DNA of 64,000 nt from Thermoanaerobacter sp. (lineage in GTDB: Bacteria; Bacillota; Thermoanaerobacteria; Thermoanaerobacterales; Thermoanaerobacteraceae). The stretch spans positions 1 through 64,000 of the forward strand of contig JADBKJ010000026.1 in NCBI GenBank assembly GCA_014896455.1, given 5' to 3'. Position numbers and translations under genes: made by a program. The notes under the pieces were generated by a model that did no database searches, was not told the DNA's origin, and worked only from the letters and a program-made list of their open reading frames with translations. Shown here in pieces: positions 1 to 64,000 of the stretch (position 1 is the stretch's first letter; every line of letters begins with the position of its first letter).

Positions 1-70
1 AAAGTATAATCTAAAGATAATATATGAAAATTATCACGATAGTGTCACAAAAAAAGAAAAAGGGAAAAAT

Positions 71-150
71 GGGGACGGAAAAAAGGAAAAAAGGGACGGT
101 TCCTTTTATCCGAAAAAATTCAGACAAACGGAACCGTCCCTCTTATCTGG
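71..150. terminator. Repeat-type hairpin, likely terminator of amrS
   Basis: GGGACGGTTCC at 93-103 pairs perfectly with GGAACCGTCCC at 130-140. Read on the minus strand the hairpin follows the amrS stop and is trailed by CCCTTTTTTCC, so it can end amrS transcription. A partial extra copy of the motif, GGGGACGG, lies at 71-78. From memory this motif recurs in Clostridia-type genomes as a dispersed palindromic repeat; that part is not shown by this window. Confidence 0.6.
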
Positions 151-170
151 CTATCTGACCTGATAACATC

Positions 171-1172
171 TTATACAACTACATTTATGTCACTTCCACA
201 TTTACTGCACCTACTACCGTTAAGCCCTCTTATTTTTACATAAAATCTATACCTTTCAATGAGAAGATTGCCACAGTGTGGACAATAGGTGTTGTTATCA
301 GTTTCTAAAACATTTCCTATATATACAAAATTTAGATACTTCTTTGCAATGTTACGTGCTTTTTCAAGGGTAGAAATAGGAGTTGGAGGGTTTGTCAGTT
401 TGTAACGTGGAAAATACCTTGAAAAATGTAAAGGTATATTTTTGTCAATTTGAGAAAGCCATTTTACTAAGTTTTCTATTTCTTCTTCTTTGTCATTTAA
501 ATCGGTAACAACTAAATTAGTAACCTCTACATGGCAATATTTCGAAACTTCTTCGACGGTCTTTAAAACGGGTTCTAATCTCCCCCCGACAATCTTTTTA
601 TAAAAATCCTCTGTATAAGCTTTTACATCTATGTTCATGGCATCTACATAAGGAAGTATCTTTTTTAATGGTTCTAAATTTATATATCCGTTTGTCACAA
701 GTACAGTTTTTAATCCTTCTTTTTTAGCCTCAATCAATCCATCGTGTATATATTCATACCATATTAAAGGCTCGTTGTAAGTAAAAGCAATCCCTATATT
801 GCCTCTTTGTCTTTTTGCTGCAGCAATCAATTCTTGGGGAGAGATATAATCTCCCTCCCATTTTTGATGTGCTATTTCCCAATTTTGACAAAACTTACAC
901 TTTAAATTGCAGCCATAAGTCCCCACAGAAAATATATATCTGCCTGGATAAAAGTGATAAAGAGGCTTTTTCTCAATTGGGTCCATTGCTACAGAGGTTA
1001 TAATTCCGTAATTTTCAGTCACTAATATTCCGTTTATATTTTTTCTCCCATTGCAGATTCCATACTTTCCTTCATTTATACGGCAATTGTGAGGACATAA
1101 TAAACATTCTACAACATTATTCTCTAGTTTTTTGTAGAACATAGCCTCTTTTAACATAGTAAAAGATACCAT
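171..1172 (-). CDS. amrS: AmmeMemoRadiSam system radical SAM enzyme
   Basis: Radical SAM protein of the family once annotated as pyruvate formate-lyase activating enzyme. The SAM [4Fe-4S] motif is C88-x3-C92-x2-C95. An N-terminal Cys set (C23, C26, C30, C40) and a C-terminal zinc-ribbon-like pair of CxxC motifs flank the barrel, which is typical of AmrS. The partner amrB-amrA fusion lies directly upstream in the same direction, the arrangement that defines this trio. The substrate is not established from sequence. The start is uncertain: ATG codons 1, 6 and 11 are all possible, and codon 6 fits the family best. The codon-1 start would lie inside the hairpin upstream of the gene. Confidence 0.85.
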   Translation of the reverse strand: MVSFTMLKEAMFYKKLENNVVECLLCPHNCRINEGKYGICNGRKNINGILVTENYGIITSVAMDPIEKKPLYHFYPGRYIFSVGTYGCNLKCKFCQNWEIAHQKWEGDYISPQELIAAAKRQRGNIGIAFTYNEPLIWYEYIHDGLIEAKKEGLKTVLVTNGYINLEPLKKILPYVDAMNIDVKAYTEDFYKKIVGGRLEPVLKTVEEVSKYCHVEVTNLVVTDLNDKEEEIENLVKWLSQIDKNIPLHFSRYFPRYKLTNPPTPISTLEKARNIAKKYLNFVYIGNVLETDNNTYCPHCGNLLIERYRFYVKIRGLNGSRCSKCGSDINVVV

Positions 1173-1201
1173 TTCTCCATCAACTTAAATGGAGAAATGG
1201 C
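1169..1201. promoter_or_regulatory. Intercistronic hairpin between amrBA and amrS
   Basis: CCATTTCTCCAT and its near-perfect complement AATGGAGAAATGG face each other across a short loop in the gap between the Memo-AMMECR1 gene and amrS. On the minus strand the hairpin is followed by TATCTTTTAC, a weak U-tract. It may attenuate read-through or stabilise the upstream message, and it overlaps the first possible amrS start codon. Confidence 0.45.
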
Positions 1202-1222
1202 TCCTCCCTCCTTTTTACCTTA

Positions 1223-2629
1223 CTATTTATGTCTTTCAACTTCAAATTTTTCTATTGTGTAATCCTCATCTGGACTAATTCCAGCTTTTCTCAAAGCAAT
1301 AGAAATTTGTTCTTCAACAGTGTCTACTCCTTCTAAGTCAGGTAAAAGCAATCCTGAACGATAGCCTTTTCTCACTATTACTCCATATTTTTTGGGGTTA
1401 AGCTCTTGTTTTGATTTAACAGGTTGAGGAGGTGTCAAAACATCCACTGAATACTCAATATCCTTCAGTTCATACTCCTCTACAGGTTCAAAGCGAGGAT
1501 CTTCAAAACCTGCACTTATGGCATTTTTTATTATTTCTTCTGCTATATTCTTTCTCTGTGAAACTACTGTACCTATACATCCTCTAAGTTCCCCATCTTT
1601 ATGAAGAGAGACAAATACTCCTGCTCTTTTTGTATACATTTCTTCAGGCAAACCTTCTGGAACTGGCATTGGTTTTCTATGTTTCACATAATATTCAAGG
1701 CTTTCTCTAGCAAGTTTGATATATGGGTCTTCTTTTTGCCTTATTTCTTCAATCCTTTGTCTTTTTAGATTGTATAACTTTTCTAAAAGGCTTGTTTCCT
1801 TATACTGATCCACTTCAAATTTACAAACACCATATCCTACACCAAACGGCCCTTCATAGGATAATACTTTCGCTTTGACCTCATAACCATCAAGAACTCC
1901 CAACATGACACAAACAGACCTAAACCCACACTCTGCGGCTTCTTCAATTAAGCCTTTGTCCATTCCAATTATTTCTTCCACTCTCATTTCGGAAAGCAAA
2001 TTTAAAAGCTTGTTGTCAAAAACTTCTCCCTTTGGCGTATAACCATTCGGACTATTGGGAGTCAATTTGTGAGATAAATCCCCACTGGCTATAAAAACGA
2101 CCTTTTTGTTTGAATTTCTTATAGCATCTCCAATTGCAGTGCCAAATTCATAAAGCTGTTCAAAGGACAAAAATCCATAAGAAATATGGACTAATCTAAA
2201 GTTAGAATAATGTTTTGCAACAAAATATAAAGGTACAATAGTTCCATGGTCAAGCTTTTTGGAAAGCACATATTTTTTGGCTAATTCATCATCTACTTCT
2301 GCAATAGGTATATCTTTTTTTCTTGATTCTTCTACAATTTTTTCAACAAGTTCTAAATCATTCTCAAATTCAAACCTTACACCTCTTGCACCAAACTGTC
2401 CAAGGTCTCCTTCTAAACGAGGAAATGTAGTAACTGCCACAGCATCTCTAAAAACGTATCCATGAGGAGTGATAACTATTACTGTATCAGGCTTTTTTTC
2501 TTTTATGTTGCTTGAAACAGTATTAAGTGAATCTATCGTCTTTTGAATCTTTTTTTCCTCTCCTCGCCCTACTTCAGGTACGATTATAGGTGGATGAGGC
2601 ATGAGATAACAAGACAACAAAACTCCCAT
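1223..2629 (-). CDS. AmmeMemoRadiSam proteins B and A fused (Memo + AMMECR1)
   Basis: A 468-residue fusion. Residues about 1-265 are a Memo-like domain of the extradiol dioxygenase fold ([16 protein letters not shown] at the start, SGDLSHKL near 185). Residues about 290-468 are an AMMECR1 domain ([17 protein letters not shown], then [12 protein letters not shown]). In many genomes these are separate genes, so the fusion supports joint action with the radical SAM protein downstream. The biochemical role of the trio is not deducible here. The ATG start lies 8 bases after a clear GAGGTG (minus strand). Confidence 0.88.
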
Positions 2630-2685
2630 TTTTTAACACCTCGAAATGTAATTTGTCTTCATATATTGATTATACCACAATAACA

Positions 2686-2730
2686 AAAGCTTCATCCCTT
2701 ATAAATTAATATTAGAATGAAGCTTTTTAA
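2686..2730. terminator. Hairpin with AT tracts, likely terminator
   Basis: AAGCTTCAT pairs with ATGAAGCTT across an AT-rich loop. The minus strand continues TTGTTATT and the plus strand TTTTTAA. It sits just after the stop of the decayed nucleotidyltransferase on the minus strand and separates the 2961-7669 gene run from amrBA. Confidence 0.5.
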
Positions 2731-2734
2731 AAAA

Positions 2735-2935
2735 TTACATAATAACAGCAATATCAATATCACTTTCACTAGTATAATTGCCTTTCGCATAAGAGCCACA
2801 TAAATAAGCTTTCTCAAATGTTCATTTCTTTTTTGACTAATCCGGCGTATTCTCTAGCAATCTTTTCTCCGGTTTTTCTATCAATGAAAGTAACTATTAT
2901 CTCATCGCCTTTACCTTCTCAATGCTTAAAGTGGT
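2735..2935 (-). pseudogene. Remnant of an MNT-type nucleotidyltransferase
   Basis: Read on the minus strand, two frames carry coherent protein. The first gives GKGDEIIVTFIDRKTGEK followed by IAREYAGLVKKEM. After a frameshift near 2822 the second gives FEKAYLCGSYAKGNYTSES then DIDIAVIM and a stop. GSYAKG...SDIDI is the GSx10DxD signature of minimal nucleotidyltransferases. The frameshift splits the protein, and the stop just after the DxD removes the C-terminal half, so the gene is dead. No intact gene lies in this 330-bp stretch. Confidence 0.75.
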
Positions 2936-2960
2936 AAATTCATATTTTAAAATAAATACT

Positions 2961-3560
2961 TCATTCCTTATCTTTCTTTATATATTTCCTAATTACTCCC
3001 TCAAAAATAATATCTATTACATAGGCTGAAACACTTACTAATATTATAAAGAACAATATTGGCATAATGTTTGCGAGAATCAAAGCAGTTAACAACGTCA
3101 AAATTATAAGTATTGTCTGGGGCAAATGCCCAAGCCCTAATAAAAAAGAAGTTTTCCATAAGCCAAAAAGTTTCCCCTCATAATATTGGATTGTTAAAAA
3201 AGTGTATATCAATGTGATTAAAAACATGAGTCCCATTGACAATAACAAACCAGCAAAAATGTATGCAAAAGCTGTGTTTTGTTGTATAAAAAATCTCACG
3301 TCTACGTAAAGTATTAAAATAACAGCAACAGTAATCACAAAGTTTATAAGCATCCACCAAAAGTGTTTTTTAAAGGCTTTCCAAAATTCTTTCCAGACTC
3401 CTTCTCCTTCGTCTTTTCTTAAAAGATGCACAGAACGAAAAAGAGCTTCTGTGGATTGGAAAATTGTCACAACAGGAAGCGAAAATACAATCCACAGAAG
3501 ATTTAATATCATTAAGTCGCTTATGAAATAGGCTATGTCGTAAAGCTTTGAATCTCTCAT
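2961..3560 (-). CDS. YesL-like membrane protein (DUF624)
   Basis: A 199-residue integral membrane protein with about five hydrophobic segments. The opening (LYDIAYFISDLMILNLLWIV, then SLPVVT) and the following RSVHLLRKDEGEGVWKEFW loop match the YesL/DUF624 family often found with carbohydrate metabolism genes. It is the last gene of the minus-strand run with the acyl-CoA ligase and glucokinase, 18 bp after the ligase stop. Function unknown; association with sugar uptake is inference from family context. Confidence 0.7.
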   Translation of the reverse strand: MRDSKLYDIAYFISDLMILNLLWIVFSLPVVTIFQSTEALFRSVHLLRKDEGEGVWKEFWKAFKKHFWWMLINFVITVAVILILYVDVRFFIQQNTAFAYIFAGLLLSMGLMFLITLIYTFLTIQYYEGKLFGLWKTSFLLGLGHLPQTILIILTLLTALILANIMPILFFIILVSVSAYVIDIIFEGVIRKYIKKDKE

Positions 3561-3578
3561 TGCATTTCACCTTTATAT

Positions 3579-5051
3579 TTATTTTAACAATTTCTTTTGT
3601 ATTTTACCAGCTGCATTCTTTGGAAGTTCGGGTACAAACTCAAAAATCTTTGGAATTTTATAAGATGCCAATTTATACTTTAAAAAGTTTTGCAGCTCTT
3701 TTTTGTCAGCTTTCGCTCCTTCTTTTAGCACCACAAAAGCCTTAACTTCTTCTCCCTTTAATGGATCACCCACTCCAACAACAGCTGCTTCTAAAACATC
3801 TGGATGTTCTAACAAGGCATCTTCTACTTCCCTCGGATATACGTTAAACCCACCTAATATTATCATGTCTTTTAGTCTGTCTACAATGTAAAAATATCCG
3901 TCTTCATCTTTTTTTGCAAGGTCACCCGTGTGGAGCCAACCACCTCTTAAAGTCTGGGCAGTTTCTTCTGGCATGTTGTGATAGCCAACCATTATATTAG
4001 GTCCTCTTAAAACAAGCTCCCCTACTTCTCCCACGGGAAGTTCATTGTCATTTTCGTCCACTATCTTTGCTTCAACACAAGGAAGTGGCAATCCCACAGA
4101 CCCTGGCTTTCTTATTGCATTAGGCTCTAAAGGATTTAAAAGTGCAACAGGAGCTGCCTCACTTAAACCATAGCCTTCTACAAGAGGAAAATTGAATTTT
4201 TCCTCAAATCCTCTTTGTATCTCAGGGGCTAATGGAGCTCCACCTGATATAGCTAACCTTAAAGCTTTAAATTGTCCCTTTTCTGCCATTCTCATAAGGA
4301 CTGCAAACATCGAAGGCACTCCGCAAAATACAGTTACATCTTCTTTTGTCAGTGTCTCCAATGTGTCTTTTGGCATAAAACTTTCTTTTATTGTAATAGC
4401 AGAACCCAAATAAAATCCAAGAAGTATGTTGACTGTCCAAGAAAAACTGTGAAACAAAGGTAATACGCACAAAAAGTTATCCTCTGGTCCTAAGTCAGAT
4501 ACATCGTCTAATGCTTTTACATCAGCAATGAAGTTATTGTGAGTAAGCATCGCACCTTTAGGTTTCCCTGTCGTTCCAGAGGTATATATATACGTACATA
4601 CCTCGTCTGGTTCTATTTCAACATGTTGAGAAGGGCCCATTTTTAAAATTGCATTAATGGTATTTTCATCTAAAACAACCACATTTTTGAGATTTAATCT
4701 TCCTAATTGAGACTTATCAATTTTTTGAGCTATTAAAGGATGAATGACTATAGTATTAGCACCTGATTCCATAATTATATATGCAATTTCTTCAAGTGTA
4801 AGCATCATGTTTAGCGGTACAACAATTGCCCCTGCTTTAGATGCTCCCATAAAAGAAAAAATATATTCAGGGCAATTAGGAAAACTCAATGCTACTCTAT
4901 CACCTTTTTTTACACCTATTGATTGAAAAAAAGAAGCGTATTTATCTATTAAAGTGTCCACTTCTCCGTAAGTATAAACCCTGTCTTTAAATTTTATCGC
5001 CACATGGTTGTCAGGCACTTTTGCATTTTTGTGAAGTTCATGAATTTTCAT
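3579..5051 (-). CDS. Long-chain acyl-CoA synthetase (AMP-forming ligase)
   Basis: A 490-residue ANL-superfamily adenylating enzyme that activates a carboxylic acid to an acyl-AMP and then an acyl-CoA. The phosphate-binding loop YTSGTTGKPKGAML is near residue 155. The A5-like motif VEGYGLSEA, the A8 hinge region (GGFNVYPREVEDAL) and the terminal catalytic lysine in AAGKIQKK are all present, so the enzyme looks intact. Its length is typical of FadD-type fatty acid ligases, but chain length cannot be read from sequence. It lies 12 bp downstream of glucokinase with a GGAGG site before the ATG. Confidence 0.85.
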   Translation of the reverse strand: MKIHELHKNAKVPDNHVAIKFKDRVYTYGEVDTLIDKYASFFQSIGVKKGDRVALSFPNCPEYIFSFMGASKAGAIVVPLNMMLTLEEIAYIIMESGANTIVIHPLIAQKIDKSQLGRLNLKNVVVLDENTINAILKMGPSQHVEIEPDEVCTYIYTSGTTGKPKGAMLTHNNFIADVKALDDVSDLGPEDNFLCVLPLFHSFSWTVNILLGFYLGSAITIKESFMPKDTLETLTKEDVTVFCGVPSMFAVLMRMAEKGQFKALRLAISGGAPLAPEIQRGFEEKFNFPLVEGYGLSEAAPVALLNPLEPNAIRKPGSVGLPLPCVEAKIVDENDNELPVGEVGELVLRGPNIMVGYHNMPEETAQTLRGGWLHTGDLAKKDEDGYFYIVDRLKDMIILGGFNVYPREVEDALLEHPDVLEAAVVGVGDPLKGEEVKAFVVLKEGAKADKKELQNFLKYKLASYKIPKIFEFVPELPKNAAGKIQKKLLK

Positions 5052-5063
5052 AATTATCCTCCT

Positions 5064-6002
5064 TTAATTTAATATAGCAGCACCGATGACCCCTGCATCA
5101 TTTCCAAGCTCTGCTTTTCTTATGTCAGCATACGGTAGGTCTTTGAATAAAATATTCTCTGCCACTTCTTTTTTAAGAGGCTTTATGAGAAAATCCCCTG
5201 CATTTGCAACTCCTCCACCCAATATTATCACTTCAGGGTCAAACATGTTTATCACATTTACAATCCCAATAGCTAAGTATTTGACGTAGTCATTGAAAAT
5301 TCGCATGGCGTCTTCATCATACTGCTTTGCAGCATCAATTACGTTTTTAGCCGTTATGCTGTTTATATCTCCATTTGCAAATTTTAAAATAAGAGAATTG
5401 GGATTCTTCTCTACTGCCTTTTTCCCTTCTCTTATTAAAGCAGTTGCTGAAGCATATGTCTCTAAACATCCAATTTTACCGCAGTTACATCTTATACCAT
5501 TGTCTCCTATCACTATGTGTCCAAGCTCAGGTGCAAAATGATGTGCACCATTGTATATTTTACCATCAAGGATAAAACCAGAACCTATTCCTGTTCCTAA
5601 GGTAATTGTCACTGAGGACTTAGAACCTTTGCCAGCCCCATATGCTGCTTCTGCCAAAGCTGCTACATTAGCATCATTGTCCATATATATTGGCAAATCA
5701 ATATATTTTCTTATTTCTTTTGCAAGAGGAACTTTTGTCCAAAAGAGATTCACTGCTCGTATTACTATGCCCTTTTCGCTATCTGCTACACCCGGGACTC
5801 CTATTCCCATTGACTTAATATCACTTCCACTTAGATTACTCCTCTTAATAAGTTCTATAGCTATATCCGCTATGTCTTTGGCAACTGCTTCATAACCCCT
5901 TTCCGGTTTTGTCGGCCTGCTACCTGTAGCTACTATATGTCCCTCTTCATCCACCAATCCAACAGCAATATTAGTGCCTCCAAGGTCAACACCAATTCTC
6001 AT
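5064..6002 (-). CDS. glcK: ROK-family glucokinase
   Basis: Phosphorylates glucose (possibly other hexoses) with ATP in the cytoplasm. The N-terminal phosphate loop GVDLGGTNIAVGLVDEEG, the ROK sugar-binding segment (FAPELGHIVIG) and the structural zinc motif CNCGKIGCLE are all present. Length of 312 residues is normal for the Firmicute GlcK branch. The ATG overlaps the stop of the PHP phosphatase gene by 4 bp (ATGA type), which implies translational coupling within the hprK-to-YesL run. Confidence 0.9.
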   Translation of the reverse strand: MRIGVDLGGTNIAVGLVDEEGHIVATGSRPTKPERGYEAVAKDIADIAIELIKRSNLSGSDIKSMGIGVPGVADSEKGIVIRAVNLFWTKVPLAKEIRKYIDLPIYMDNDANVAALAEAAYGAGKGSKSSVTITLGTGIGSGFILDGKIYNGAHHFAPELGHIVIGDNGIRCNCGKIGCLETYASATALIREGKKAVEKNPNSLILKFANGDINSITAKNVIDAAKQYDEDAMRIFNDYVKYLAIGIVNVINMFDPEVIILGGGVANAGDFLIKPLKKEVAENILFKDLPYADIRKAELGNDAGVIGAAILN

Positions 6003-6736
6003 TCTTCCTCTCCTCCAATTTTCCGTTTTTTCTCTTTAAGATATTCTTTTATTTTTCCAACATCAGTATTAAGCACTAAATCCTCAGTTATACCGGCATT
6101 TTTAATAACTTTGAGAGCTTCCTCAAACCTTCCTACATCAAAGCTTACATGGGCATCGCTTCCTACAGCAATTTTTACTCCCATTTCTTTCGCTTTTTTA
6201 GCAATGAGAAAACAATTTTCTTCACTGCCCTTTCTTGAACTTACAAAGGAGCTGTTGTTTATTTCAATAAATTTGCCATATTCTTTAGCAGCCATTAAAA
6301 CTTTTTCAATATCTATTGGATAGATGGGATTCCCAGGATGTCCTATTATATCTACATAAGGGTTTTTTATAGCATTTATAATAGCTTTTGTGTTTCTTTC
6401 TATATCGTCACTTGGTTCAAAACACGCGTCATGCAAACTGGCAATCACTATATCTAGTTTTTTAAGTATTCCTTCTGGTAAGTCCAAATTTCCTTCTTCA
6501 TCCATTATATTAGCTTCCACCCCTTTTAATATCTCCACCCCCTCTATTTTTTCAGGTAACACTTTTAAATTTCCAAAATACCAAAGGTGAGCAGCCCCTG
6601 GCATTTTAGGCCCGTGGTCTGTCATACATATAAGTTGAAGCCCTTTTTTATAAGCCTCTCTTGCGTTTTCTGTAATAGTGCTGTAAGCGTGACCGCTGGA
6701 AATTGTGTGAGTATGAGTGTCCAAAACTAACTTCAA
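5999..6736 (-). CDS. PHP-domain phosphatase/hydrolase (YcdX type)
   Basis: A 245-residue single-domain PHP protein. The metal-binding motif DTHTHT lies at residues 6-11, MTDHGP near 39, IIGHPGNP near 132 and GSDAHV near 192, giving the expected trinuclear metal ligand set of the YcdX-like branch. The substrate is unknown. The start is TTG, chosen because it follows AGGAGAGG on the minus strand at good spacing. It is coupled by a 4-bp overlap to glucokinase and follows hprK by about 15 bp. Confidence 0.8.
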   Translation of the reverse strand: MKLVLDTHTHTISSGHAYSTITENAREAYKKGLQLICMTDHGPKMPGAAHLWYFGNLKVLPEKIEGVEILKGVEANIMDEEGNLDLPEGILKKLDIVIASLHDACFEPSDDIERNTKAIINAIKNPYVDIIGHPGNPIYPIDIEKVLMAAKEYGKFIEINNSSFVSSRKGSEENCFLIAKKAKEMGVKIAVGSDAHVSFDVGRFEEALKVIKNAGITEDLVLNTDVGKIKEYLKEKKRKIGGEEE

Positions 6737-6751
6737 CTTTATCCTCTCCTT

Positions 6752-7669
6752 TTAATTCCCTATTTGTTTTAATAATTTTTTGTTAAGCTCATGGGCAGCG
6801 TTGTACCCCATCTGTTTTTGCCTGTGGTTCATCGCTGCTACTTCTACTATTATCGCGAGATTTCTTCCTGGCCTTACAGGTATAGTGAGTTTTGGAACTT
6901 TGACATCTAAAAATTTAATATATTCATCTTCTAATCCTAATCTGTCATAATATTTATCTTCATCCCATTCCTCCAATTGAATGACTAAATCTATGCTCAT
7001 TGTATTTCTAACAGACCCTACACCATACAATGTCTTTATGTCAAGTATGCCAATACCCCTTATCTCAATAAAATGCCTTATTATCTCCGGTGAACTCCCT
7101 TGGAGCTTGTCCTCACTTATCTTGCTAATCTCCACAGCATCATCAGCAACTAACCTGTGTCCCCTTTTGATTAGCTCTAATGCTGTTTCACTTTTACCTA
7201 TGCCACTTTCTCCTAATAAAAGAACACCTATACCATACACATCTACAAGGTCTCCGTGAATAGTAATTTGTGGTGCTAACTTTTCATCAAGGTAATTAAT
7301 TAATCTATTTATAAATTTGGTAGAAGCTTCTTTTGTCCTCAAAAGATATCTATCGTACTTTTGCGCAGCATCTATAAGCTCTTGACGAATATTTAAATCT
7401 CTCGTTACAATAAGACAGGGAATAGGGTAATTAAAAAATCTGTCTGCTCTTTCAGCTAATACGCCATCTGGCAGCTGTTCTATAAAAGTTGTCTCGACTT
7501 TTCCTATTATTTGCACTCTTTCATAAGCAAAATGCTCATAAAAACCGGAAAATTGTAAGCCCGGCCTATTTACATCACTTGTTGTTATATCTATTTTATT
7601 ATTTTTGGCCTCAACAATGACTTCTAAATTTAAATCCTTTATCAAAGTTTCAACAGGAATCTTATCCAC
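6752..7669 (-). CDS. hprK: HPr kinase/phosphorylase
   Basis: Phosphorylates HPr on Ser46 in response to fructose-1,6-bisphosphate and dephosphorylates it, controlling CcpA-dependent catabolite repression and PTS flux. The Walker A box GESGIGKS, the following VADDAVEI and the family signature IEIRGIGILDI are intact. I place the start at GTG 7669 (about 305 residues) because GGAGGTG sits 5 bases before it. The longer ATG-initiated frame beginning at 7693 would read through that Shine-Dalgarno sequence. It heads the minus-strand run with PHP, glcK and the ligase. Confidence 0.92.
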   Translation of the reverse strand: MDKIPVETLIKDLNLEVIVEAKNNKIDITTSDVNRPGLQFSGFYEHFAYERVQIIGKVETTFIEQLPDGVLAERADRFFNYPIPCLIVTRDLNIRQELIDAAQKYDRYLLRTKEASTKFINRLINYLDEKLAPQITIHGDLVDVYGIGVLLLGESGIGKSETALELIKRGHRLVADDAVEISKISEDKLQGSSPEIIRHFIEIRGIGILDIKTLYGVGSVRNTMSIDLVIQLEEWDEDKYYDRLGLEDEYIKFLDVKVPKLTIPVRPGRNLAIIVEVAAMNHRQKQMGYNAAHELNKKLLKQIGN

Positions 7670-7774
7670 TTTTTCACCTCCAGCCAGCAACAAAAGGCTG
7701 CATTTAATTCAATTATATTATTTAATGTAAAATAAGTAAATAGACAAAACCTTTTCTTCTTGGAAGATGTAAAT

Positions 7775-7815
7775 TATAATATGTTTATAGCCATATAAAC
7801 TTTTGAGGTGAAAAA
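7775..7815 (+). promoter_or_regulatory. birA leader: -10 box, palindrome and RBS
   Basis: TATAAT lies at 7775-7780, with no good -35 hexamer at standard spacing. A perfect 7-bp inverted repeat, GTTTATA-gcca-TATAAAC, spans 7783-7800 and would overlap the transcription start, so it could be an operator or a 5' hairpin. It does not match the BirA box as I know it. GAGGTG at 7805-7810 is the ribosome binding site. Confidence 0.45.
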
Positions 7816-8796
7816 ATGTTAAGGCAAAGACTTCTTAGACTTCTAAAAGAAAACAAAGGGAAATATATCTCTGGGCAAAAACTTTCTGAACAACTCAACG
7901 TTTCAAGAACTGCTATATGGAAACATATAAATGAATTAAAAAATGAAGGATACCAAATAGAAGCCCATCGCAAAATGGGGTATATATTGCTTTCTGAGCC
8001 TGATTTGTTAACTTATGAAGAAATATCCCCTTATCTTACTACAAATTTTATAGGAAAAAATTATATACATAAGTTAGTTATTGATTCCACAAACAACTTT
8101 GCCAAAGAAATCGCATCAAACATTCCTGATGGTACAGTAATTATTGCCGAAGAGCAGACAGCAGGAAGAGGACGATTAGGAAGAAGTTGGATATCTCAAA
8201 AAGGCTGTGGCATCTGGATGTCTATCATTTTAAAACCGAATATACAGCCGAAAGAGGCAATTAATCTCACACAAGTAGCGGCAATTTCTGTAGTTAAAGC
8301 TATTGAAGAAGTATTTCACGTAGAAAGCAAAATAAAATGGCCAAATGATATAATACTAAACAATAAAAAAGTGTGTGGAATATTGACAGAGATGAGTTCA
8401 GAAATTGACAAAATAAACTATGTGGTAATAGGAATTGGAGTCAATGTAAATTGTGACAATTTCCCTGAAGAATTAAAAGACAAAGCCACTTCCTTGTACT
8501 TAGAAACCAACTCTAAAGTTGATAGGAAAAAACTTACCGCCAGCATTTTGAATAACCTGGAATTTTATTATAATGCATATCTACAAAAAGGCTTTGAATA
8601 CATAAGGCCTATATGCATTGAAAAATCCATAACAATAGGAAGGCAGATAAAAGTCATAGCCAATGAGGGTGAAATTGAAGGAAAAGCTGTCACTATTGAC
8701 AATAATGGAAGTTTGGTAGTAAAAACTAAAGAGGGCAAAAGACTTAGTATTATGTCAGGAGATGTGTCTGTAAGGGGGTTACTGGATTATGTTTAA
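7816..8796 (+). CDS. birA: Bifunctional biotin-protein ligase / biotin operon repressor
   Basis: Adds biotin to carboxylase carrier domains and represses biotin genes when holding biotinyl-5'-AMP. An N-terminal winged helix (LSEQLNVSRTAIWKHINEL, residues about 23-41) is followed by the catalytic domain with the adenylate loop GRGRLGRSW near 117-125 and KWPNDIIL near 175. A C-terminal SH3-like domain completes the 326 residues. It is transcribed divergently from hprK. No biotin synthesis gene is visible in the window. Confidence 0.92.
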   Translation: MLRQRLLRLLKENKGKYISGQKLSEQLNVSRTAIWKHINELKNEGYQIEAHRKMGYILLSEPDLLTYEEISPYLTTNFIGKNYIHKLVIDSTNNFAKEIASNIPDGTVIIAEEQTAGRGRLGRSWISQKGCGIWMSIILKPNIQPKEAINLTQVAAISVVKAIEEVFHVESKIKWPNDIILNNKKVCGILTEMSSEIDKINYVVIGIGVNVNCDNFPEELKDKATSLYLETNSKVDRKKLTASILNNLEFYYNAYLQKGFEYIRPICIEKSITIGRQIKVIANEGEIEGKAVTIDNNGSLVVKTKEGKRLSIMSGDVSVRGLLDYV

Positions 8797-8814
8797 ACAA
8801 AATCTTGACGCTTT

Positions 8815-10662
8815 TTATTTCCTAAAATATTCGTATACAGCTTGAGCAGCTTTTTCATTCATTCCTTCAACTTTTTTAAGGTCCTCCACACTTGCCCTTT
8901 TTATTTCTTCTATAGACTTGAAGGCATCATATAAGGCTTTTGCTCTTTTTTCACCTATGCCGGGGATATTGAGAAGTTCGCTTTTAAATCTTTTGCTTTG
9001 CTTTTCTTTGTGGAAAGTTATAGCAAACCTATGAGCCTCTTCTTGTATTTGAGCAACCAGACGAAAAGCTTTTGTAGTCATAGGTATGTCAATTTCACCT
9101 TGAGGTGAAACAAGACCTCGAGTCCTGTGTTTTGAATCTTTTACCATACCATAAACAGGAATAAAAATACCAAAGCCACTTAACACCTGCATTACAGCAT
9201 TTACATGCCCTATGCCGCCATCTACTAATATTAAATCTGGCATTTCAGCAAATTTTGCCTTATCCTTTTTAACTTCTCCTTTTTCAATAAGCTCTTTTTC
9301 TTGAATACCGTGCAAAAAACGCCTTTTTATAACTTCTCTCATGCTCTGGTAATCGTCTTGCCCTTCAACATATTTTACAGTAAATCTTCTGTACTGGTTT
9401 TTTTTAGGCTTGCCATCCACAAATACTACCATAGCTCCAACGTTATCCTGACCTTTTGTGTTTGAAATATCATAGGCTTCAATTCTCTTAGCGTACTCAA
9501 GCCCCACTAAATTAGAAAGTTCTAATACAGCCTGGTCTTTTGAAATTTCCTCTCTTATTGATATGTCATTCTTAAGGGCTTCCAAAGCATTTTGATAAAC
9601 CATATCCACCAGTTCTTTTTTCTTACCTCTTACAGGAATTGTTATAAAAACTTTGTTGCCTCTCTTTTGTGATAACCATTCACTGAGAAGCTCTTTTTCC
9701 TCTAATTCCACATCAGTTATTATTTCTTTTGGAATGTAAGGAGCACCTTCATAAAATTGCTTTATAAAGGAAGAGATTATTTCTCCTCTTTCCATGCCTT
9801 CTGTATTTTTCATATAATAATGCTCTCTTCCGCTTAATTTTCCGTCTCGCACAAAAAATACCTGTATACAGGAAATATCCACACTTCGAGCCATTGAAAT
9901 TATATCCTGTTCATCTTCTCCTACTGATACCACTTTTTGCTTTTCTGATGTCCTTTCAATAGCAAAAATCTGGTCTCTAATCCTCGCCGCTTCCTCGAAC
10001 CTCAATTCTTCCGCCGCTTTTTGCATGTCTTCTTTAAGTTTTTGTATGAGCCAATCCCTCTTTCCATCAAGAAAGAGAACAGCCTGATCAACTAATTTTC
10101 TATAATCTTCCTTATTTATTTTGTTAGTGCAAGGAGCAGAACACAATCCTATGTGGTAATAAAGACATTCTCTAACTTTACCAATGTCCTTTTCAATATT
10201 TCTGTTACATGTCCTTACTGGAAACATTTTTCTGACAAGTTTTATAGTCTCCCTCACTGCAAAGGCACTGCTATAAGGGCCAAAATATTTAGCCCCATCT
10301 GGCTCAATTCTTCTTGTAAACATTATGCGGGGATACTCTTCATTTACGGTAATTTTAATATAGGGGTAATTTTTGTCATCTTTTAATAATATATTATACT
10401 TAGGCTTATACTTTTTAATTAAGTTACATTCCAACATTAAAGCTTCAAGTTCAGTATCAGTAACAATGTACTCAAAGTCTTCCACATGAGAAAGCATTAC
10501 TTTTACTTTTGGCAATTGATTTTCTTTGTTTTGAAAATACTGCCTCACTCTGTTTTTGAGAACTACCGCTTTACCCACATAAATTATTTTGCCACCTTTG
10601 TCCTTCATTATATAAACGCCAGGTTTTTCAGGCAAAAGTTTTAATTTCTCTTCTATGTTCAT
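8815..10662 (-). CDS. uvrC: Excinuclease ABC subunit C
   Basis: Makes the dual incisions of nucleotide excision repair with UvrA and UvrB. The GIY-YIG nuclease domain is at the N-terminus (PGVYIMKDKGGKIIYVGKA, residues 14-32). A UVR motif that contacts UvrB lies near 205-240, the RNase H-like 5' incision domain spans about 375-540, and tandem helix-hairpin-helix motifs (LLNIPGIGEKRAKALYDAF) close the 615 residues. It ends the minus-strand run that begins with uvrB and uvrA, so all three UvrABC subunits are clustered around cell-wall genes. Confidence 0.95.
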   Translation of the reverse strand: MNIEEKLKLLPEKPGVYIMKDKGGKIIYVGKAVVLKNRVRQYFQNKENQLPKVKVMLSHVEDFEYIVTDTELEALMLECNLIKKYKPKYNILLKDDKNYPYIKITVNEEYPRIMFTRRIEPDGAKYFGPYSSAFAVRETIKLVRKMFPVRTCNRNIEKDIGKVRECLYYHIGLCSAPCTNKINKEDYRKLVDQAVLFLDGKRDWLIQKLKEDMQKAAEELRFEEAARIRDQIFAIERTSEKQKVVSVGEDEQDIISMARSVDISCIQVFFVRDGKLSGREHYYMKNTEGMERGEIISSFIKQFYEGAPYIPKEIITDVELEEKELLSEWLSQKRGNKVFITIPVRGKKKELVDMVYQNALEALKNDISIREEISKDQAVLELSNLVGLEYAKRIEAYDISNTKGQDNVGAMVVFVDGKPKKNQYRRFTVKYVEGQDDYQSMREVIKRRFLHGIQEKELIEKGEVKKDKAKFAEMPDLILVDGGIGHVNAVMQVLSGFGIFIPVYGMVKDSKHRTRGLVSPQGEIDIPMTTKAFRLVAQIQEEAHRFAITFHKEKQSKRFKSELLNIPGIGEKRAKALYDAFKSIEEIKRASVEDLKKVEGMNEKAAQAVYEYFRK

Positions 10663-10681
10663 TGTCCATCACCTTAGAATT

Positions 10682-12106
10682 TCATTTAGTTAAATAAAAT
10701 TTTATTATATCTCTTGCTATAGGTGCTGCTACTTTCCCACCTTCACCGCCATTTTCAACTATTACACTTACGACAATTTGTGGATTTTCGGCAGGTGCAA
10801 AACCTACAAACCAGGCATGGGGATCCCCGTGAGGATTTTCTGCAGTCCCAGTCTTGCCTGCAACTGTAATCCCAGGAATTTGTGCAGCTTTACCTGTACC
10901 ATCTTTATCGTTAACTGCGCCTATCATCAATTGTTTAATAGTATCTGCCACCTTTTTTGATATAGGATTCAAATACTGCGAAGGAGTGCTCTTTTCAATG
11001 ACTGTACCTGAAATAGGTTCTGCTACGTATCTCATCAAATAGGGTTTCATTATAACCCCATCATTCGCAACGGCAGAAGCAACCAATGCCATTGTAAGAG
11101 GTGTTACAAGGATTTTACCCTGTCCTATAGAAGTTTCTGCTAAAGCAACTTTCCCTTCAATAGGAGGAAAATAATTTTTTGCTGTATCTATTTCTAAAGG
11201 AACTCTCTTATCCAACCCAAAATTATATGCCATTGACTGTAAATTTTCACTGCCTAAATCTAAACCTGTCTGTATAAAAAAGGAATTACAGGATCTATAA
11301 AAAGCTTGTTTAAAATCCTCTATTCCATGAGCAATGCCCCTAAAATCATTTATCTTGTTGCCATCCACAATTATATATCCTTTGCAATCAAAAGTCTTGT
11401 TATATAACTCAGGTTCATATGTTAAAACTGCTGCAGTAGTTACAATTTTAAAGACAGAACCAGGGGGATACAAACCTTGTGTAGCTCTATTTAAAACCAC
11501 GTTATCTGGGCTTGTCATTATTTCTTTCCAATTCTCCCCTAAAGTATTAGGGTCATAAGAAGGGGTAGAGACCATGGCTAAGATTTCCCCTGTTTTAGGA
11601 TTTAAAGCCACCACTGCTCCTTTTTTCCCTTCCATCTCTTTATAAGCAAGGTCTTGAAGAGTTTTATCTATTGTCAAATATACATTATCACCTACCTGCC
11701 CTTTTGCTAAAACCAATTTCCTTAGAACAATTATTGGGTCATTTCCTACCATTCCAAGTAATTCTCTGTCATAAGCCTTTTCTATTCCTGCATTTCCCTG
11801 TTGATATATTCTACGGCTATACCCTATCACTTGAGCAAAAGCAGGACCATCTAAGTATTCTCTTTTTTGGGAACCATCTGCTTCAATTATACTCTTTGCA
11901 AGTACAATTCCATTCCTATCTAAAATACTACCTCGTAATATCTTTTTTTCTTGTTCTATAAGCCTACGATTATAAATACTATAAGAACTGGTAATTAATC
12001 TATCTCTTTCATATATCTGAAAATAAGTTAAATACGCAATTAAACTGAAAAAAAGTACAGAAAAAACTCCAAAAAGAATTTTAATATTGCGATTTAAGTT
12101 GGACAT
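10682..12106 (-). CDS. Class B penicillin-binding protein (transpeptidase)
   Basis: A 474-residue membrane-anchored peptidoglycan transpeptidase. One N-terminal transmembrane helix (about 9-28) is followed by a short dimerisation region and the transpeptidase domain. The catalytic triad motifs are SVFK (in YPPGSVFKIV), SCN (in YRSCNSFF) and KTGT (in AGKTGTAEN), all intact. It overlaps the upstream FtsW/RodA-family gene by 26 bp. Such SEDS-bPBP pairs form a polymerase-transpeptidase unit, so the two proteins very likely work together. Whether it serves elongation, division or sporulation cannot be told from sequence. Confidence 0.88.
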   Translation of the reverse strand: MSNLNRNIKILFGVFSVLFFSLIAYLTYFQIYERDRLITSSYSIYNRRLIEQEKKILRGSILDRNGIVLAKSIIEADGSQKREYLDGPAFAQVIGYSRRIYQQGNAGIEKAYDRELLGMVGNDPIIVLRKLVLAKGQVGDNVYLTIDKTLQDLAYKEMEGKKGAVVALNPKTGEILAMVSTPSYDPNTLGENWKEIMTSPDNVVLNRATQGLYPPGSVFKIVTTAAVLTYEPELYNKTFDCKGYIIVDGNKINDFRGIAHGIEDFKQAFYRSCNSFFIQTGLDLGSENLQSMAYNFGLDKRVPLEIDTAKNYFPPIEGKVALAETSIGQGKILVTPLTMALVASAVANDGVIMKPYLMRYVAEPISGTVIEKSTPSQYLNPISKKVADTIKQLMIGAVNDKDGTGKAAQIPGITVAGKTGTAENPHGDPHAWFVGFAPAENPQIVVSVIVENGGEGGKVAAPIARDIIKFYLTK

Positions 12107-13325
12107 CCTGTTGCTCCTCCTTAAGAGCTATGCCATTGAGCATTCCCAATGTCACAAAGCTCATCACCATAGAACTACCGCCATAACTTACAAAGGGAAG
12201 GGTCACCCCTGTCAGCGGGATAAATTTTATAACCCCACCAATTATAGTAAAAACCTGTAAGCTAAACATTGAAATGAGGCCTGTCGCTACTAACGCACCA
12301 AACTCGTCTTTAGCATTTAATGCTACTTTAATCCCTCTATACATTATAACAAAATACACAAGAATTATAGCTACCGCTCCTAAAAACCCAAATTCTTCAC
12401 TAATGGCAGAAAAAATGAAGTCAGTTGCCACAGCCGGTATGTATTCGGGATGCCCCATGCCAAGACCTGTGCCAAAAAATCCTCCTGCTGCAATAGCAAA
12501 AAGAGATTGTACAATTTGATATGTCTTCCCCGGTACATCCATCCAAGGATTCAACCAAGCCTCAATTCTTACTCTAACATGCCCAAATAAAAAGTAGGAT
12601 ATTATTCCTCCAACTACCAATGCTCCAAGCCCTATGGCTGTATATAACAAGTTAGAAGTGGCCACAAATATCATCAATAAAGTCGTTACATAAAACAAAA
12701 AAGCCATGCCTAAGTCTTTTTCTAAAGCAAATATTCCTACAATTATTAAGGTAATTATTCCTAGTATTACTATATCTTTAGCTTCTCTTTTTGAAGACAA
12801 ATATTTAGCTAAAAAAAGTATATATATAATTTTTGCTGCTTCTGCTGGTTGAACGTATATGCCATCAAAAGTAAGCCAATTTTTTGCTCCTCCTATTTCC
12901 TCCCCAAAAATTAGGGGAGAGGCTATCAATACCATAGTAATTCCAAAGTAAATAAGTTCTCCATATTTCAGCTTATAAAGCCAGTCATAATGTTTTGAAA
13001 AATAAGAAGAAATGAAATAAAGTGTAAAACCTATTCCAATCCAAACAATCTGTTTTATGAGCAAATCTGGTGCAACTCTATATATCATTATAAGCCCCAT
13101 TTCTGTCAAAAAAGAAGTTAAAATGATAAATTGGATCTCACCCAAAGGAAACAATCTTACATGCAAATAATATACAATATATATCAATATCGGAAAAGCT
13201 AAGGTAAAGTATATAGTGTCAAAGCCTTTGGGCTTATTGTGTATAAAAAGCAAGGCAAAAGCTATCACAAATATCCAAAAAACATTTTTCATAGCTTTAG
13301 ATCCAGTTTTTATATATTCTTCCAT
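12081..13325 (-). CDS. SEDS-family peptidoglycan polymerase (FtsW/RodA/SpoVE)
   Basis: A 414-residue polytopic membrane protein with about ten transmembrane segments. The conserved SEDS segments are visible: WLTFDGIYVQPAEAAKI (usually QPSE), ALEKDLGMAFLF, GMGHPEYIPAVATDFIFS and FVSYGGSS near the C-terminus. It polymerises lipid II into glycan strands. It is paired by gene overlap with the class B PBP downstream and lies 11 bp after an FHA-domain gene, a setting common for the FtsW/RodA copies next to FHA signalling proteins. Confidence 0.88.
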   Translation of the reverse strand: MEEYIKTGSKAMKNVFWIFVIAFALLFIHNKPKGFDTIYFTLAFPILIYIVYYLHVRLFPLGEIQFIILTSFLTEMGLIMIYRVAPDLLIKQIVWIGIGFTLYFISSYFSKHYDWLYKLKYGELIYFGITMVLIASPLIFGEEIGGAKNWLTFDGIYVQPAEAAKIIYILFLAKYLSSKREAKDIVILGIITLIIVGIFALEKDLGMAFLFYVTTLLMIFVATSNLLYTAIGLGALVVGGIISYFLFGHVRVRIEAWLNPWMDVPGKTYQIVQSLFAIAAGGFFGTGLGMGHPEYIPAVATDFIFSAISEEFGFLGAVAIILVYFVIMYRGIKVALNAKDEFGALVATGLISMFSLQVFTIIGGVIKFIPLTGVTLPFVSYGGSSMVMSFVTLGMLNGIALKEEQQDVQLKSQY

Positions 13326-13336
13326 AAGATTTCACC

Positions 13337-13741
13337 CTATAAAATAAATTTGAGTTCAACATCTCCTAAAGTAATTACGTCATTGTTTGTTATTTTTGCA
13401 ATTCTTTTTATTCTCTTACCATTTACAAAAGTGCCATTTGTACTGTTTAAATCTTGTATATAAAACCTTTTGCCCCTCTTTCGTATGATAGCATGCCGTG
13501 CAGACACATAAGGACTTTCAATCACTATATCACATTCCTCCGACCTTCCTATAGTAGTAACTTCAAAAAGATTAAAAGTCCTTTCTCCGGTTAAAAAAGA
13601 AAGTTTTGCAGAGGTTATTTGCCTCTCATATCTTGCCCCTTTTATGTCCATATACACTATTTTAAAAACCCTGTATAAAAACAGGTAGATGAGAAAAATA
13701 AGGACATATTTTAATATCTGAGAAGCTATGGCATAATACAT
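13337..13741 (-). CDS. Membrane-anchored FHA-domain protein
   Basis: A 134-residue protein with an N-terminal transmembrane helix (about 5-28) and a cytoplasmic forkhead-associated domain. The phosphothreonine-binding signature is complete: GRSEECDIVI, SARHA and NSTNGTFVNGKRI. It would recognise Ser/Thr-kinase targets, and its location directly before the SEDS and PBP genes suggests phospho-regulation of cell-wall synthesis; that is inference. No Ser/Thr kinase is present in the window. Start is ATG preceded by GAGGTG. Confidence 0.85.
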   Translation of the reverse strand: MYYAIASQILKYVLIFLIYLFLYRVFKIVYMDIKGARYERQITSAKLSFLTGERTFNLFEVTTIGRSEECDIVIESPYVSARHAIIRKRGKRFYIQDLNSTNGTFVNGKRIKRIAKITNNDVITLGDVELKFIL

Positions 13742-13750
13742 AAATTCACC

Positions 13751-16534
13751 TCATTTTTGAGAAAGAACTTTTTTCAAAAACCATCCAGTATAAGAATTCT
13801 CATTAGCAGCAATTTCCTCAGGTGTCCCTGTAGCTATCACCATTCCGCCTTTGTCTCCACCTTCTGGTCCTAAGTCAATAATATAGTCTGCACTTTTTAT
13901 GACATCTAAATTGTGTTCAATTACAATAACAGTGTTACCTGCATCAGTTAATCTATTTAAAACATCAAGAAGCCTATGCACATCTGCAAAATGTAATCCA
14001 GTTGTAGGCTCATCCAAAATATATAGTGTCTTACCTGTAGGTCTTTTTGAAAGTTCAGTAGCTAATTTTACTCTTTGGGCTTCTCCTCCTGAAAGCTGAG
14101 TAGAAGGTTGCCCTAGTTTAATGTATCCTAGCCCTACATCATACAAAGTCATCAATTTATTTTTTATCCTAGGTATATTTTCAAAAAACACTAACGCTTC
14201 TTCTACCGTCATATTAAGTACATCCGAAATATTTTTTCCTTTATATTTTACTTCCAATGTTTCCCTATTATACCTTTGACCCTTGCACACTTCACAAGGT
14301 ACATACACATCCGGCAAAAAGTTCATCTCAATTTTAATTATACCATCTCCTCCACAGGCTTCACACCTTCCACCTTTAACGTTAAAACTAAATCTCCCTG
14401 GTTTATAGCCTCTCATTTTAGCTTCTGGTGTATTTGCAAAAACCTCTCTTATATAGTCGAAAACTCCTGTATATGTAGCAGGATTTGAGCGAGGAGTCCT
14501 GCCTATAGGAGACTGGTCAATATTTATTACTTTATCTATATTATCTATACCCTCTATTGCATCGTGCATACCTGGTTTATCTTTGGACTTATAAATCTTC
14601 TGTGCCAATGCTTTGTACAGTATCTCATTTATAAGGGTGCTTTTGCCTGACCCAGAAACCCCTGTAACGCATATAAATACTCCAAGAGGGAAAACCACAT
14701 CTATATTTTTTAAATTGTTTTCCTTAGCTCCCTTCACTATTAAAGCTTTTCCATTAGGTTTTCTCCTCTGTTTTGGCACTTCTATCTTTATTTTGCCACT
14801 TAAATACTGTCCTGTAATTGACTTTTCACATTTTAACACATCTTCTATCGTACCCGCAACTACAACTTCTCCTCCATGTTCACCTGCACCTGGTCCTACA
14901 TCCACAATGTAGTCTGCCGCATATATTGTATCCTTGTCGTGCTCTACTACTATAAGAGTATTGCCTTGGTCTTTTAATTTTTTCAAGGAATTTATAAGTC
15001 TTTCATTATCTCTTTGATGAAGTCCAATGCTGGGTTCGTCCAAGATATATGTTACTCCTACAAGTCCAGAACCTATCTGACTTGCCAATCTTATCCTTTG
15101 TGCTTCTCCACCTGATAAAGTAGCTGCGGGCCTTGACAGAGTCAAATAATCAAGGCCTACATCTACAAGAAAACTAAGCCTTGCTTTTATTTCTTTTAAA
15201 ATTGGCTTTGCAATAATCTCATGTCTTTCTGTTAATTTGAGTTGGTCAATAAATTTTATAAGCTCGCCAACAGAAAGGTCTGTCATTTCTTTTATGGAAA
15301 GTCCACCAACAGTGACAGCTAACGCTTCTGGCTTTAATCTTGCTCCATGGCATGCAGGACAAGTAACCGGTCTCATATACTTTTCTATCTCTTCTTTTAT
15401 AAAATCTGAAGAAGTATTGTTGTACCTTCTTTCAAGATTGTTTACTATCCCTTCAATTCCATAGGACTTTCCTTTTGTATCTTTGCCATAAAGCAGTACA
15501 TTTTTTAAATCTTCACTAAACTTTTCATAAGGAGTATTCTCTGTATATCCAAAATGTTCAATCAATCTTAAAATGTTGTAATAAGCATAACTATCCTGTG
15601 AAGCAACAATCCCCGGCAACAAACCATTTGCTAATGATTTTTTAGGGTCTTGTATTAAAAGCTCTGGATCTACCTTCATAAATTCTCCCAATCCTGTGCA
15701 AACAGGACAAGCCCCATAAGGGCTATTGAAGGAAAACATCCTCGGAGAAAGCTCCTCAATACTTATGTTGCACTCTGTACAAGCGTATTTTTCAGAGAGT
15801 GTAAAGCTTTCTCCGTCTATTACATCAATAGTAACTATCCCATCTGCTAATTTTAAAGCTGTTTCTATAGAATCCGTCAGCCTCAGGTCAATTCCAGGTT
15901 TTATAATAATCCTATCTACTACGACTTCAATAGTATGCTTTTTATTTTTGTCAAGTTTAATCTCCTCATTTACATCGTACATGACCCCATCAATTTTTAC
16001 CCTGACATATCCACTCTTTTTTATATCATTTAAAAGTTTAGCATATTCCCCTTTTCTTCCTCTAATAACAGGAGCTAGTACCTGTATCCTTGTACCTTCT
16101 GGCAATTCTTTGACTCTGTCAACCATCTGATCTATAGTTTGCATGCTAATCTCTTTTCCACAAACTGGGCAATGTGGGAGCCCAGCCCTTGCATATAAAA
16201 GTCTTAGATAGTCGTAAATCTCAGTTATCGTACCTACAGTAGAACGAGGGTTTTTATTTGTAGTTTTTTGGTCTATAGATATTGCCGGTGAAAGTCCTTC
16301 TATATAATCAACGTCTGGTTTATCCATTTGTCCTAAAAATTGCCTTGCATAAGCAGACAAAGACTCCACATATCTTCTCTGACCTTCGGCATAAATGGTA
16401 TCAAAGGCAAGAGAAGACTTGCCAGAGCCTGACAAACCCGTTATCACAGTTAATTTATCTCGAGGAATCTCCAAATCTATATTTTTTAAATTGTGAACCC
16501 TTGCACCTTTAATTACAATTTTGTCCTTCACCAT
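13751..16534 (-). CDS. uvrA: Excinuclease ABC subunit A
   Basis: Damage-sensing ATPase of nucleotide excision repair, 927 residues. Two ABC modules are complete, with Walker A boxes GLSGSGKS and GVSGSGKS and signature motifs [18 protein letters not shown] and [12 protein letters not shown]. Zinc modules are visible as CPVCGKE, CTEC...CPVC and the insertion-type CEACGGDGI...CEVC. It follows uvrB by about 9 bp on the minus strand with GAGGTG before the ATG, so uvrB-uvrA form an operon that may run into the FHA/SEDS/PBP genes. Confidence 0.96.
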
Positions 16535-16543
16535 GATTCCACC

Positions 16544-18529
16544 TCAAACTACTTCCTCCAACTGTTTCTTCAATTCAAAAATCACATCTCTCAATTTTGC
16601 AGCCTTTTCAAACTGGAGCTCAATTGCAGCTTCTTTCATTTCTTTTTCAAGTTGCTCTATAGTTGACTTAATAATTTCAGGGTCATAAGTCTTAACTTTC
16701 TTTCTTGTGTACTTCTGTTCTTTTTCAGCAACGTGAGTAGCTTCAATTACATCTCTTACTCCCTTAATCACTGTCTTTGGAGTTATACCATGTTTTTTGT
16801 TATATTCCATTTGTACCTTTCTTCTTCTATTCGTCTCATCAATCGCCCTTTTCATAGAATTTGTCACAGTATCTGCATACATTATTACTCGTCCTTCCGC
16901 ATTTCTTGCAGCACGTCCTATAGTCTGTATTAAAGAAGTCTCTGAACGCAAAAATCCCTCTTTGTCTGCGTCTAATATTGCCACCAAAGCAACCTCAGGT
17001 ATGTCTAATCCCTCTCTCAAAAGGTTTATGCCTATTAAAACATCGAATTTACCCAGCCTTAAATCTCTTATTATTTCAACTCTTTCAATCGTCTCAATAT
17101 CAGAATGTAAATATTTTACTTTTATTCCCATATCCTTGAGATAATCTGTTAAATCTTCTGCCATCTTTTTTGTAAGGGTTGTAACAAGCACTCTAAAGCC
17201 TTTATCAACTGTTTTTCTAATTTCCCCTATCAAATCATCTACTTGTCCCTTAACAGGCTTTACTATCACTTGTGGATCCACAAGACCTGTCGGTCGTATT
17301 AACTGCTCAACAACCTGCTCTGAATGTTCAATCTCATAAGGCCCTGGTGTTGCAGAAACAAAGACAACTTGATTTATCCTCTCTTCAAACTCTTCAAAAG
17401 TAAGGGGGCGATTGTCAAAAGCAGAAGGAAGTCTAAATCCATATTCTACTAATGCTTCTTTCCTTGACCTATCTCCATTGTACATTCCTCTGATCTGAGG
17501 AATTGTCACATGAGACTCATCAATAAAAATGAGAAAATCTTTAGGGAAATAATCTAAAAGGGTATAAGGAGGGCTTCCTGGAGGTCTTCCTGAAATATGC
17601 CTTGAATAATTTTCTATTCCTTGGCAGTAGCCCATCTCTTGTAACATCTCTAAATCGTAATTTGTCCTCTGCCTTAATCTTTCAGCCTCTACTATTTTGC
17701 CAGCATCTTTAAGTTCTTTATACCTTTGCTCCAATTCTTCTCGAATGCTTTTTATCGCTCTTTCCAATTTGTCTTTTGAAGTAGCATAGTGAGAAGCCGG
17801 AAATATAGCCACGTGTTTTCTCAATCCAAGTACTTCACCTGTTAACACATCAATTTCTGCTATTCTGTCAATTTCATCTCCAAAAAGCTCAACCCTTATC
17901 GCCTTATTGGAAAAAGAAGCAGGGAAAATTTCTATGACATCTCCTCTTACCCTGAATTTGCCTCTTGTAAAATTCACATCGTTTCTTTCATATTGTATAT
18001 CTACAAGCTTTTTAATTATTTCGTCCCTATCTTTTATCATTCCTGGCCTTAGAGAAAGCATAAGATTTTCGTAATCTACAGGGTCACCTAAGCCATATAT
18101 ACAAGAAACACTGGCAACGATTATAACGTCTCTTCGCTCAAAAAGAGCTGCCGTAGCAGAGTGCCTCAATTTATCTATTTCTTCATTTATAGAAGCATCT
18201 TTTTCAATATAAGTATCAGTTTGGGGTATATAAGCCTCCGGTTGGTAGTAGTCATAATAACTTACAAAATATTCCACTGCATTGTCTGGAAAAAACTCTT
18301 TAAATTCACTGTATAATTGCGCAGCCAAAGTCTTATTATGAGCAATGACAAGAGTAGGGCGATTTAATTTTTGTATTATATTAGCCATAGTAAAGGTTTT
18401 TCCAGAACCCGTCACACCCAATAAGGTTTGAAATCTATATCCTTTTTTTACCCCTTCAACTAATTTCTCTATAGCTTGAGGTTGGTCTCCGGTTGGTTTA
18501 AAATTAGATACCAACTTAAATCCACTCAT
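16544..18529 (-). CDS. uvrB: Excinuclease ABC subunit B
   Basis: Helicase-like damage-verification subunit. Walker A GVTGSGKT is near residue 38, the beta-hairpin region contains [12 protein letters not shown], helicase motifs include DESHVT and the QTIGRAARN arginine finger region, and a C-terminal UVR motif ([20 protein letters not shown]) binds UvrC. I choose the start at ATG 18529 (661 residues) since it follows GAGGG at good spacing and gives the normal UvrB N-terminus. The longer frame from 18601 adds 24 residues not typical of the family and runs close to an upstream insertion remnant. Confidence 0.95.
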
Positions 18530-18596
18530 TTTTCTACCCTCTTTGCAATTTATCATCTTATTATTATAGCATACCCTACTTGTCAACACAAACATA

Positions 18597-18704
18597 ACCA
18601 AACAGCGATAGTGTCAAGATCTTTTAGGTAAAAGTGTAGCTACACTTTATGAATGTCAGCTATATTATTTTTTACCTACTGAAATTTTACACATACCAAA
18701 CAGC
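18597..18704. mobile_element. 88-bp insertion remnant with terminal inverted repeats and 10-bp direct repeats
   Basis: The 10-mer ACCAAACAGC occurs at 18597-18606 and again at 18695-18704. Between them the left end reads GATAGTGTCAAGATCTTTTA and the right end, reverse-complemented, reads ATGTGTAAAATTTCAGTAGG. Both ends then continue GGTAAAA, so the ends align as imperfect terminal inverted repeats. A 12-bp perfect palindrome, GTGTAGCTACAC, is internal. There is no coding capacity, so it is a MITE or a collapsed IS. The end sequence resembles what I recall of IS256-family ends (inference). Confidence 0.6.
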
Positions 18705-18724
18705 CGGCCTTTACAGGTCGGCTG
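18701..18724. terminator. Terminator of comB
   Basis: CAGCCGGCC and GGTCGGCTG pair (one wobble) across a short loop; the comB stop codon lies inside the hairpin. On the minus strand it is followed by TTTGGT, then by the 88-bp insertion remnant, whose right direct repeat overlaps the stem. Confidence 0.6.
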
Positions 18725-19436
18725 AATTTTTTATAATTCCGTCTTTAAGTTTTGGCACAATATCAAACTTATCAACTGTCAAGCAAAACTCTATGTCTTC
18801 ATCATAACCTAAGTCTTTTAATCTTTTAAAGTGATAGCCCTCCTTCATTATTTCATACAAGTTGTCCTCATAAGGTTTATACAAAAAATAACAGGCTTTT
18901 GACAAATCATCACTATCAAATTTCATTAAGTCTTGCAATTTTTTATATATCACTCCAGCAGTTATTATGTCGTCAAAAGAAAATTTCCCTTCTGTACCAG
19001 CACATACAATTACTGTATCTTTATTGCTGGTGTATATATACTTAGCAACAGCAGAAGCATTTAAAAGGCATGCTAAAATTACATTATCTGCTAAAGAGAC
19101 TTTTTTTAAAGCTTTTGTTCCATTGGTAGTAGTAAAAATTATCGTTTTATTCTCTACTTTTTCACGAGTATACTCTAAAGGAGAATTAGATAGGTCAAAA
19201 CCTTCAATCTTTGTAGAGTTTCTTTCCCCAGCTAAAAGATAAGTTTTTTTATCTAAACTTTTTACAAGTTCGATCGCTTCTTCTACTTCTGAAACTGGAA
19301 TAATCTCTTTAGCTCCGTTGTACAAAGCAGTAGTAATAACACTTGTCGCCCGTAGAGTATCTATTACAACGACATTTTTGTCTTTTAATTCTCTTTCATT
19401 AATAGAATTATATGTTTCAAAAGTTTGTAAAAACAC
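18711..19436 (-). CDS. 2-phosphosulfolactate phosphatase family protein (ComB-like)
   Basis: A 241-residue ComB-family protein. The conserved opening DTLRATSVITTALYNGAKEI, the AGERNSTKIEGFDLSNSPLE segment and FTTTNGTKAL match the family. In methanogens ComB removes phosphate from 2-phospho-3-sulfolactate in coenzyme M synthesis. No other coenzyme M or sulfolactate gene is in the window, so the true substrate here is open. The start is GTG after AAGGAGG. It follows the MinJ-like gene by 13 bp in the ftsE-to-comB run. Confidence 0.8.
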   Translation of the reverse strand: MFLQTFETYNSINERELKDKNVVVIDTLRATSVITTALYNGAKEIIPVSEVEEAIELVKSLDKKTYLLAGERNSTKIEGFDLSNSPLEYTREKVENKTIIFTTTNGTKALKKVSLADNVILACLLNASAVAKYIYTSNKDTVIVCAGTEGKFSFDDIITAGVIYKKLQDLMKFDSDDLSKACYFLYKPYEDNLYEIMKEGYHFKRLKDLGYDEDIEFCLTVDKFDIVPKLKDGIIKNSADL

Positions 19437-19449
19437 ACACTTTGCCTCC

Positions 19450-20694
19450 TTATCTGTCTTTCTTAAAGATGTTTTTAAATATTTCTTTTAGTTTTTTTAC
19501 AAATATTCCCTCCTCATTGATTTCATAAATCATAGAAGTTGCCTTTGGCACTATTAAAATCCCTAATCCCAAAATTCCCTGTGGATCCTTATATTCATAG
19601 TTAGTATAATTGCCATTTAAATCTTTTACAGTGATCCACATCACAGAAGGCCGTTCATTGAGTATTCGTATTATATCATCTGGGTCATTAATAGGAATAT
19701 CATTAATTTTTAATATTACATCCCCCGGTTTAATTCCCATTTCTCTGGCGGGAGAACCTTTTGCTGTCGCTAAAATCATCACTCCTGTATCTGGCGCTAC
19801 AAAAAGAGGTGGATTTTCCCTTTCTTCTCTTTGGCCTATTAAAATTAAAAGCTCATGAGCCACTGGAGCAAAAATAGCTGCTAAATATTGAAATAATTTA
19901 ATATAGTTTCCTAATATCGCAAATATAATCAAAACTATACTAAAGAAAAATAAACGTATAGAAGAAATTCGCGTTTTATTTTCTGGAAGTTGTGTTAAAG
20001 CTAAATCTCCGTATCCTAAAGCTGCAATTGCTGGCATCATCAAAAAAATTGCATTATTTAAATCAATTCCAGCCGGTTTGATAATGGGCCACCAATCTGG
20101 CATATTTACGCCCTGTCCCGTCATTGTTATCCCAGTAGCAATAGTTAATGCAGCAAAAGGAATAGGCCAAAATTTTTGCATAGTAAAGCCTCCTGCCACT
20201 CGCCCATCCTGAAGCCTTACAAAGATAGGAGTGGTATTTCTTGGACCATCTATATATATTAAAAGGCTTTCCATCAAATGAAGAATACCTACAATAGACA
20301 TAAGTGCAGGAACATTTATACTAGGAAATCCAAACATCAAGCTGGATAGGGAAACTATTCCTCCTGCATAAGAAAAACAAATATATCTGGGATTTACAAA
20401 CATTAACACTATAGCCAAAGGCCACACATACTGAAGCCCTACATTTTCTATTGTTATTCCTAAAAATATCATAAAAAAGCTCCCAATTATTGCAGCAATT
20501 ACACCATAAAAGATAGAGTCAAGAACCAATTCTTTCATTGGTTCTTGCTCATGTCCCATAATCTCTCTTTCTATAGCTATTTTATTTCTATACTGCATTA
20601 TCATTAGAATTATCACTATCCAGAAAAAAGGATTAAAAATTGACAAAGCTATTGTCTTTATTGCCATCCAAAAAACTTGAATAAAAGTTATCAT
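19450..20694 (-). CDS. PDZ-domain polytopic membrane protein (MinJ-like)
   Basis: A 414-residue protein with about seven to eight transmembrane segments in residues 1-290, then a cytosolic PDZ domain (about 300-375: GSPAREMGIKPGDVILKIND) and a basic tail. In Bacillus subtilis the division-site protein MinJ (YvjD) has this architecture and lies next to ctpB and ftsEX, the same order as here. MinJ-like is therefore supported by both architecture and synteny. No DivIVA or MinCD gene is in the window, so a role in division-site placement remains inference. Confidence 0.7.
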   Translation of the reverse strand: MITFIQVFWMAIKTIALSIFNPFFWIVIILMIMQYRNKIAIEREIMGHEQEPMKELVLDSIFYGVIAAIIGSFFMIFLGITIENVGLQYVWPLAIVLMFVNPRYICFSYAGGIVSLSSLMFGFPSINVPALMSIVGILHLMESLLIYIDGPRNTTPIFVRLQDGRVAGGFTMQKFWPIPFAALTIATGITMTGQGVNMPDWWPIIKPAGIDLNNAIFLMMPAIAALGYGDLALTQLPENKTRISSIRLFFFSIVLIIFAILGNYIKLFQYLAAIFAPVAHELLILIGQREERENPPLFVAPDTGVMILATAKGSPAREMGIKPGDVILKINDIPINDPDDIIRILNERPSVMWITVKDLNGNYTNYEYKDPQGILGLGILIVPKATSMIYEINEEGIFVKKLKEIFKNIFKKDR

Positions 20695-20703
20695 TTTAAC
20701 ACC

Positions 20704-21900
20704 CTACTTTATCTCACTTTTTACAATCTCAAAAGCTTTTATAAGCTGAGTATCTCTTTTTAAGTCAGGAGTATCTTGAATAGTGTAATTTGCAGGAAGC
20801 TCCACTACGTAATTTGGCTCAATTCCTTTGCCTTGAATATTTGTGCCATTTGGCGTGTAATATCTCGCAATAGTATATTTTAATCCTGTACCATCACCAA
20901 AATCAACAACAGTTTGTACCAGCCCTTTCCCAAAGGTAGTGGTTCCAACTAAAATTCCTACTTTTCTATCTTTTATTGCACCTGCTAAAATTTCTGAAGC
21001 ACTGGCACTGCCTTTATTTACAAGTACTACAATAGGCAATTCCAATCCTGGCCCTTTAGAATAATATTCTTTATTGTCAACCCTTCCTTTAGTCGTCACA
21101 ACAACTCCTTTAGGCAAAATTAAATTAGAAATATCTATAGTTTCCTCTAAAAGTCCACCAGGATTATCTCTTAAATCTATTATAAGTCCTTTCATTCCTT
21201 GAGATTTCAATCTATTAAGGGATGCTTTAAAGTCATCAGAAGTACTTTGATCAAACATTGTAATCTTAATATATCCAATCTTATCAGGAAGCATTTCCTC
21301 ATATACCGTTTCTAATTTTATTATCTCTCTTGTGATTGTCTTAGTAAAAGTTTTTCCTTCTCTCATTATAGTAAGCGTTACCTGTGTTCCTTGAGGTCCT
21401 CTCATCATTGCCACTGCCTCGTCTAAATTTTTGCCACTTACTTTTGTATTGTTCACTTCTACTATTATATCCCCGGATTTTATCCCTGCTCTTTCTCCTG
21501 GTGTATTTTTTATTGGAGAAACCACTACAATATGATCTTCTTTATCAACTGCTACAACTATACCTATTCCCCCATAAGTACCTGTAGTCTGTGCCATAAA
21601 ATCAGAAAACTCTTTTTTATTCATGTATACAGTATAAGGGTCTCCTAAAGAGTTGGCCATCCCTTTCATAGCGCCTTCTAAAAGAACTGAGGAGTTAACT
21701 TTATCAACATACCTATTTTCAAGAATTTTCTCAATATCAAAAAGCTTATTATATTCTTCTATCAACTGGTACTCCTCACGAGAAACGAGAACTTTACCAT
21801 TAGGAAGAGCCACTGATACTGCATTTGCTAACATAAAAGTTATAACATTTGTAACTATTAAAAGCACTGCTAATAAAATATAAAATGTTTTTTTTGCCAT
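20704..21900 (-). CDS. S41 C-terminal processing peptidase (CtpB-like)
   Basis: A 398-residue secreted or membrane-tethered serine protease. An N-terminal signal/transmembrane segment (about 5-27) precedes a PDZ domain (GERAGIKSGDIIVEVN, about residue 130) and the S41 core. The nucleophile Ser is in GSASASEILAGA and the general-base Lys in TTFGKGLVQ. In Bacillus the orthologous position next to ftsEX is ctpB, which cleaves SpoIVFA during sporulation. Assignment to that role is by synteny. It lies 10 bp upstream of the MinJ-like gene. Confidence 0.85.
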   Translation of the reverse strand: MAKKTFYILLAVLLIVTNVITFMLANAVSVALPNGKVLVSREEYQLIEEYNKLFDIEKILENRYVDKVNSSVLLEGAMKGMANSLGDPYTVYMNKKEFSDFMAQTTGTYGGIGIVVAVDKEDHIVVVSPIKNTPGERAGIKSGDIIVEVNNTKVSGKNLDEAVAMMRGPQGTQVTLTIMREGKTFTKTITREIIKLETVYEEMLPDKIGYIKITMFDQSTSDDFKASLNRLKSQGMKGLIIDLRDNPGGLLEETIDISNLILPKGVVVTTKGRVDNKEYYSKGPGLELPIVVLVNKGSASASEILAGAIKDRKVGILVGTTTFGKGLVQTVVDFGDGTGLKYTIARYYTPNGTNIQGKGIEPNYVVELPANYTIQDTPDLKRDTQLIKAFEIVKSEIK

Positions 21901-21983
21901 AATTTCCCCACCTTTTTTAGTCTCTTAAAATTATATATGTGTGTTCTTTTTTATTATACAACATTCATGAAATAAAAAAAACA

Positions 21984-22003
21984 GACTGGTTATTTTAACC
22001 AGT
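21984..22003. terminator. Terminator of the M23 peptidase gene
   Basis: ACTGGTT and AACCAGT pair around ATTTT (loop on the plus strand). On the minus strand the stem is followed by CTGTTTTTTTTATTTC, a strong U-tract. The stop of the M23 gene lies in the stem region. Confidence 0.75.
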
Positions 22004-23129
22004 CCATCGGATCTACAGGAACACCGTTTTTGCGCACTTCAAAGTGCAAATGAGGCCCTGTACTTAAACCTGTACTTCCTGCCTTCGCTATAACTTGACC
22101 TCTTTCAACCATATCTCCCTCTTTAACTAATAAAGCAGAATTATGACCATACAAAGTGGATATTCCGTCTCCATGGTCTATAATTACTGCATATCCATAT
22201 CCACCGTAATAACCTGCAAAAATTACTTGTCCATCTGCCGCAGCTACTATTGAAACCCCCGTTTCGGCAGCAATATCAATTCCCGTATGCATTCTACTCT
22301 GTTTAAGTATAGGATGATATCTCATTCCAAAAGGTGAGGTTATAACACTACTAGAAGGAACAGGCCATAAGAGTTTTCCACCACCATATTTAATTTTTGA
22401 CTTTGCTTGTAATTGTTGAATAACTGTTTCTAGTTGTTTTGATTGTTGTAATAACTCGTCTTCCTGTTGTTCATATAGTTTTTGCTGCCTCTCTAAATCT
22501 CTCATTAAACCTTCCCGCGAAGCCATAGCTACTTGTAATTCCCTTTGTCGAGAAACAATTTGATTTTTATAATTTTGCGCTTCTTTTTGCATTTGTGCTA
22601 ATTCTTCCTCTTTTTGTTCAATAAGTTCTCTTTGTTGCTTATAGGATTCAAATAAATTCGAATCAAAATCTACTATACGTTTTACAATATCCAATCGTGT
22701 TATAAAATCTCCAAAATTTTTGGCACCAAGAAGCACATCTAAATATCCCCATTCTCCACTTATGTATATAGCCCTTATGCGCTCCTTCATTGTTTGGAAC
22801 TGGTTTTTTTCCTTTTGTTTGGCCGCTTCTAATTCTTTGCGCGTTTTGTTAAGTTTTGCAGTAATATCAGACAATTGTTTTTGTGCATTTGCTAATTCTT
22901 GCTGTGTAGCATTAAGTTTTTTATCTAAATCTGCTATTTGAGCAGCAATATCATTTTTTTGATTAATTACTTCTTCCTTTTTCTTTTTAGTCTCAGTTAT
23001 GGATTTTTGAATTTGATTTAATTTGTTTTTAGCATCTTGAAGCTGGTCCGCTTTTGGATAGGACGTAAAGAGCAGGGTAAAGAAAAATATGACAGCAAAG
23101 AGTAGCCATTTCCACCTGTATCTTCGCAA
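21990..23129 (-). CDS. M23 peptidase with long coiled coil (EnvC/CwlO-like, FtsEX partner)
   Basis: Secreted murein endopeptidase. A signal/transmembrane segment is followed by a coiled coil (about residues 30-245, rich in K, Q and E heptads) and a LytM/M23 domain with zinc motifs HTGID and HLHFE. Proteins of this architecture are activated by FtsEX, and this gene directly follows ftsX. The start is best placed at TTG 23129 (about 379 residues): AAGGGGG lies 8 bases before it. The ATG at 23159 overlaps the ftsX stop and has no such site. Confidence 0.85.
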   Translation of the reverse strand: MRRYRWKWLLFAVIFFFTLLFTSYPKADQLQDAKNKLNQIQKSITETKKKKEEVINQKNDIAAQIADLDKKLNATQQELANAQKQLSDITAKLNKTRKELEAAKQKEKNQFQTMKERIRAIYISGEWGYLDVLLGAKNFGDFITRLDIVKRIVDFDSNLFESYKQQRELIEQKEEELAQMQKEAQNYKNQIVSRQRELQVAMASREGLMRDLERQQKLYEQQEDELLQQSKQLETVIQQLQAKSKIKYGGGKLLWPVPSSSVITSPFGMRYHPILKQSRMHTGIDIAAETGVSIVAAADGQVIFAGYYGGYGYAVIIDHGDGISTLYGHNSALLVKEGDMVERGQVIAKAGSTGLSTGPHLHFEVRKNGVPVDPMDWLK

Positions 23130-23151
23130 TGCTATTTCCCCCTTGTAAATT

Positions 23152-24045
23152 TTACACATTCAAGAATCTTTTAATTGAAAATCCACTTCCTAAGGCTCCA
23201 ATTATTGCACCAATTAAAGAAAAATACAACAAAATGTCCCCCACTATTTTTTCTAAAGGCAATAGTTGAAACACTATTAATTTATTATTAATAATATCAA
23301 GCATATATCCATAAATTAAAACTAATAGTGCAACTGATAACAAGGCACCTACCAGTCCTAATACTACACCTTCAATCAAAAAGGGCCATCGTATAAACCA
23401 ATCAGTCGCTCCAATATACTTCATTATGTTGATTTCTCTTCTTCTTGCAAAAACTCCCAATTTTATTGTGTTGGAAATTATGACAATTGAAATTATAAAG
23501 AGAATAAGTATAATGGAAAGCCCCACTATCCTTACTATCTTTATAATTCCAAGAAGCTTATCTACAACATCTTGTCCATAACTTACCTTGTCAACTCCAT
23601 TTATCTGCTTTATCTCGTTTGAAATATCTTTCATTAAACCAGCATCTTTCACTTTTACTATATAAGATTGGGGAAGGGGATTGTCCTCTTCTAAACCTTC
23701 TGCTAAATAGCTTTTATCTCCTAATTGTTGTTTAAATTTTTGTAAAGCCTCTTCTTTAGATTCAAAAACTACCGAAGTAACACCAGGTATTGCTTTTATC
23801 TCATTACCTATTTGGCTAACTTCTTGCTCAGAAATATTATCCTTTAAAAACGCTTTAAGTTCTAATTGAGATTCCACCTGATTAGTCAAACTATTAACAT
23901 TTAAAATAATAACAAGAAACAAACCTAAAATAAGCATTGCTGCCATTACAGAAGTTATGGAAGCTATTGTCATAAGCCTATTTCTTGATAAATTGCTAAA
24001 ACCTTCTTTTAAAAAATATTTTAAATTTCTAAAGAGCATATCCAT
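23152..24045 (-). CDS. ftsX: Cell division ABC transporter permease FtsX
   Basis: Polytopic membrane subunit of FtsEX, which passes ATP hydrolysis by FtsE to an extracellular murein hydrolase. One transmembrane helix near the N-terminus, an extracellular domain (about 50-165) and three C-terminal helices follow the FtsX plan. The motif RREINIMKYIGATDWFIRWPF is the typical cytoplasmic coupling loop. ATG 24045 is favoured because AAGGGG precedes it at good spacing; ATG 24063 is an alternative. The start overlaps the end of ftsE. Confidence 0.92.
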   Translation of the reverse strand: MDMLFRNLKYFLKEGFSNLSRNRLMTIASITSVMAAMLILGLFLVIILNVNSLTNQVESQLELKAFLKDNISEQEVSQIGNEIKAIPGVTSVVFESKEEALQKFKQQLGDKSYLAEGLEEDNPLPQSYIVKVKDAGLMKDISNEIKQINGVDKVSYGQDVVDKLLGIIKIVRIVGLSIILILFIISIVIISNTIKLGVFARRREINIMKYIGATDWFIRWPFLIEGVVLGLVGALLSVALLVLIYGYMLDIINNKLIVFQLLPLEKIVGDILLYFSLIGAIIGALGSGFSIKRFLNV

Positions 24046-24715
24046 AAACACCCCTTGCTTCATCTCGTACTATGTTCCCTTTTTCCAGCGCTATTACCCT
24101 TTTTTTCATAGCATCTACTATGTCTTTTGCATGGGTGGCCATAACAACTGTAGTACCTCTTTTATTTATTTCAGAAATAAGTTTTACAATTTCCCAGGAA
24201 GTATCAGGATCCAGATTCCCCGTAGGTTCGTCTGCTATAAGAATAGAAGGTTCATTTACAATAGCTCTTGCTAAAGAAACCCTTTGTTGCTCTCCACCAG
24301 ACAGCTGCCTAGGATACTTCTCCGCTTTATCACTTAATCCTACTAATGACAATACCATCGGGACTTTTCTTCTTATCTCCTTCGGATGTGCTCCAACTAT
24401 TTCCATAGCAAAGGCAACATTCTCAAACACTGTTTTATTAGGAAGCAATCTAAAATCCTGAAAGACTACCCCCATACTTCTTCTTAAATAAGGTATCTCC
24501 CGCTTTTTAAGTTTTGTTATATCTTTTTTATTAATCACAATACTGCCAGAAGTGGGTTCTTCCTCTTTTAGCAATAATTTAATTAAAGTTGATTTACCTG
24601 CACCACTAGGCCCAACAATAAATACAAATTCTCCATTTTCAATTTCAAAACTAATATTTGAAAGAGCAATTATATCTTTATTGTATCTTTTAGATACATT
24701 TATAAATTTTATCAA
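24029..24715 (-). CDS. ftsE: Cell division ABC transporter ATPase FtsE
   Basis: Cytoplasmic ATPase of the FtsEX complex, 228 residues. Walker A GPSGAGKST, signature LSGGEQQRVSLARAI, Walker B SILIADEPTGNLD and the switch His in MATHAKDIV are intact. The start is TTG at 24715, 8 bases after GAGGTG on the minus strand. It lies 6 bp after a PucR-type regulator gene and overlaps ftsX, so the three share a transcript. Confidence 0.93.
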   Translation of the reverse strand: MIKFINVSKRYNKDIIALSNISFEIENGEFVFIVGPSGAGKSTLIKLLLKEEEPTSGSIVINKKDITKLKKREIPYLRRSMGVVFQDFRLLPNKTVFENVAFAMEIVGAHPKEIRRKVPMVLSLVGLSDKAEKYPRQLSGGEQQRVSLARAIVNEPSILIADEPTGNLDPDTSWEIVKLISEINKRGTTVVMATHAKDIVDAMKKRVIALEKGNIVRDEARGVYGYAL

Positions 24716-24721
24716 ATTTTC

Positions 24722-25780
24722 TCACCTCGAAATATCGTATAATTTTGTCAAAGTCATGATCGTCTTTAATAAGACAGCATCATCAAAATTCTTAGCATCC
24801 AGGCCTGTCATTTTAAAAATTTTATCGAGTCTATAAACTAACGTATTCCTATGGATGTATAACTCTCTGGCAGTCTCACTTAAATTTAGACTATTTCTAA
24901 AAAAAGCATTTAAGGTTTGTATCAATTCCTCATCTTTAAAAATGCCAAAATCAATATTTCTTTTCTTAATAAAATTATTTACTTTTTCTATATCAATTCC
25001 CCATAAAATTTCTGCAAAGCTGTAATCTTCGTAAATATATATTCCTTTTTCATCTTCCAATTTCTTACCAATAAGTAAGGCTATCTCTGCTTCCCTATAA
25101 GCGATATGTATATCCTCAATTGGCACAAAAGAAGAAGAACTGGCTATTTTTACTTTCATATAGCCTTCAGATTCTATCATATCTTTCATAGTTTTATAAA
25201 GTTCTATTAAAGAGTTATTTCCTTTGTAAGAAAATATCACTGCAAATCTTTTATCATCAAATTTCACAGTATATAAATTGCCTTTATCAAAAATGTTAGT
25301 AATTATCTTTATCGCATCGTCAATGTCATTATTCGATTCGACAATTGCTACTGTGTATTTCACATTCTTATTTATTTTATATTTTTCAGCATAATACGAC
25401 ACTAAATTTACGCTTAATTTACCTGTTAAAGCCTCTATCAAAAACTCTTCTCTATTATATTTCTGCAGTAATTGTTCAAAAATTAGAGAAATTAGATAAA
25501 GAACTTTTTTTGATTGTTCATCTTTTCCTTCTAAAGCGATAGTACAAAAGAGAGCATCATTGTAAAATATGTTATAGCATATAAATTCCCCTACTTCATA
25601 TATCTCTTTTTCATCAATATATTCTACATTTATCTTTAAAAATCCTGCTTTTTTTTCAAAAAAATCTTTGTCGCCGTAAATTAAATTTCCGGACTTATCT
25701 ATTATATATATGGGCATTTGAATATTTTTTTGAATATCGTAGGCTACCTTTTTTATAATGTCATAGCCGATCATTTTCAT
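24722..25780 (-). CDS. PucR/CdaR-type transcriptional regulator
   Basis: A 352-residue protein with a GGDEF-like regulatory middle part typical of the CdaR/PucR group and a C-terminal PucR helix-turn-helix (LSETARELYIHRNTLVYRLD, about residues 298-317). The N-terminal third (MIGYDIIKKVAYDIQKNIQM, then IYIIDKSGNLIYGD) looks like a sensor of the diacid/sugar-recognition type. The ligand is unknown. ATG codon 3 may be the true start, as GGTGG is only two bases from codon 1. It leads the ftsEX operon, so it may autoregulate cell-division genes (inference). Confidence 0.75.
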   Translation of the reverse strand: MKMIGYDIIKKVAYDIQKNIQMPIYIIDKSGNLIYGDKDFFEKKAGFLKINVEYIDEKEIYEVGEFICYNIFYNDALFCTIALEGKDEQSKKVLYLISLIFEQLLQKYNREEFLIEALTGKLSVNLVSYYAEKYKINKNVKYTVAIVESNNDIDDAIKIITNIFDKGNLYTVKFDDKRFAVIFSYKGNNSLIELYKTMKDMIESEGYMKVKIASSSSFVPIEDIHIAYREAEIALLIGKKLEDEKGIYIYEDYSFAEILWGIDIEKVNNFIKKRNIDFGIFKDEELIQTLNAFFRNSLNLSETARELYIHRNTLVYRLDKIFKMTGLDAKNFDDAVLLKTIMTLTKLYDISR

Positions 25781-25875
25781 ACCACCTTAATTTATAGTAT
25801 ACAATAATTATACACTATTTCCTAGAAGAAATAATAGGCAAATGTAAATTTATGTGGCATCTTGACACAAAAAAT

Positions 25876-25897
25876 AAAAGGCGGAATAACCGCCTTT
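25876..25897. terminator. Terminator of the sugar ABC ATPase gene
   Basis: AAAGGCGG pairs with CCGCCTTT around AATAA. On the minus strand it is followed by TATTTTTTGTG, and the ATPase stop lies at the stem edge. Confidence 0.75.
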
Positions 25898-27020
25898 AGC
25901 TTATTACTCTATTCAAAATTGTCATTTCTGTTTCTTTGTCAAACATGTGCAATTTATTTATATCAAATCCTATTTTAATTACGTCTCCTGCTTTTGCTCT
26001 TGTTCTTGGATCTACTCTTGCTGTCAATGAAACACCATTCACATCTAAATATAGAAATGTCTCTGGCCCCATTAGCTCTGTAACTTCTACTTTTGCTTCG
26101 ACTACAGCCTCTGGATATGCTTCCAAGAACACTTCTTCGTCATGCAAATCTTCTGGCCTTATTCCTAGCACAATTTCTTTTCCAACGTAGCTTGGATCTT
26201 TTAATCTTTTTAAAATCCCTTCTGGCACCAAAACGCTGAATCCCTTAAAAGTAGCATATACTTTGCCATTCTTATTTTCTAATCTTGCATCAATAAAATT
26301 CATCTGAGGACTTCCAATAAATCCAGCAACAAATAAATTACTTGGATAATCATAAATAGTCTGCGGTTTATCTACTTGCTGAATAACTCCATCCTTCATA
26401 ACTACTATTCTTGTACCCATTGTCATAGCTTCTGTTTGGTCGTGGGTAACATATATGAAAGTCGTCTGCAATCTATCGTGTAGTTTAGCCAGCTCGGTTC
26501 TCATTTGTACTCTCAATTTTGCATCTAAGTTGGACAAAGGTTCATCCATCAAAAATACTTTTGGATTGCGGACAATAGCACGCCCCAATGCAACCCTCTG
26601 TCTTTGTCCACCTGACAAAGCTTTTGGTTTCCTGTTTAAGTATTCTTCCAATCCTAAAATTCTAGCTGCTTCTTTTACTTTTCTATCAATTTCCGCTCTT
26701 GGAACCTTTCTAAGTTTAAGACCAAAAGCCATATTGTCATACACTGTCATATGAGGATAAAGAGCATAATTTTGGAATACCATTGCGATATCCCTATCTT
26801 TTGGTGGCACGTCATTCACAAGTTTGCCATCAATATAAAGTTCGCCTTGAGATATTTCCTCAAGTCCTGCTATCATTCTCAATGTTGTAGTTTTACCACA
26901 GCCAGAAGGTCCAACCAATACTATAAACTCTTTGTCCTGAATTTCTAGATTAAAATCTTTAACTGCGGTAACACCGCCTGGATAGACTTTGTAAACATGT
27001 TTTAGTACAACATCAGCCAT
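25896..27020 (-). CDS. Sugar ABC transporter ATPase (UgpC/MsmX/MalK type)
   Basis: A 374-residue ATPase that powers CUT1-type sugar importers. Walker A GPSGCGKTTT, signature LSGGQRQRVALGRAI, Walker B VFLMDEPLSNLDAKL and the C-terminal TOBE/MalK regulatory domain are present. It stands alone with no permease or binding protein nearby, as expected for the shared MsmX-type ATPase that serves several importers. A cre-like site overlaps the likely transcription start. Start ATG follows AGGGGG. Confidence 0.88.
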   Translation of the reverse strand: MADVVLKHVYKVYPGGVTAVKDFNLEIQDKEFIVLVGPSGCGKTTTLRMIAGLEEISQGELYIDGKLVNDVPPKDRDIAMVFQNYALYPHMTVYDNMAFGLKLRKVPRAEIDRKVKEAARILGLEEYLNRKPKALSGGQRQRVALGRAIVRNPKVFLMDEPLSNLDAKLRVQMRTELAKLHDRLQTTFIYVTHDQTEAMTMGTRIVVMKDGVIQQVDKPQTIYDYPSNLFVAGFIGSPQMNFIDARLENKNGKVYATFKGFSVLVPEGILKRLKDPSYVGKEIVLGIRPEDLHDEEVFLEAYPEAVVEAKVEVTELMGPETFLYLDVNGVSLTARVDPRTRAKAGDVIKIGFDINKLHMFDKETEMTILNRVIS

Positions 27021-27038
27021 TTTTAGATTCCCCCTATT

Positions 27039-27064
27039 AGAAAACGTTTGATGTTTTTATTATA
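27039..27064 (-). promoter_or_regulatory. Candidate -10 box and cre-like site upstream of the sugar ABC ATPase
   Basis: On the minus strand TATAAT occurs at 27059-27064. The plus-strand sequence AGAAAACGTTTGAT at 27039-27052 resembles a CcpA operator around the central CG and would overlap the start of transcription. HprK in this window makes CcpA control plausible. The right half of the site matches poorly and the -35 box is weak. Confidence 0.35.
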
Positions 27065-27128
27065 ATACCATTTCTCTTTCTTTACTATCGTCAATAAATA
27101 TGATATTTAGCACAAATTTTTGTACAAT

Positions 27129-27185
27129 ATATCTACAATAGTAGATATTTCAGTTTGTTGACAAAGTTAAAAAATATTCAAAGGA
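27129..27185 (+). repeat. Solo end fragment of the 264-bp repeat, next to a hairpin
   Basis: The 35 bases at 27151-27185 (beginning CAGTTTGTTGACAAAGTTAA) are identical to the outer end of the 264-bp repeat found at 38792-39055 and 57646-57909; identity stops abruptly after AAAGGA. Just outside the end is a perfect 8-bp hairpin, ATATCTAC-AATA-GTAGATAT (27129-27148), followed by TT. This matches the hairpin-TT-CAG junction of the full copies. Confidence 0.8.
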
Positions 27186-27233
27186 ACACTAATATCCCAT
27201 CAATAGCAATCAAACTCAAAAAAACAGATAGTT

Positions 27234-27692
27234 TCACTGTTTCCCCCTCCTCATCCATGGGGACAATTTAAAAATAGTGATGAGATTCCCTAAGGCCAAA
27301 AGTGCTGCCACGTCTATAATTAGACTATATAAATAATGCCAGTGAAGATACTTTAGTACCCCTATATGCATTAATGAATATTCCATTACAAAAAATAATA
27401 CTGTTAAAACAATCACATTTATAAAGCGCAAAATATTATTTTTAGGATATGTTTGTGCATACAATGCCCCTATGCAAAAAGGTGCACCCAAAGTAAAAAA
27501 TAAACTTGAATCAAAGATCCTAATGACAACATTAGAAAAATCGTAAAGATTAAGACCAATTGCAATTTTATCTACAACAAGTTGAAAGCTTAAAGCTAAT
27601 AGGCCTCCCCATACAGTATATTTTATATACCTCCAATCAACTAACAAAAAGAAAATAATCCATGAAACTACGAAAGTTATTATCCAGGGCAT
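27234..27692 (-). CDS. Small integral membrane protein (CBO0543-like)
   Basis: A 152-residue protein with about five transmembrane helices and almost no soluble part. It begins MPWIITFVVSWIIFFLLVDW and ends with a short basic tail (MRRGKQ). It resembles the CBO0543 family of unknown function as I recall it. It is monocistronic between the ABC ATPase and the riboswitch. ATG follows GAGGTGG. Nothing in the sequence indicates a substrate. Confidence 0.6.
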   Translation of the reverse strand: MPWIITFVVSWIIFFLLVDWRYIKYTVWGGLLALSFQLVVDKIAIGLNLYDFSNVVIRIFDSSLFFTLGAPFCIGALYAQTYPKNNILRFINVIVLTVLFFVMEYSLMHIGVLKYLHWHYLYSLIIDVAALLALGNLITIFKLSPWMRRGKQ

Positions 27693-27757
27693 TTATACCA
27701 CCTCTTATTTAGTTTACCCATTTTTTAATTTCTAATAAAAAATTTTTTGAAAATCTA

Positions 27758-27786
27758 TTGACAGCTGTTTTCATAAATGATATTAT
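27758..27786 (+). promoter_or_regulatory. Housekeeping promoter of the lysine riboswitch-lysA unit
   Basis: TTGACA at 27758-27763 and TATTAT at 27781-27786 are separated by 17 bases. The predicted transcript starts just before the hairpin and aptamer described next. Confidence 0.75.
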
Positions 27787-27808
27787 AATAAAAAAATTGA
27801 ATAACAAT

Positions 27809-28013
27809 ACCTCATCTTCTTGGAAGGTGAGGTAGAGGCGCGGGTCATCAAGAGTAGTATACCAGAGGTATTTAAGGGCCTAGGAAGGTATATGAAAGGG
27901 ATGCTCGCCGAAGCGCGTAAATTCCTTAAAGTTTACGCAGCTGGGCCTATGCCAAATAGGTATAGGACTGTCACTGGAGGTTTCCCGAGCCTTCAGTGAA
28001 GAGCTATCTCGCT
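27809..28013 (+). promoter_or_regulatory. Lysine riboswitch (L-box) with 5' extra hairpin
   Basis: The conserved L-box core is easy to recognise: GAGGTAGAGGCGCG, then AAGAGTAGTAT, GAAAGGGATGCTCGCCGAAG, GCTGGGCC, GGACTGTCAC and a closing GAGCTATCTCGC. P1 is GAGGTAG (27829-27835) with CTATCTC (28004-28010). Upstream, ACCTCATCTTC (27809-27819) can pair perfectly, allowing one G-U, with GAAGGTGAGGT (27823-27833), which consumes the 5' strand of P1. The aptamer senses L-lysine and would switch off lysA when lysine is plentiful. Confidence 0.93.
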
Positions 28014-28029
28014 ATAGGGGGAAGGAGGT

Positions 28030-28098
28030 ATTGCCCATGTCTATGTGCAAAATAGGCAGCTGAGGTAATACTTAGCTGTATTTTATTTTGTTTTTTAG
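28030..28098 (+). terminator. Riboswitch expression platform: terminator and antiterminator
   Basis: CAGCTGA (28057-28063) pairs with TTAGCTG (28072-28078) and is followed by TATTTTATTTTGTTTTTT, a clear intrinsic terminator. Its loop contains GGTAATAC, which can instead pair with GTATTGCC at 28028-28035. That alternative stem would break the terminator. The choice fits lysine-controlled attenuation. Confidence 0.75.
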
Positions 28099-28138
28099 TT
28101 TCATAATTTAAATTATTAAAGTAAATGAGGTTGATAGA

Positions 28139-29476
28139 ATGTTGCACGGGACAATGAAAATAAATTCAAAGGGTCATTTGGAAATAGGTGGTTGCGATAC
28201 TGTAACTCTTGCAAAAAAGTTTGGTACACCGCTTTATGTAATAGATGAAGAGCTCTTAAGACAAAATTGTAGAGCATTTTACAATGGTTTTAAAAAAGAT
28301 TATCCAGGAAATGAAGTGATTTATGCCAGTAAAGCTTTCATGACAATGGCAATATGCAAAATAATTGAAGAAGAAAACTTGGGTCTTGATGTCGTTTCTG
28401 GTGGAGAATTATATACTGCGTTAAAAGCAGGATTCCCTGCTGAAAAAATATACTTTCACGGCAACAATAAATCGAAAGAAGAACTTATAATGGCATTAGA
28501 AAATAACATTGGGAGAATCATTGTAGATAATTGGTTTGAACTAAATATGTTAAATGACTTGGCAAAAAAGATGTATAAAGTCCCTAATATTTATATAAGA
28601 GTATCTCCTGGTGTAGAAGCTCATACTCACCAGTATGTAAAAACAGGACAAATAGATTCAAAATTTGGCTTCCCTCTTTTTAATGGAGACGCAATGAGAG
28701 CCATAGAATATGCTTTAACTTTGGAAAATGTAAATATAGTAGGTCTACATTCTCATATTGGCTCTCAGATTTTTGATGCAGAATCTTATAAAGCTGAAAT
28801 AGAAATTATGATGAATTTCTTAAAATTAGTAAAAGAATTTTTAGGTTGGGAAGTAGGGGAACTAGATTTAGGTGGAGGTTTTGGAATAGCGTATGTAGAA
28901 GAGGACGATCCCCAGCCAATCGAACAAATAGCTCAAGAAATAATGCAAGCAGTAAAGGAATATTCCGTTGCTTTAAATATAAAAATGCCAAACATAATTG
29001 TAGAGCCAGGTCGTTCTATAATAGGAAATGCTGGAACTACTCTTTACACAGTAGGAGCAATTAAAGACATACCAGGTGTTAGAAAATACGTAGCAGTAGA
29101 TGGAGGAATGTCTGATAATATACGTACCGCTTTATATGGAGCAAAATATGATGCTATTGTAGCTAATAAAGCTAAGAATATAAAATCAGAAAAAGTATCA
29201 ATAGCGGGAAAGCTTTGCGAATCAGGTGATATGCTAATCTGGGATATTACCCTACCTAAAATTGAAGAAGGAGATATTTTAGCAGTGCTGTGTACAGGTG
29301 CTTACAATTATTCGATGGCCAGCAATTATAACAGGTTACCTCGTCCTGCTACAGTACTCGTATCTAATGGTCAGGCTGACATAATCGTTGCGCGAGAAAC
29401 TTATGAAGACTTAATCCGAAATGATATAATCCCAGAAAGGCTAACCAATGAAAAGAGAAAAATCGCTAATTATTAA
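28139..29476 (+). CDS. lysA: Diaminopimelate decarboxylase
   Basis: PLP enzyme that converts meso-diaminopimelate to L-lysine, the last step of lysine synthesis. A fold-type III barrel is visible with the PLP lysine in VIYASKAFMT (near residue 65), the HSHIGSQI motif near 205, the GGGFGI phosphate-binding loop and the EPGRSIIGNAG motif. The C-terminal CESGDML and GAYNYSMASNYN motifs supply the active-site Cys and Tyr. Length of 445 residues is normal. It is under the lysine riboswitch and is monocistronic, converging on the L25 gene. Confidence 0.95.
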   Translation: MLHGTMKINSKGHLEIGGCDTVTLAKKFGTPLYVIDEELLRQNCRAFYNGFKKDYPGNEVIYASKAFMTMAICKIIEEENLGLDVVSGGELYTALKAGFPAEKIYFHGNNKSKEELIMALENNIGRIIVDNWFELNMLNDLAKKMYKVPNIYIRVSPGVEAHTHQYVKTGQIDSKFGFPLFNGDAMRAIEYALTLENVNIVGLHSHIGSQIFDAESYKAEIEIMMNFLKLVKEFLGWEVGELDLGGGFGIAYVEEDDPQPIEQIAQEIMQAVKEYSVALNIKMPNIIVEPGRSIIGNAGTTLYTVGAIKDIPGVRKYVAVDGGMSDNIRTALYGAKYDAIVANKAKNIKSEKVSIAGKLCESGDMLIWDITLPKIEEGDILAVLCTGAYNYSMASNYNRLPRPATVLVSNGQADIIVARETYEDLIRNDIIPERLTNEKRKIANY

Positions 29477-29507
29477 AAAAGAGAGGGATAACCCCTCTTT
29501 TTTATTA
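29476..29507. terminator. Bidirectional terminator between lysA and rplY
   Basis: AAAAAAGAG(A)GGG pairs with CCCCTCTTTTTT around ATAA. T-runs on both strands allow it to end both convergent genes. Confidence 0.8.
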
Positions 29508-30113
29508 TTCACTTTCTTTTGCTGTTTCAGTAACCTCTTCTTCTGCCTCTTCTTCTTCACTTTCTCTCGGTGCCAATACAGAAACTACAATCTCATCAGG
29601 GTCATCTACAACTTTTACTCCTTCAGGAACTTGTATATCTTTTACAAAAAGTGTATCTCCAATCTCTAAATTGCTTAAATTTACAACAATTTCTTGAGGA
29701 ATTTTGTCGGGTAAGCTTTCCACTGTCAACTCCCAAAGTTGATGCTGTACAATTCCACCTCTACTTTCAATAAGGCCTATTCCCTCAAATTTCAACGGAA
29801 CAGTAGCTTCAATTTCTTCATGCATTGACACTCTTTGGAAATCCACATGAATTATTTTCCCTTTCAAAGTATCTTCTTGAATTTCTTTAATAACCGCATT
29901 ATGAGTAGAACCATCCACAATCACATTGAGGAGGACATTCCTTCCATGTTTTTGTAGCAACCTTTGAAGCGTGTTATATTCCACTGCCAAAGGAATGCTC
30001 TCCGCCATACCCTTGCCATATAAAATAGCAGGAATATAGCCTTTATTTTTTAAACAGCGAGCTGCATTTTTACCAGCATCTCTTTTTATAGCTTCGATAC
30101 TGATTGGTTGCAT
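29505..30113 (-). CDS. rplY: Ribosomal protein bL25 (general stress protein Ctc type)
   Basis: 5S rRNA-binding ribosomal protein of the long Ctc form: an L25 domain (residues 1-90, GKNAARCLKNKGYIPAILYGK) and a beta-rich C-terminal domain with an acidic tail (EEEEAEEEV). I place the start at ATG 30113 (202 residues), as AAGGAGG lies just before it and the protein then begins with the family's usual MQPISIEAIKRD. The longer frame to 30206 adds 31 residues that do not look like L25 and would approach the tRNA promoter. Confidence 0.92.
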   Translation of the reverse strand: MQPISIEAIKRDAGKNAARCLKNKGYIPAILYGKGMAESIPLAVEYNTLQRLLQKHGRNVLLNVIVDGSTHNAVIKEIQEDTLKGKIIHVDFQRVSMHEEIEATVPLKFEGIGLIESRGGIVQHQLWELTVESLPDKIPQEIVVNLSNLEIGDTLFVKDIQVPEGVKVVDDPDEIVVSVLAPRESEEEEAEEEVTETAKESE

Positions 30114-30185
30114 CTGCCATTCCTCCTTTTGCTTATTGCTTCCAAATACTATTTTACCACTACGTTTAATAAATATCAAATCCAT

Positions 30186-30214
30186 TTGACAGGTCAATTT
30201 TTTCATAGTAAACT
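30186..30214 (+). promoter_or_regulatory. Promoter of tRNA-Arg
   Basis: TTGACA (30186-30191) and TAAACT (30209-30214) are spaced by exactly 17 bases and end 16 bases before the tRNA 5' end. Confidence 0.65.
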
Positions 30215-30230
30215 TTTATGTGTAAAGTGT

Positions 30231-30306
30231 GCGCCTGTAGCTCAGCGGATAGAGCGTTCGGCTCCGGACCGAAAGGTCGCAGGTTCGATTCCTGTCAGGC
30301 GCACCA
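30231..30306 (+). tRNA. tRNA-Arg (anticodon CCG)
   Basis: A complete 76-nt cloverleaf with encoded CCA. The acceptor GCGCCTG pairs with CAGGCGC, the anticodon stem TTCGG/CCGAA holds loop CTCCGGA (anticodon CCG, reading CGG codons), and the T arm is GCAGG-TTCGATT-CCTGT. It stands alone between rplY and a HAD phosphatase gene. Confidence 0.96.
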
Positions 30307-30315
30307 TTTATTTCA

Positions 30316-30996
30316 TTAGTTTTTAACAATATCTTCCGCATTGTTTAATTCATCTATGATTCCTAACAACTCTTCTCCTAAAGAACTTATAATAAAATCA
30401 GCTTCTGATAAGTCCTGATTTCCGGAATTAGGATTTTTAAAACCTATCACTTTCATCCCTGCTTTTTTAGCACCATAAACTCCATTATATGAATCCTCAA
30501 TTACAACACACTCATGAGGTTTTACTTTTAATTTGCCCGCTGTATATAAAAATATATCTGGTGCTGGTTTGCTATTTTTTACATAGTCTCCAGATACAAG
30601 CACCTCAAAGCATTTATCAATTCCCAACTTTTTCACAACTAATTCTATCACATCTATAGGAGAGGAAGAAGCAACAGCTAATTTATACTCTTTCTCAAAA
30701 AGCCTTTTTACTATCTCTGTTATACCTTCTATAGGAATTATTTCGCCTGTTTTCAAAACATGCTCTAAATACCTTTTTCTATCTACTTCTACGAGCTCTT
30801 CTACGCTTTGAGAAAGATTAAATCTTTCTTTAATTTTCCTCCACATGTAATAAGAAGAAGTCCCTACAAATGTCATGTGTTCTTCTTCTGTTATCTCTAC
30901 TCCTAAACTTTTGAATAATTCCTCTTCTAATTTAATGTGTATTGGCTCACTGTCAATAATTACACCGTCCATGTCAAAAATAATTGCTTTAATCAT
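30316..30996 (-). CDS. HAD-superfamily phosphatase, beta-phosphoglucomutase-like
   Basis: A 226-residue HAD subfamily IA protein. The nucleophile motif is DMDGVIIDSE (residues 8-17), motif II is ASSSP near 110, the Lys of motif III is in KNSKPAPDIF and motif IV is VIEDSYNG. Subclass I helical cap follows motif I. Related proteins are beta-phosphoglucomutases or sugar-phosphate phosphatases; the substrate cannot be fixed. Monocistronic, start ATG after AAGGAG. Confidence 0.8.
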   Translation of the reverse strand: MIKAIIFDMDGVIIDSEPIHIKLEEELFKSLGVEITEEEHMTFVGTSSYYMWRKIKERFNLSQSVEELVEVDRKRYLEHVLKTGEIIPIEGITEIVKRLFEKEYKLAVASSSPIDVIELVVKKLGIDKCFEVLVSGDYVKNSKPAPDIFLYTAGKLKVKPHECVVIEDSYNGVYGAKKAGMKVIGFKNPNSGNQDLSEADFIISSLGEELLGIIDELNNAEDIVKN

Positions 30997-31118
30997 TTCA
31001 TCAACTCCTTATGAATTTATTAGATATCTCTTTCTATTTTCAAGTAATCCACTTTAAATCATTTTCTTTTGATGTTCTTTTGGAATTAATATTCATATAA
31101 TCCTTTATTTTATAAATC

Positions 31119-31526
31119 TTACTTATTTTCTATCTTAATGACCATTCCCAATTTTCTTTTTAAATCTTCAAGATATTTTAAATGCTTATCCTTTATATCG
31201 TTATAAATCTCTAAAGATAATTTTTTATCGTAAATATGTAAAGTTTTATTTCTATCCATTAACATATCTATCCAAGCTTCTCCATTATCTATTAAATGAT
31301 TTTCATAAGCTGCCCTGATAACACTCCTCGGACTGTTTACTTCAATCCCTTCATAAGCAAGATAATCTTTCATAAGTTTCCACGCTAATTCAAAAGTAAA
31401 TTCAAATCTTTGTATTGCCCCATCAATAATTATCTCATTCTCTATCTCGATATCAAAGGCTTCTTTTAAACGCATAAAAGCATTTTTAAAATCTTCAAAT
31501 CTCTGAAGTAATCTTTTTTCTATCAT
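31119..31526 (-). CDS. HEPN-domain protein, HepT-like toxin
   Basis: A 135-residue all-helical protein of the nucleotidyltransferase-substrate-binding (HI0074/HepT) family. The HEPN RNase motif R-x4-H-x-Y is present as RNKTLHIY (R92, H97, Y99). The typical segment IQRFEFTFELAWKLMKDYL is at about 38-56. It follows the MNT gene by about 18 bp, the usual order for a MntA-HepT toxin-antitoxin pair in which the nucleotidyltransferase modifies the motif Tyr. Toxin activity is inferred from the family. Confidence 0.82.
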   Translation of the reverse strand: MIEKRLLQRFEDFKNAFMRLKEAFDIEIENEIIIDGAIQRFEFTFELAWKLMKDYLAYEGIEVNSPRSVIRAAYENHLIDNGEAWIDMLMDRNKTLHIYDKKLSLEIYNDIKDKHLKYLEDLKRKLGMVIKIENK

Positions 31527-31544
31527 ATACCTCTACTCCATCCT

Positions 31545-31850
31545 TCAATATATTTTTTTTAATTCCTCTTTCGCAATACTTTTAAAACTTACTACATCAA
31601 AGTCAAGAGGAGTATTTAATTCTCTTAAATCAAATTCTAAAAGATTTATCTCTGTATGTGTTATTTCATCTCCAAAAATACAAATATCAATATCCGACGT
31701 TTTTTTAAAATCTCCCCGACCTCTGGAACCAAAAATAACTGCTTTTTCAACACTTGTATATTTTGATATCACCTTTATTATTTCTTTTAATAGTGTGACA
31801 GACAATCCTGTTTTCTTACTAATATCTAGAAATTCTAATTCTCTTTTCAT
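31545..31850 (-). CDS. MNT-domain nucleotidyltransferase, MntA-like antitoxin
   Basis: A 101-residue minimal nucleotidyltransferase. The active site is GSRGRGDFKKTSDIDIC: GS at 41-42 and the metal-binding Asps at 53 and 55, all intact. In characterised pairs such proteins transfer AMP to the tyrosine of HepT and neutralise it. The gene precedes the HEPN partner, with GAGGTTTGGG before the ATG. A broken relative lies at 2735-2935, where no HEPN partner remains. Confidence 0.83.
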   Translation of the reverse strand: MKRELEFLDISKKTGLSVTLLKEIIKVISKYTSVEKAVIFGSRGRGDFKKTSDIDICIFGDEITHTEINLLEFDLRELNTPLDFDVVSFKSIAKEELKKIY

Positions 31851-31868
31851 ATCCCAAACCTCTCAATA

Positions 31869-32375
31869 TTATCTAAAAAGCTTCCTTGGTATATATCTTG
31901 CTATCGCTTCCAACATTTTTTCATTTGGCTCAAAAAATAGTAAAGTTTTTACTCCCCCATTTTCAAACACTGCAAAATACACATCAGGAGAAGACATAGA
32001 ACTTACCGCTTCAATTCGATTTTTAATAGCTTTTATGTCTTCTGTGAGCTTGTCACTATTAACCTTTGCCATAACTTCAAAATCTCTGCAGTCAACGCTT
32101 ATAACATGTTTCCTTCTTTTTTGGTCAATTATTTTGTCTACATCCAATTCACTGTTTGTAAGTGAATATTCAAACTCAATATTTCTCGACCTTATTAAGT
32201 AATACGCTAAATAGCCAAACAAAAGCAAAAAGAAAATCAAAAAATTTCTAACTATTGGTATAAAAGGTATCACGCCAAACACAATAATTAATGTAGCCAC
32301 CACAACACCAATACTAAATAGAATATCCTTCGAAGCTTTTTGCTTTTTGACTAATCTTTCGATAAATACATCCAT
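31869..32375 (-). CDS. Membrane protein with two N-terminal helices, function unknown
   Basis: A 168-residue protein. Two adjacent transmembrane helices (about 20-40 and 46-65) form a hairpin, and the C-terminal 100 residues are cytoplasmic (DVDKIIDQKRRKHVISVDCR, then a segment with YFAVFENGGVKTLLFF). It may belong to the DUF6106 group, a recollection I cannot check here. It lies between the HepT-MntA pair and the FtsA-like gene on the same strand. ATG follows AGAGGTG. Confidence 0.6.
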   Translation of the reverse strand: MDVFIERLVKKQKASKDILFSIGVVVATLIIVFGVIPFIPIVRNFLIFFLLLFGYLAYYLIRSRNIEFEYSLTNSELDVDKIIDQKRRKHVISVDCRDFEVMAKVNSDKLTEDIKAIKNRIEAVSSMSSPDVYFAVFENGGVKTLLFFEPNEKMLEAIARYIPRKLFR

Positions 32376-32454
32376 TCTTTTTTCACCTCTCCCTTAATTA
32401 TATCAGCAATGTCAAAATTCCACAACTTTATATATTTAAAAGCGAATAAAATTA

Positions 32455-32484
32455 AAGTCTCCACCCTTTTAAAAGCGGAGACTT
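32455..32484. terminator. Terminator of the FtsA-like gene
   Basis: AAGTCTCC and GGAGACTT pair across a 14-base loop that itself has some self-complementarity; the minus strand continues TAATTTTATT after the stem. Confidence 0.6.
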
Positions 32485-32493
32485 CACCTACTT

Positions 32494-34251
32494 TTATATT
32501 TCAATTTCAATATTATCTCCTGGCTTCAATATATCTGTATAGGAGGCACGTCTTCCATTAAGTTTCATTTCTGGAACTTTGTCATTATCCAGTTTCAAAT
32601 CTATAAAATTAAATACGTCTATAAACAGATACTCTTCTTTCCCCTTTAGCACTACTTCTTTACCATTTACTGTTACAACAAAACTTGTTGAATCTTCTTT
32701 TATAATTATCTCATCCCCATTTTTTATAACATAATTTTGGTCCACTTTTGAATCATTTACAAAAATTATTTTCCCTTTTTGCTGCTTTAGTAGTTCACCG
32801 GCAGTTATTGTAGCATCTTGCCCTTTTTGACCTTTTATAATTGTTATTTCGTCTCCATCTTTTATAGGAGTTTTTAAATTTGCTAATGAATCATTTACAT
32901 ATATTTTGGGAGGTGTTCCTTCTTCACCTTTAACAACGATTTTTTGGCCGTTAAGATTGAAAACTAAATCTTTGCCATTTTGCACAATTAAATTTTTAGA
33001 GTCATAGTTTATAGCAACTAAAGCATCCATTACCGTGGGATTTTTTATGTTAAAAATCTTTATTCTTTCATTGTCAATAGAAACTTTTATAAAGTCCTTT
33101 CTCTTATTTATCATTGCAGAATAAGCTATTCCTATTGGAGTTATGCTTTCAGGACCTTTTAACGTCTTCCCTTTGTAATCTAAAATTTCTACTGATTTTA
33201 TATCTCGTACAGATACTCTATTTATAGGTAAATTCAATATAGATGCTATTTCTTCAGGCAAATTAGGAAGATTACTACTGCCACCGACTAAAAATACCGC
33301 AGAAGGGCTTTTACCATTATATTTTATAATTTCATTGCATATCTTTTGCGCCAAAACTTTAACTTGTGGCGCTATAATTTCCATTACTTCTCCTTTTGTT
33401 ATTTTGTGCTCTATATTTAACACGTCTTTGAATTTGATTTCTTTTTTTGTGCTTTTTTTTATTTTCTCAGCTGTATTAAAATCGGTGAGGAAATAGGTAG
33501 CAATTGATTCTGTAATTTCATCACCGGCATAAGGCACCATAGAATATGCTATTATGTTTCCTTCTTTTGATATAGCAATATCAGAAGTACCTGCTCCTAT
33601 ATCTACAAGAGCTATATTCAACATCCGAATTTCAGGTGGAATTGCCACATTTATTGCTGCTATAGGCTCTAACGTGATATATGAAACCTCCAACCCAGCT
33701 TTTTTTATTGCAGCATAAAGCCCTTCTACTACATCGTAAGGAAGAAAAGTAGCTAAAATTTCTACTGCTATTTCACGGCCTTTATGTCCTTTTAAATTGG
33801 TAATAGGGAAACTATTTAAGTAATAATTGGATACTGTATAACCAACGGTATGATATTTTGTAACCCCTGATTGAGAAACAATGGAATTTTGTGCAATCTC
33901 AAGAGCTTCCAACTCGAGATTGTCTATATCTTCCACCGATATTTCGTGCTCTTCATCAATATTTTTTTCCGCTCTCGCAGATTGAGTTTTTAAAGACCTT
34001 CCCGCCGCCGCAATACATACTTCTGTCAATTTTATATTTAAAGAGTCTTCAAGCCTTCTCTTTATTTTTTCAACAACATTAGCAACTTTATCTATATCGT
34101 GAACTTGCCCATCAAACATTGCCCTACTTTCATGTTCCATCTGTTCAACAGCAAGCACTTGTAATTTTCCATTATTTTCAATTCCAGCTATCCCTACAAC
34201 TACCCTTGTTCCAATATCAAGAGCAAAAATAATATCACGGTTATCCATCAT
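32494..34251 (-). CDS. FtsA-like actin-family ATPase with C-terminal repeats
   Basis: A 585-residue protein. Residues 1-about 380 match the FtsA/PilM actin fold: ALDIGTRVVVGIAGI (phosphate 1), the SHS2-type insert with LTEVCIAAAGRSLK, ALVDIGAGTSDIAIS (phosphate 2) and VFLVGGSSNLPNLPEEIA (adenosine motif). The C-terminal 180 residues hold about three related beta-rich units of the form V-N-x...-GDEI-x-I (for example IKDGDEITIIKG and VIKNGDEIIIKE). The usual FtsA membrane-targeting amphipathic helix is not evident. No ftsZ neighbour is present, so it is probably a specialised paralogue rather than the main FtsA. Confidence 0.75.
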   Translation of the reverse strand: MMDNRDIIFALDIGTRVVVGIAGIENNGKLQVLAVEQMEHESRAMFDGQVHDIDKVANVVEKIKRRLEDSLNIKLTEVCIAAAGRSLKTQSARAEKNIDEEHEISVEDIDNLELEALEIAQNSIVSQSGVTKYHTVGYTVSNYYLNSFPITNLKGHKGREIAVEILATFLPYDVVEGLYAAIKKAGLEVSYITLEPIAAINVAIPPEIRMLNIALVDIGAGTSDIAISKEGNIIAYSMVPYAGDEITESIATYFLTDFNTAEKIKKSTKKEIKFKDVLNIEHKITKGEVMEIIAPQVKVLAQKICNEIIKYNGKSPSAVFLVGGSSNLPNLPEEIASILNLPINRVSVRDIKSVEILDYKGKTLKGPESITPIGIAYSAMINKRKDFIKVSIDNERIKIFNIKNPTVMDALVAINYDSKNLIVQNGKDLVFNLNGQKIVVKGEEGTPPKIYVNDSLANLKTPIKDGDEITIIKGQKGQDATITAGELLKQQKGKIIFVNDSKVDQNYVIKNGDEIIIKEDSTSFVVTVNGKEVVLKGKEEYLFIDVFNFIDLKLDNDKVPEMKLNGRRASYTDILKPGDNIEIEI

Positions 34252-34389
34252 TTAACCCCCGAAATTATTACTTTATAATTTTATTATACAATTTTACATA
34301 TTATTTCGGAAGGGCTTTTAACAAGTTTAATGTAGATTAACATTTTTAGTGTTATAAAAATTTTGTAATAAAATTTAAAAATAATTCCC

Positions 34390-34418
34390 TTGCACAAAAA
34401 GTTTATTCGCAGTAAAAT
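34390..34418 (+). promoter_or_regulatory. Promoter of the peptide-binding lipoprotein gene
   Basis: TTGCAC (34390-34395) and TAAAAT (34413-34418) are separated by 17 bases, about 30 bp upstream of the start codon. Confidence 0.6.
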
Positions 34419-34450
34419 ATTTTCAAAAAATGAATGGGGGAATACGGTTT

Positions 34451-36076
34451 ATGCGAAAAGTTGTAATCTTTTTTTTAACTTTTATTTTTATTATATCTGT
34501 TATTTTATCAGGATGCAGTGGTAAATCAGCACAAAGTACAGCAAATTCAACAAAAGAAAAACAAGTTTTAAGGTTAAATCTCGGTGAAGAACCACCTCGC
34601 TTAGATCCTCAAACCTCAACGGATGGAGTTTCTTTTCAAGTGCTTAATGCAGTATTGGAAGGTTTAGTAAGGCTTGGCCCCGATGAAATACCACAGAAAG
34701 GTTCAGGTTTAGCTAAAGATTGGAAAATATCTGAAGATGGTTTACATTACACTTTCTATTTAAAAGACAATATATATTGGAGCGATGGCAATCCCATAAC
34801 AGCCTATGATTTTGAATATTCTTGGAAAAGGGCATTAGATCCTAAAACAGCATCGGATTATGCCTATATAATGTTTCCAATAAAAAATGCAGAAAAATAT
34901 AATGCTGGTGAGGTCAGTGCTGATGAAGTAGGAGTAAAAGCATTAGACGACAAAACATTGCAAGTAGATTTAGAAGCTCCTACTCCTTATTTCTTAAGCT
35001 TAACGGCTTTTATAACATATCTGCCTTTAGAAAAATCCTTTGTAGAAAAAGTAGGAGATAAATTAGCCACAACTCCTGATACGCTTGTATACAGTGGTCC
35101 TTTCATATTAAAAGAATGGAATCATGAGCAAAATATTGTCCTGGTAAAAAATGATAAATACTGGGACAAAAACAATGTCAAATTAGATGAAATTTATATG
35201 GATATGGTTAAAGACATGAATACTATAGCTCAAAATTTTGATACAGGTCAATATGATGTAACAACTGTTACAGGTGATTATGTAGAAAAATATAAGGACA
35301 AACTTCAAATATATCCTAATGGTTTTACTTACTTTTTAGCATTTAATACAAAAAATCCGGTGTTTAAAAATGCAAATATAAGAAAAGCCTTCGGATTATC
35401 CCTCGATAGAAAGCAATTAACAGAAAATATTTTAAAAGATGGCTCTATACCTGCTTATGGATTTGTACCTTATGGCATTCCCGGGAAAAATGGTGAGTTC
35501 CGCAAAGAAGTTGGAGATTTATTCGAAGAAGATGTAGCACAGGCAAAAGAATTACTGGCTAAAGGAATGAAAGAATTAGGCATAACTACTTTGCCTAAAA
35601 TAGTCCTTTTAGCTGATGACACAGATGTAGCTAAAAGAGAATCTCAAGCAATTCAAGAGTTTTGGAGAAAAAATCTAGGTGTAAATGTAGAACTGCAAAA
35701 TGTTCCATTTAAGATAAGATTGCAAATGTACTCACAAGGACAATTCGATGTAATGTTGACAAGATGGGGAGCCGATTACAACGATCCAATGACTTTTATG
35801 GACCTGTGGGTCACTGAAACGAGTGGCGAGCCAAATCGGGTTTTTTACTCAAATCCTGAATATGATAGGTTAATTGCAGAAGCAAAAAGTACTAATAATA
35901 ATGAAATAAGAATGGAAAACATGAAAAAAGCTGAAGAAATTCTGATGGAAGATATGCCAATTTCTCCACTGTTTTTCTCAGCTACTGCTTATGTACAGCA
36001 GGATTACGTAAAAGGAATTGTAAGGCACGCAGTTGGCGTGGATAATGATTGGAAATGGGCATATATAGAAAAATAA
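34451..36076 (+). CDS. Oligopeptide ABC transporter substrate-binding lipoprotein
   Basis: An OppA-type (SBP family 5) extracellular receptor of about 541 residues. The signal peptide ends in the lipobox ILSGC, so the mature protein is lipid-anchored. Family motifs include LRLNLGEEPPRLDPQ, GLAKDWKISEDGLHYTFYLK and WSDGNPITAYDFEYSWKRAL. The start is placed at ATG 34451 because GGGGGA precedes it; the ATG at 34430 lies upstream of that site. No permease or ATPase genes adjoin, so it may feed a transporter encoded elsewhere. Confidence 0.88.
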   Translation: MRKVVIFFLTFIFIISVILSGCSGKSAQSTANSTKEKQVLRLNLGEEPPRLDPQTSTDGVSFQVLNAVLEGLVRLGPDEIPQKGSGLAKDWKISEDGLHYTFYLKDNIYWSDGNPITAYDFEYSWKRALDPKTASDYAYIMFPIKNAEKYNAGEVSADEVGVKALDDKTLQVDLEAPTPYFLSLTAFITYLPLEKSFVEKVGDKLATTPDTLVYSGPFILKEWNHEQNIVLVKNDKYWDKNNVKLDEIYMDMVKDMNTIAQNFDTGQYDVTTVTGDYVEKYKDKLQIYPNGFTYFLAFNTKNPVFKNANIRKAFGLSLDRKQLTENILKDGSIPAYGFVPYGIPGKNGEFRKEVGDLFEEDVAQAKELLAKGMKELGITTLPKIVLLADDTDVAKRESQAIQEFWRKNLGVNVELQNVPFKIRLQMYSQGQFDVMLTRWGADYNDPMTFMDLWVTETSGEPNRVFYSNPEYDRLIAEAKSTNNNEIRMENMKKAEEILMEDMPISPLFFSATAYVQQDYVKGIVRHAVGVDNDWKWAYIEK

Positions 36077-36087
36077 GGTTTAAAATT

Positions 36088-36108
36088 GGGAGGCTTATAT
36101 TGCCTCCC
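36088..36108 (+). terminator. Terminator after the peptide-binding lipoprotein gene
   Basis: GGGAGGC and GCCTCCC form a 7-bp stem with loop TTATATT, followed by CTTAATT. It lies 12 bp after the lipoprotein stop and just before the convergent activase gene. Confidence 0.65.
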
Positions 36109-36113
36109 CTTAA

Positions 36114-37097
36114 TTAACTAGCTGTATTTGCATGGACTTTCTTGCTAGTGCTGTTAGACCATCTGCCGCACTTATCTCCCCATCTTGAAATTACCTCATC
36201 TCCTTGTATGAACTCTACGACTTCGCATCGATTTGGGCAAGCAGTACACTCAAAACCTACCGCTCTATATTTAAAGTCACTTACTTCAAAGCCTTTAAAG
36301 GAAGTATATCCTTTTTCTTTTACTGCTTCTTTTGCCAATATTGCTGCCCCGATGGCTCCCATCACTCCGTAATGTTCAGGCACATATACTTTCATCCCTA
36401 ATGCCTTTTCAAATGCTGCCTTTATTCCCTTATTAGCGGCAACACCACCTTGAAACACTACTGGCTCTTTTATTTCTTTCCCCTTCCCTACATTATTTAG
36501 ATAATTTCTAACAAGGGCATCACACAAGCCACTTATTATGTCTGGAAGAGCATATCCCATCTGCTGCTTATGAATCATGTCAGATTCTGCAAAAACACTA
36601 CATCTACCCGCAATTCTGACAGGACTTTTAGATTGCAAGGCTATGTCTCCAAACTGTTCGATAGGAATATTTAACCGGTATGCTTGCTGGTCAAGAAAAG
36701 AACCGGTGCCTGCTGCACAGACTGTATTCATTGCAAAATCTACTACTACCCCATCTTTTAAAATTATGACCTTTGAGTCTTGTCCCCCTATTTCAATTAC
36801 CGTTTTGACATCCTTTATTACATTGGAAGCTGCTACAGCATGAGCAGTAATTTCGTTTTTGACAATGTCTGCCCCTACCATCAAGCCAGTCAATTGCCTT
36901 GCACTCCCTGTGGTGCCTACTCCTTTAATAATCATATCTCCTATTTTATTTTTTATCTCGCGAAGAGCATTTTGAACTGCTTTAATAGGTTGACCCTGTG
37001 TCCTTATGTAAACAGAATCTACTACTCTATTATTCTCATCAATTACTGCAATATTAGTACTAACAGAACCTACGTCTATCCCCAAGTAACCTTTCAT
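36114..37097 (-). CDS. CoA-dehydratase activase (HgdC/BadF family)
   Basis: A 327-residue ASKHA ATPase that transfers an electron to a 2-hydroxyacyl-CoA dehydratase or benzoyl-CoA reductase-type partner. Nucleotide-binding motifs GIDVGSVSTNIAVID and IEIGGQDSKVI are present. The [4Fe-4S] ligand Cys are expected in NTVCAAGTGSFLDQQ and AGRCSVFAESDMIHK, both intact. A C-terminal extension has FECTACPNRCEVVEF and a further Cys (DKCGRWSN), which is not in the shortest activases. No dehydratase gene is nearby, so its partner is unknown. Confidence 0.83.
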   Translation of the reverse strand: MKGYLGIDVGSVSTNIAVIDENNRVVDSVYIRTQGQPIKAVQNALREIKNKIGDMIIKGVGTTGSARQLTGLMVGADIVKNEITAHAVAASNVIKDVKTVIEIGGQDSKVIILKDGVVVDFAMNTVCAAGTGSFLDQQAYRLNIPIEQFGDIALQSKSPVRIAGRCSVFAESDMIHKQQMGYALPDIISGLCDALVRNYLNNVGKGKEIKEPVVFQGGVAANKGIKAAFEKALGMKVYVPEHYGVMGAIGAAILAKEAVKEKGYTSFKGFEVSDFKYRAVGFECTACPNRCEVVEFIQGDEVISRWGDKCGRWSNSTSKKVHANTAS

Positions 37098-37160
37098 ATC
37101 TAACCTCCTAATTGTTCATTTATTTTACATTTTTGCCTTTAAAATCATTTTTTATACTCT

Positions 37161-37183
37161 TGCAATTAAACGAATAAATTGCA
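37161..37183 (+). promoter_or_regulatory. Inverted repeat upstream of the short FtsH gene
   Basis: TGCAATT (37161-37167) and AATTGCA (37177-37183) form a perfect 7-bp inverted repeat with a 9-base spacer, about 50 bp before the start codon and overlapping possible -35 hexamers. It could be an operator. No known binding motif is recognised. Confidence 0.35.
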
Positions 37184-37230
37184 TTAATAAGCAAAAACTA
37201 CATTCAGAATAAAAGTGGGGGCGAGAAATT

Positions 37231-38763
37231 ATGAAAAAGAATTTACACATTGTTATTTTGGTACTTTCTATCTTTATAAATTTACTTTTTATTTACATTT
37301 TTATCTCAGAAGTAAAACCAAATCTAAATCTCAACCTTTCTTTTATCTTGACAGCCGCAGTAATTGTTGTAACCTACCTACTATTTAAAAATAAATTTTC
37401 AGAGCTTATGCCTGTAAACTATAACAATATCACTGAGACAAATGAAGATGCCAATCACCGAAAAACCAATATCACTTTTAAAGATGTGGCAGGCTTAGAG
37501 GAAGTAATCGATGAATTAAAAGTTATAATCGACTTTATGACAAATACAGAAAAGTACAACAAAATGGGAGCGAAAATTCCCAAGGGTATACTATTTTACG
37601 GGCCACCAGGTACAGGAAAAACTCTTTTGGCTACAGCATTAGCTGGTGAAACCAATTCTACTTTTATAAGTGCTTCCGGTTCAGAATTTGTAGAGAAATA
37701 TGTAGGAGTTGGTGCAAGTCGCATAAGAGCTCTTTTCGCAAAAGCAAAAAAAAGCGCTCCCAGTATTATTTTTATAGATGAGATAGATGCTGTGGGAACA
37801 AAGAGAAACACCGATAACAATTCAGAAAAAGATCAAACTTTAAATCAACTGTTGGTAGAAATGGATGGTTTTAATAGCAACGAAGGGATTATAGTCATAG
37901 GAGCAACTAATAGAATTGACATGTTAGACGAAGCTTTGCTGAGGCCTGGAAGATTCGATAGAACTATACACATTGGAGCACCTAATATGAAAGCAAGGTT
38001 GGAAATATTAAAGGTACATACCCGCAATAAACCCCTTGACGAAACTGTCTCTTTATCCGAATTAGCTCGAAAAACTCATGGTATGACAGGCGCACATCTG
38101 GCTACTATGTGCAACGAAGCAGCAATACTGGCTGTGATGAAAAATAAAAGTAAAATTGGAAAAGAAGAATTTGAAGAAGCGTTAGAGCGCGTAATCGCAG
38201 GTCTTAAAAAGAAAAATCCTTCTGTATTAGAAAAAGAACAAACTATTGCCGCATACCACGAAGCGGGTCACGCTCTTATTGGAAAAATTTTAAACGTAAA
38301 TACTATAGAAAAAATTTCAATCGTTCCTCGAGGCGAAGCATTAGGATATGTATTGAACTTTCCTAAAGACGATGCCTTTTTATTAACAAAAACAGAATTG
38401 AAAAATAAAATAACCATGCTTTTAGGAGGTAGAGCTTCTGAGGAAATAATATTCAATGAAATTTCAACAGGAGCAGAAAATGACTTAAAAGAAGCTACAA
38501 AAATTGCCTATCAGATGGTTTGCAATTATGGAATGAGTGAATTGGGAAACAGGGTCTTTGACTTACACATGTTAAAATCCACAGAAATTGTCGATAAAGA
38601 AATTGACAAAATTATAAATAGCTGTTATATACTTGCCAAAAAAATATTGCTGGAAAATAAACATAAAGTTATTGCAATAGCCGAAAAACTTCTAGAAAAA
38701 GAATCAATTACAAAAGAAGAATTAGAAGCACTATGGGAAGAAGAAAATACTTTATGCGTATGA
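37231..38763 (+). CDS. Short FtsH-type AAA+ zinc metalloprotease
   Basis: A 510-residue membrane protease of the M41 family. Two N-terminal transmembrane helices (about 7-27 and 33-52) are joined by a very short loop of about six residues, so the extracytoplasmic domain of standard FtsH (usually about 70 residues) is missing. The AAA domain is intact: GPPGTGKT near 129, FIDEIDAVG and the SRH region [20 protein letters not shown]. The protease motif is HEAGH near 343, with the third zinc ligand in [12 protein letters not shown]. It is likely an accessory paralogue. Confidence 0.85.
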
Positions 38764-39086
38764 CAAAAAAGCCTATTTAAAAAACAGGCTTCAGTTTGTT
38801 GACAAAGTTAAAAAATATTCAAAGGAGATATTTTGCATCGTCGCTCCGATGTTCCAAAGCGACAAAACATAAGCTTCCCCTTCGGGCTCCGGCAGGGTAC
38901 CCCGTCAGGCGGCCTCCTTGCCTCAGGTGCCCGCCTTCGCCATCCATGGCTTCGGCCCTGCCTCCACCCTCGGTCTTGCTAAGTTTTGTTACCGCTTTGT
39001 AACAAGTCGCTCCTTATGCAAAATATCTCCTTTACGAAAGTTTGTCTACAGTCTGAAGCCTATTTAAAAAACAGGCTTTTTTGTCA
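38761..39086. terminator. Bidirectional terminator split by a repeat insertion
   Basis: The left half begins TGACAAAAAAGCCT at 38761 and the right half ends AGGCTTTTTTGTCA at 39086; these are perfect 14-base complements. The 23-bp hairpin core is present twice, at 38769-38791 and 39056-39078, on either side of the 264-bp repeat. Removing the repeat and one core restores a single symmetric terminator shared by the convergent short ftsH and DUF1461 genes. Each remaining hairpin keeps its outward T-run, so both may still work. Confidence 0.8.
38792..39055 (+). mobile_element. 264-bp structured repeat element, copy 1
   Basis: The ends read CAGTTTGTTGACAAAG and, reverse-complemented from the right, CAGACTGTAGACAAAC; both continue into AAAGGAGATATTTTGCAT, so the terminal inverted repeats extend imperfectly for about 85 bp. 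The GC-rich interior contains GGCAGGG (38891-38897) paired with CCCTGCC (38956-38962) and a nested hairpin GCC-ttc-GCCAT-cc-ATGGC-ttc-GGC. It is flanked by 23-bp direct repeats. It has no transposase and a small unlikely ORF only. It fits a MITE or a mobile structured RNA. Confidence 0.82.
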
Positions 39087-39765
39087 TTTTTAGTATCCCA
39101 TATACTATAGCAAGTATAACTATAAAAGTAAAAAAAGCATTTCTGAAAATTACAAACACAGCATCTTGAAAAAATTCTAAAGGAAACATTTGTATAAGTC
39201 TATCTGTTTCGGCGTTTAATTGCCATAAGTCATTGTCAAAAAATACAAGGTGAAAACCAGTAAACCAATTATCAAAATTCAAAGTCACCGTCAACGCAAA
39301 AGCCAACAGTAGAATTACTATAAATATTGTACCTTTTAAAAGATAATCGAAGGCTTTATAAAAGGATTTTGCAAAAAGAAAGTATGTAAAAATGAGTATA
39401 AAAACTATTATCGATATATTTCTTGTTAAAAAACCCATTTGAAACAAATCTTTTACATCTTTCATATGAGCTAATTCTCTATCATTAAACATTCTCTGCA
39501 TACTGCCATTAATTCTTGCACTTACATCTAAAGTCTCTTCTTTGTCCATTAAATATCTCTGCATTATCTTGGTTATTTTCATAAGTTCATCGATACTCAT
39601 TCCAGTTACATACATTACATTATTTTTTTTGTATTCCTCTTTATAAAAATTACCGTTAAAAGCCACATATTGCAAACTACTAAGCAAAACAGCCAAAAGC
39701 AGTGAAATCATCATCCCGCCAATAAGGAGGGCATCAATAGTTTTCCTCACCATTTTAAATAACAT
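39064..39765 (-). CDS. DUF1461 / TIGR01906 integral membrane protein
   Basis: A membrane protein of about 233 residues with one N-terminal and three C-terminal transmembrane helices. The family features MYVTGMSIDELMKITKIMQR, FNDRELAHMKDVKDLFQMGF, FHLVFFDNDLWQLN and ETDRLIQMFPLEFFQDA are all present. Function unknown. ATG 39765 is preferred over GTG 39774 because AAAGGTG precedes it at proper spacing. It is the last gene of the cluster running from 47345 and overlaps the preceding gene by 11 bp. Its last codons lie inside the duplicated terminator core. Confidence 0.8.
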   Translation of the reverse strand: MLFKMVRKTIDALLIGGMMISLLLAVLLSSLQYVAFNGNFYKEEYKKNNVMYVTGMSIDELMKITKIMQRYLMDKEETLDVSARINGSMQRMFNDRELAHMKDVKDLFQMGFLTRNISIIVFILIFTYFLFAKSFYKAFDYLLKGTIFIVILLLAFALTVTLNFDNWFTGFHLVFFDNDLWQLNAETDRLIQMFPLEFFQDAVFVIFRNAFFTFIVILAIVYGILKMTKKPVF

Positions 39766-41251
39766 CCTTTGCACCTTTTATTATGGCTTCATAAAAATTT
39801 TTTTGGTTTTTTAAATCACTGTAAAGTTCTATTTTTTTCTTTACTGTATGCATAAAAGATAACTTTCTACTCTGTGAATTGTCAAGCTCAATGGAGTTTT
39901 TTATATAATACAAGACTTCTTTTTCAAAATTCTGAGGTACAGGAATAATTCCCATAAGTCTTTTCATCCTCGCTTTTCTATACTCATTTTTCATGTTTCT
40001 TGAAATATCTTCAATTAAAGAAATGACATTTTTTATTTCGACTTTTATCAGAGCCATATCTATGGGTTCTTCGTTTATTTGACCACCCTCGAGTACTACT
40101 TCACTGGTATCATTTAACAAGTTTTCGTACTCTGAAAGCGTTTCAATGTCTACTAGTATACCCTCATCTATAATTTCCATAATATCTAAACCAGCATAAT
40201 CAATTCCCCCCAATAGTAGATTATACCTATACAATTCAAAATACCAATTAGAAATTACATTATCACATGTTTTGATGTTTTTTTCTATTTGTTTGCAATC
40301 TAAAGAATCTTTATTCAATTTGCTGTAAAAATCCAGATACTCCACAATAAAAGGCTCTTTTTTAAATAAAGTTTCAAATTTATCTTCTGACAAAAATACT
40401 ATCAATAGTCTATTTATAATTTTTAAAACAGAAAAAGAAACCTCTCTTAGACTTTGAATACTTTTTATTAACTCTACACTTTTTTTAAAGTACACGTCTA
40501 CTTCTTCCCGAGTCATTTCTTTAAAATCCAGTGACTGTAAGTACTCAATTTTCTTAGCAATAAGAGGGAAAAATTCGCCGTAGCCTTCTATTAATTTTCC
40601 ATAAAAATTTTCCTCTATATCTATTACCTTTTCCAAAAAAGCTTCATAATTTGGATAATCCTTCTCTAATCCCTTTGTTAAATATTCATAAAAGCGTTTT
40701 TTAGACATAGCAAAAGGAATGCTGGATATTATTTCTTTTATCCTTTCTTCTTTTTCCTCTTCAACCTCATTTATAAAATTAATAACATTTTCGTAAAATT
40801 CTTCCTCGTCTATCAATTCTTCAGAAAAGAAATCTCTTATTCTATCACTTACCACTTCGCTAACATATCTCGATTCTACATAATACCCATACAAAACATC
40901 TATAGCATTTTCAAAATGCTCTTTATATTTTCTAATCGTCTTTTCTACATTTTCTTTCATTTTTTCTTCCATAAGGCTGAAATATTGTGTATTATTTGCT
41001 ATATTCTTAACAACCTCCAAAATGTTTTGTGTTTCTTTATCCAAATAAACCAAAGCATTTGCCACATTCTTTTTTCTAAATAGTACATGGTATAAATACA
41101 CCGTCTCATTAAAAAGCTCCAAAATGCTAATTATTTGTACTATCTCTTTTTGTTTTTTTATTATTCTTTTTAACAACAAAGAAATCTCACTTGGTGTCTT
41201 TGGAATTTTATTGAGTTGTTCCCGCAATTCTCTTACCTCATCTTGTTGCAT
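39755..41251 (-). CDS. Large helical protein of unknown function
   Basis: A 498-residue protein predicted to be almost wholly alpha-helical and highly charged, with many Glu/Lys pairs (for example NEVEEEKEERIKEIIS). I see no signal peptide, transmembrane helix or known catalytic motif, and I do not recognise the family. It lies 12 bp downstream of the coiled-coil gene and overlaps the DUF1461 gene. Its place inside the Hsp70/beta-CASP cluster suggests a scaffold or client-binding role, which is only inference. Confidence 0.75.
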   Translation of the reverse strand: MQQDEVRELREQLNKIPKTPSEISLLLKRIIKKQKEIVQIISILELFNETVYLYHVLFRKKNVANALVYLDKETQNILEVVKNIANNTQYFSLMEEKMKENVEKTIRKYKEHFENAIDVLYGYYVESRYVSEVVSDRIRDFFSEELIDEEEFYENVINFINEVEEEKEERIKEIISSIPFAMSKKRFYEYLTKGLEKDYPNYEAFLEKVIDIEENFYGKLIEGYGEFFPLIAKKIEYLQSLDFKEMTREEVDVYFKKSVELIKSIQSLREVSFSVLKIINRLLIVFLSEDKFETLFKKEPFIVEYLDFYSKLNKDSLDCKQIEKNIKTCDNVISNWYFELYRYNLLLGGIDYAGLDIMEIIDEGILVDIETLSEYENLLNDTSEVVLEGGQINEEPIDMALIKVEIKNVISLIEDISRNMKNEYRKARMKRLMGIIPVPQNFEKEVLYYIKNSIELDNSQSRKLSFMHTVKKKIELYSDLKNQKNFYEAIIKGAKDVI

Positions 41252-41262
41252 TGTTACACCTC

Positions 41263-42213
41263 TCAGTCAATTATCTTTAACATTCGCGACAGGTCTTCTA
41301 CTAAAGAATACCCTTGTTCTTCCTTAGTTACAGCCAGTTGAGCTACTGTGTTGGCAAACAAAAAATTTGTCTTCTCTTCTATATTAGTCAAAATTTCTTT
41401 TATTTCAAGCAAAACATTGTTAAAATCTATCTTTTGCTGTTGGATTTCTACTAGCAATCTATTCACGGAGATTTTTAAATTTTCAGCTTGTCTTTCTTTT
41501 GATGAAGCATTTTCAATAATTTTGTTCATTCTTTTTTCAAACTCTAAACCAATTTTTTCTATTCTCTCCTCTAATATTTCTTTTTCCTTTTCTAACTGTG
41601 AAATTTTATTTTTATAGCTTAAAATTTCCCCTTCTTGCTCTTTTATTTTTTCAGTAAGCCTTTCTATCTCCATTATATTCTTTTTTTCCTGTAGAATCAA
41701 TTTTTCCTGTAATTTTTCAATATCTTTCAATAGTTTTTTGTTGATTTTTACTGGTTTATCACCGCCCTGTTGCCCATCAATATTTTTTTCTATTTTTTCT
41801 TTTTCTCCTTCAATTAAATTTAATAAGTCCTGTAATGTTTTCTTATAACTCTCACCTTTGGAAAATAGAAGTGCGGAAAAAATAATTTCTGGCTTATATA
41901 AACTCAAAAGCTCTGGTACTTTCTCCTCTATTTTTTCAAGAGTCAAAAGCTGTATCTGTTTTGCCAAATCTTCGTAAATTTTTTCCCATTCTTTTATAAA
42001 CATTTTCTCATCTATATTCCCTTTCAAAATCTCTTCTCTGAGAATTGGAATTATCTTTTTAGGTGGAGAAGCACTTTCTATCAATCGAAAACCGGCCAAC
42101 TTTTTCTGTAAATTAGTATTTTTTTTGAAAGGTCTTATAATCACATCATAAGGAAGCGTAGATAAAAAAATATCTATATACTTCTTTTCTGTCAAATTTT
42201 TAAATTCCAACAT
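41263..42213 (-). CDS. Coiled-coil protein of unknown function
   Basis: A 316-residue protein. Residues 1-150 are helical and globular-looking; about 160-235 are a strong coiled coil (IEKLQEKLILQEKKNIMEIE and on); the C-terminal part (LLVEIQQQKIDFNNVLLEIK) is helical. No family is recognised. A long coiled coil next to a divergent Hsp70 recalls GrpE-like nucleotide exchange factors, but no GrpE motif is visible, so this is a guess. It follows the chimeric small gene by 12 bp with AAGGTG before the ATG. Confidence 0.72.
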   Translation of the reverse strand: MLEFKNLTEKKYIDIFLSTLPYDVIIRPFKKNTNLQKKLAGFRLIESASPPKKIIPILREEILKGNIDEKMFIKEWEKIYEDLAKQIQLLTLEKIEEKVPELLSLYKPEIIFSALLFSKGESYKKTLQDLLNLIEGEKEKIEKNIDGQQGGDKPVKINKKLLKDIEKLQEKLILQEKKNIMEIERLTEKIKEQEGEILSYKNKISQLEKEKEILEERIEKIGLEFEKRMNKIIENASSKERQAENLKISVNRLLVEIQQQKIDFNNVLLEIKEILTNIEEKTNFLFANTVAQLAVTKEEQGYSLVEDLSRMLKIID

Positions 42214-42225
42214 ATTTTCACCTTC

Positions 42226-42558
42226 TCACATTTTAATGAGCTTGTCTGTTTTTTTATAGTTCTCTTCAATGATTTTTTGTGCTAAATACTTAATCCTGGC
42301 ACTATTGCTTTCCATTGCATCCCTAAATATTTTTTCATCAATTATATTTTTTAATCCTTTCGCATTTTTGCCTAAAATTTTATAAATCAAAAACTGTATT
42401 TCTTCCTTTGCAGTGTTTTTTAATTTTTGTATTAATCCTTGTGCTATTTCCTCGTCAAGATTTGTTTCTATTATTTTTAAAGCGTTTACAGATATCCTGA
42501 AAGTCCTTGATGCATCATCATTTTTAGGATTTGCTTTAATATACAATAATTTGCTCAT
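42226..42558 (-). CDS. Small chimeric protein: azoreductase-like start joined to HEAT-like helices
   Basis: A 110-residue ORF. The first 23 residues (MSKLLYIKANPKNDDASRTF and RIS) read like the start of an FMN-dependent NADH-azoreductase. From residue about 24 (VNALKIIETNLDEEIAQGLI) the sequence turns into amphipathic helices like the decayed HEAT-type gene upstream. No flavodoxin fold remains. The ribosome site AAAGGAG and an AT-rich upstream region may have come with the azoreductase end. It could be expressed but is probably a rearrangement product. Low certainty on both parent assignments. Confidence 0.55.
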   Translation of the reverse strand: MSKLLYIKANPKNDDASRTFRISVNALKIIETNLDEEIAQGLIQKLKNTAKEEIQFLIYKILGKNAKGLKNIIDEKIFRDAMESNSARIKYLAQKIIEENYKKTDKLIKM

Positions 42559-42679
42559 TTTTAGTCTCCTTTCGTGCGAAAATTTTAGTTAAAAAATTAA
42601 CGTTTGAGCGCTTAAAATGTTTATGCTGAATAGCAATTTTTGTTATGCACTATATATATAAATAAAATATCTAAATATT

Positions 42680-43458
42680 TTATCTCCTCCCCAACTGAAC
42701 TAAAGCCGAATAAACATTTATAGCCAAATAATTATTTTCTAAAAACTGTTTTATCATAGGTTTTGCTTTTTTAATATTTGCAAATTTGCTAAAGAAGTAA
42801 TAGCACGTTTTTAACTTAACAATTGATTCTCTTTCAAAATTTTAACATTACATTTGCACATCTTTCATCTTTCGTATACCCAACCCAATTACTATATTCA
42901 TTTTGTTTTTCACGCTAGGTCATAATAAGCCTTAAGTAAGCACTCTGGTAGCAATGCTCGTCCTCATTTTCCTGAAGTGTTATCGCAGCTTGACTATATT
43001 TCTCCTCATATAGTAGATCTGCACATTTTTAACGGCCTTTTCCTTTTAGATTCGCTATAACATTAGAATATACAATATCTAAGCTGCTATTTTCATTGTC
43101 CAAACATTTTCACATCTGGCTTCAGCCATCTCCTAGCACAGTGTTTTGTTAAAATTCTAAAGGCAAAATTTCTTTTCTCTGAGCCATTAAATCCATTAAG
43201 AGAATTAACCATATTCAATATATGAGGAATGCATTTTTTCTCTCCCAATTCTATAAGAGTTTTGCTGCTATTCTTTAAATTATCATTTTCTGTATGTAAT
43301 TAATTGCTCATAAGCCCTTATTTCTTTTATTTCTCTGCGTTTGAAGGACAAGTTTAATTTGTTCTTCCCACTCCCATTCTTGCAAAACTATGATAATAAG
43401 AAGAGTCCAGGCCTCACTGCTGTTATTTGATATATTTTTGAGAATTCTCACCATTCTT
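42680..43458 (-). pseudogene. Decayed HEAT-repeat-like gene
   Basis: This 780-bp minus-strand stretch has no intact gene but is full of coherent protein fragments split by stops and frameshifts: a start MVRILKNISNNSSEAWTLL, then SSKTLIELGEKKCIPHILNM, then SSLDIVYSNVIANLKGKG, and a final block with IKKAKPMIKQFLENNYLAIN ending in VYSALVQLGRR and stop. The paired amphipathic helices look like HEAT repeats. At least three stops and several frame changes are needed. It sits in the operon between the 121-residue gene and the chimeric gene. Confidence 0.72.
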
Positions 43459-43803
43459 TTAAAAATTTCTCTGTCTTAAATCCAAAGCTTTTGTACTATA
43501 TACTATCATCTCAATTGGATTTTGCCTTTCTGATAAAATATTTCTCCCTAATTCAACAATGTCTTTTTCTAAAGAAGCTAGTGCAGATTGGTGAAGAGTA
43601 GATAGCAATTGAATTTTTTCTCCAATAAGTTTTGCATTAGCTTCGCTAATATAATATTTAAATAGTTCTCTTTTAAAGTTTTTATCTTTATCCTTCATCC
43701 TTTTTGCTCCCAAATATTCCATTCCATCATCCATCACCTCTTTAGAAACATTTATAAAAAAATCTTTATTTTCCAAAAGCAACTCTTTCCAGTCAATGCT
43801 CAT
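43459..43803 (-). CDS. Small helical protein of unknown function
   Basis: About 114 residues, all helical (IDWKELLLENKDFFINVSKE at the start, then LLSTLHQSALASLEKDIVEL). No family recognised. I place the start at ATG 43803, which overlaps the end of the Hsp70 gene by 11 bp and follows GAGGAG; the frame to 43824 adds seven residues. Tight coupling to the Hsp70 gene suggests a co-chaperone or adaptor, by context only. Its stop directly precedes the broken HEAT-like gene. Confidence 0.68.
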   Translation of the reverse strand: MSIDWKELLLENKDFFINVSKEVMDDGMEYLGAKRMKDKDKNFKRELFKYYISEANAKLIGEKIQLLSTLHQSALASLEKDIVELGRNILSERQNPIEMIVYSTKALDLRQRNF

Positions 43804-45373
43804 ACTTTTCACTCTCCTCGCCAATAGCCACTTCTACTCTTTGCTCTGTAGAAGTTACTACCCATGCGCTCAAAGTCAAAATCCTATTTCTATCAAAACT
43901 TATTTTTAGAGAAATAGGCGTGCCAGGTTTTATTAACTTTGAAAAATTTAATTGGACACTTTTTAAACGCTTCATCTTTGGATCCCATAAATTTTTCCCT
44001 GAAAATACATCCAAGCGCATACCCGTAGCATTAGTTACTCTTAAAATCTTGTCATACTCTCTTTCATAAGGTGCTTTTGTACCTTGTGAAACAATCAAAA
44101 AAGGTAACCCATTCTTTATATCAATGTATATGTTGGAAGCCAGAACAGGCTCAATTTTGATATTGTTATTTCCTTTATTCAGTTTTTCGCTTAAATAGTG
44201 GTAAATTGCTGTTCCCCGCACAACCGAAAACATAGGATGTAAACTTATTAAAGCTTTTTTCATAAATAATTTCTCTATTGTATTTCGCACAGGCCTATAA
44301 TTGCTCATGCCTCCTGTCAAAAGTACATCATCTATATCTTGAATCATAAGCCCCGCTTTTCCCAAAGTATCTAAAATAGGGTCTACGACATTATATCCCA
44401 TGTTTCCTTCTCTAACCAGTAGAGGCCTTATACACTCCTCATATTCCTTATTAGATATTTTAAACTTATAAGGTTTCCCTTTTATAAAATTTTCTACAAT
44501 ATTTTCATATATTACTTCTTCTCCCACTGAAATACTAAAAAATCTTCTTGCCTTTTCCATCTCGCAAACCATTCTGTTATATACATGCCTTTTTTCATTT
44601 TCACTATCAAATAAATCCCCCATTCCCTTCGAAAATTTTTCTAAAAGGTAAATACTGCTCATTAAATCAAAATTTATTCCTCCTATTAAAGTATGTGAAG
44701 AAATGGCTATTTCTTCTACAATGAAGTCCTTATCCGTCATTTGTACTTCTAATATCGAGACATCACAAGTGCCTCCTCCTAAATCGAATACCAACATTTT
44801 TCTCGGCCGCGAAAAATCTAAATGTCTTTTGTTTTGTGGCAATTTTTTCTCGGTATTTATAAAATCAAGAAGTGCTGCTGTAGGCTCAGAAATAAAATAA
44901 GTATTTTGTTCATCAAATCCTGCTATTTTTGCAGCTTCTTTTGTTGCTCGAATTTGGTCGTGATTAAAGGAGGCTGGCACAGTTATAACTGCATTTACTA
45001 CTTCTTCACCAATTTCTCTCTCCAAGCTCTGTTTAACTTCCTTTAATATTAAAGCTGCCACTTCTTCTGGTGAAAAAAGTTTTCTATCAATTTCCCAAAA
45101 ATAACCTGACATTCCTATATAATTTTTACTGTTATAAATAACTCTCTCCGGTTCCTTAACTTTCATAGACTGTGCTATTCTACCCACATACTGATTTCCA
45201 CTTTTATCTACATATAAACAAGAAGGCAATATTTTATCATAAATGTATTCATGGTCTTCGTTAAACTGTCCAATATCTATGACCCGAGGCAGTAATTCCC
45301 CTTCTTGAGATATTTCCAAAATTGATGCAACCGTATTTGTAGTACCCAAATCTACTCCGACATATCTTTTCAT
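43793..45373 (-). CDS. Divergent Hsp70-family protein
   Basis: A 526-residue Hsp70/DnaK relative. ATPase motifs are intact: GVDLGTTNTVASI (residues 5-17), FDLGGGTCDVSILE near 195, ISEPTAALLDF and LLTGGMSNYRPV near 350. Residues about 410-526 form a short beta-type substrate-binding part (LRVTNATGMRLDVFSGKNLW), and the C-terminal helical lid of DnaK (about 100 residues) and its EEVD-like tail are missing. It therefore differs from housekeeping DnaK, and no grpE or dnaJ gene adjoins. It follows the beta-CASP gene by 10 bp. Confidence 0.85.
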   Translation of the reverse strand: MKRYVGVDLGTTNTVASILEISQEGELLPRVIDIGQFNEDHEYIYDKILPSCLYVDKSGNQYVGRIAQSMKVKEPERVIYNSKNYIGMSGYFWEIDRKLFSPEEVAALILKEVKQSLEREIGEEVVNAVITVPASFNHDQIRATKEAAKIAGFDEQNTYFISEPTAALLDFINTEKKLPQNKRHLDFSRPRKMLVFDLGGGTCDVSILEVQMTDKDFIVEEIAISSHTLIGGINFDLMSSIYLLEKFSKGMGDLFDSENEKRHVYNRMVCEMEKARRFFSISVGEEVIYENIVENFIKGKPYKFKISNKEYEECIRPLLVREGNMGYNVVDPILDTLGKAGLMIQDIDDVLLTGGMSNYRPVRNTIEKLFMKKALISLHPMFSVVRGTAIYHYLSEKLNKGNNNIKIEPVLASNIYIDIKNGLPFLIVSQGTKAPYEREYDKILRVTNATGMRLDVFSGKNLWDPKMKRLKSVQLNFSKLIKPGTPISLKISFDRNRILTLSAWVVTSTEQRVEVAIGEESEKYEH

Positions 45374-45383
45374 AAACTCCCCC

Positions 45384-47222
45384 CTATTGAAGTTCTATTA
45401 TTTCTCCTTCTTTTGGTGCAAAAACTTTTATTCCTTCAATTCTTTTTAAAATTGTTTCTATATTTATTTCACTCTTACTTTCGTATCCCCTGTGAATTAC
45501 AAAAACAGCAGATGGAGCCATCTTTATAACTGTTTCTAATAGGTCTACCATATTTGCATGATTTAACATTCCAATTTGATAATTTTTTAAACCTTCAATT
45601 TCTCTATTATTAGTATCGAGATTCATAATACAGCCCTTTGAAAAATTTTTTATTTCAGAAGCATATATAAAAGATGCACTTCCCTCTCTTAAGTCATTTG
45701 AACTGGCGAGAATCACGCAATTACCTAAGGCTATTTCCTTTTTTATAAAATCTTTTCTGTCAGTGTATAAAGTATTTTCAGCTACATTTAGTATTCCATT
45801 TCCATATATGGGGCCAGCAAAATTTTCATATAATTTACCAAAAAATGCTATATCTCCATCTACATACACATTAAAAGGAATATATGAAAAAGTTTTTCTA
45901 AAAAATAATAATAGGTCTTGCCCTTTACCAATAGCATATACAGGTAAAAGTATTCTCTCTTCATCTTTTAATAGCTTTTCTATCGACTTAAGTATCAATT
46001 TATCCTGTAAATACTTATTTTGGACACCAAAGTTATTGCCGTAACCATAAGTAGCTTCAGTTATTAAAATATCTACTTTTAAATCGGGAAGAAATCTAAG
46101 TCCTTTATTGCTTTCCACATCTTTTAATGTAAAATCACCTGTATAAAAAATTTTTAGCCCCTCAATCTCAAGATACACAGCTACAGCCCCTAAAATATGC
46201 CCCGCAGGAAATAACTTAAGTTTAACTTCTTTATTTTTTATTCTAAAACTACTTTCTTCTTCTGTATCAAAACTTATAATCTGGATGTCAAAATTTATAG
46301 TCTCTTCTTCTATTTTTACCTCCAATTTTGCATGTCCCCGAAAAAATATTTGCTTCAAAATTTCGTGAGTTGCCTTTGACATTATAATCGGAGAGTTTAA
46401 ACCTTTTCTTAATAATTCTACAATTCCCCCAGAATGGTCTAAATGAGCATGAGTAATAATTACCAGGTCAATATCTTTAATATCTATAGGTAAATTTTTT
46501 ATAGAATTGTAATATAAGGTTTTATCCTTAATCAAAGCTCCTGCATCTAGTAAAATATTTATTCCTTTATAGGATACCAAATAAGAGCTAGCACCAATAT
46601 TATCCCCTCCCCAACAAAAAAATTTAAAGTTATGGATGGAGTTAAAATTTTTTCTGGTTTTATGGTAATACTCATTTATTAATTTGGAATCTTCTGGAAA
46701 CAACCGATAAAGTTTAAGATTTTGTTTTTCTTCTTCACTAATAAGGCCATATTTTAATTTTAACCGCAATATATATAAGTCTTGAGGATTTAATTTATAA
46801 GCTTTATCTAAGAATTGATGCCCTTTTATTTCACCAATTTCTTCGTATATTTCAGCTATAAGTCCATATATTTTAGGTAGTAACAATTTATCCTCTACTT
46901 TTTTCTCCATATAAAGTAATTCTTCCAAAACTTCTAAAATCCTTCTTTTATTTTTAAAAGAAAGTAACAATAAATAAAAATTTATCCATTGGTTTTCCCC
47001 AGTATAATTCATTAATGCTTCAAAAAGATTTTTTGTTTTTAAAGATTCTTCTACCAAATCTAAAAGAATTACATTTTTTATAAACAAAGCTAAATTATGT
47101 TCATCAATTTCTAATTCGCTTTTTAGTTCAAGAAAATGCTCTTTTGCTTCTTCAGGAATACCTACATAAATTTCAAGTATTATCTGCCACAATAGCAAAT
47201 ATTCATATAATTTTTTGTCCAA
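45384..47222 (-). CDS. Beta-CASP metallo-hydrolase with N-terminal helical repeats
   Basis: A 612-residue protein. The N-terminal 190 residues are helical and TPR-like (FLDKAYKLNPQDLYILRLKL). The C-terminal part is a metallo-beta-lactamase/beta-CASP domain with metal motif THAHLDHSGG near 265, PAGHILGAVAVYLE, FYTGDFTL, ITEATYG and LLPVYAIGKGQ, and a terminal His in VFVIHRGYES. Such domains are RNases or DNA nucleases of the RNase J/CPSF group. The TTG start shown has a poor ribosome site, and the same frame stays open and protein-like for 41 more codons upstream. Confidence 0.8.
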   Translation of the reverse strand: MDKKLYEYLLLWQIILEIYVGIPEEAKEHFLELKSELEIDEHNLALFIKNVILLDLVEESLKTKNLFEALMNYTGENQWINFYLLLLSFKNKRRILEVLEELLYMEKKVEDKLLLPKIYGLIAEIYEEIGEIKGHQFLDKAYKLNPQDLYILRLKLKYGLISEEEKQNLKLYRLFPEDSKLINEYYHKTRKNFNSIHNFKFFCWGGDNIGASSYLVSYKGINILLDAGALIKDKTLYYNSIKNLPIDIKDIDLVIITHAHLDHSGGIVELLRKGLNSPIIMSKATHEILKQIFFRGHAKLEVKIEEETINFDIQIISFDTEEESSFRIKNKEVKLKLFPAGHILGAVAVYLEIEGLKIFYTGDFTLKDVESNKGLRFLPDLKVDILITEATYGYGNNFGVQNKYLQDKLILKSIEKLLKDEERILLPVYAIGKGQDLLLFFRKTFSYIPFNVYVDGDIAFFGKLYENFAGPIYGNGILNVAENTLYTDRKDFIKKEIALGNCVILASSNDLREGSASFIYASEIKNFSKGCIMNLDTNNREIEGLKNYQIGMLNHANMVDLLETVIKMAPSAVFVIHRGYESKSEINIETILKRIEGIKVFAPKEGEIIELQ

Positions 47223-47403
47223 TTTCTTTACTAAACTTTTTTGCTGAAAAACATACCAATAAGCATTTATATAATCCTCCTTTTCTATAAATTCTTTTAG
47301 GTTGTTATCGTATACATCATAAATATTTAAAAATGACGTATCCCATCACCTCCTTATGTTTTTATTTTAATACCTTTTGAGTAAAAATTCTACACAAAAA
47401 ATA

Positions 47404-47424
47404 AGTCTGGATTTTGTCCAGACT
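47404..47424. terminator. Terminator of dhaKLM
   Basis: AGTCTGGA and TCCAGACT pair around TTTTG; on the minus strand the stem is followed by TATTTTTTGTG. It ends the dha operon and separates it from the Hsp70 cluster. Confidence 0.8.
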
Positions 47425-47433
47425 AAAAAACTA

Positions 47434-47826
47434 TCACAATTTATTAAGTTTTTTTGCTTCTTCTGCCACTAAAAGAACTTTATCAAAACCACTACCTATA
47501 GAAGCCTCTACACTAGCTGCAATTGCTCCCTCCACTAAAGGTGCATCAGCAATTTTTACTTTACCTTCATATTCCTCTCCCAGGAGTTCTATCGCCATTT
47601 GCGCACTCATTACAGCACTTCCAATATCAACTAAAACTACTACTCCTTCTCCATCGTCTACTTTTTTAATTTCCTCCATTATCTCTGTAGCATCTGTTCC
47701 CAATCTGCCATCTTGGGTCCCGCCAGCTACCCCTATAGGAACTTTTCCACCTGTCATTTGGCTTGCAAGTTCATAAATCCCCTCTACTATTTTTCTTGAG
47801 TGAGATACTAACACTATTCCGACCAT
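47434..47826 (-). CDS. dhaM: PTS-dependent dihydroxyacetone kinase, phosphotransfer subunit
   Basis: EIIA-mannose-like protein that passes phosphate from the PTS (HPr) to DhaL-bound ADP. The active-site His is in LVSHSRKIVEG near the N-terminus, and the GTQDGRLGTDATEI segment follows the family. At about 130 residues only the EIIA domain is present; the longer enterobacterial DhaM also has HPr and EI parts. ATG 47826 is favoured since GGTGGAGG precedes it; the longer frame starts inside the dhaL stop region. Confidence 0.9.
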   Translation of the reverse strand: MVGIVLVSHSRKIVEGIYELASQMTGGKVPIGVAGGTQDGRLGTDATEIMEEIKKVDDGEGVVVLVDIGSAVMSAQMAIELLGEEYEGKVKIADAPLVEGAIAASVEASIGSGFDKVLLVAEEAKKLNKL

Positions 47827-47840
47827 TTTTTCCTCCACCA

Positions 47841-48479
47841 TCATGATAAATTGACAACATCAGAAAAAGACTTTATCATCAAATATGCTGATGTTGCCCC
47901 TGGATCTAAGTGTCCAATACTTCTTTCTCCTAAGTAACTTGCTCTTCCTTTTCTTGCAGAAATATTCTTAGTATATTCCATTCCCTCTTTTGCAGCATTA
48001 GCTGCTCTATTTAATGCTTCAGGTAATGCAATGTTGTTCTCTAAACTATCTTTTAAAGCTTTATATGCAGGTTCAATAGAATCTATCATAGTCTTGTCTC
48101 CTGCTTCGGCTTTTCCTCTTTGTTTGATGCCATCTAAAGCAGCTTCAAAGATTTTAACTATATCCTCTTCATAAAGTTCATTTTTGCCCTGAACTACTTG
48201 TCCAGCCCTCATAAAAGCTGTACCATATAAAGGACCAGAAGCTCCTCCCACCGTAGATACAAGAGTCATGCCTAAAGTTTTTAATATTGTCCCTATGTCA
48301 GTAGTTTCAGGCAATGTGGTCAATTTTTGCTTTACGGCATCAAATCCTCTATCTAAATTTATTCCGTGGTCCGCATCACCAATAGCAGCATCCAACTCTG
48401 TAAGGTACTCTTTATTTTCTTTTATAACCTCTACAATCTTGTCCACAACTTTTAGGACATCATTTTTTGTGATAACCAT
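47841..48479 (-). CDS. dhaL: Dihydroxyacetone kinase, ADP-binding subunit
   Basis: A 212-residue DhaL. It holds ADP permanently as a coenzyme that is phosphorylated by DhaM and passes phosphate to dihydroxyacetone on DhaK. The Mg-ADP site GDADHGINLDRG (residues about 31-42) and the GGASGPLYGTAF loop near 78 are intact. It lies 18 bp after dhaK with GGAGG before the ATG. Confidence 0.93.
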   Translation of the reverse strand: MVITKNDVLKVVDKIVEVIKENKEYLTELDAAIGDADHGINLDRGFDAVKQKLTTLPETTDIGTILKTLGMTLVSTVGGASGPLYGTAFMRAGQVVQGKNELYEEDIVKIFEAALDGIKQRGKAEAGDKTMIDSIEPAYKALKDSLENNIALPEALNRAANAAKEGMEYTKNISARKGRASYLGERSIGHLDPGATSAYLMIKSFSDVVNLS

Positions 48480-48497
48480 CTTCTACCTCCTAAAAAT

Positions 48498-49496
48498 TTA
48501 TAATTGTTTGAAAGCAGGTGTATCAGCCCTTGCATCTAACAATGTTTTAAGTTCTTCATCTAATTTTAATAATGTTATAGAAAATCCACTCATTTCAAGA
48601 GAGGTCATAAATTCTCCTACGTATGTTTTGTAAACTTTGATCTTCTTACTCTCTAAGATTTCTGCTACTTTCCTGTTCGCAACATAAAGTTCCATTAAAG
48701 GAGTTGCACCAAGCCCGTTTATCATAACAGCAACCTCGTCATTTTCTTTATAAGGCAGGTCATTTATTATTTTCTCCATTAAATGTTCTACTATTTCATC
48801 TGCAGGTTTTATTTTTTCTCTGTGAGTTCCAGGCTCTCCATGTATTCCTATACCAATCTCCATCTCATCTTCTGCAAGAGTAAAGCTGGGTTTCCCTGCT
48901 GCCGGAACAGTACAGGGTGTTAGTGCCATTCCCATTGACCTTACATTTGCAATTACTTTCTCAGCTACTCTTTTTACTTCTTGTAAGCTAGCACCTTCTT
49001 GTGCCTTTGCACCAGCAATTTTGTGAACAAAGACAGTTCCAGCAATGCCACGCCTTCCCTGCGTCCAAGTGCTATTTTCTACTGCAACATCATCGTTCAC
49101 TATCACTTCATCTACTTCTATTCCCTCCATCTGTGCCATTTCTCTAGCCATTTCAAAATTCATTACGTCACCTGTGTAATTTTTAATAATCAATAATACT
49201 CCTTTTCCTCCATCCACTGCCTTAATCGCTTCATAAATTTGGTCAGGTGTAGGTGAAGTAAAAACAGCACCAGGGCAGGCCGCATCTAACATTCCATAGC
49301 CCACATATCCTGCATGAGCAGGCTCATGGCCACTACCACCACCACTTACAAGTCCAACTTTTCCTCCAACAGGTGCGTCTTTTCTGACAATTACATCTAT
49401 GTTGTCAAGTTTTCTCAGGTAAGATGGGTGAGCAACCAGCAAACCTTCTATCATTTCTTTCACGACATCATTAGGATTATTAATTAACTTTTTCAT
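48498..49496 (-). CDS. dhaK: Dihydroxyacetone kinase, substrate-binding subunit
   Basis: A 332-residue DhaK, which binds dihydroxyacetone through a hemiaminal bond to a His and presents it to DhaL. Signatures GGGSGHEPAHAGYVG (near 53), NYTGDVMNFEMA, the His-bearing IGIGIHGEPGTHR and MINGLGATPLMELY are present. It is the first gene of dhaKLM, 41 bp downstream of a sigma-54 promoter, and makes dihydroxyacetone phosphate for glycolysis. Confidence 0.94.
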   Translation of the reverse strand: MKKLINNPNDVVKEMIEGLLVAHPSYLRKLDNIDVIVRKDAPVGGKVGLVSGGGSGHEPAHAGYVGYGMLDAACPGAVFTSPTPDQIYEAIKAVDGGKGVLLIIKNYTGDVMNFEMAREMAQMEGIEVDEVIVNDDVAVENSTWTQGRRGIAGTVFVHKIAGAKAQEGASLQEVKRVAEKVIANVRSMGMALTPCTVPAAGKPSFTLAEDEMEIGIGIHGEPGTHREKIKPADEIVEHLMEKIINDLPYKENDEVAVMINGLGATPLMELYVANRKVAEILESKKIKVYKTYVGEFMTSLEMSGFSITLLKLDEELKTLLDARADTPAFKQL

Positions 49497-49536
49497 AATT
49501 TACCTCCTCCTAAATTTACTTTTGTTAGTTTTTAAA

Positions 49537-49552
49537 TGCAATTTACGTGCCA
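49537..49552 (-). promoter_or_regulatory. Sigma-54 promoter of dhaKLM
   Basis: On the minus strand the sequence is TGGCAC-GTAAA-TTGCA, a perfect match to the -24/-12 consensus. It lies 41-56 bp upstream of the dhaK start codon. The neighbouring regulator gene encodes a sigma-54 activator, which makes the assignment strong. Confidence 0.9.
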
Positions 49553-49558
49553 AATAAA

Positions 49559-49577
49559 TTGTATCGAACATGCAATA
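49559..49577 (-). promoter_or_regulatory. Possible activator half-sites upstream of the dhaK promoter
   Basis: An imperfect inverted repeat with half-sites ATTGTAT and ATGCAAT lies just upstream of the sigma-54 promoter. It could bind the Fis-type helix-turn-helix of the adjacent activator. It is close to the promoter for an enhancer site, so this is tentative. Confidence 0.3.
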
Positions 49578-49580
49578 AAG

Positions 49581-49600
49581 AATAGCCTTCAAAGGCTATT
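49581..49600. terminator. Terminator after the sigma-54 activator gene
   Basis: AATAGCCTT and AAGGCTATT form a 9-bp stem with a tiny loop; the minus strand continues CTTTATTG. It insulates dhaKLM from the upstream glp transcript. Confidence 0.6.
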
Positions 49601-49636
49601 TTGGTAAAAAGTATCAACTATTTATTTCTTTTGGTA

Positions 49637-51271
49637 TTATCTATCAACAAGTCCAAATTTCCTTGCTTTTGCAGCAATAGTTTTATGGGTAAGTCCTAAA
49701 ACTTTTCCTGCTTTATTAAAGCTTTTATATCTTTGTATCGCAGCCTTTATTATTTTATACTCATATTCCTCCATTGTAAGTAGTTCACTATTTTCTCCAA
49801 GATAAATAATATCATCATCTGATACAGTAGTAGTTTCATTTCGAATATATTGGGGCAAATCTTCATAATCGATGTAATCAGTATCACTTAATGTTATACA
49901 CCTTTCAATTATATTTTCTAATTCTCGTATATTCCCAGGCCAATCATAATATATCAATGCTTGCATAGCTTTTTTCGTAACCTTTTTTACATTTTTGTTT
50001 AGTTTTTTGTTCAGCTTTTCTATAAAATGTTCGACAAGCAGAGGAATATCTCCTCTTCTTTCCCTTAATGGAGGCAAAATCACAGGTATAACGTTTAATC
50101 TGTAGTATAAATCTTCTCTAAAAGTCCCCTCTTTTATTGCTTTTTCTAAATCTTTATTTGTCGCAGCGATTATCCTCACATCTACTTTTATAGTTTTTAT
50201 TCCCCCTACTCTTTCAAATTCCTTTTCTTGAATCACTCTTAAAAGCTTTACCTGAATCTCAGGTGGAATATCTCCTATTTCATCAAGAAATATCGTTCCT
50301 CCATCTGCTAATTCGAATTTCCCTATCTTTTGAGTTACAGCTCCAGTAAAAGCTCCTCTTTCATGCCCAAAAAGTTCACTCTCCAATAGAGTCACAGGAA
50401 TAGCCGCACAATTTACCCTTATAAATGGTTTATCCTTTCTCTTACTCGCGTAATGTATCGCATTAGCCACCAGCTCTTTCCCCGTTCCGCTTTCCCCTCT
50501 TATGAGGACTGTTGAATCAGTTTCTGCAGCTTTAGAAGCAATAGTAAGAGCGTCTTTTAATTTTCCACTATTGCCTATTATTATGTCAAAAGCTTTGTCA
50601 AGTTTTCTATCTCTTTTTAGCTCATTTTCCAAATATTCTATTTGAGGGAAGTCATAAAATACTACAACCGCCCCTTCTATTTTTGTACCTGTATAAATAG
50701 GTGTTATATTTGTTAACACCACATTTGTGCCTATTTTCAGTTTTTTATTCATCTCTTCTTTGCCAGTTTTTAGCACATCAACAATTTTTATATCCGATAT
50801 CACTTCTTGTATTTTTTTCCCTATAGCCTGGTCCATATTAATCCCTGTAATACTTTCAGCTGCTTTGTTAAAAATCATTATTACCCCATTTTCATCAGTA
50901 ACTATAAGTCCTGAGCCAATAGAATTAAATATTTTCTCATAAGCTATTGAGGTATTTTTTAAAAGTTCATAAGTAGCTTTTTCTTCTTTTTGTTTACCTA
51001 ATTCGCCATAGAAAAAGCCTTTAAACTCTTTTATAGCATTGTCCACATTTGCTCCTTCTACCACTACTTCTATTTCTTCTCCCCGAGAAGCAAAAAAAGT
51101 CACCATTGATAACATACTATTGGCAGGAATCAACCTATTGTCATTTATCTTCCTTAAAAATATGCTGACATTGTTTTGTCTGCTTATGTGACTAACCTTT
51201 TGAACAATATGGGCAGCAATCTGAGAATGGATGCTCACAGGAGTTCTTAATATCTCCCTTCTTTCCTCCAT
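49637..51271 (-). CDS. Sigma-54-dependent activator with HPr-like and PAS domains (DhaR-like)
   Basis: About 544 residues. Residues 10-85 resemble HPr: His15 in SIHSQIAAHIVQ aligns with the HPr phosphohistidine, and Ser52 in ANSMLSMV is the likely Ser46 equivalent, but the ARP after His is replaced by SQI. A PAS domain (about 100-200), an AAA+ domain with GESGTGKE and the sigma-54 contact GAFTGA, and a C-terminal Fis-type helix-turn-helix follow. ATG 51271 is taken as start. It lies between the glp genes and dhaKLM, whose promoter is sigma-54 type, so it very likely controls both. Confidence 0.88.
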   Translation of the reverse strand: MEERREILRTPVSIHSQIAAHIVQKVSHISRQNNVSIFLRKINDNRLIPANSMLSMVTFFASRGEEIEVVVEGANVDNAIKEFKGFFYGELGKQKEEKATYELLKNTSIAYEKIFNSIGSGLIVTDENGVIMIFNKAAESITGINMDQAIGKKIQEVISDIKIVDVLKTGKEEMNKKLKIGTNVVLTNITPIYTGTKIEGAVVVFYDFPQIEYLENELKRDRKLDKAFDIIIGNSGKLKDALTIASKAAETDSTVLIRGESGTGKELVANAIHYASKRKDKPFIRVNCAAIPVTLLESELFGHERGAFTGAVTQKIGKFELADGGTIFLDEIGDIPPEIQVKLLRVIQEKEFERVGGIKTIKVDVRIIAATNKDLEKAIKEGTFREDLYYRLNVIPVILPPLRERRGDIPLLVEHFIEKLNKKLNKNVKKVTKKAMQALIYYDWPGNIRELENIIERCITLSDTDYIDYEDLPQYIRNETTTVSDDDIIYLGENSELLTMEEYEYKIIKAAIQRYKSFNKAGKVLGLTHKTIAAKARKFGLVDR

Positions 51272-51290
51272 TTTATCACCACGCAAAAAC

Positions 51291-51656
51291 TTATTTTACA
51301 TAGAGGTTTCTTGTAGCAATTATGTCAACCCCCGTACCTAAAATGTTCTTCACCACTACATCTCCTATTTTTACAGGAGCTTTAACCTCTACCTTGGCCA
51401 ATTCAAGCATTATTTCTTGTATCTTTTCTTTTGGAACAGGCTCTTTTGTTCTAACAGATAAGAGTGGAAGATGTCCCCCTATTGCTCTCACACTTGTAGT
51501 AATAGTCCTTTTAGGCATAGTAACTTCATTTTTAGCATATTCTAATCCTCTAGAACAAGAATATCCCTTTACGCTTTTTATCTCCCCTCCTTCCATTTCA
51601 ACTTGTATCCTGCAGCCCAAGGGGCAAACTATGCATGTAATTTCTTTTAGTTCCAT
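51291..51656 (-). CDS. DUF1667 Cys-rich protein of the G3P dehydrogenase set
   Basis: About 121 residues. The N-terminus has CIVCPLGC, a Cys cluster that may bind iron-sulfur or zinc, followed by a small fold (GGEIKSVKGYSCSRGLEYAK) recalling the Fe-S entry domain of molybdopterin oxidoreductases. Proteins of this type travel with the two flavoproteins upstream and may hand on electrons from glycerol-3-phosphate; that role is inference. ATG 51656 follows GGAGGG; the upstream stop codon is two bases away. Confidence 0.8.
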   Translation of the reverse strand: MELKEITCIVCPLGCRIQVEMEGGEIKSVKGYSCSRGLEYAKNEVTMPKRTITTSVRAIGGHLPLLSVRTKEPVPKEKIQEIMLELAKVEVKAPVKIGDVVVKNILGTGVDIIATRNLYVK

Positions 51657-51657
51657 T

Positions 51658-52923
51658 TTATCCCTCCTCAACTAAAAAGACAATACCTTCTTCAAAATTT
51701 GCATTTTTTAGTATGTCTTTACTTAAATTTACATCAACCATTTCACCAGGGGTTAATCGCTGCCTTTTTTGTCTTAGTAAGTATTTGTCTCCTGACTTTA
51801 CTACTAACATAGCATTGTTATAAACGTTAACAGGTCTCATTCTGAATTTTATCCTTTTTTCTATGTTATCTACATTTATCTTTTGCGGAACAACATAACG
51901 TATGCCATTACCAGCTTTTACGATGATACTACTTTTCCCAAATTCACCTTCTCGAATAAATCGTATTGCTGAATTAGCTGCCAATCTCGCTTCTGCAGTA
52001 ACATTGTCAACTAAGTCGTGAACTTGAAGGACATTGCCACAAGCAAAAATTCCAGGAACACTTGTTTCTAACATTTCATTTACAATAGGCCCTCCTGTTA
52101 TAGGGTCTAGCTCTATACCGGCCTTTTGAGAGAGCTCATTTTCAGGAATCAAGCCAACAGAAAGTATTAACGTATCACAACTTATATACTGTGCAGTCTC
52201 CATAATTGGCTCTCTATTTTCATCAACTTTGGCAATTGTAACTCCTTCTACCCTGTCTTTGCCGTGAATTTCAATGACAGTGTGACTTAAAAGAAGAGGA
52301 ATATTAAAGTCCTCTAAACACTGAACGATGTTCCTTGTAAGTCCACTAGAGTAGGGCATGAGTTCTACAACTGCTTTGACTTTTGCTCCTTCTAATGTAA
52401 GCCTTCTCGCCATAATAAGCCCAACATCACCAGAACCTAATATCACTATTTCTTTTCCTGGAAGATATCCTTCCATATTTACATACCTCTGAGCAGTACC
52501 TGCTGTGAGAATACCTGCTGGGCGAGTGCCAGGTATCATAATAGCGCCTCTCGGCCTTTCCCTGCATCCCATAGCTAAAATTATAGCTCCAGCTTTTATT
52601 GTGAACACACCTTCCTTAGAATTAACAGCTTTTACAATTCTATCAGGGGTTATTTCCAAAACCATAGTTTCCAACATTACATTTATGTCATATTCTTCTA
52701 CTTTATCAATGAATCTTTGTGCATATTCTGGTCCTGTCAATTCTTCTTTAAATTCCTGAAGTCCAAATCCATTGTGTATGCACTGCTGTAAAATACCCCC
52801 AAGATATTTATCTCTTTCAATTATGACTATATTTTTTACACCCTTTTCATAGGCTTCTACAGCAGCACCCAAGCCTGCAGGACCGCCACCTATTATGACT
52901 ATATCATAGTTAAGCATTCTCAT
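51658..52923 (-). CDS. FAD/NAD-dependent oxidoreductase of the G3P dehydrogenase set
   Basis: A 421-residue two-dinucleotide-domain flavoprotein: FAD loop IIGGGPAGLGAAVEA near residue 10, NAD loop VILGSGDVGLIMARRL near 155 and a C-terminal FACGNVLQVHDL. It overlaps the end of the GlpA-like gene by 14 bp. Together with that protein and the DUF1667 protein it forms a trio common in anaerobic Firmicutes that probably links glycerol-3-phosphate oxidation to a soluble or membrane acceptor. ATG codon 3 is an equally good start. Confidence 0.82.
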   Translation of the reverse strand: MRMLNYDIVIIGGGPAGLGAAVEAYEKGVKNIVIIERDKYLGGILQQCIHNGFGLQEFKEELTGPEYAQRFIDKVEEYDINVMLETMVLEITPDRIVKAVNSKEGVFTIKAGAIILAMGCRERPRGAIMIPGTRPAGILTAGTAQRYVNMEGYLPGKEIVILGSGDVGLIMARRLTLEGAKVKAVVELMPYSSGLTRNIVQCLEDFNIPLLLSHTVIEIHGKDRVEGVTIAKVDENREPIMETAQYISCDTLILSVGLIPENELSQKAGIELDPITGGPIVNEMLETSVPGIFACGNVLQVHDLVDNVTAEARLAANSAIRFIREGEFGKSSIIVKAGNGIRYVVPQKINVDNIEKRIKFRMRPVNVYNNAMLVVKSGDKYLLRQKRQRLTPGEMVDVNLSKDILKNANFEEGIVFLVEEG

Positions 52924-54418
52924 ACACCTCTTTCTTTAAAACCTCTGCCGCTTTTTCCAATAAAAATTTTTTTGTCTCTGCAGTTAGTATATTCGAATTT
53001 CTTCCATGCTTTGTAACCTCAAGAGGAGAAATATTAAGTTCTCTTGCTAATATTTCAACAACTCTCGGCCCACAAAAACTTCCCTGGCATCTTCCCATTC
53101 CAGCTCTTACACGCCGTTTAACACCATCTAAAGATTTTGCACCTACAGGTCTTCTTATCACATCTATTATCTCTCCTTCTGTCACTGTCTCACATCTGCA
53201 TATTATTCTTCCATAAGCAGGATTTTCTTTTATGAGCTTGTTTCTTTCCTCGTCTGAAAGTTCAGTAAATCTTATGACTGGTTTTCTTTTTGGGTTAAAA
53301 TCTACTTTTTCAATCAACTGAAGTCCGGCATCTTTAAGTATATCCCTTATCATTTCAGCGATAGCAGGAGCTGCAGTAAAACCAGGAGATTCTATTCCAG
53401 CAGCATTTATAAATCCTTTCACATCAGATTCTCCAATTATAAAGTCTTTGTCTTCTGTATCAGGAGTCGCTCTAAGTCCTGTAAACTGAGTGATAGTCTT
53501 TCTGACATCAAATTTATCCACACTTCTTTTTGCAACTGTAATTGCTTTATTGAGCCCTTCTTTTGTAGTTGCTTTAAATTCTTTATCTTGTATGTCTTCT
53601 GAAGTAGGTCCTATCAATAGATTTCCATCAACTGTAGGAGAAACTAGTATTCCTTTACCCATTTTAGTTGGAACTTGGAATATTACTGTCCTTGCAAGAT
53701 ATCCTTGGTCTTTATCTAATATCAAATATTCTCCTTTTCTAGGATGCACAGAAAATGGCTTCGCCCCTACCATGTTATTTATGACATCTGAATAAAGTCC
53801 TGCAGCATTGACAACATATTTACTGTAAAATTCTTCTTTGTGAGTTTTTACTATAAAGAAGTCCCCATTTTTTTTGATATCAGTTACTTCTGAATTAAAA
53901 ACAAATTCTGCTCCATTTTGTGCAGCATTTTCTGCCACTGCAATAGTATATCCATAAGGACATATTATTCCTGCTGTTTTAGCATACAAAGCAGCAACTA
54001 CCGTGTCATTTATGTGGGGTTCTATCTCTTTGACCATATCTTTTGTAATGAGAGACAGCCCTTTGACACCATTTTTTATTCCTCTATCAAACAATTCATA
54101 GAGCTCTTTTGCCTCTTCTTCAGAAAAAGCCACGACTAAAGAACCTGTTCTCTTTATTGGAACATCCAAATCTTTACACAACTCATCGTACATTTCATTT
54201 CCTCTGACATTTAGTTTAGCTTTTAAACTACCAGGTACAGGGTCATAACCCGCATGTAGTATTGCACTATTAGCTTTAGAAGCTCCTTCCGAAGCCACAT
54301 CTTCACCTTTTTCTACAACTAATATTTTTAATTTGTATTTTGAAAGTTCTCTCGCAATTGAACATCCAACCACTCCAGCACCTATTACTAAAACATCGTA
54401 CATTTCTTTCATAGTCAT
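52910..54418 (-). CDS. Anaerobic-type glycerol-3-phosphate dehydrogenase, GlpA-like flavoprotein
   Basis: A 502-residue FAD protein that probably oxidises glycerol-3-phosphate to dihydroxyacetone phosphate. The N-terminal Rossmann loop is VIGAGVVGCSIARELS. A DAO-fold oxidoreductase domain spans about 5-370. A C-terminal BFD-like [2Fe-2S] domain has CRCETVTEGEI and GMGRCQGSFCGPRV, giving the four Cys expected of GlpA-type enzymes. It is preceded by a strong terminator hairpin, which suggests controlled antitermination. A lactate/2-hydroxyglutarate oxidase role is a less likely alternative given glpK and glpF next door. Confidence 0.85.
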   Translation of the reverse strand: MTMKEMYDVLVIGAGVVGCSIARELSKYKLKILVVEKGEDVASEGASKANSAILHAGYDPVPGSLKAKLNVRGNEMYDELCKDLDVPIKRTGSLVVAFSEEEAKELYELFDRGIKNGVKGLSLITKDMVKEIEPHINDTVVAALYAKTAGIICPYGYTIAVAENAAQNGAEFVFNSEVTDIKKNGDFFIVKTHKEEFYSKYVVNAAGLYSDVINNMVGAKPFSVHPRKGEYLILDKDQGYLARTVIFQVPTKMGKGILVSPTVDGNLLIGPTSEDIQDKEFKATTKEGLNKAITVAKRSVDKFDVRKTITQFTGLRATPDTEDKDFIIGESDVKGFINAAGIESPGFTAAPAIAEMIRDILKDAGLQLIEKVDFNPKRKPVIRFTELSDEERNKLIKENPAYGRIICRCETVTEGEIIDVIRRPVGAKSLDGVKRRVRAGMGRCQGSFCGPRVVEILARELNISPLEVTKHGRNSNILTAETKKFLLEKAAEVLKKEVYENA

Positions 54419-54430
54419 AAAACCTCCTTA

Positions 54431-54477
54431 AAAGATAAAAAACCATATATAACCGACCCTGTCGGCTATATATGGTT
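54431..54477 (-). terminator. Attenuator-like terminator between glpK and the GlpA-like gene
   Basis: A 17-bp stem (54441-54457 with 54461-54477, one wobble on the minus strand) has a 3-base loop and is followed on the minus strand by TTTTTTATCTTTT. It is an excellent intrinsic terminator placed 23 bp before the start codon of the dehydrogenase gene and 100 bp after the glpK stop. The glpP gene in the same operon encodes a glycerol-3-phosphate-responsive antiterminator, so this is its probable target. Confidence 0.78.
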
Positions 54478-54577
54478 CTCCAAATCTCCACCATACTCAT
54501 ATTTATTTTTCTTCCCTTTAATAAATATATTCTACAAATATCTTAAAATTCCTGCTACTTTTTATCAATTTTTTATT

Positions 54578-56083
<1,506 letters not shown>

Positions 56084-56105
56084 TTACAATTTTTTATAAT
56101 ATCAT

Positions 56106-56132
56106 ATCGGCGAGAGATAAATTCTCGCCGAT
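56106..56132. promoter_or_regulatory. Hairpin between glpF and glpK
   Basis: ATCGGCGAGA and TCTCGCCGAT form a perfect 10-bp GC-rich stem in the glpF-glpK gap. On the minus strand no U-tract follows, so it is more likely an RNA-processing or stability element than a terminator. Confidence 0.5.
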
Positions 56133-56165
56133 TTGAACTCTTTAAACTTTTGTATTAGTGCATAC

Positions 56166-56897
56166 TTAGTGTATACTCATAATAAGCTGGTAAACTACAG
56201 CTCCAAGTATTCCTCCAACTATTGGCCCAAATATCGGAACTATCAAGCCATATCCCCAATCAGAATCTCTTTTCCCTGGGATAGGAAGAATAGCATGAGC
56301 AAGCCTTGGCCCAAAGTCTCTTGCTGGGTTAATTGCATAACCTGTAGGTCCACCTAAGCTTAACCCTATTGCCCAAATAAGTAAACCAATTAGAAGCGGT
56401 CCTAATCCTCCAACTAATTGATTGTTGCCATTTGTTATACCCAGTATTCCTATTAAAAGCATAGCAGTACCAAATGCCTCTGTCATAAAATTCTTACCCA
56501 AATTTCTTATAGCGGGTATTGTTGCAAAAGTAGCAAGCTTAGCTGTGGAATCTTCAGTTGCTGCATAATGATCCATGTACATCAAATAAACAATTATAGC
56601 TCCCACAAAAGCTCCTAAAACTTGTGCTATAATGTAGCCTGGCACCAAACTCCAAGAAAACTTGCCTATAGTTGCTAAGCCAATTGTCACAGCTGGATTT
56701 AAGTGAGCACCACTTATCCAGCCAACTACATAAACAGCCACCATCACTGCAAATCCCCATCCTGCTGTAATTACAATCCAACCACTGTTTTGACCCTTAG
56801 ACTTATTCAAGACAACGTTTGCAACAACGCCATCACCTAACCATATAAGTATCATAGTACCAAAAAATTCAGCAACATATTTTGCAAGGTCACTCAT
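56166..56897 (-). CDS. glpF: Glycerol uptake facilitator (aquaglyceroporin)
   Basis: A MIP-family channel of about 243 residues with six transmembrane helices. The two pore motifs are NPA in HLNPAVTIGL and NPARD in YAINPARDFGPRL; the Asp after NPAR is typical of glycerol rather than water channels. ATG 56897 is taken as the start because GGAGGG precedes it; the frame to 56912 adds five residues. It lies between glpP and glpK in the operon. Confidence 0.93.
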   Translation of the reverse strand: MSDLAKYVAEFFGTMILIWLGDGVVANVVLNKSKGQNSGWIVITAGWGFAVMVAVYVVGWISGAHLNPAVTIGLATIGKFSWSLVPGYIIAQVLGAFVGAIIVYLMYMDHYAATEDSTAKLATFATIPAIRNLGKNFMTEAFGTAMLLIGILGITNGNNQLVGGLGPLLIGLLIWAIGLSLGGPTGYAINPARDFGPRLAHAILPIPGKRDSDWGYGLIVPIFGPIVGGILGAVVYQLIMSIH

Positions 56898-56974
56898 AAA
56901 ATATCCCTCCATGATTCCAAAATTTATTAAGTTTTATTTTTTAAAACTCAATTTTTATGTCTCTCGCCCTCCTT

Positions 56975-57544
56975 TCACTCAATAAACCACAGATTTTTTT
57001 CACTCGTTGATACGGCAATAGCTCCAGATTTAAGTGCATTTATAACTTCTTCTTTTGTCTTGACTAAACCTCCTGCGATGACTGGTTGATGAACATCTAC
57101 TGATATTTCACTTATCACTGAGGGAATTATCCCTGGCATTACTTCTATTGCATCTGGAACTATTTGTTTTGTTGAAGCAAACCCTGTTTTTAATGCCTGG
57201 GAATCTAAAATGAAAAGTCTCTGGATGCAAAAAAGATCAAATTGTTTAGCGTGTATCAAAATATTATTGCGGGTAGAGATTATACCCTGGGGTTTTATTT
57301 TCTCAGCCAAATACTCTACTGCTTTGTTGTCCTTTCCTAAACCTTCAAGCAAATCAAAATGCACAAAAACAATTTTATCATGTCTTTTGACCTCTTGAAC
57401 TATTTCAGAAATGTTCATTATGTCTCCAGTAAGTAAAAATATCACCTGTGCATTTGAAGAAAGAGCCGTATTTAAATCTTTTGCCTCTCGCACTGCAGCT
57501 ATTATCGGGAAGTCTCTCATTGCATCCAGAATCTTTTCTCTCAT
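56975..57544 (-). CDS. glpP: Glycerol-3-phosphate-responsive antiterminator
   Basis: A 189-residue TIM-barrel RNA-binding regulator. In Bacillus GlpP with glycerol-3-phosphate prevents termination in glp leader RNAs. Family motifs MRDFPIIAAVREAKD, VFVHFDLLEGLGKD, GIISTRNNILIHAK, EVMPGIIPSVI and PVIAGGLV are present. ATG 57544 is chosen since GATGGGGG precedes it; the longer frame would start upstream of the sigma-54 promoter elements. It is the first gene of the operon. Confidence 0.92.
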   Translation of the reverse strand: MREKILDAMRDFPIIAAVREAKDLNTALSSNAQVIFLLTGDIMNISEIVQEVKRHDKIVFVHFDLLEGLGKDNKAVEYLAEKIKPQGIISTRNNILIHAKQFDLFCIQRLFILDSQALKTGFASTKQIVPDAIEVMPGIIPSVISEISVDVHQPVIAGGLVKTKEEVINALKSGAIAVSTSEKNLWFIE

Positions 57545-57567
57545 TTTTATACCCCCATCTTTTTTTA

Positions 57568-57583
57568 TGCAAGTAATGTGCCA
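57568..57583 (-). promoter_or_regulatory. Sigma-54 promoter of the glp operon
   Basis: On the minus strand TGGCAC-ATTAC-TTGCA gives a perfect -24/-12 pair, ending 24 bp before the glpP start. It has the same form as the promoter before dhaK and faces the same regulon. Confidence 0.9.
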
Positions 57584-57620
57584 AAAAAATAAACCTGAAA
57601 AATACATATAAAAAAATACC

Positions 57621-57643
57621 CCTTTGATACAAAATATCAAAGG
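57621..57643 (-). terminator. Hairpin at one end of repeat copy 2
   Basis: CCTTTGATA and TATCAAAGG pair around CAAAA. On the minus strand the stem is followed by GGTATTTTTTT, so it ends transcription coming from the repeat side before the glp promoter. Confidence 0.75.
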
Positions 57644-57645
57644 TT

Positions 57646-57909
57646 CAGACTGTTGACAAACTTTCGTAAAGGAGATATTTTCAATCGGTGCGACTTGTTA
57701 CAAAGCGGTAACAAAACTTAGCGAGACTGAGGGTGGAGGCAGGGCCGAAGCCATGGATGGCGAAGGCGGGCACCTGAGGCAAGGAGGCCGATTGTGCCCG
57801 GTACCCTGCCGGAGCCCGAAGGTCGAGCTTTAGTTTTGTCGCTTTGGAACATCGGAGCGACGATGCAAAATATCTCCTTTGAATATTTTTTAACTTTGTC
57901 AACAAACTG
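57646..57909 (-). mobile_element. 264-bp structured repeat element, copy 2 (inverted)
   Basis: The reverse complement of this stretch aligns along its whole length with 38792-39055 and is exactly the same length. Outer ends, the GC-rich core with GGCAGGG/CCCTGCC and the nested CCATCCATGG hairpin are conserved. Small blocks differ: ACATAAGCTTCCC becomes ACTAAAGCTCGA, and the stretch after GGTACC and the inner right arm also vary. Unlike copy 1, its two flanking hairpins have unrelated sequences and there is no direct repeat. Confidence 0.82.
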
Positions 57910-57910
57910 C

Positions 57911-57940
57911 GAGAGTATTTCGTATACTCTCTTTTATTAT
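57911..57940 (+). terminator. Hairpin at the other end of repeat copy 2
   Basis: GAGAGTAT and ATACTCTC pair around TTCGT and are followed on the plus strand by TTTTATTATT. It starts one base outside the repeat end and points away from it. Confidence 0.7.
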
Positions 57941-58054
57941 TGTATATTTTGTGATAGAATTAACTTAAACATACCACATATAGTAATAATGCAAAAGCCA
58001 TCATATATAAATTTTTCTTCTGAAGAATTGTCTCCAAAATAATTCCCCCAATTT

Positions 58055-58090
58055 TGCCTTTGCGATGTAGAAAAACCTACATCACAAAGG
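58055..58090. terminator. Hairpin after the polysaccharide deacetylase gene
   Basis: CCTTTGCGATGTAG and CTACATCACAAAGG form a 14-bp stem with one mismatch or wobble. It lies 17 bp past the deacetylase stop. Neither strand has a perfect T-run, so termination is likely but not certain. Nothing else is seen between here and the repeat at 57909. Confidence 0.55.
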
Positions 58091-58106
58091 CTCTATTTTA
58101 CATTTT

Positions 58107-58991
58107 TCATGGTATATCATCCAGGGTTTTAAATTCATATCCCTCGGCCTTAATACTTTTAATTATTCGATCAAGGGCTAAAGCATTGTCTTTTGAAACA
58201 GCATGTAAAAGTATGACAGCTCCCGGGTGAAGCCTTTTCATAACAGTATTATAGCTTTCCTCTGGTCCTCCAGGAAGTGGCTGCCAATCAGCCATCGCTA
58301 AACTCCAAAAAACCGTTCTATAACCTACCGATTTTGTAAGATACAAGGTTCTCTCACTATACTCACCTTTTGGCGGTCTAAAATATTTCATCTTTTCCCC
58401 TGTCAGCTCTTCAAACATATCTCCTAACTTAGTTATTTCCTCTTTTACTTTTTCATCAGATAAGGTAGGTAAGCTTGGATGATTCACTGTGTGATTCCCA
58501 ACTATATGCCCCTCCTCCACCATCCTTTTAACTAAATCAGCCTGTTCTTTTACATAAGGCCCAGTTACAAAAAAAGCAGCTTTTACATTGTTTTCTTTGA
58601 GTATATCTAATATTTTAGGTGTATAACCATTTTCATATCCCTCGTCAAAAGTCAAATAAACTACCTTTTTTGTCGTATCTCCTACAAAAACCGCATCGTA
58701 TTTTTTTATAAGCTCCATTGCCAAAGGGGTAATTTCTGGAGTTTGATGATTTGGCAACACCCTTAGCCCCCAGCTATACAAAGTGTTATCCAGATTTTCT
58801 GTATTGGTATAAACAGCATTGTTGACCGTATTAGATATTTTTTCTTTAGGTTTTTCCAAAGGCTTTTGTAAAGCTTCATTTTGCATTTTTTGTTCTTCTG
58901 CCCTTGTAATGTCTTTTTTAGCTATTCCACAAGAAGCAATTGAAAAACACAACAAAATTCCCATTAAGATAGAGAATATTCTTCTTACCAT
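58107..58991 (-). CDS. Polysaccharide deacetylase lipoprotein (PdaA-like)
   Basis: About 294 residues. A signal peptide ends in the lipobox SIASC, so the enzyme is anchored outside the membrane. The NodB domain (about 110-290) has TFDEGYENG, HTVNHPSL, RPPKGEYSERTL and a terminal LLHAVSKDNALAL. This TFDxGYE form is typical of PdaA, which removes N-acetyl groups from muramic acid on the way to spore cortex delta-lactam. ATG 58991 is the probable start. Presence fits a spore former; the lipobox is less usual for PdaA. Confidence 0.82.
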   Translation of the reverse strand: MVRRIFSILMGILLCFSIASCGIAKKDITRAEEQKMQNEALQKPLEKPKEKISNTVNNAVYTNTENLDNTLYSWGLRVLPNHQTPEITPLAMELIKKYDAVFVGDTTKKVVYLTFDEGYENGYTPKILDILKENNVKAAFFVTGPYVKEQADLVKRMVEEGHIVGNHTVNHPSLPTLSDEKVKEEITKLGDMFEELTGEKMKYFRPPKGEYSERTLYLTKSVGYRTVFWSLAMADWQPLPGGPEESYNTVMKRLHPGAVILLHAVSKDNALALDRIIKSIKAEGYEFKTLDDIP

Positions 58992-59062
58992 AGCCATACC
59001 TCATTTCAATTTTTCTATATTCCGTTTTTATTTTTTCTCTATATAAACATAATATTCTGTTT

Positions 59063-59623
59063 TTATTTAGAAGAATTTTTGTATATTTCACATACAGTAT
59101 CTCTACAAGGGCAGAATCTACACAGAGCAAAAGAAGGATTTACTTCAGGATAGTAATCTCCTTCTTGCATTTTTTCCATTTGCCTTAATATATTAAAAAG
59201 TTCTTTTCTTAAGTGTCGCCTATTATAAACCTCAAACATAGTATTCCTATAAACTATTCGCCCTCTTTTTACTCTTTTTTTGTATACATCTTCTATTATC
59301 AAAAAATATGCAACTAACTGCATAACATCTTTATAATAAGGTGAATCATCAGCTTCACTACTTTTTAATTCTATAGGGACTAATTCTTCTCCCAACTGAT
59401 AAATATAATCAGGTTTTCCAGATAAGCCATATTTGTCAGATTTTAATAACTTCCCATATATTAATCCCTTTTCTTTTACCTCTTTCGATTTATCTATGTA
59501 GATTATTTTACCTCCTCGAAATCCTATGCTTCTTCTCATTTTTTTATAAAAAGGCCTCTGTTCGATAACTGATTGAATTAGCAAATATATAGTAAAAAAT
59601 AAAAAAATTATATTGAGAATCAT
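59063..59623 (-). CDS. Cas4-like nuclease, membrane-anchored C-terminal half
   Basis: A 186-residue protein with an N-terminal transmembrane helix (about 2-20). The remainder carries the PD-(D/E)xK core of Cas4/RecB nucleases: D72 in SGKPDYIY, E85-x-K87 in PIELKSSE and the QLVAY motif with Q102. A Cys cluster follows (C168, C171, C173, C178) that can supply three Fe-S ligands. The fourth ligand and the catalytic His of motif I are absent here but present in the gene just upstream, which overlaps by 4 bp. No cas genes are nearby. Confidence 0.78.
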   Translation of the reverse strand: MILNIIFLFFTIYLLIQSVIEQRPFYKKMRRSIGFRGGKIIYIDKSKEVKEKGLIYGKLLKSDKYGLSGKPDYIYQLGEELVPIELKSSEADDSPYYKDVMQLVAYFLIIEDVYKKRVKRGRIVYRNTMFEVYNRRHLRKELFNILRQMEKMQEGDYYPEVNPSFALCRFCPCRDTVCEIYKNSSK

Positions 59624-59898
59624 TTTAAAACCCTCATAATCGCAATTATTAATAAAATAGCTATAATTCCAAAAATAATCGCATATTTTTTATATCGCAA
59701 TTTTACAATATCCTTGTAATATTTTTCATGATATTCTATCCCTTTCTTAAAGTTACTAAATTGCAAATCTTGCTCTTTTGGCTCTCTCAAACTATTGATA
59801 TACTCTATTCCATATTTTTTTATATAATACCACTGATAGGGGCAATAAATAAATTGATTTATCTCTGTGGCAGATATATACTTATCCTCTTTTTTCAT
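59620..59898 (-). CDS. Cas4-like nuclease, membrane-anchored N-terminal half
   Basis: A 92-residue protein that begins with the hallmark Cas4 N-terminus: ISATEINQFIYCPYQWYY (Fe-S ligand C19), then GIEYHEKYY, whose H57 matches catalytic motif I. A transmembrane helix (about 72-91) ends the protein, where ordinary Cas4 continues to the nuclease core. Its stop overlaps the start of the C-terminal half by ATGA. The pair thus looks like one Cas4 fold split at a loop with two membrane helices inserted. Confidence 0.75.
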   Translation of the reverse strand: MKKEDKYISATEINQFIYCPYQWYYIKKYGIEYINSLREPKEQDLQFSNFKKGIEYHEKYYKDIVKLRYKKYAIIFGIIAILLIIAIMRVLK

Positions 59899-59953
59899 AA
59901 TATGACACCTTTAAAAACAATATTTTTACAGACTTATTATACCATATAAAAAA

Positions 59954-59982
59954 ACGGGGGTAAAACCCATTTTTACCCCCGT
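59954..59982 (-). terminator. Terminator of the kdp operon
   Basis: ACGGGGGTAAAA and TTTTACCCCCGT form a 12-bp stem, followed on the minus strand by TTTTTTTATA. The kdpD stop codon lies inside the stem. Confidence 0.85.
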
Positions 59983-61100
59983 GGATCGGCTACAACAAGA
60001 ACATCTATAAATTTAGTACCTTTCATTATTCTCCTAACAATAGAACCCCTTATTATTTCATCAATTCTTCTTCTCACAGACTGTCCTACTACAATTTGAG
60101 TAATTGCATTTTCTTCAGCAAATTTTATTATAGCCTTAGCAGGGTCATTTGATTTGACCATGTAAAACTTTGCTTCTAATTTGTTGCACAGCATTGTGAT
60201 TTCATCTAATTTTTTGAGTTTTTTATGGTCTCTTAAGTCATCATCATTGTAAACATGCAAAACAAAGAGGTCTGCTTTAAGCATTTTAGCTAACCTATAA
60301 CCTCTTCGTATCAGATACTCTGCATTAAATCTCAAATTTACACAAACTAATATCTTTTCTTGTGCTCCTTTTAATCCTGTAACGTTTTTTCTATTTTTAT
60401 ATTTCAAAAGCCTATCGTCAACCTCATTTGCTACTTCTCTCAATGTAAGTTCCCTTAACGCGGAAAGATTGCCAATTCTAAAAAAATTGTTAAGAGCAGT
60501 TTCAATCTTATCTGGACTATAAATCTTTCCATTTTTAAGCCTCTCTATCAATGTCTCCGGCGAAACATCAACTACTTCTACTTCATCACATATTTCTAAA
60601 AGTTTATCAGGAATAGTTTCCCTCACCTTTACATTAGTCATGCGGTTTATATAATCATTAAGACTTTCAAAATGCTGGATGTTGACAGCAGTCATCACAC
60701 TTATCCCGTTATCTATAAGCTCCAAAACATCTTGATATCTCTTTTCATTTTTCGAACCAGGAGCATTTGTATGGGCCAATTCGTCTACCACAACAACCTG
60801 GGGTTTCCTCTTTAAAATAGCCTCCAAATCCATTTCCTTAAGAATTGCACCTTTGTAATTTATTTCCTTTAACGGAATAATTTCAAGGTCCCCTATCTGC
60901 TCCTCAGTGTCTTTTCTCCCATAGGTTTCTACAAAGCCTATTACTACATCTATACCTCTTGCCTTCATTTCATTGGCATCTTGCAACATGTGATAGGTCT
61001 TACCCACACCAGGAGCAGCACCAAGATAAATCTTCAACCTTCCCTTATTAGCTCTTTCTATTTCTCTCAAAAAATAATCAGGGGACTTCTTCGCCATCAT
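59973..61100 (-). CDS. KdpD N-terminal-type sensor protein without histidine kinase
   Basis: A 375-residue protein with the KdpD domain (residues about 18-228: Walker A GAAPGVGKTY, VVVDELAHTNAPGS) and a universal-stress-protein domain (about 245-372: VCVNLRFNAEYLIRRGYRLA and VVGQSVRRRIDEIIRGSIV). The four transmembrane helices and the histidine kinase of full KdpD are missing, and the gene ends in a clean stop and terminator. Such short KdpD forms are known and the USP domain in some binds c-di-AMP. It follows kdpC by 6 bp; no kdpE response regulator is seen. Confidence 0.88.
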   Translation of the reverse strand: MMAKKSPDYFLREIERANKGRLKIYLGAAPGVGKTYHMLQDANEMKARGIDVVIGFVETYGRKDTEEQIGDLEIIPLKEINYKGAILKEMDLEAILKRKPQVVVVDELAHTNAPGSKNEKRYQDVLELIDNGISVMTAVNIQHFESLNDYINRMTNVKVRETIPDKLLEICDEVEVVDVSPETLIERLKNGKIYSPDKIETALNNFFRIGNLSALRELTLREVANEVDDRLLKYKNRKNVTGLKGAQEKILVCVNLRFNAEYLIRRGYRLAKMLKADLFVLHVYNDDDLRDHKKLKKLDEITMLCNKLEAKFYMVKSNDPAKAIIKFAEENAITQIVVGQSVRRRIDEIIRGSIVRRIMKGTKFIDVLVVADPRG

Positions 61101-61106
61101 AAAGCC

Positions 61107-61685
61107 TCACTTTTTATTTTTTTCAATTTCTTCTAATAAGCTTAAATTTAATTTAAGCACATTTACCCGTGGTTCTCCAAAAAGGCCTAGAAATCTGCCT
61201 TCAATATTTTCATCCACAAGTTTTTTTACAACTTCTTCTGGCAAATTGTTTGCTTGAGCTACTCTTTTGACTTGTAAATATGCGGCTTGCGGAGAAATAT
61301 GAGGATCTAATCCTGATGCAGAAGAAGTAACTATATCTGCAGGTATGTCACTTCTTTTTACTCCAGGGTTTTTCTTTAAAAACTCCTCAATATTTCTTTC
61401 CACTTCTTCTTTAAATTCAGGATTAGATAAAGCGTAATTAGTACCACCTGAAGACTCTGCATTGTAATCCACTGCAGAAGGTCTTCCCATAAACCACTTA
61501 GAATCAGTGAATTTTTGTCCAATGAGCTCGGATCCTACTGCCTTGCCATCTACTTTAATTATACTACCTTTTGCCTGATAAGGAAATATTAAATTTGCAA
61601 TTGCTGTCATAATAAAAGGATATATAAGCCCTAGCAAGATCATCAAGACAAGTGTAAATTTAATTGCTTTCTTAACTTCACTCAT
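61107..61685 (-). CDS. kdpC: Potassium-transporting ATPase KdpC subunit
   Basis: A 192-residue single-span membrane protein. One N-terminal helix (about 10-32) precedes an extracytoplasmic domain with GQKFTDSKWFMGRPSAVDYN, SSGGTNYALSNP and SASGLDPHISPQAA, all typical of KdpC. It helps potassium binding by the KdpFABC pump. It lies 16 bp downstream of kdpB. Confidence 0.94.
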   Translation of the reverse strand: MSEVKKAIKFTLVLMILLGLIYPFIMTAIANLIFPYQAKGSIIKVDGKAVGSELIGQKFTDSKWFMGRPSAVDYNAESSGGTNYALSNPEFKEEVERNIEEFLKKNPGVKRSDIPADIVTSSASGLDPHISPQAAYLQVKRVAQANNLPEEVVKKLVDENIEGRFLGLFGEPRVNVLKLNLSLLEEIEKNKK

Positions 61686-61700
61686 AGCAAATCCTCCAAA

Positions 61701-63740
61701 TTAAAAGATAGAAGATATTATTAAGTCAATAAGTTTTATCCCCACAAAAGGTGCAATCAATCCTCCCAGTCCGTAAATCAGTAAATTCCTCGCCAATAAC
61801 GCATTAGCACTCATTGGCCTATATTTTACTCCTCTCATAGCAATAGGAATCAAAATAGGTATTATAATGGCGTTAAATATTAAAGCTGATAATATTGCAT
61901 TAGTCGGTGAGGAGAGTTTCATTATATCCAGTACCTTAATTGATGGCAAAGTATCAGACATAATGGCAGGAAGTATCGCAAAGTATTTAGCAACGTCATT
62001 GGCAATACTAAAAGTAGTCAACGCTCCTCTCGTCATGAGAAGCTGCTTACCAATTGCTACTACTTCAATAATCTTTGTAGGGTCAGAATCAAGGTCTACC
62101 ATGTTTGCAGCTTCTTTAGCAGCCATTGTACCGCTATTCATTGCAAGCCCTACATCTGCTTGGGCAAGTGCTGGTGCATCATTTGTTCCATCTCCTGTCA
62201 TGGCAACAAGCCTTCCTGCCGCCTGTTCTCTTTTAATCACATTTATCTTATCCTCTGGTTTACTTTCTGCAATGAATTCGTCAACACCAGCCTCTTCTGC
62301 TATTGTTTTCGCAGTTAAAGGATTATCCCCTGTTACCATGATAGTTTTAATTCCCATCGCTCTAAGCTGTTTAAAACGCTCTTTCATACCAGGTTTTATA
62401 GTATCCTTTAAATATATTACTCCTAATACATCTTTGTCTTTCACTACTACAAGAGGAGTCCCACCTAATAAAGATATCTTCTCAACTTCTTTATCTAAAT
62501 CTTCCGGAATTTCTCCTCCTTGTTCTTTTATATATTCTTTCACCTTATCATAAGACCCTTTTCGCACAATAGTCCCATCTTTTAAATTTAGTCCGCTCAT
62601 CCTTGTTTCTGCAGTAAATTCTATAACTTCCGCTCCATCTAAAATATCTTCCGGTACCTTTACGCCCACTTTCTTAGCTAAGTCTACTATTGACCTCCCT
62701 TCGGGAGTTAAGTCTTTTAAAGAGGATACAAGGGCATAATATGTCACTTCTTCTTTTTTATGGCCGCCAACTGGTATAAAATCAGCTGCTAATCTATTTC
62801 CAAAAGTAATTGTGCCTGTTTTATCTAAAAGCATTGTGTCGATATCTCCTGCAGCTTCTACTGCTTTTCCAGACATAGCAATTACATTAAACCGTGTAAC
62901 TCTATCCATACCTGCAATGCCTATCGCAGAAAGAAGGCCTCCAATTGTAGTTGGTATTAAGGAAACTAACAAAGCAATCAATGTAGTAGCGCTTATTCTT
63001 ACATGGACAAATTTAGCCATTGGGTATAGGGTCATAACAACAATTATAAAAATTATTGTCAAACTCACTAAAACAGTAGTCAAAGCAATCTCATTAGGTG
63101 ATTTCTGCCTTTTAGCTCCTTCTACCATTTTTATCATTCTGTCTAAAAAAGATTCCCCTTCGTCAACAGTAACTTGGACTTTAATGCTATCGCTTATTAC
63201 CTTTGTCCCACCAGTAACTGAGCTAAAATCACCACCAGCTTCTTTTATAACTGGTGCAGATTCACCTGTTATTGCAGACTCATCAATTGCAGCAAGTCCT
63301 TCTATTATTTCTCCATCAGCCGGAATTATATCTCCTGCCTCACAAAGCACTATATCCCCTTTTTTAAGCTCAGAGGACTTAACCATTTTTATGCTTCCAT
63401 CACTTTTAATGAGTTTTGCCATAGTCTCTTTTTTTGTCTTTTTAAGGGTATCTGCTTGAGCTTTCCCCCTTCCTTCTGCCAGTGCTTCTGCAAAATTAGC
63501 AAAAAGCACTGTTACAAACAATATAAAAGTGATTAAAGCGTTATATCCCACTTCGTCGTAAGTACTTCCAAAATAAGTAGGAAATATTGTAGCCAACAGT
63601 GTAATAAACATACCTACCTCTACCACAAACATCACAGGGTTTTTATACATTTTAAGAGGATTAAGTTTCAAAAAAGAGTTTTTGATAGCACCTAATACAA
63701 TTTCTCTACTCATCGTTTTTATTTCTTTTTTTCTTTTCAT
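61701..63740 (-). CDS. kdpB: Potassium-transporting P-type ATPase KdpB subunit
   Basis: Catalytic subunit of the high-affinity KdpFABC potassium pump, 679 residues. The phosphorylation motif [11 protein letters not shown], the actuator TGES, the nucleotide-domain KGSYD and the hinge [18 protein letters not shown] are present, with about seven transmembrane helices. The ATG follows GGAGGT. It is 16 bp downstream of kdpA. Confidence 0.95.
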
Positions 63741-63755
63741 AAAGCGTTACCTCCA

Positions 63756-64000
63756 TTACGTCATGCTCAAAAACTCAGAAATAGGTCCTAATATTATTGC
63801 TGGGAAGAAAGTAAGAGCTCCTACAATTACAACAACCGCTATAAAAATTGCTCCAAACAAGGCATTGTCTGTTCTAAAAGTACCTGGTGATGGCGATGCA
63901 GGGATTTTCTCCGCCATAGAACCTGCAACAGCTAACATAAGAATAATGGTTATATATCTTCCAAAGAACATAACTAAACCTGTCATTATATTCATAAACA
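63756..64000 (-). CDS. kdpA: Potassium-transporting ATPase KdpA subunit, 3' part only
   Basis: Only the last 80 or so residues are in the window; the gene continues past the right edge. The visible part has FFGRYITIILMLAVAGSMAE, then KIPASPSPGTFRTDNALFG and a final hydrophobic helix (PAIILGPISEF), the standard KdpA C-terminus. KdpA is the channel-like potassium-binding subunit. The Met near the window edge is internal, not the start. Confidence 0.92.
   Translation of the reverse strand, partial: FMNIMTGLVMFFGRYITIILMLAVAGSMAEKIPASPSPGTFRTDNALFGAIFIAVVVIVGALTFFPAIILGPISEFLSMT

Follow-up and report, generated by a model that had tools for sequence, protein, structure and literature searches.

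A lidless Hsp70 tied to a HEAT-repeat protein and an exchangeable effector gene: a candidate undescribed conflict system with a degraded copy in Thermoanaerobacter

Why would a nuclease of the beta-CASP fold be encoded next to an Hsp70 that lacks its lid? The question arises from the window, a stretch of 64,000 nucleotides from Thermoanaerobacter sp. (contig JADBKJ010000026.1, positions 1 to 64,000). The original prediction had seen here a candidate undescribed system, in which a nuclease coupled to a dedicated chaperone ATPase would serve RNA or protein quality control or form a conflict system with the Hsp70 as gate of the nuclease. We followed the genes of this block into related and distant genomes and compared them with known systems.

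Results

A one-strand cassette carries a broken gene

The window, from the genus Thermoanaerobacter, holds a one-strand cassette composed of a TPR-like/beta-CASP metallo-nuclease, a lidless Hsp70, a HEAT-repeat gene and a coiled-coil gene. The spacing between the ORFs of the cassette and its neighbours ranges from -32 to +12 nt, the sole exception being 900 nt inside the broken HEAT gene. The features are listed below.

45384..47222, minus strand: TPR-like N-terminus followed by an MBL/beta-CASP nuclease, 612 aa, putative effector (Pfam Lactamase_B, 3.4e-14)
43793..45373, minus strand: lidless Hsp70 ATPase, 526 aa (Pfam HSP70, 4.9e-54)
42226..43824, minus strand: HEAT-repeat gene, broken here and 526-547 aa long in intact homologues (HEAT_2 1.9e-12 in the relative L029)
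43459..43824, minus strand: remaining N-terminal part of the HEAT gene (121-aa ORF)
42489..42669, minus strand: 181-bp azoreductase-like segment replacing HEAT sequence (BLASTN 181/181 against L026)
42226..42488, minus strand: remaining C-terminal part of the HEAT gene, joined to the azoreductase start in the same frame (263 bp matching L029 at 97.7%)
42226..42558, minus strand: 110-aa ORF, the azoreductase start plus the HEAT C-terminal end
41263..42213, minus strand: coiled-coil protein CC316, 316 aa, which disappears along with the cassette
39755..41251, minus strand: 498-aa helical protein (hel498), a neighbour, probably not core (intact in 19/20 family loci)
39064..39774, minus strand: Lit/TIGR01906 membrane protein, 236 aa, a neighbour, probably not core (Pfam Lit, 1.1e-39)

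The co-directional nuclease, Hsp70, coiled-coil and 498-aa ORFs are thus as originally described, and so are the helical, TPR-like N-terminal part of the metallo-hydrolase and the missing lid of the divergent Hsp70, while the limits of the unit had to be redrawn to leave hel498 and Lit probably outside its core. The two "small helical partners" of 121 and 110 aa did not survive as separate proteins, since both ORFs are ends of one HEAT gene that is intact in relatives, where it encodes 526-547 aa (532 residues in one of them) and where the L029 copy matches Pfam HEAT_2. Across its 181 bp the replaced stretch matches, at 100% identity, the 5′ part of an azoreductase-like gene on contig C17 of the same genome, and this segment provides the start of the 110-aa ORF. 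The alignment of the window's HEAT gene with that of L029 spans about 1 kb and has 24 gaps, of which the replaced stretch accounts for 5. With its HEAT gene broken, the system is probably inactive in this genome, provided that the break does not come from misassembly.

Nuclease and Hsp70 keep their predicted catalytic residues but stay below the cut-offs for aCPSF1, Cas14, RNase J1 and DnaK

The HxHxDH motif of the nuclease, the H of motif 3, the D of motif 4 and the H residues of motifs B and C are invariant in 14/14 homologues, the window's included, and the acidic residue of motif A is absent from the nucleases of L082 and L083; we take these aligned positions to be the beta-CASP motifs bearing those names. 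By these metal-binding and catalytic residues the gene is a beta-CASP MBL nuclease of predicted activity. Its best-scoring named families in NCBIfam are aCPSF1 (3.1e-34) and Cas14 of type VII CRISPR (5.7e-33). However, the scores stay far below the curated cut-offs for aCPSF1 (118.2 of 580.2 bits), type VII Cas14 (114.1 of 800) and RNase J1 (34 of 820), so we do not assign the nuclease to aCPSF1, RNase J or Cas14. It also differs from aCPSF1 and Cas14 in its N-terminal TPR-like part and its linkage to an Hsp70. The beta-CASP enzymes related to aCPSF1 are mostly RNases.

The Hsp70 likewise scores below the DnaK equivalog cut-offs (184 of 648 and 180.2 of 822.55 bits). It reaches 174 bits with Pfam HSP70, compared with 862 bits for another Hsp70 gene at G000:C30, which we take as the true dnaK of the genome, distinct from the window's gene. 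The match stops at position 498 of the 599 of the HSP70 profile, and thus the DnaK-type C-terminal lid is missing; homologues without a fusion also end shortly after the beta domain, and those of L082 and L083 carry a long C-terminal extension, helical as judged by inspection only. The residues that we presume to serve ATP hydrolysis are invariant in 16/16 homologues. From its sequence, the protein is an Hsp70-superfamily ATPase with conserved motifs and not the housekeeping DnaK.

The cassette is kept, broken or lost among family loci

The order MBL, Hsp70, HEAT and coiled coil was constant in 16/20 family loci, some with a broken gene and one (L030) with the MBL gene cut by the contig end; a 17th family contig starts within the coiled-coil gene. 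The cassette is missing from the other 3/20 (L035, L036 and L037). Among the 16 loci with the cassette, 6 have a disruption in one of its genes, namely the window, L031, L033, L034 and L046 by intactness scoring and L028 by separate inspection of the locus. The HEAT gene was scored intact in 14/20 loci, although L028, one of the 14, is interrupted near its start. In this scoring a gene counted as broken when less than 90% of the query aligned, and some such scores (Lit in three loci) probably reflect divergence. Between intact copies of the cassette genes dN/dS is 0.06-0.28, and between the window and L029 it is 0.16-0.28.

Where the cassette is missing, hel498 remains intact in L035 and L037 and is broken in L036, and Lit is found in 20/20 family loci, including all three that lack the cassette (in 3 of the 20 it matched over only 80-87%). 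Because both are kept where the cassette is missing, hel498 and Lit are probably not core. The hel498 profile had no match in 74 non-family loci, which also makes a core role of hel498 unlikely.

Hsp70, HEAT and an exchangeable gene recur in distant genomes

Using wide profiles (A6-A9), we surveyed the partners in all 80 loci found by the Hsp70 profile. Cassette partners appeared in 26 (L059-L083 and L090), of which 6 are family members; the remaining 54 showed none except distant MBL matches in L107, L111 and L121. We also looked for the outcome that would speak against an operon, genes never co-occurring in other genomes, and it did not occur: beyond the constant order within the family, the Hsp70-HEAT cassette recurs far outside it. 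The Hsp70-HEAT pair accompanies the same type of beta-CASP nuclease in further members of the Clostridia as well as on two mobilizable plasmids (L184 and L185), and 14 distant loci (L065-L078) combine Hsp70, HEAT and MBL. In two distant chromosomal loci of the MBL type we measured the Hsp70/HEAT/MBL junctions as 5 and -4 nt (L067) and 17 and 24 nt (L159). The position of the MBL gene varies: it leads the cassette in the window family, on the plasmids and in L082 and L083, and ends it in L065-L078. The Priestia megaterium plasmid type reads MBL, GrpE-like, Hsp70, HEAT and coiled coil, and Thermoanaerobacterium has an intact copy as well. Over 10 loci the pairwise distances of the Hsp70, HEAT and MBL proteins correlate at 0.93-0.95, values that vertical descent alone would also give.

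The nuclease slot is not always filled by a nuclease. L080 and L081 encode a STAND/NB-ARC NTPase instead, and in L179 a methylase-like ORF and an Eco57I/ResIII/T5orf172 gene come after the GrpE-like, Hsp70 and HEAT genes, with overlaps of -4 and -14 nt, none of the five L179 ORFs matching MBL or STAND. The loci thus show, at the level of gene content, a lidless Hsp70 genetically tied to a HEAT protein, in distant relatives mostly also to a GrpE-like protein, and to an exchangeable gene that encodes a predicted beta-CASP nuclease, a STAND/NB-ARC NTPase or restriction-modification functions.

The surroundings vary as well. The cassette of L160 lies between two CRISPR arrays with Cas5, Cas7, Cas8-type, Cas1 and Cas3 nearby, and that of L159, a locus of the same genus, adjoins a CRISPR array with Cas10 about 14 kb off; in L081, a STAND variant, HsdR lies about 11 kb away. 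Near L159/L160, L179, L081/L180 and the plasmids we saw defence genes or mobile elements, and beside the window's cassette none, a tally that has no matched control. Nearness to defence islands, a check named with the original prediction, is seen for some relatives, in CRISPR-Cas loci or near restriction genes, and not for the window's cassette. When 20 of 102 flank ORFs were scanned singly, 6 matched at 1e-10 and 14 did not. The Romboutsia-like loci share neighbours around the cassette. Overall, the cassette is rare and patchy in distribution: it is present in 2/12 genomes of one genus and in 1/391 and 2/300 genomes of two classes, where one per class is itself the source of a profile row.

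Distant relatives mostly encode a GrpE-like partner

The remark that no grpE partner is present is true of the window but not of its relatives, as 16/20 distant cassette loci carry a GrpE-like gene. Its product has a helical N-terminal domain and a GrpE-like C-terminal end. Performing hhalign against a clean GrpE set of 7 sequences, we obtained a probability of 79.5 and a score of 44.5, compared with at most 19.9 in 50 column shuffles. The predicted fold resembles GrpE in its long helix, helical bundle and beta-wing; GrpE gives the top Z in structure comparison and fills ranks 1-3 and 5 in Foldseek. Pfam GrpE did not match any of the 4 proteins scanned, at E 0.1. Profile and model together lend moderate support to a GrpE-like exchange factor at the end of this protein.

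Searching with profile A6 at E 0.01, we found no cassette-type GrpE-like gene in the window's own genome (G000) or in 9 other family genomes. Nor is CC316 supported as its diverged counterpart, as hhalign gave 16.8% over 47 columns to the GrpE-like family, in the coiled-coil region, and 10.0% over 36 columns to GrpE itself. On the plasmid L185 the HEAT gene is followed by a 281-aa ORF with weak generic matches of the coiled-coil type.

Discussion

Several described systems resemble the cassette in part. CoCoNuT type III (CnuD/CnuCD), a predicted immune operon built on an NxD McrB-type GTPase, shares with it the Hsp70 NBD/SBD, HEAT-like repeats, coiled coils and a nuclease in the excerpted description (PMC11090510), and the cassette has the Hsp70 and HEAT parts as adjacent genes. 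We reject membership, as none of the 7 operon ORFs of the window matched an McrB-type GTPase in Pfam or NCBIfam. The cassette also differs from CoCoNuT in the conserved ATP motifs of its Hsp70, in the GrpE-like partner that most of the distant relatives encode, and in an effector of beta-CASP, STAND or restriction type. The second theme of the GAP1-N2 GTPase conflict systems has HSP70 and GrpE genes within a locus predicted to act in conflict, in part from Firmicutes. These loci hold GTPases, GAP1 and FNIII/DnaJ proteins, and the excerpted text describes no HEAT-nuclease core (PMC7159879). The 7 ORFs had no Pfam match to GTPase, GAP1 or FNIII/DnaJ, and for want of a GAP1/GTPase match we reject this assignment too.

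Functional precedents exist for the parts. In excerpts from one study, some phages need chaperones, at least one STAND-type immune protein is activated with chaperone participation, and phage protection by the NLR-related effector bNACHT25 needs DnaJ and its interaction with DnaK (PMC12169576). bNACHT25 is thus a model for chaperone-based sensing in STAND-type immunity, although it relies on host chaperones and the cassette encodes a dedicated one of its own. The MBL-protease modules of Hachiman, AVAST, Lamassu and DRT likewise place an MBL-fold nuclease that needs activation in immune operons; as excerpted (PMC12799240), these are ComEC-like DNA-uptake nucleases activated by a trypsin-like protease, in contrast to a beta-CASP enzyme linked to Hsp70. 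PADLOC 2.0.0 assigned 0 families to the 10/10 cassette proteins of relatives and gave the window proteins only weak generic MBL, Hsp70 or coiled-coil matches (best 3.6e-7). Among openly licensed PMC papers we found no described system in which a core of dedicated Hsp70 and exchange factor is joined to swappable effectors. Given the plasmid location, the neighbouring antivirus genes and the effector swaps in some relatives, the cassette probably represents a bacterial immune system not yet described.

A stress or quality-control operon would explain part of the data differently. Here the Hsp70 would remodel or recruit the beta-CASP RNase, clearing damaged mRNA or stalled translation complexes with no role in phage defence. 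The cassette lies beside dhaKLM in 14/16 MBL-bearing family loci (L030 is cut and L034 has other upstream genes), its genes are under purifying selection by the dN/dS values above, and the Romboutsia-like loci share neighbours, all of which suit such an operon. Absence from 3/20 family loci and disruption in 6/16, great rarity outside the family, replacement of the effector by STAND or restriction genes, and occurrence on mobilizable plasmids and in CRISPR loci argue against it; we judge this explanation unlikely, and a housekeeping role less likely in view of the rarity and losses. Silencing or destruction of foreign RNA targeted by a chaperone, in the manner of CnuD and with an Hsp70 that binds RNA instead of sensing protein, would fit the RNase character of enzymes related to aCPSF1. 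CnuD joins Hsp70 NBD/SBD to HEAT repeats with proposed RNA binding, but its ATP motifs are reported degenerate in the excerpted account (PMC11090510) and those of window-type Hsp70s are conserved. The presence of a GrpE-like exchange factor points to active nucleotide cycling, and the window operon has no McrB-type GTPase match, so we consider RNA silencing improbable. We give equally little credence to a chance assembly of at least two unrelated units, in which an Hsp70-HEAT pair of general chaperone function has different accessory neighbours. The varying gene order and the separation of hel498 and Lit from the remaining genes would agree with it, whereas the joint occurrence of Hsp70, HEAT and MBL in L065-L078, the tight junctions in L067 and L159 and the correlated protein distances, though these fit vertical descent alone too, speak for one unit.

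We therefore favour, with somewhat more confidence than doubt, the reading that the block is a degraded copy of a modular conflict system, gated by a chaperone and so far undescribed, most likely anti-phage or anti-plasmid. The proposal that an Hsp70 gates the nuclease of a conflict system gains indirect support from the exchangeable effector, the CRISPR-Cas loci and the mobilizable plasmids, as a putative function. In such a system, the Hsp70 and its GrpE-like partner would bind an aberrant or phage-made polypeptide, host GrpE or DnaJ perhaps replacing that partner in the window's family. The ATP cycle may then alter a complex for which the HEAT and coiled-coil proteins provide the scaffold, and so relay the signal. 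The effector, once released or activated, would cut nucleic acid and halt the infection or the cell. For a beta-CASP enzyme, RNA is the most likely target.

More tentatively, and with rather more doubt than belief, a dedicated Hsp70 with its own GrpE-like factor and a HEAT adaptor could be a universal sensor of abnormal, phage-made proteins with swappable effectors (the beta-CASP nuclease, an NLR-like STAND NTPase or a restriction enzyme), a new class of bacterial immunity. If this is true, it becomes testable whether bacteria sense infection through the burden on protein folding and not through one viral molecule. Homologues of the cassette from thermophiles and from a soil Priestia plasmid offer material for structural and functional work.

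The MBL, Hsp70, HEAT and coiled-coil genes behave as one unit

Two neighbours bound the cassette locus in the window:

47434-49496, dihydroxyacetone kinase genes, at one end
37231-38763, strand opposite to the cassette, FtsH-like AAA/M41 protease (510 aa), at the other end

Between them, the minus strand carries, in order, the genes for MBL (a nuclease with TPR-like and MBL/beta-CASP parts), a lidless Hsp70, the remnants of a HEAT-repeat protein, the coiled-coil protein CC316, the helical protein hel498 and the membrane protein Lit. The junctions (+10, -32, broken, +12, +11 and -20 nt) are identical in L029, a relative with an intact cassette. The FtsH-like gene is kept beside the locus in all 20 family loci; the FtsH match of its protein begins at profile position 111 and scores 596 bits against a cut-off of 600.

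We scored the genes of this region in 19 further family genomes and the window (20 loci), calling a gene intact when a single open frame covered at least 90% of the query. MBL was intact in 15 loci, cut by a contig end in one and absent in four. Hsp70 was intact in 15, broken in one and absent in four; HEAT was intact in 14, broken in two and absent in four; CC316 was intact in 13, broken in three, cut in one and absent in three. The absence in L043 reflects a contig edge, and thus the block is truly missing from three of the 20 loci (L035, L036 and L037). A scrap of CC316 remains in L036, and in L035 about 80 nt separate hel498 from DhaM. Thus, the four genes behave as one unit that can be lost as a whole, with hel498 (intact in 19/20) and Lit being retained. 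The "broken" score was also given to flank genes (Fhlyr and Lit in three loci each, DhaK and CoCoA in one each), so some of the "broken" scores are sequencing errors or divergence.

Purifying selection acts on the intact cassette copies. Their dN/dS values were 0.06-0.28 (one CC316 pair yielded no ratio), compared to 0.04-0.06 for flank genes; between the window and L029, MBL, Hsp70 and CC316 gave 0.16-0.28. In the nuclease, 14/14 copies share, without variation, the HxHxDH motif, the metal-binding H and D that follow it, and the histidines of motifs B and C. The putative catalytic D, K, E, D and T of Hsp70, which we take to correspond to those of DnaK, were invariant in 16/16. Since these residues do not vary, both proteins are predicted to be active. 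The unfused Hsp70 copies stop shortly past the beta substrate-binding domain.

Two side observations were made. A lone distant hel498 homologue (L047:9317-10789, 490 aa, about 20% identity) belongs to another family of the order, and no cassette gene matched within its 19-kb stretch. At 31119-31850 of the window, two ORFs next to each other (135 and 101 aa) resemble, by sequence reading, a HI0074/MNT nucleotidyltransferase toxin-antitoxin pair.

The HEAT gene is broken in the window

The original prediction took ORFs of 121 and 110 aa for separate small helical partners. This was not borne out, as a single gene of 526-547 aa occupies their position in relatives, and Pfam detected HEAT repeats in the L029 copy. 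Both end parts of the window's copy agree with L029 at 94-98%, and about 1 kb between them contains 24 alignment gaps, five of which fall in a replaced stretch. The 181 bp of this stretch (42489-42669) match, at 100% identity, the 5′ region and opening codons of another gene of the same genome; that gene lies on contig C17, and we read its translation as azoreductase-like. The 110-aa ORF begins within the copied segment. The dense indels and the exact 181-bp copy could reflect a true rearrangement or a fault of assembly. The HEAT gene of L028, a close relative, is interrupted after its first 26 codons, although the frame test scored it as intact; the interrupting stretch holds, on the other strand, a 444-aa ORF (L028:8105-9439) that is perhaps a mobile element gene.

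Some distant relatives exchange the effector

Searching genome contigs with an Hsp70 profile, we found 151 stretches with a pattern match, confirmed 90 and kept 80 loci, among them Caloramator, Thermosyntropha, Clostridium bornimense, Romboutsia, Lachnospiraceae and Selenomonadales. Wide profiles (A6-A9) assigned six to the family (L059-L064) and found cassette partners in 19 more (L065-L083). These 19 were first detected with narrow family profiles and all-against-all BLAST; some of them were the sources of the wide profiles, and the scores of these source rows are therefore not independent. L090, a fragment at a contig end, carries GrpE-like (exchange-factor-like) and Hsp70 genes.

Among these 20 distant loci, MBL adjoins the Hsp70-HEAT pair in 14 (L065-L078), and GrpE-like plus a longer Hsp70 in two (L082 and L083); its position lies past the contig end in L079 and L090. 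In the remaining two, L080 (Evansella) and L081 (Selenomonas), a STAND protein replaces MBL. Here the slot after HEAT holds NB-ARC proteins of 866 and 861 aa (E 1.1e-8 and 5.5e-10) at +24 and +2 nt, respectively. The GrpE-like gene is present in 16/20; L076, L078 and L079 start at Hsp70, and none was seen in L068. A further exchange occurs in L179, from the class of Selenomonas massiliensis, with GrpE-like (7e-51), Hsp70 (7e-211) and HEAT (1e-100) profile matches. There, HEAT is followed by a 264-aa ORF, methylase-like by reading of its sequence, and a 1263-aa protein matching Eco57I (2e-17), ResIII (4e-12) and, under the cut-off, T5orf172 (0.0014); the overlaps are -4 and -14 nt.

The other 54 of the 80 loci hold other Hsp70 types, with a distant MBL match in three (L107, L111 and L121). 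In L107 and L121 (Desulfobacteraceae), a different Hsp70 type (886-940 aa) has a 430-aa MBL ORF about 1.5 kb upstream, possibly a parallel Hsp70-MBL association. Eight viral contigs (L162-L169) each encode an Hsp70-like ORF of another type (828-873 aa), and the wide profiles found no cassette partners on them.

The HEAT profile A7 (E 1e-10) matched 10/398 genomes in the phylum sample, seven being family members including the window's genome. Its one match among 391 genomes of the C. bornimense class was the query genome, and one of its two matches among 300 genomes of the S. massiliensis class was the source of a profile row.

Defence and mobile context

Defence-related neighbours were tallied without a matched control and occur in a minority of loci. 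In L160, two CRISPR arrays with an identical repeat flank the cassette (22 and 9 exact copies; 24 and 9 including variants). Cas5, Cas7 and a TM1802 Cas8-type protein lie past the first array, and Cas1 and Cas3 farther out. L159 belongs to the same genus. There, 39 exact repeats form an array that stops about 0.3 kb from the cassette; PP2C, FHA, radical-SAM and AAA genes occupy the other side, with a protein kinase and Cas10 (about 14 kb away) beyond. Two of 12 genomes of this genus have the HEAT gene. The Selenomonas locus (L081/L180) has HsdR about 11 kb from the cassette, a PDC-S01 match (a second flank ORF, locus not given, also matches) and an IetA-type AAA protein (E 6e-70), though IetA models match ordinary FtsH-like proteins too. 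L066 has a BrxD-like ATPase (E 1e-18). As a separate observation, the PP2C, FHA, radical-SAM and AAA genes next to the cassette and the CRISPR array, together with the protein kinase gene (L159:14750-19890 and L183:170-2290), resemble a second conflict or signalling module.

MBL, GrpE-like, Hsp70 and HEAT genes lie consecutively on two plasmids typed as mobilizable, Priestia megaterium pNCT2_2 and Klebsiella grimontii pNY3A. The Priestia HEAT protein (1e-8) matched only these two among 72,556 plasmid records, and one of the two is the plasmid that encodes it. Upstream of the cassette, pNY3A has an integrase gene and pNCT2_2 an Mrr-like restriction gene; downstream, pNCT2_2 has a weak PsyrT/ShosT match next to DprA. 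The two plasmid GrpE-like proteins score low (18.9 and 16.2 bits), yet reach 94.4% to the GrpE-like profile A6 by hhalign; they gave no direct match to GrpE itself (0.37%).

A chaperone-gated effector is proposed

The cassette is probably a defence system of some kind. Against this, its position is fixed within the family, like that of a physiological operon, and the copy in the window, itself broken, includes no GrpE-like gene. We also count against it the plasmid GrpE-like pair without a direct GrpE match, and the uncontrolled, minority tally of defence neighbours.

What the sequences show is the make-up of the cassette and its recurrence, the conservation of its active sites, the interchange of genes in the effector slot, and the context. 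In the proposed mechanism, Hsp70 and its exchange factor would sense unfolded or phage protein, the HEAT and coiled-coil proteins would pass the signal on, and the effector would then act. We lean only slightly towards chaperone gating of this form. By analogy, chaperone-based sensing is plausible, because bNACHT25 requires DnaJ, and DnaJ mutants that disturb its work with DnaK fail to restore phage protection (PMC12169576). CnuD of CoCoNuT (PMC11090510) belongs to another predicted immune system, which likewise joins Hsp70 with HEAT but has degenerate ATP motifs. Similarly, HSP70 occurs together with GrpE within predicted conflict loci in the GAP1-N2 systems (PMC7159879).
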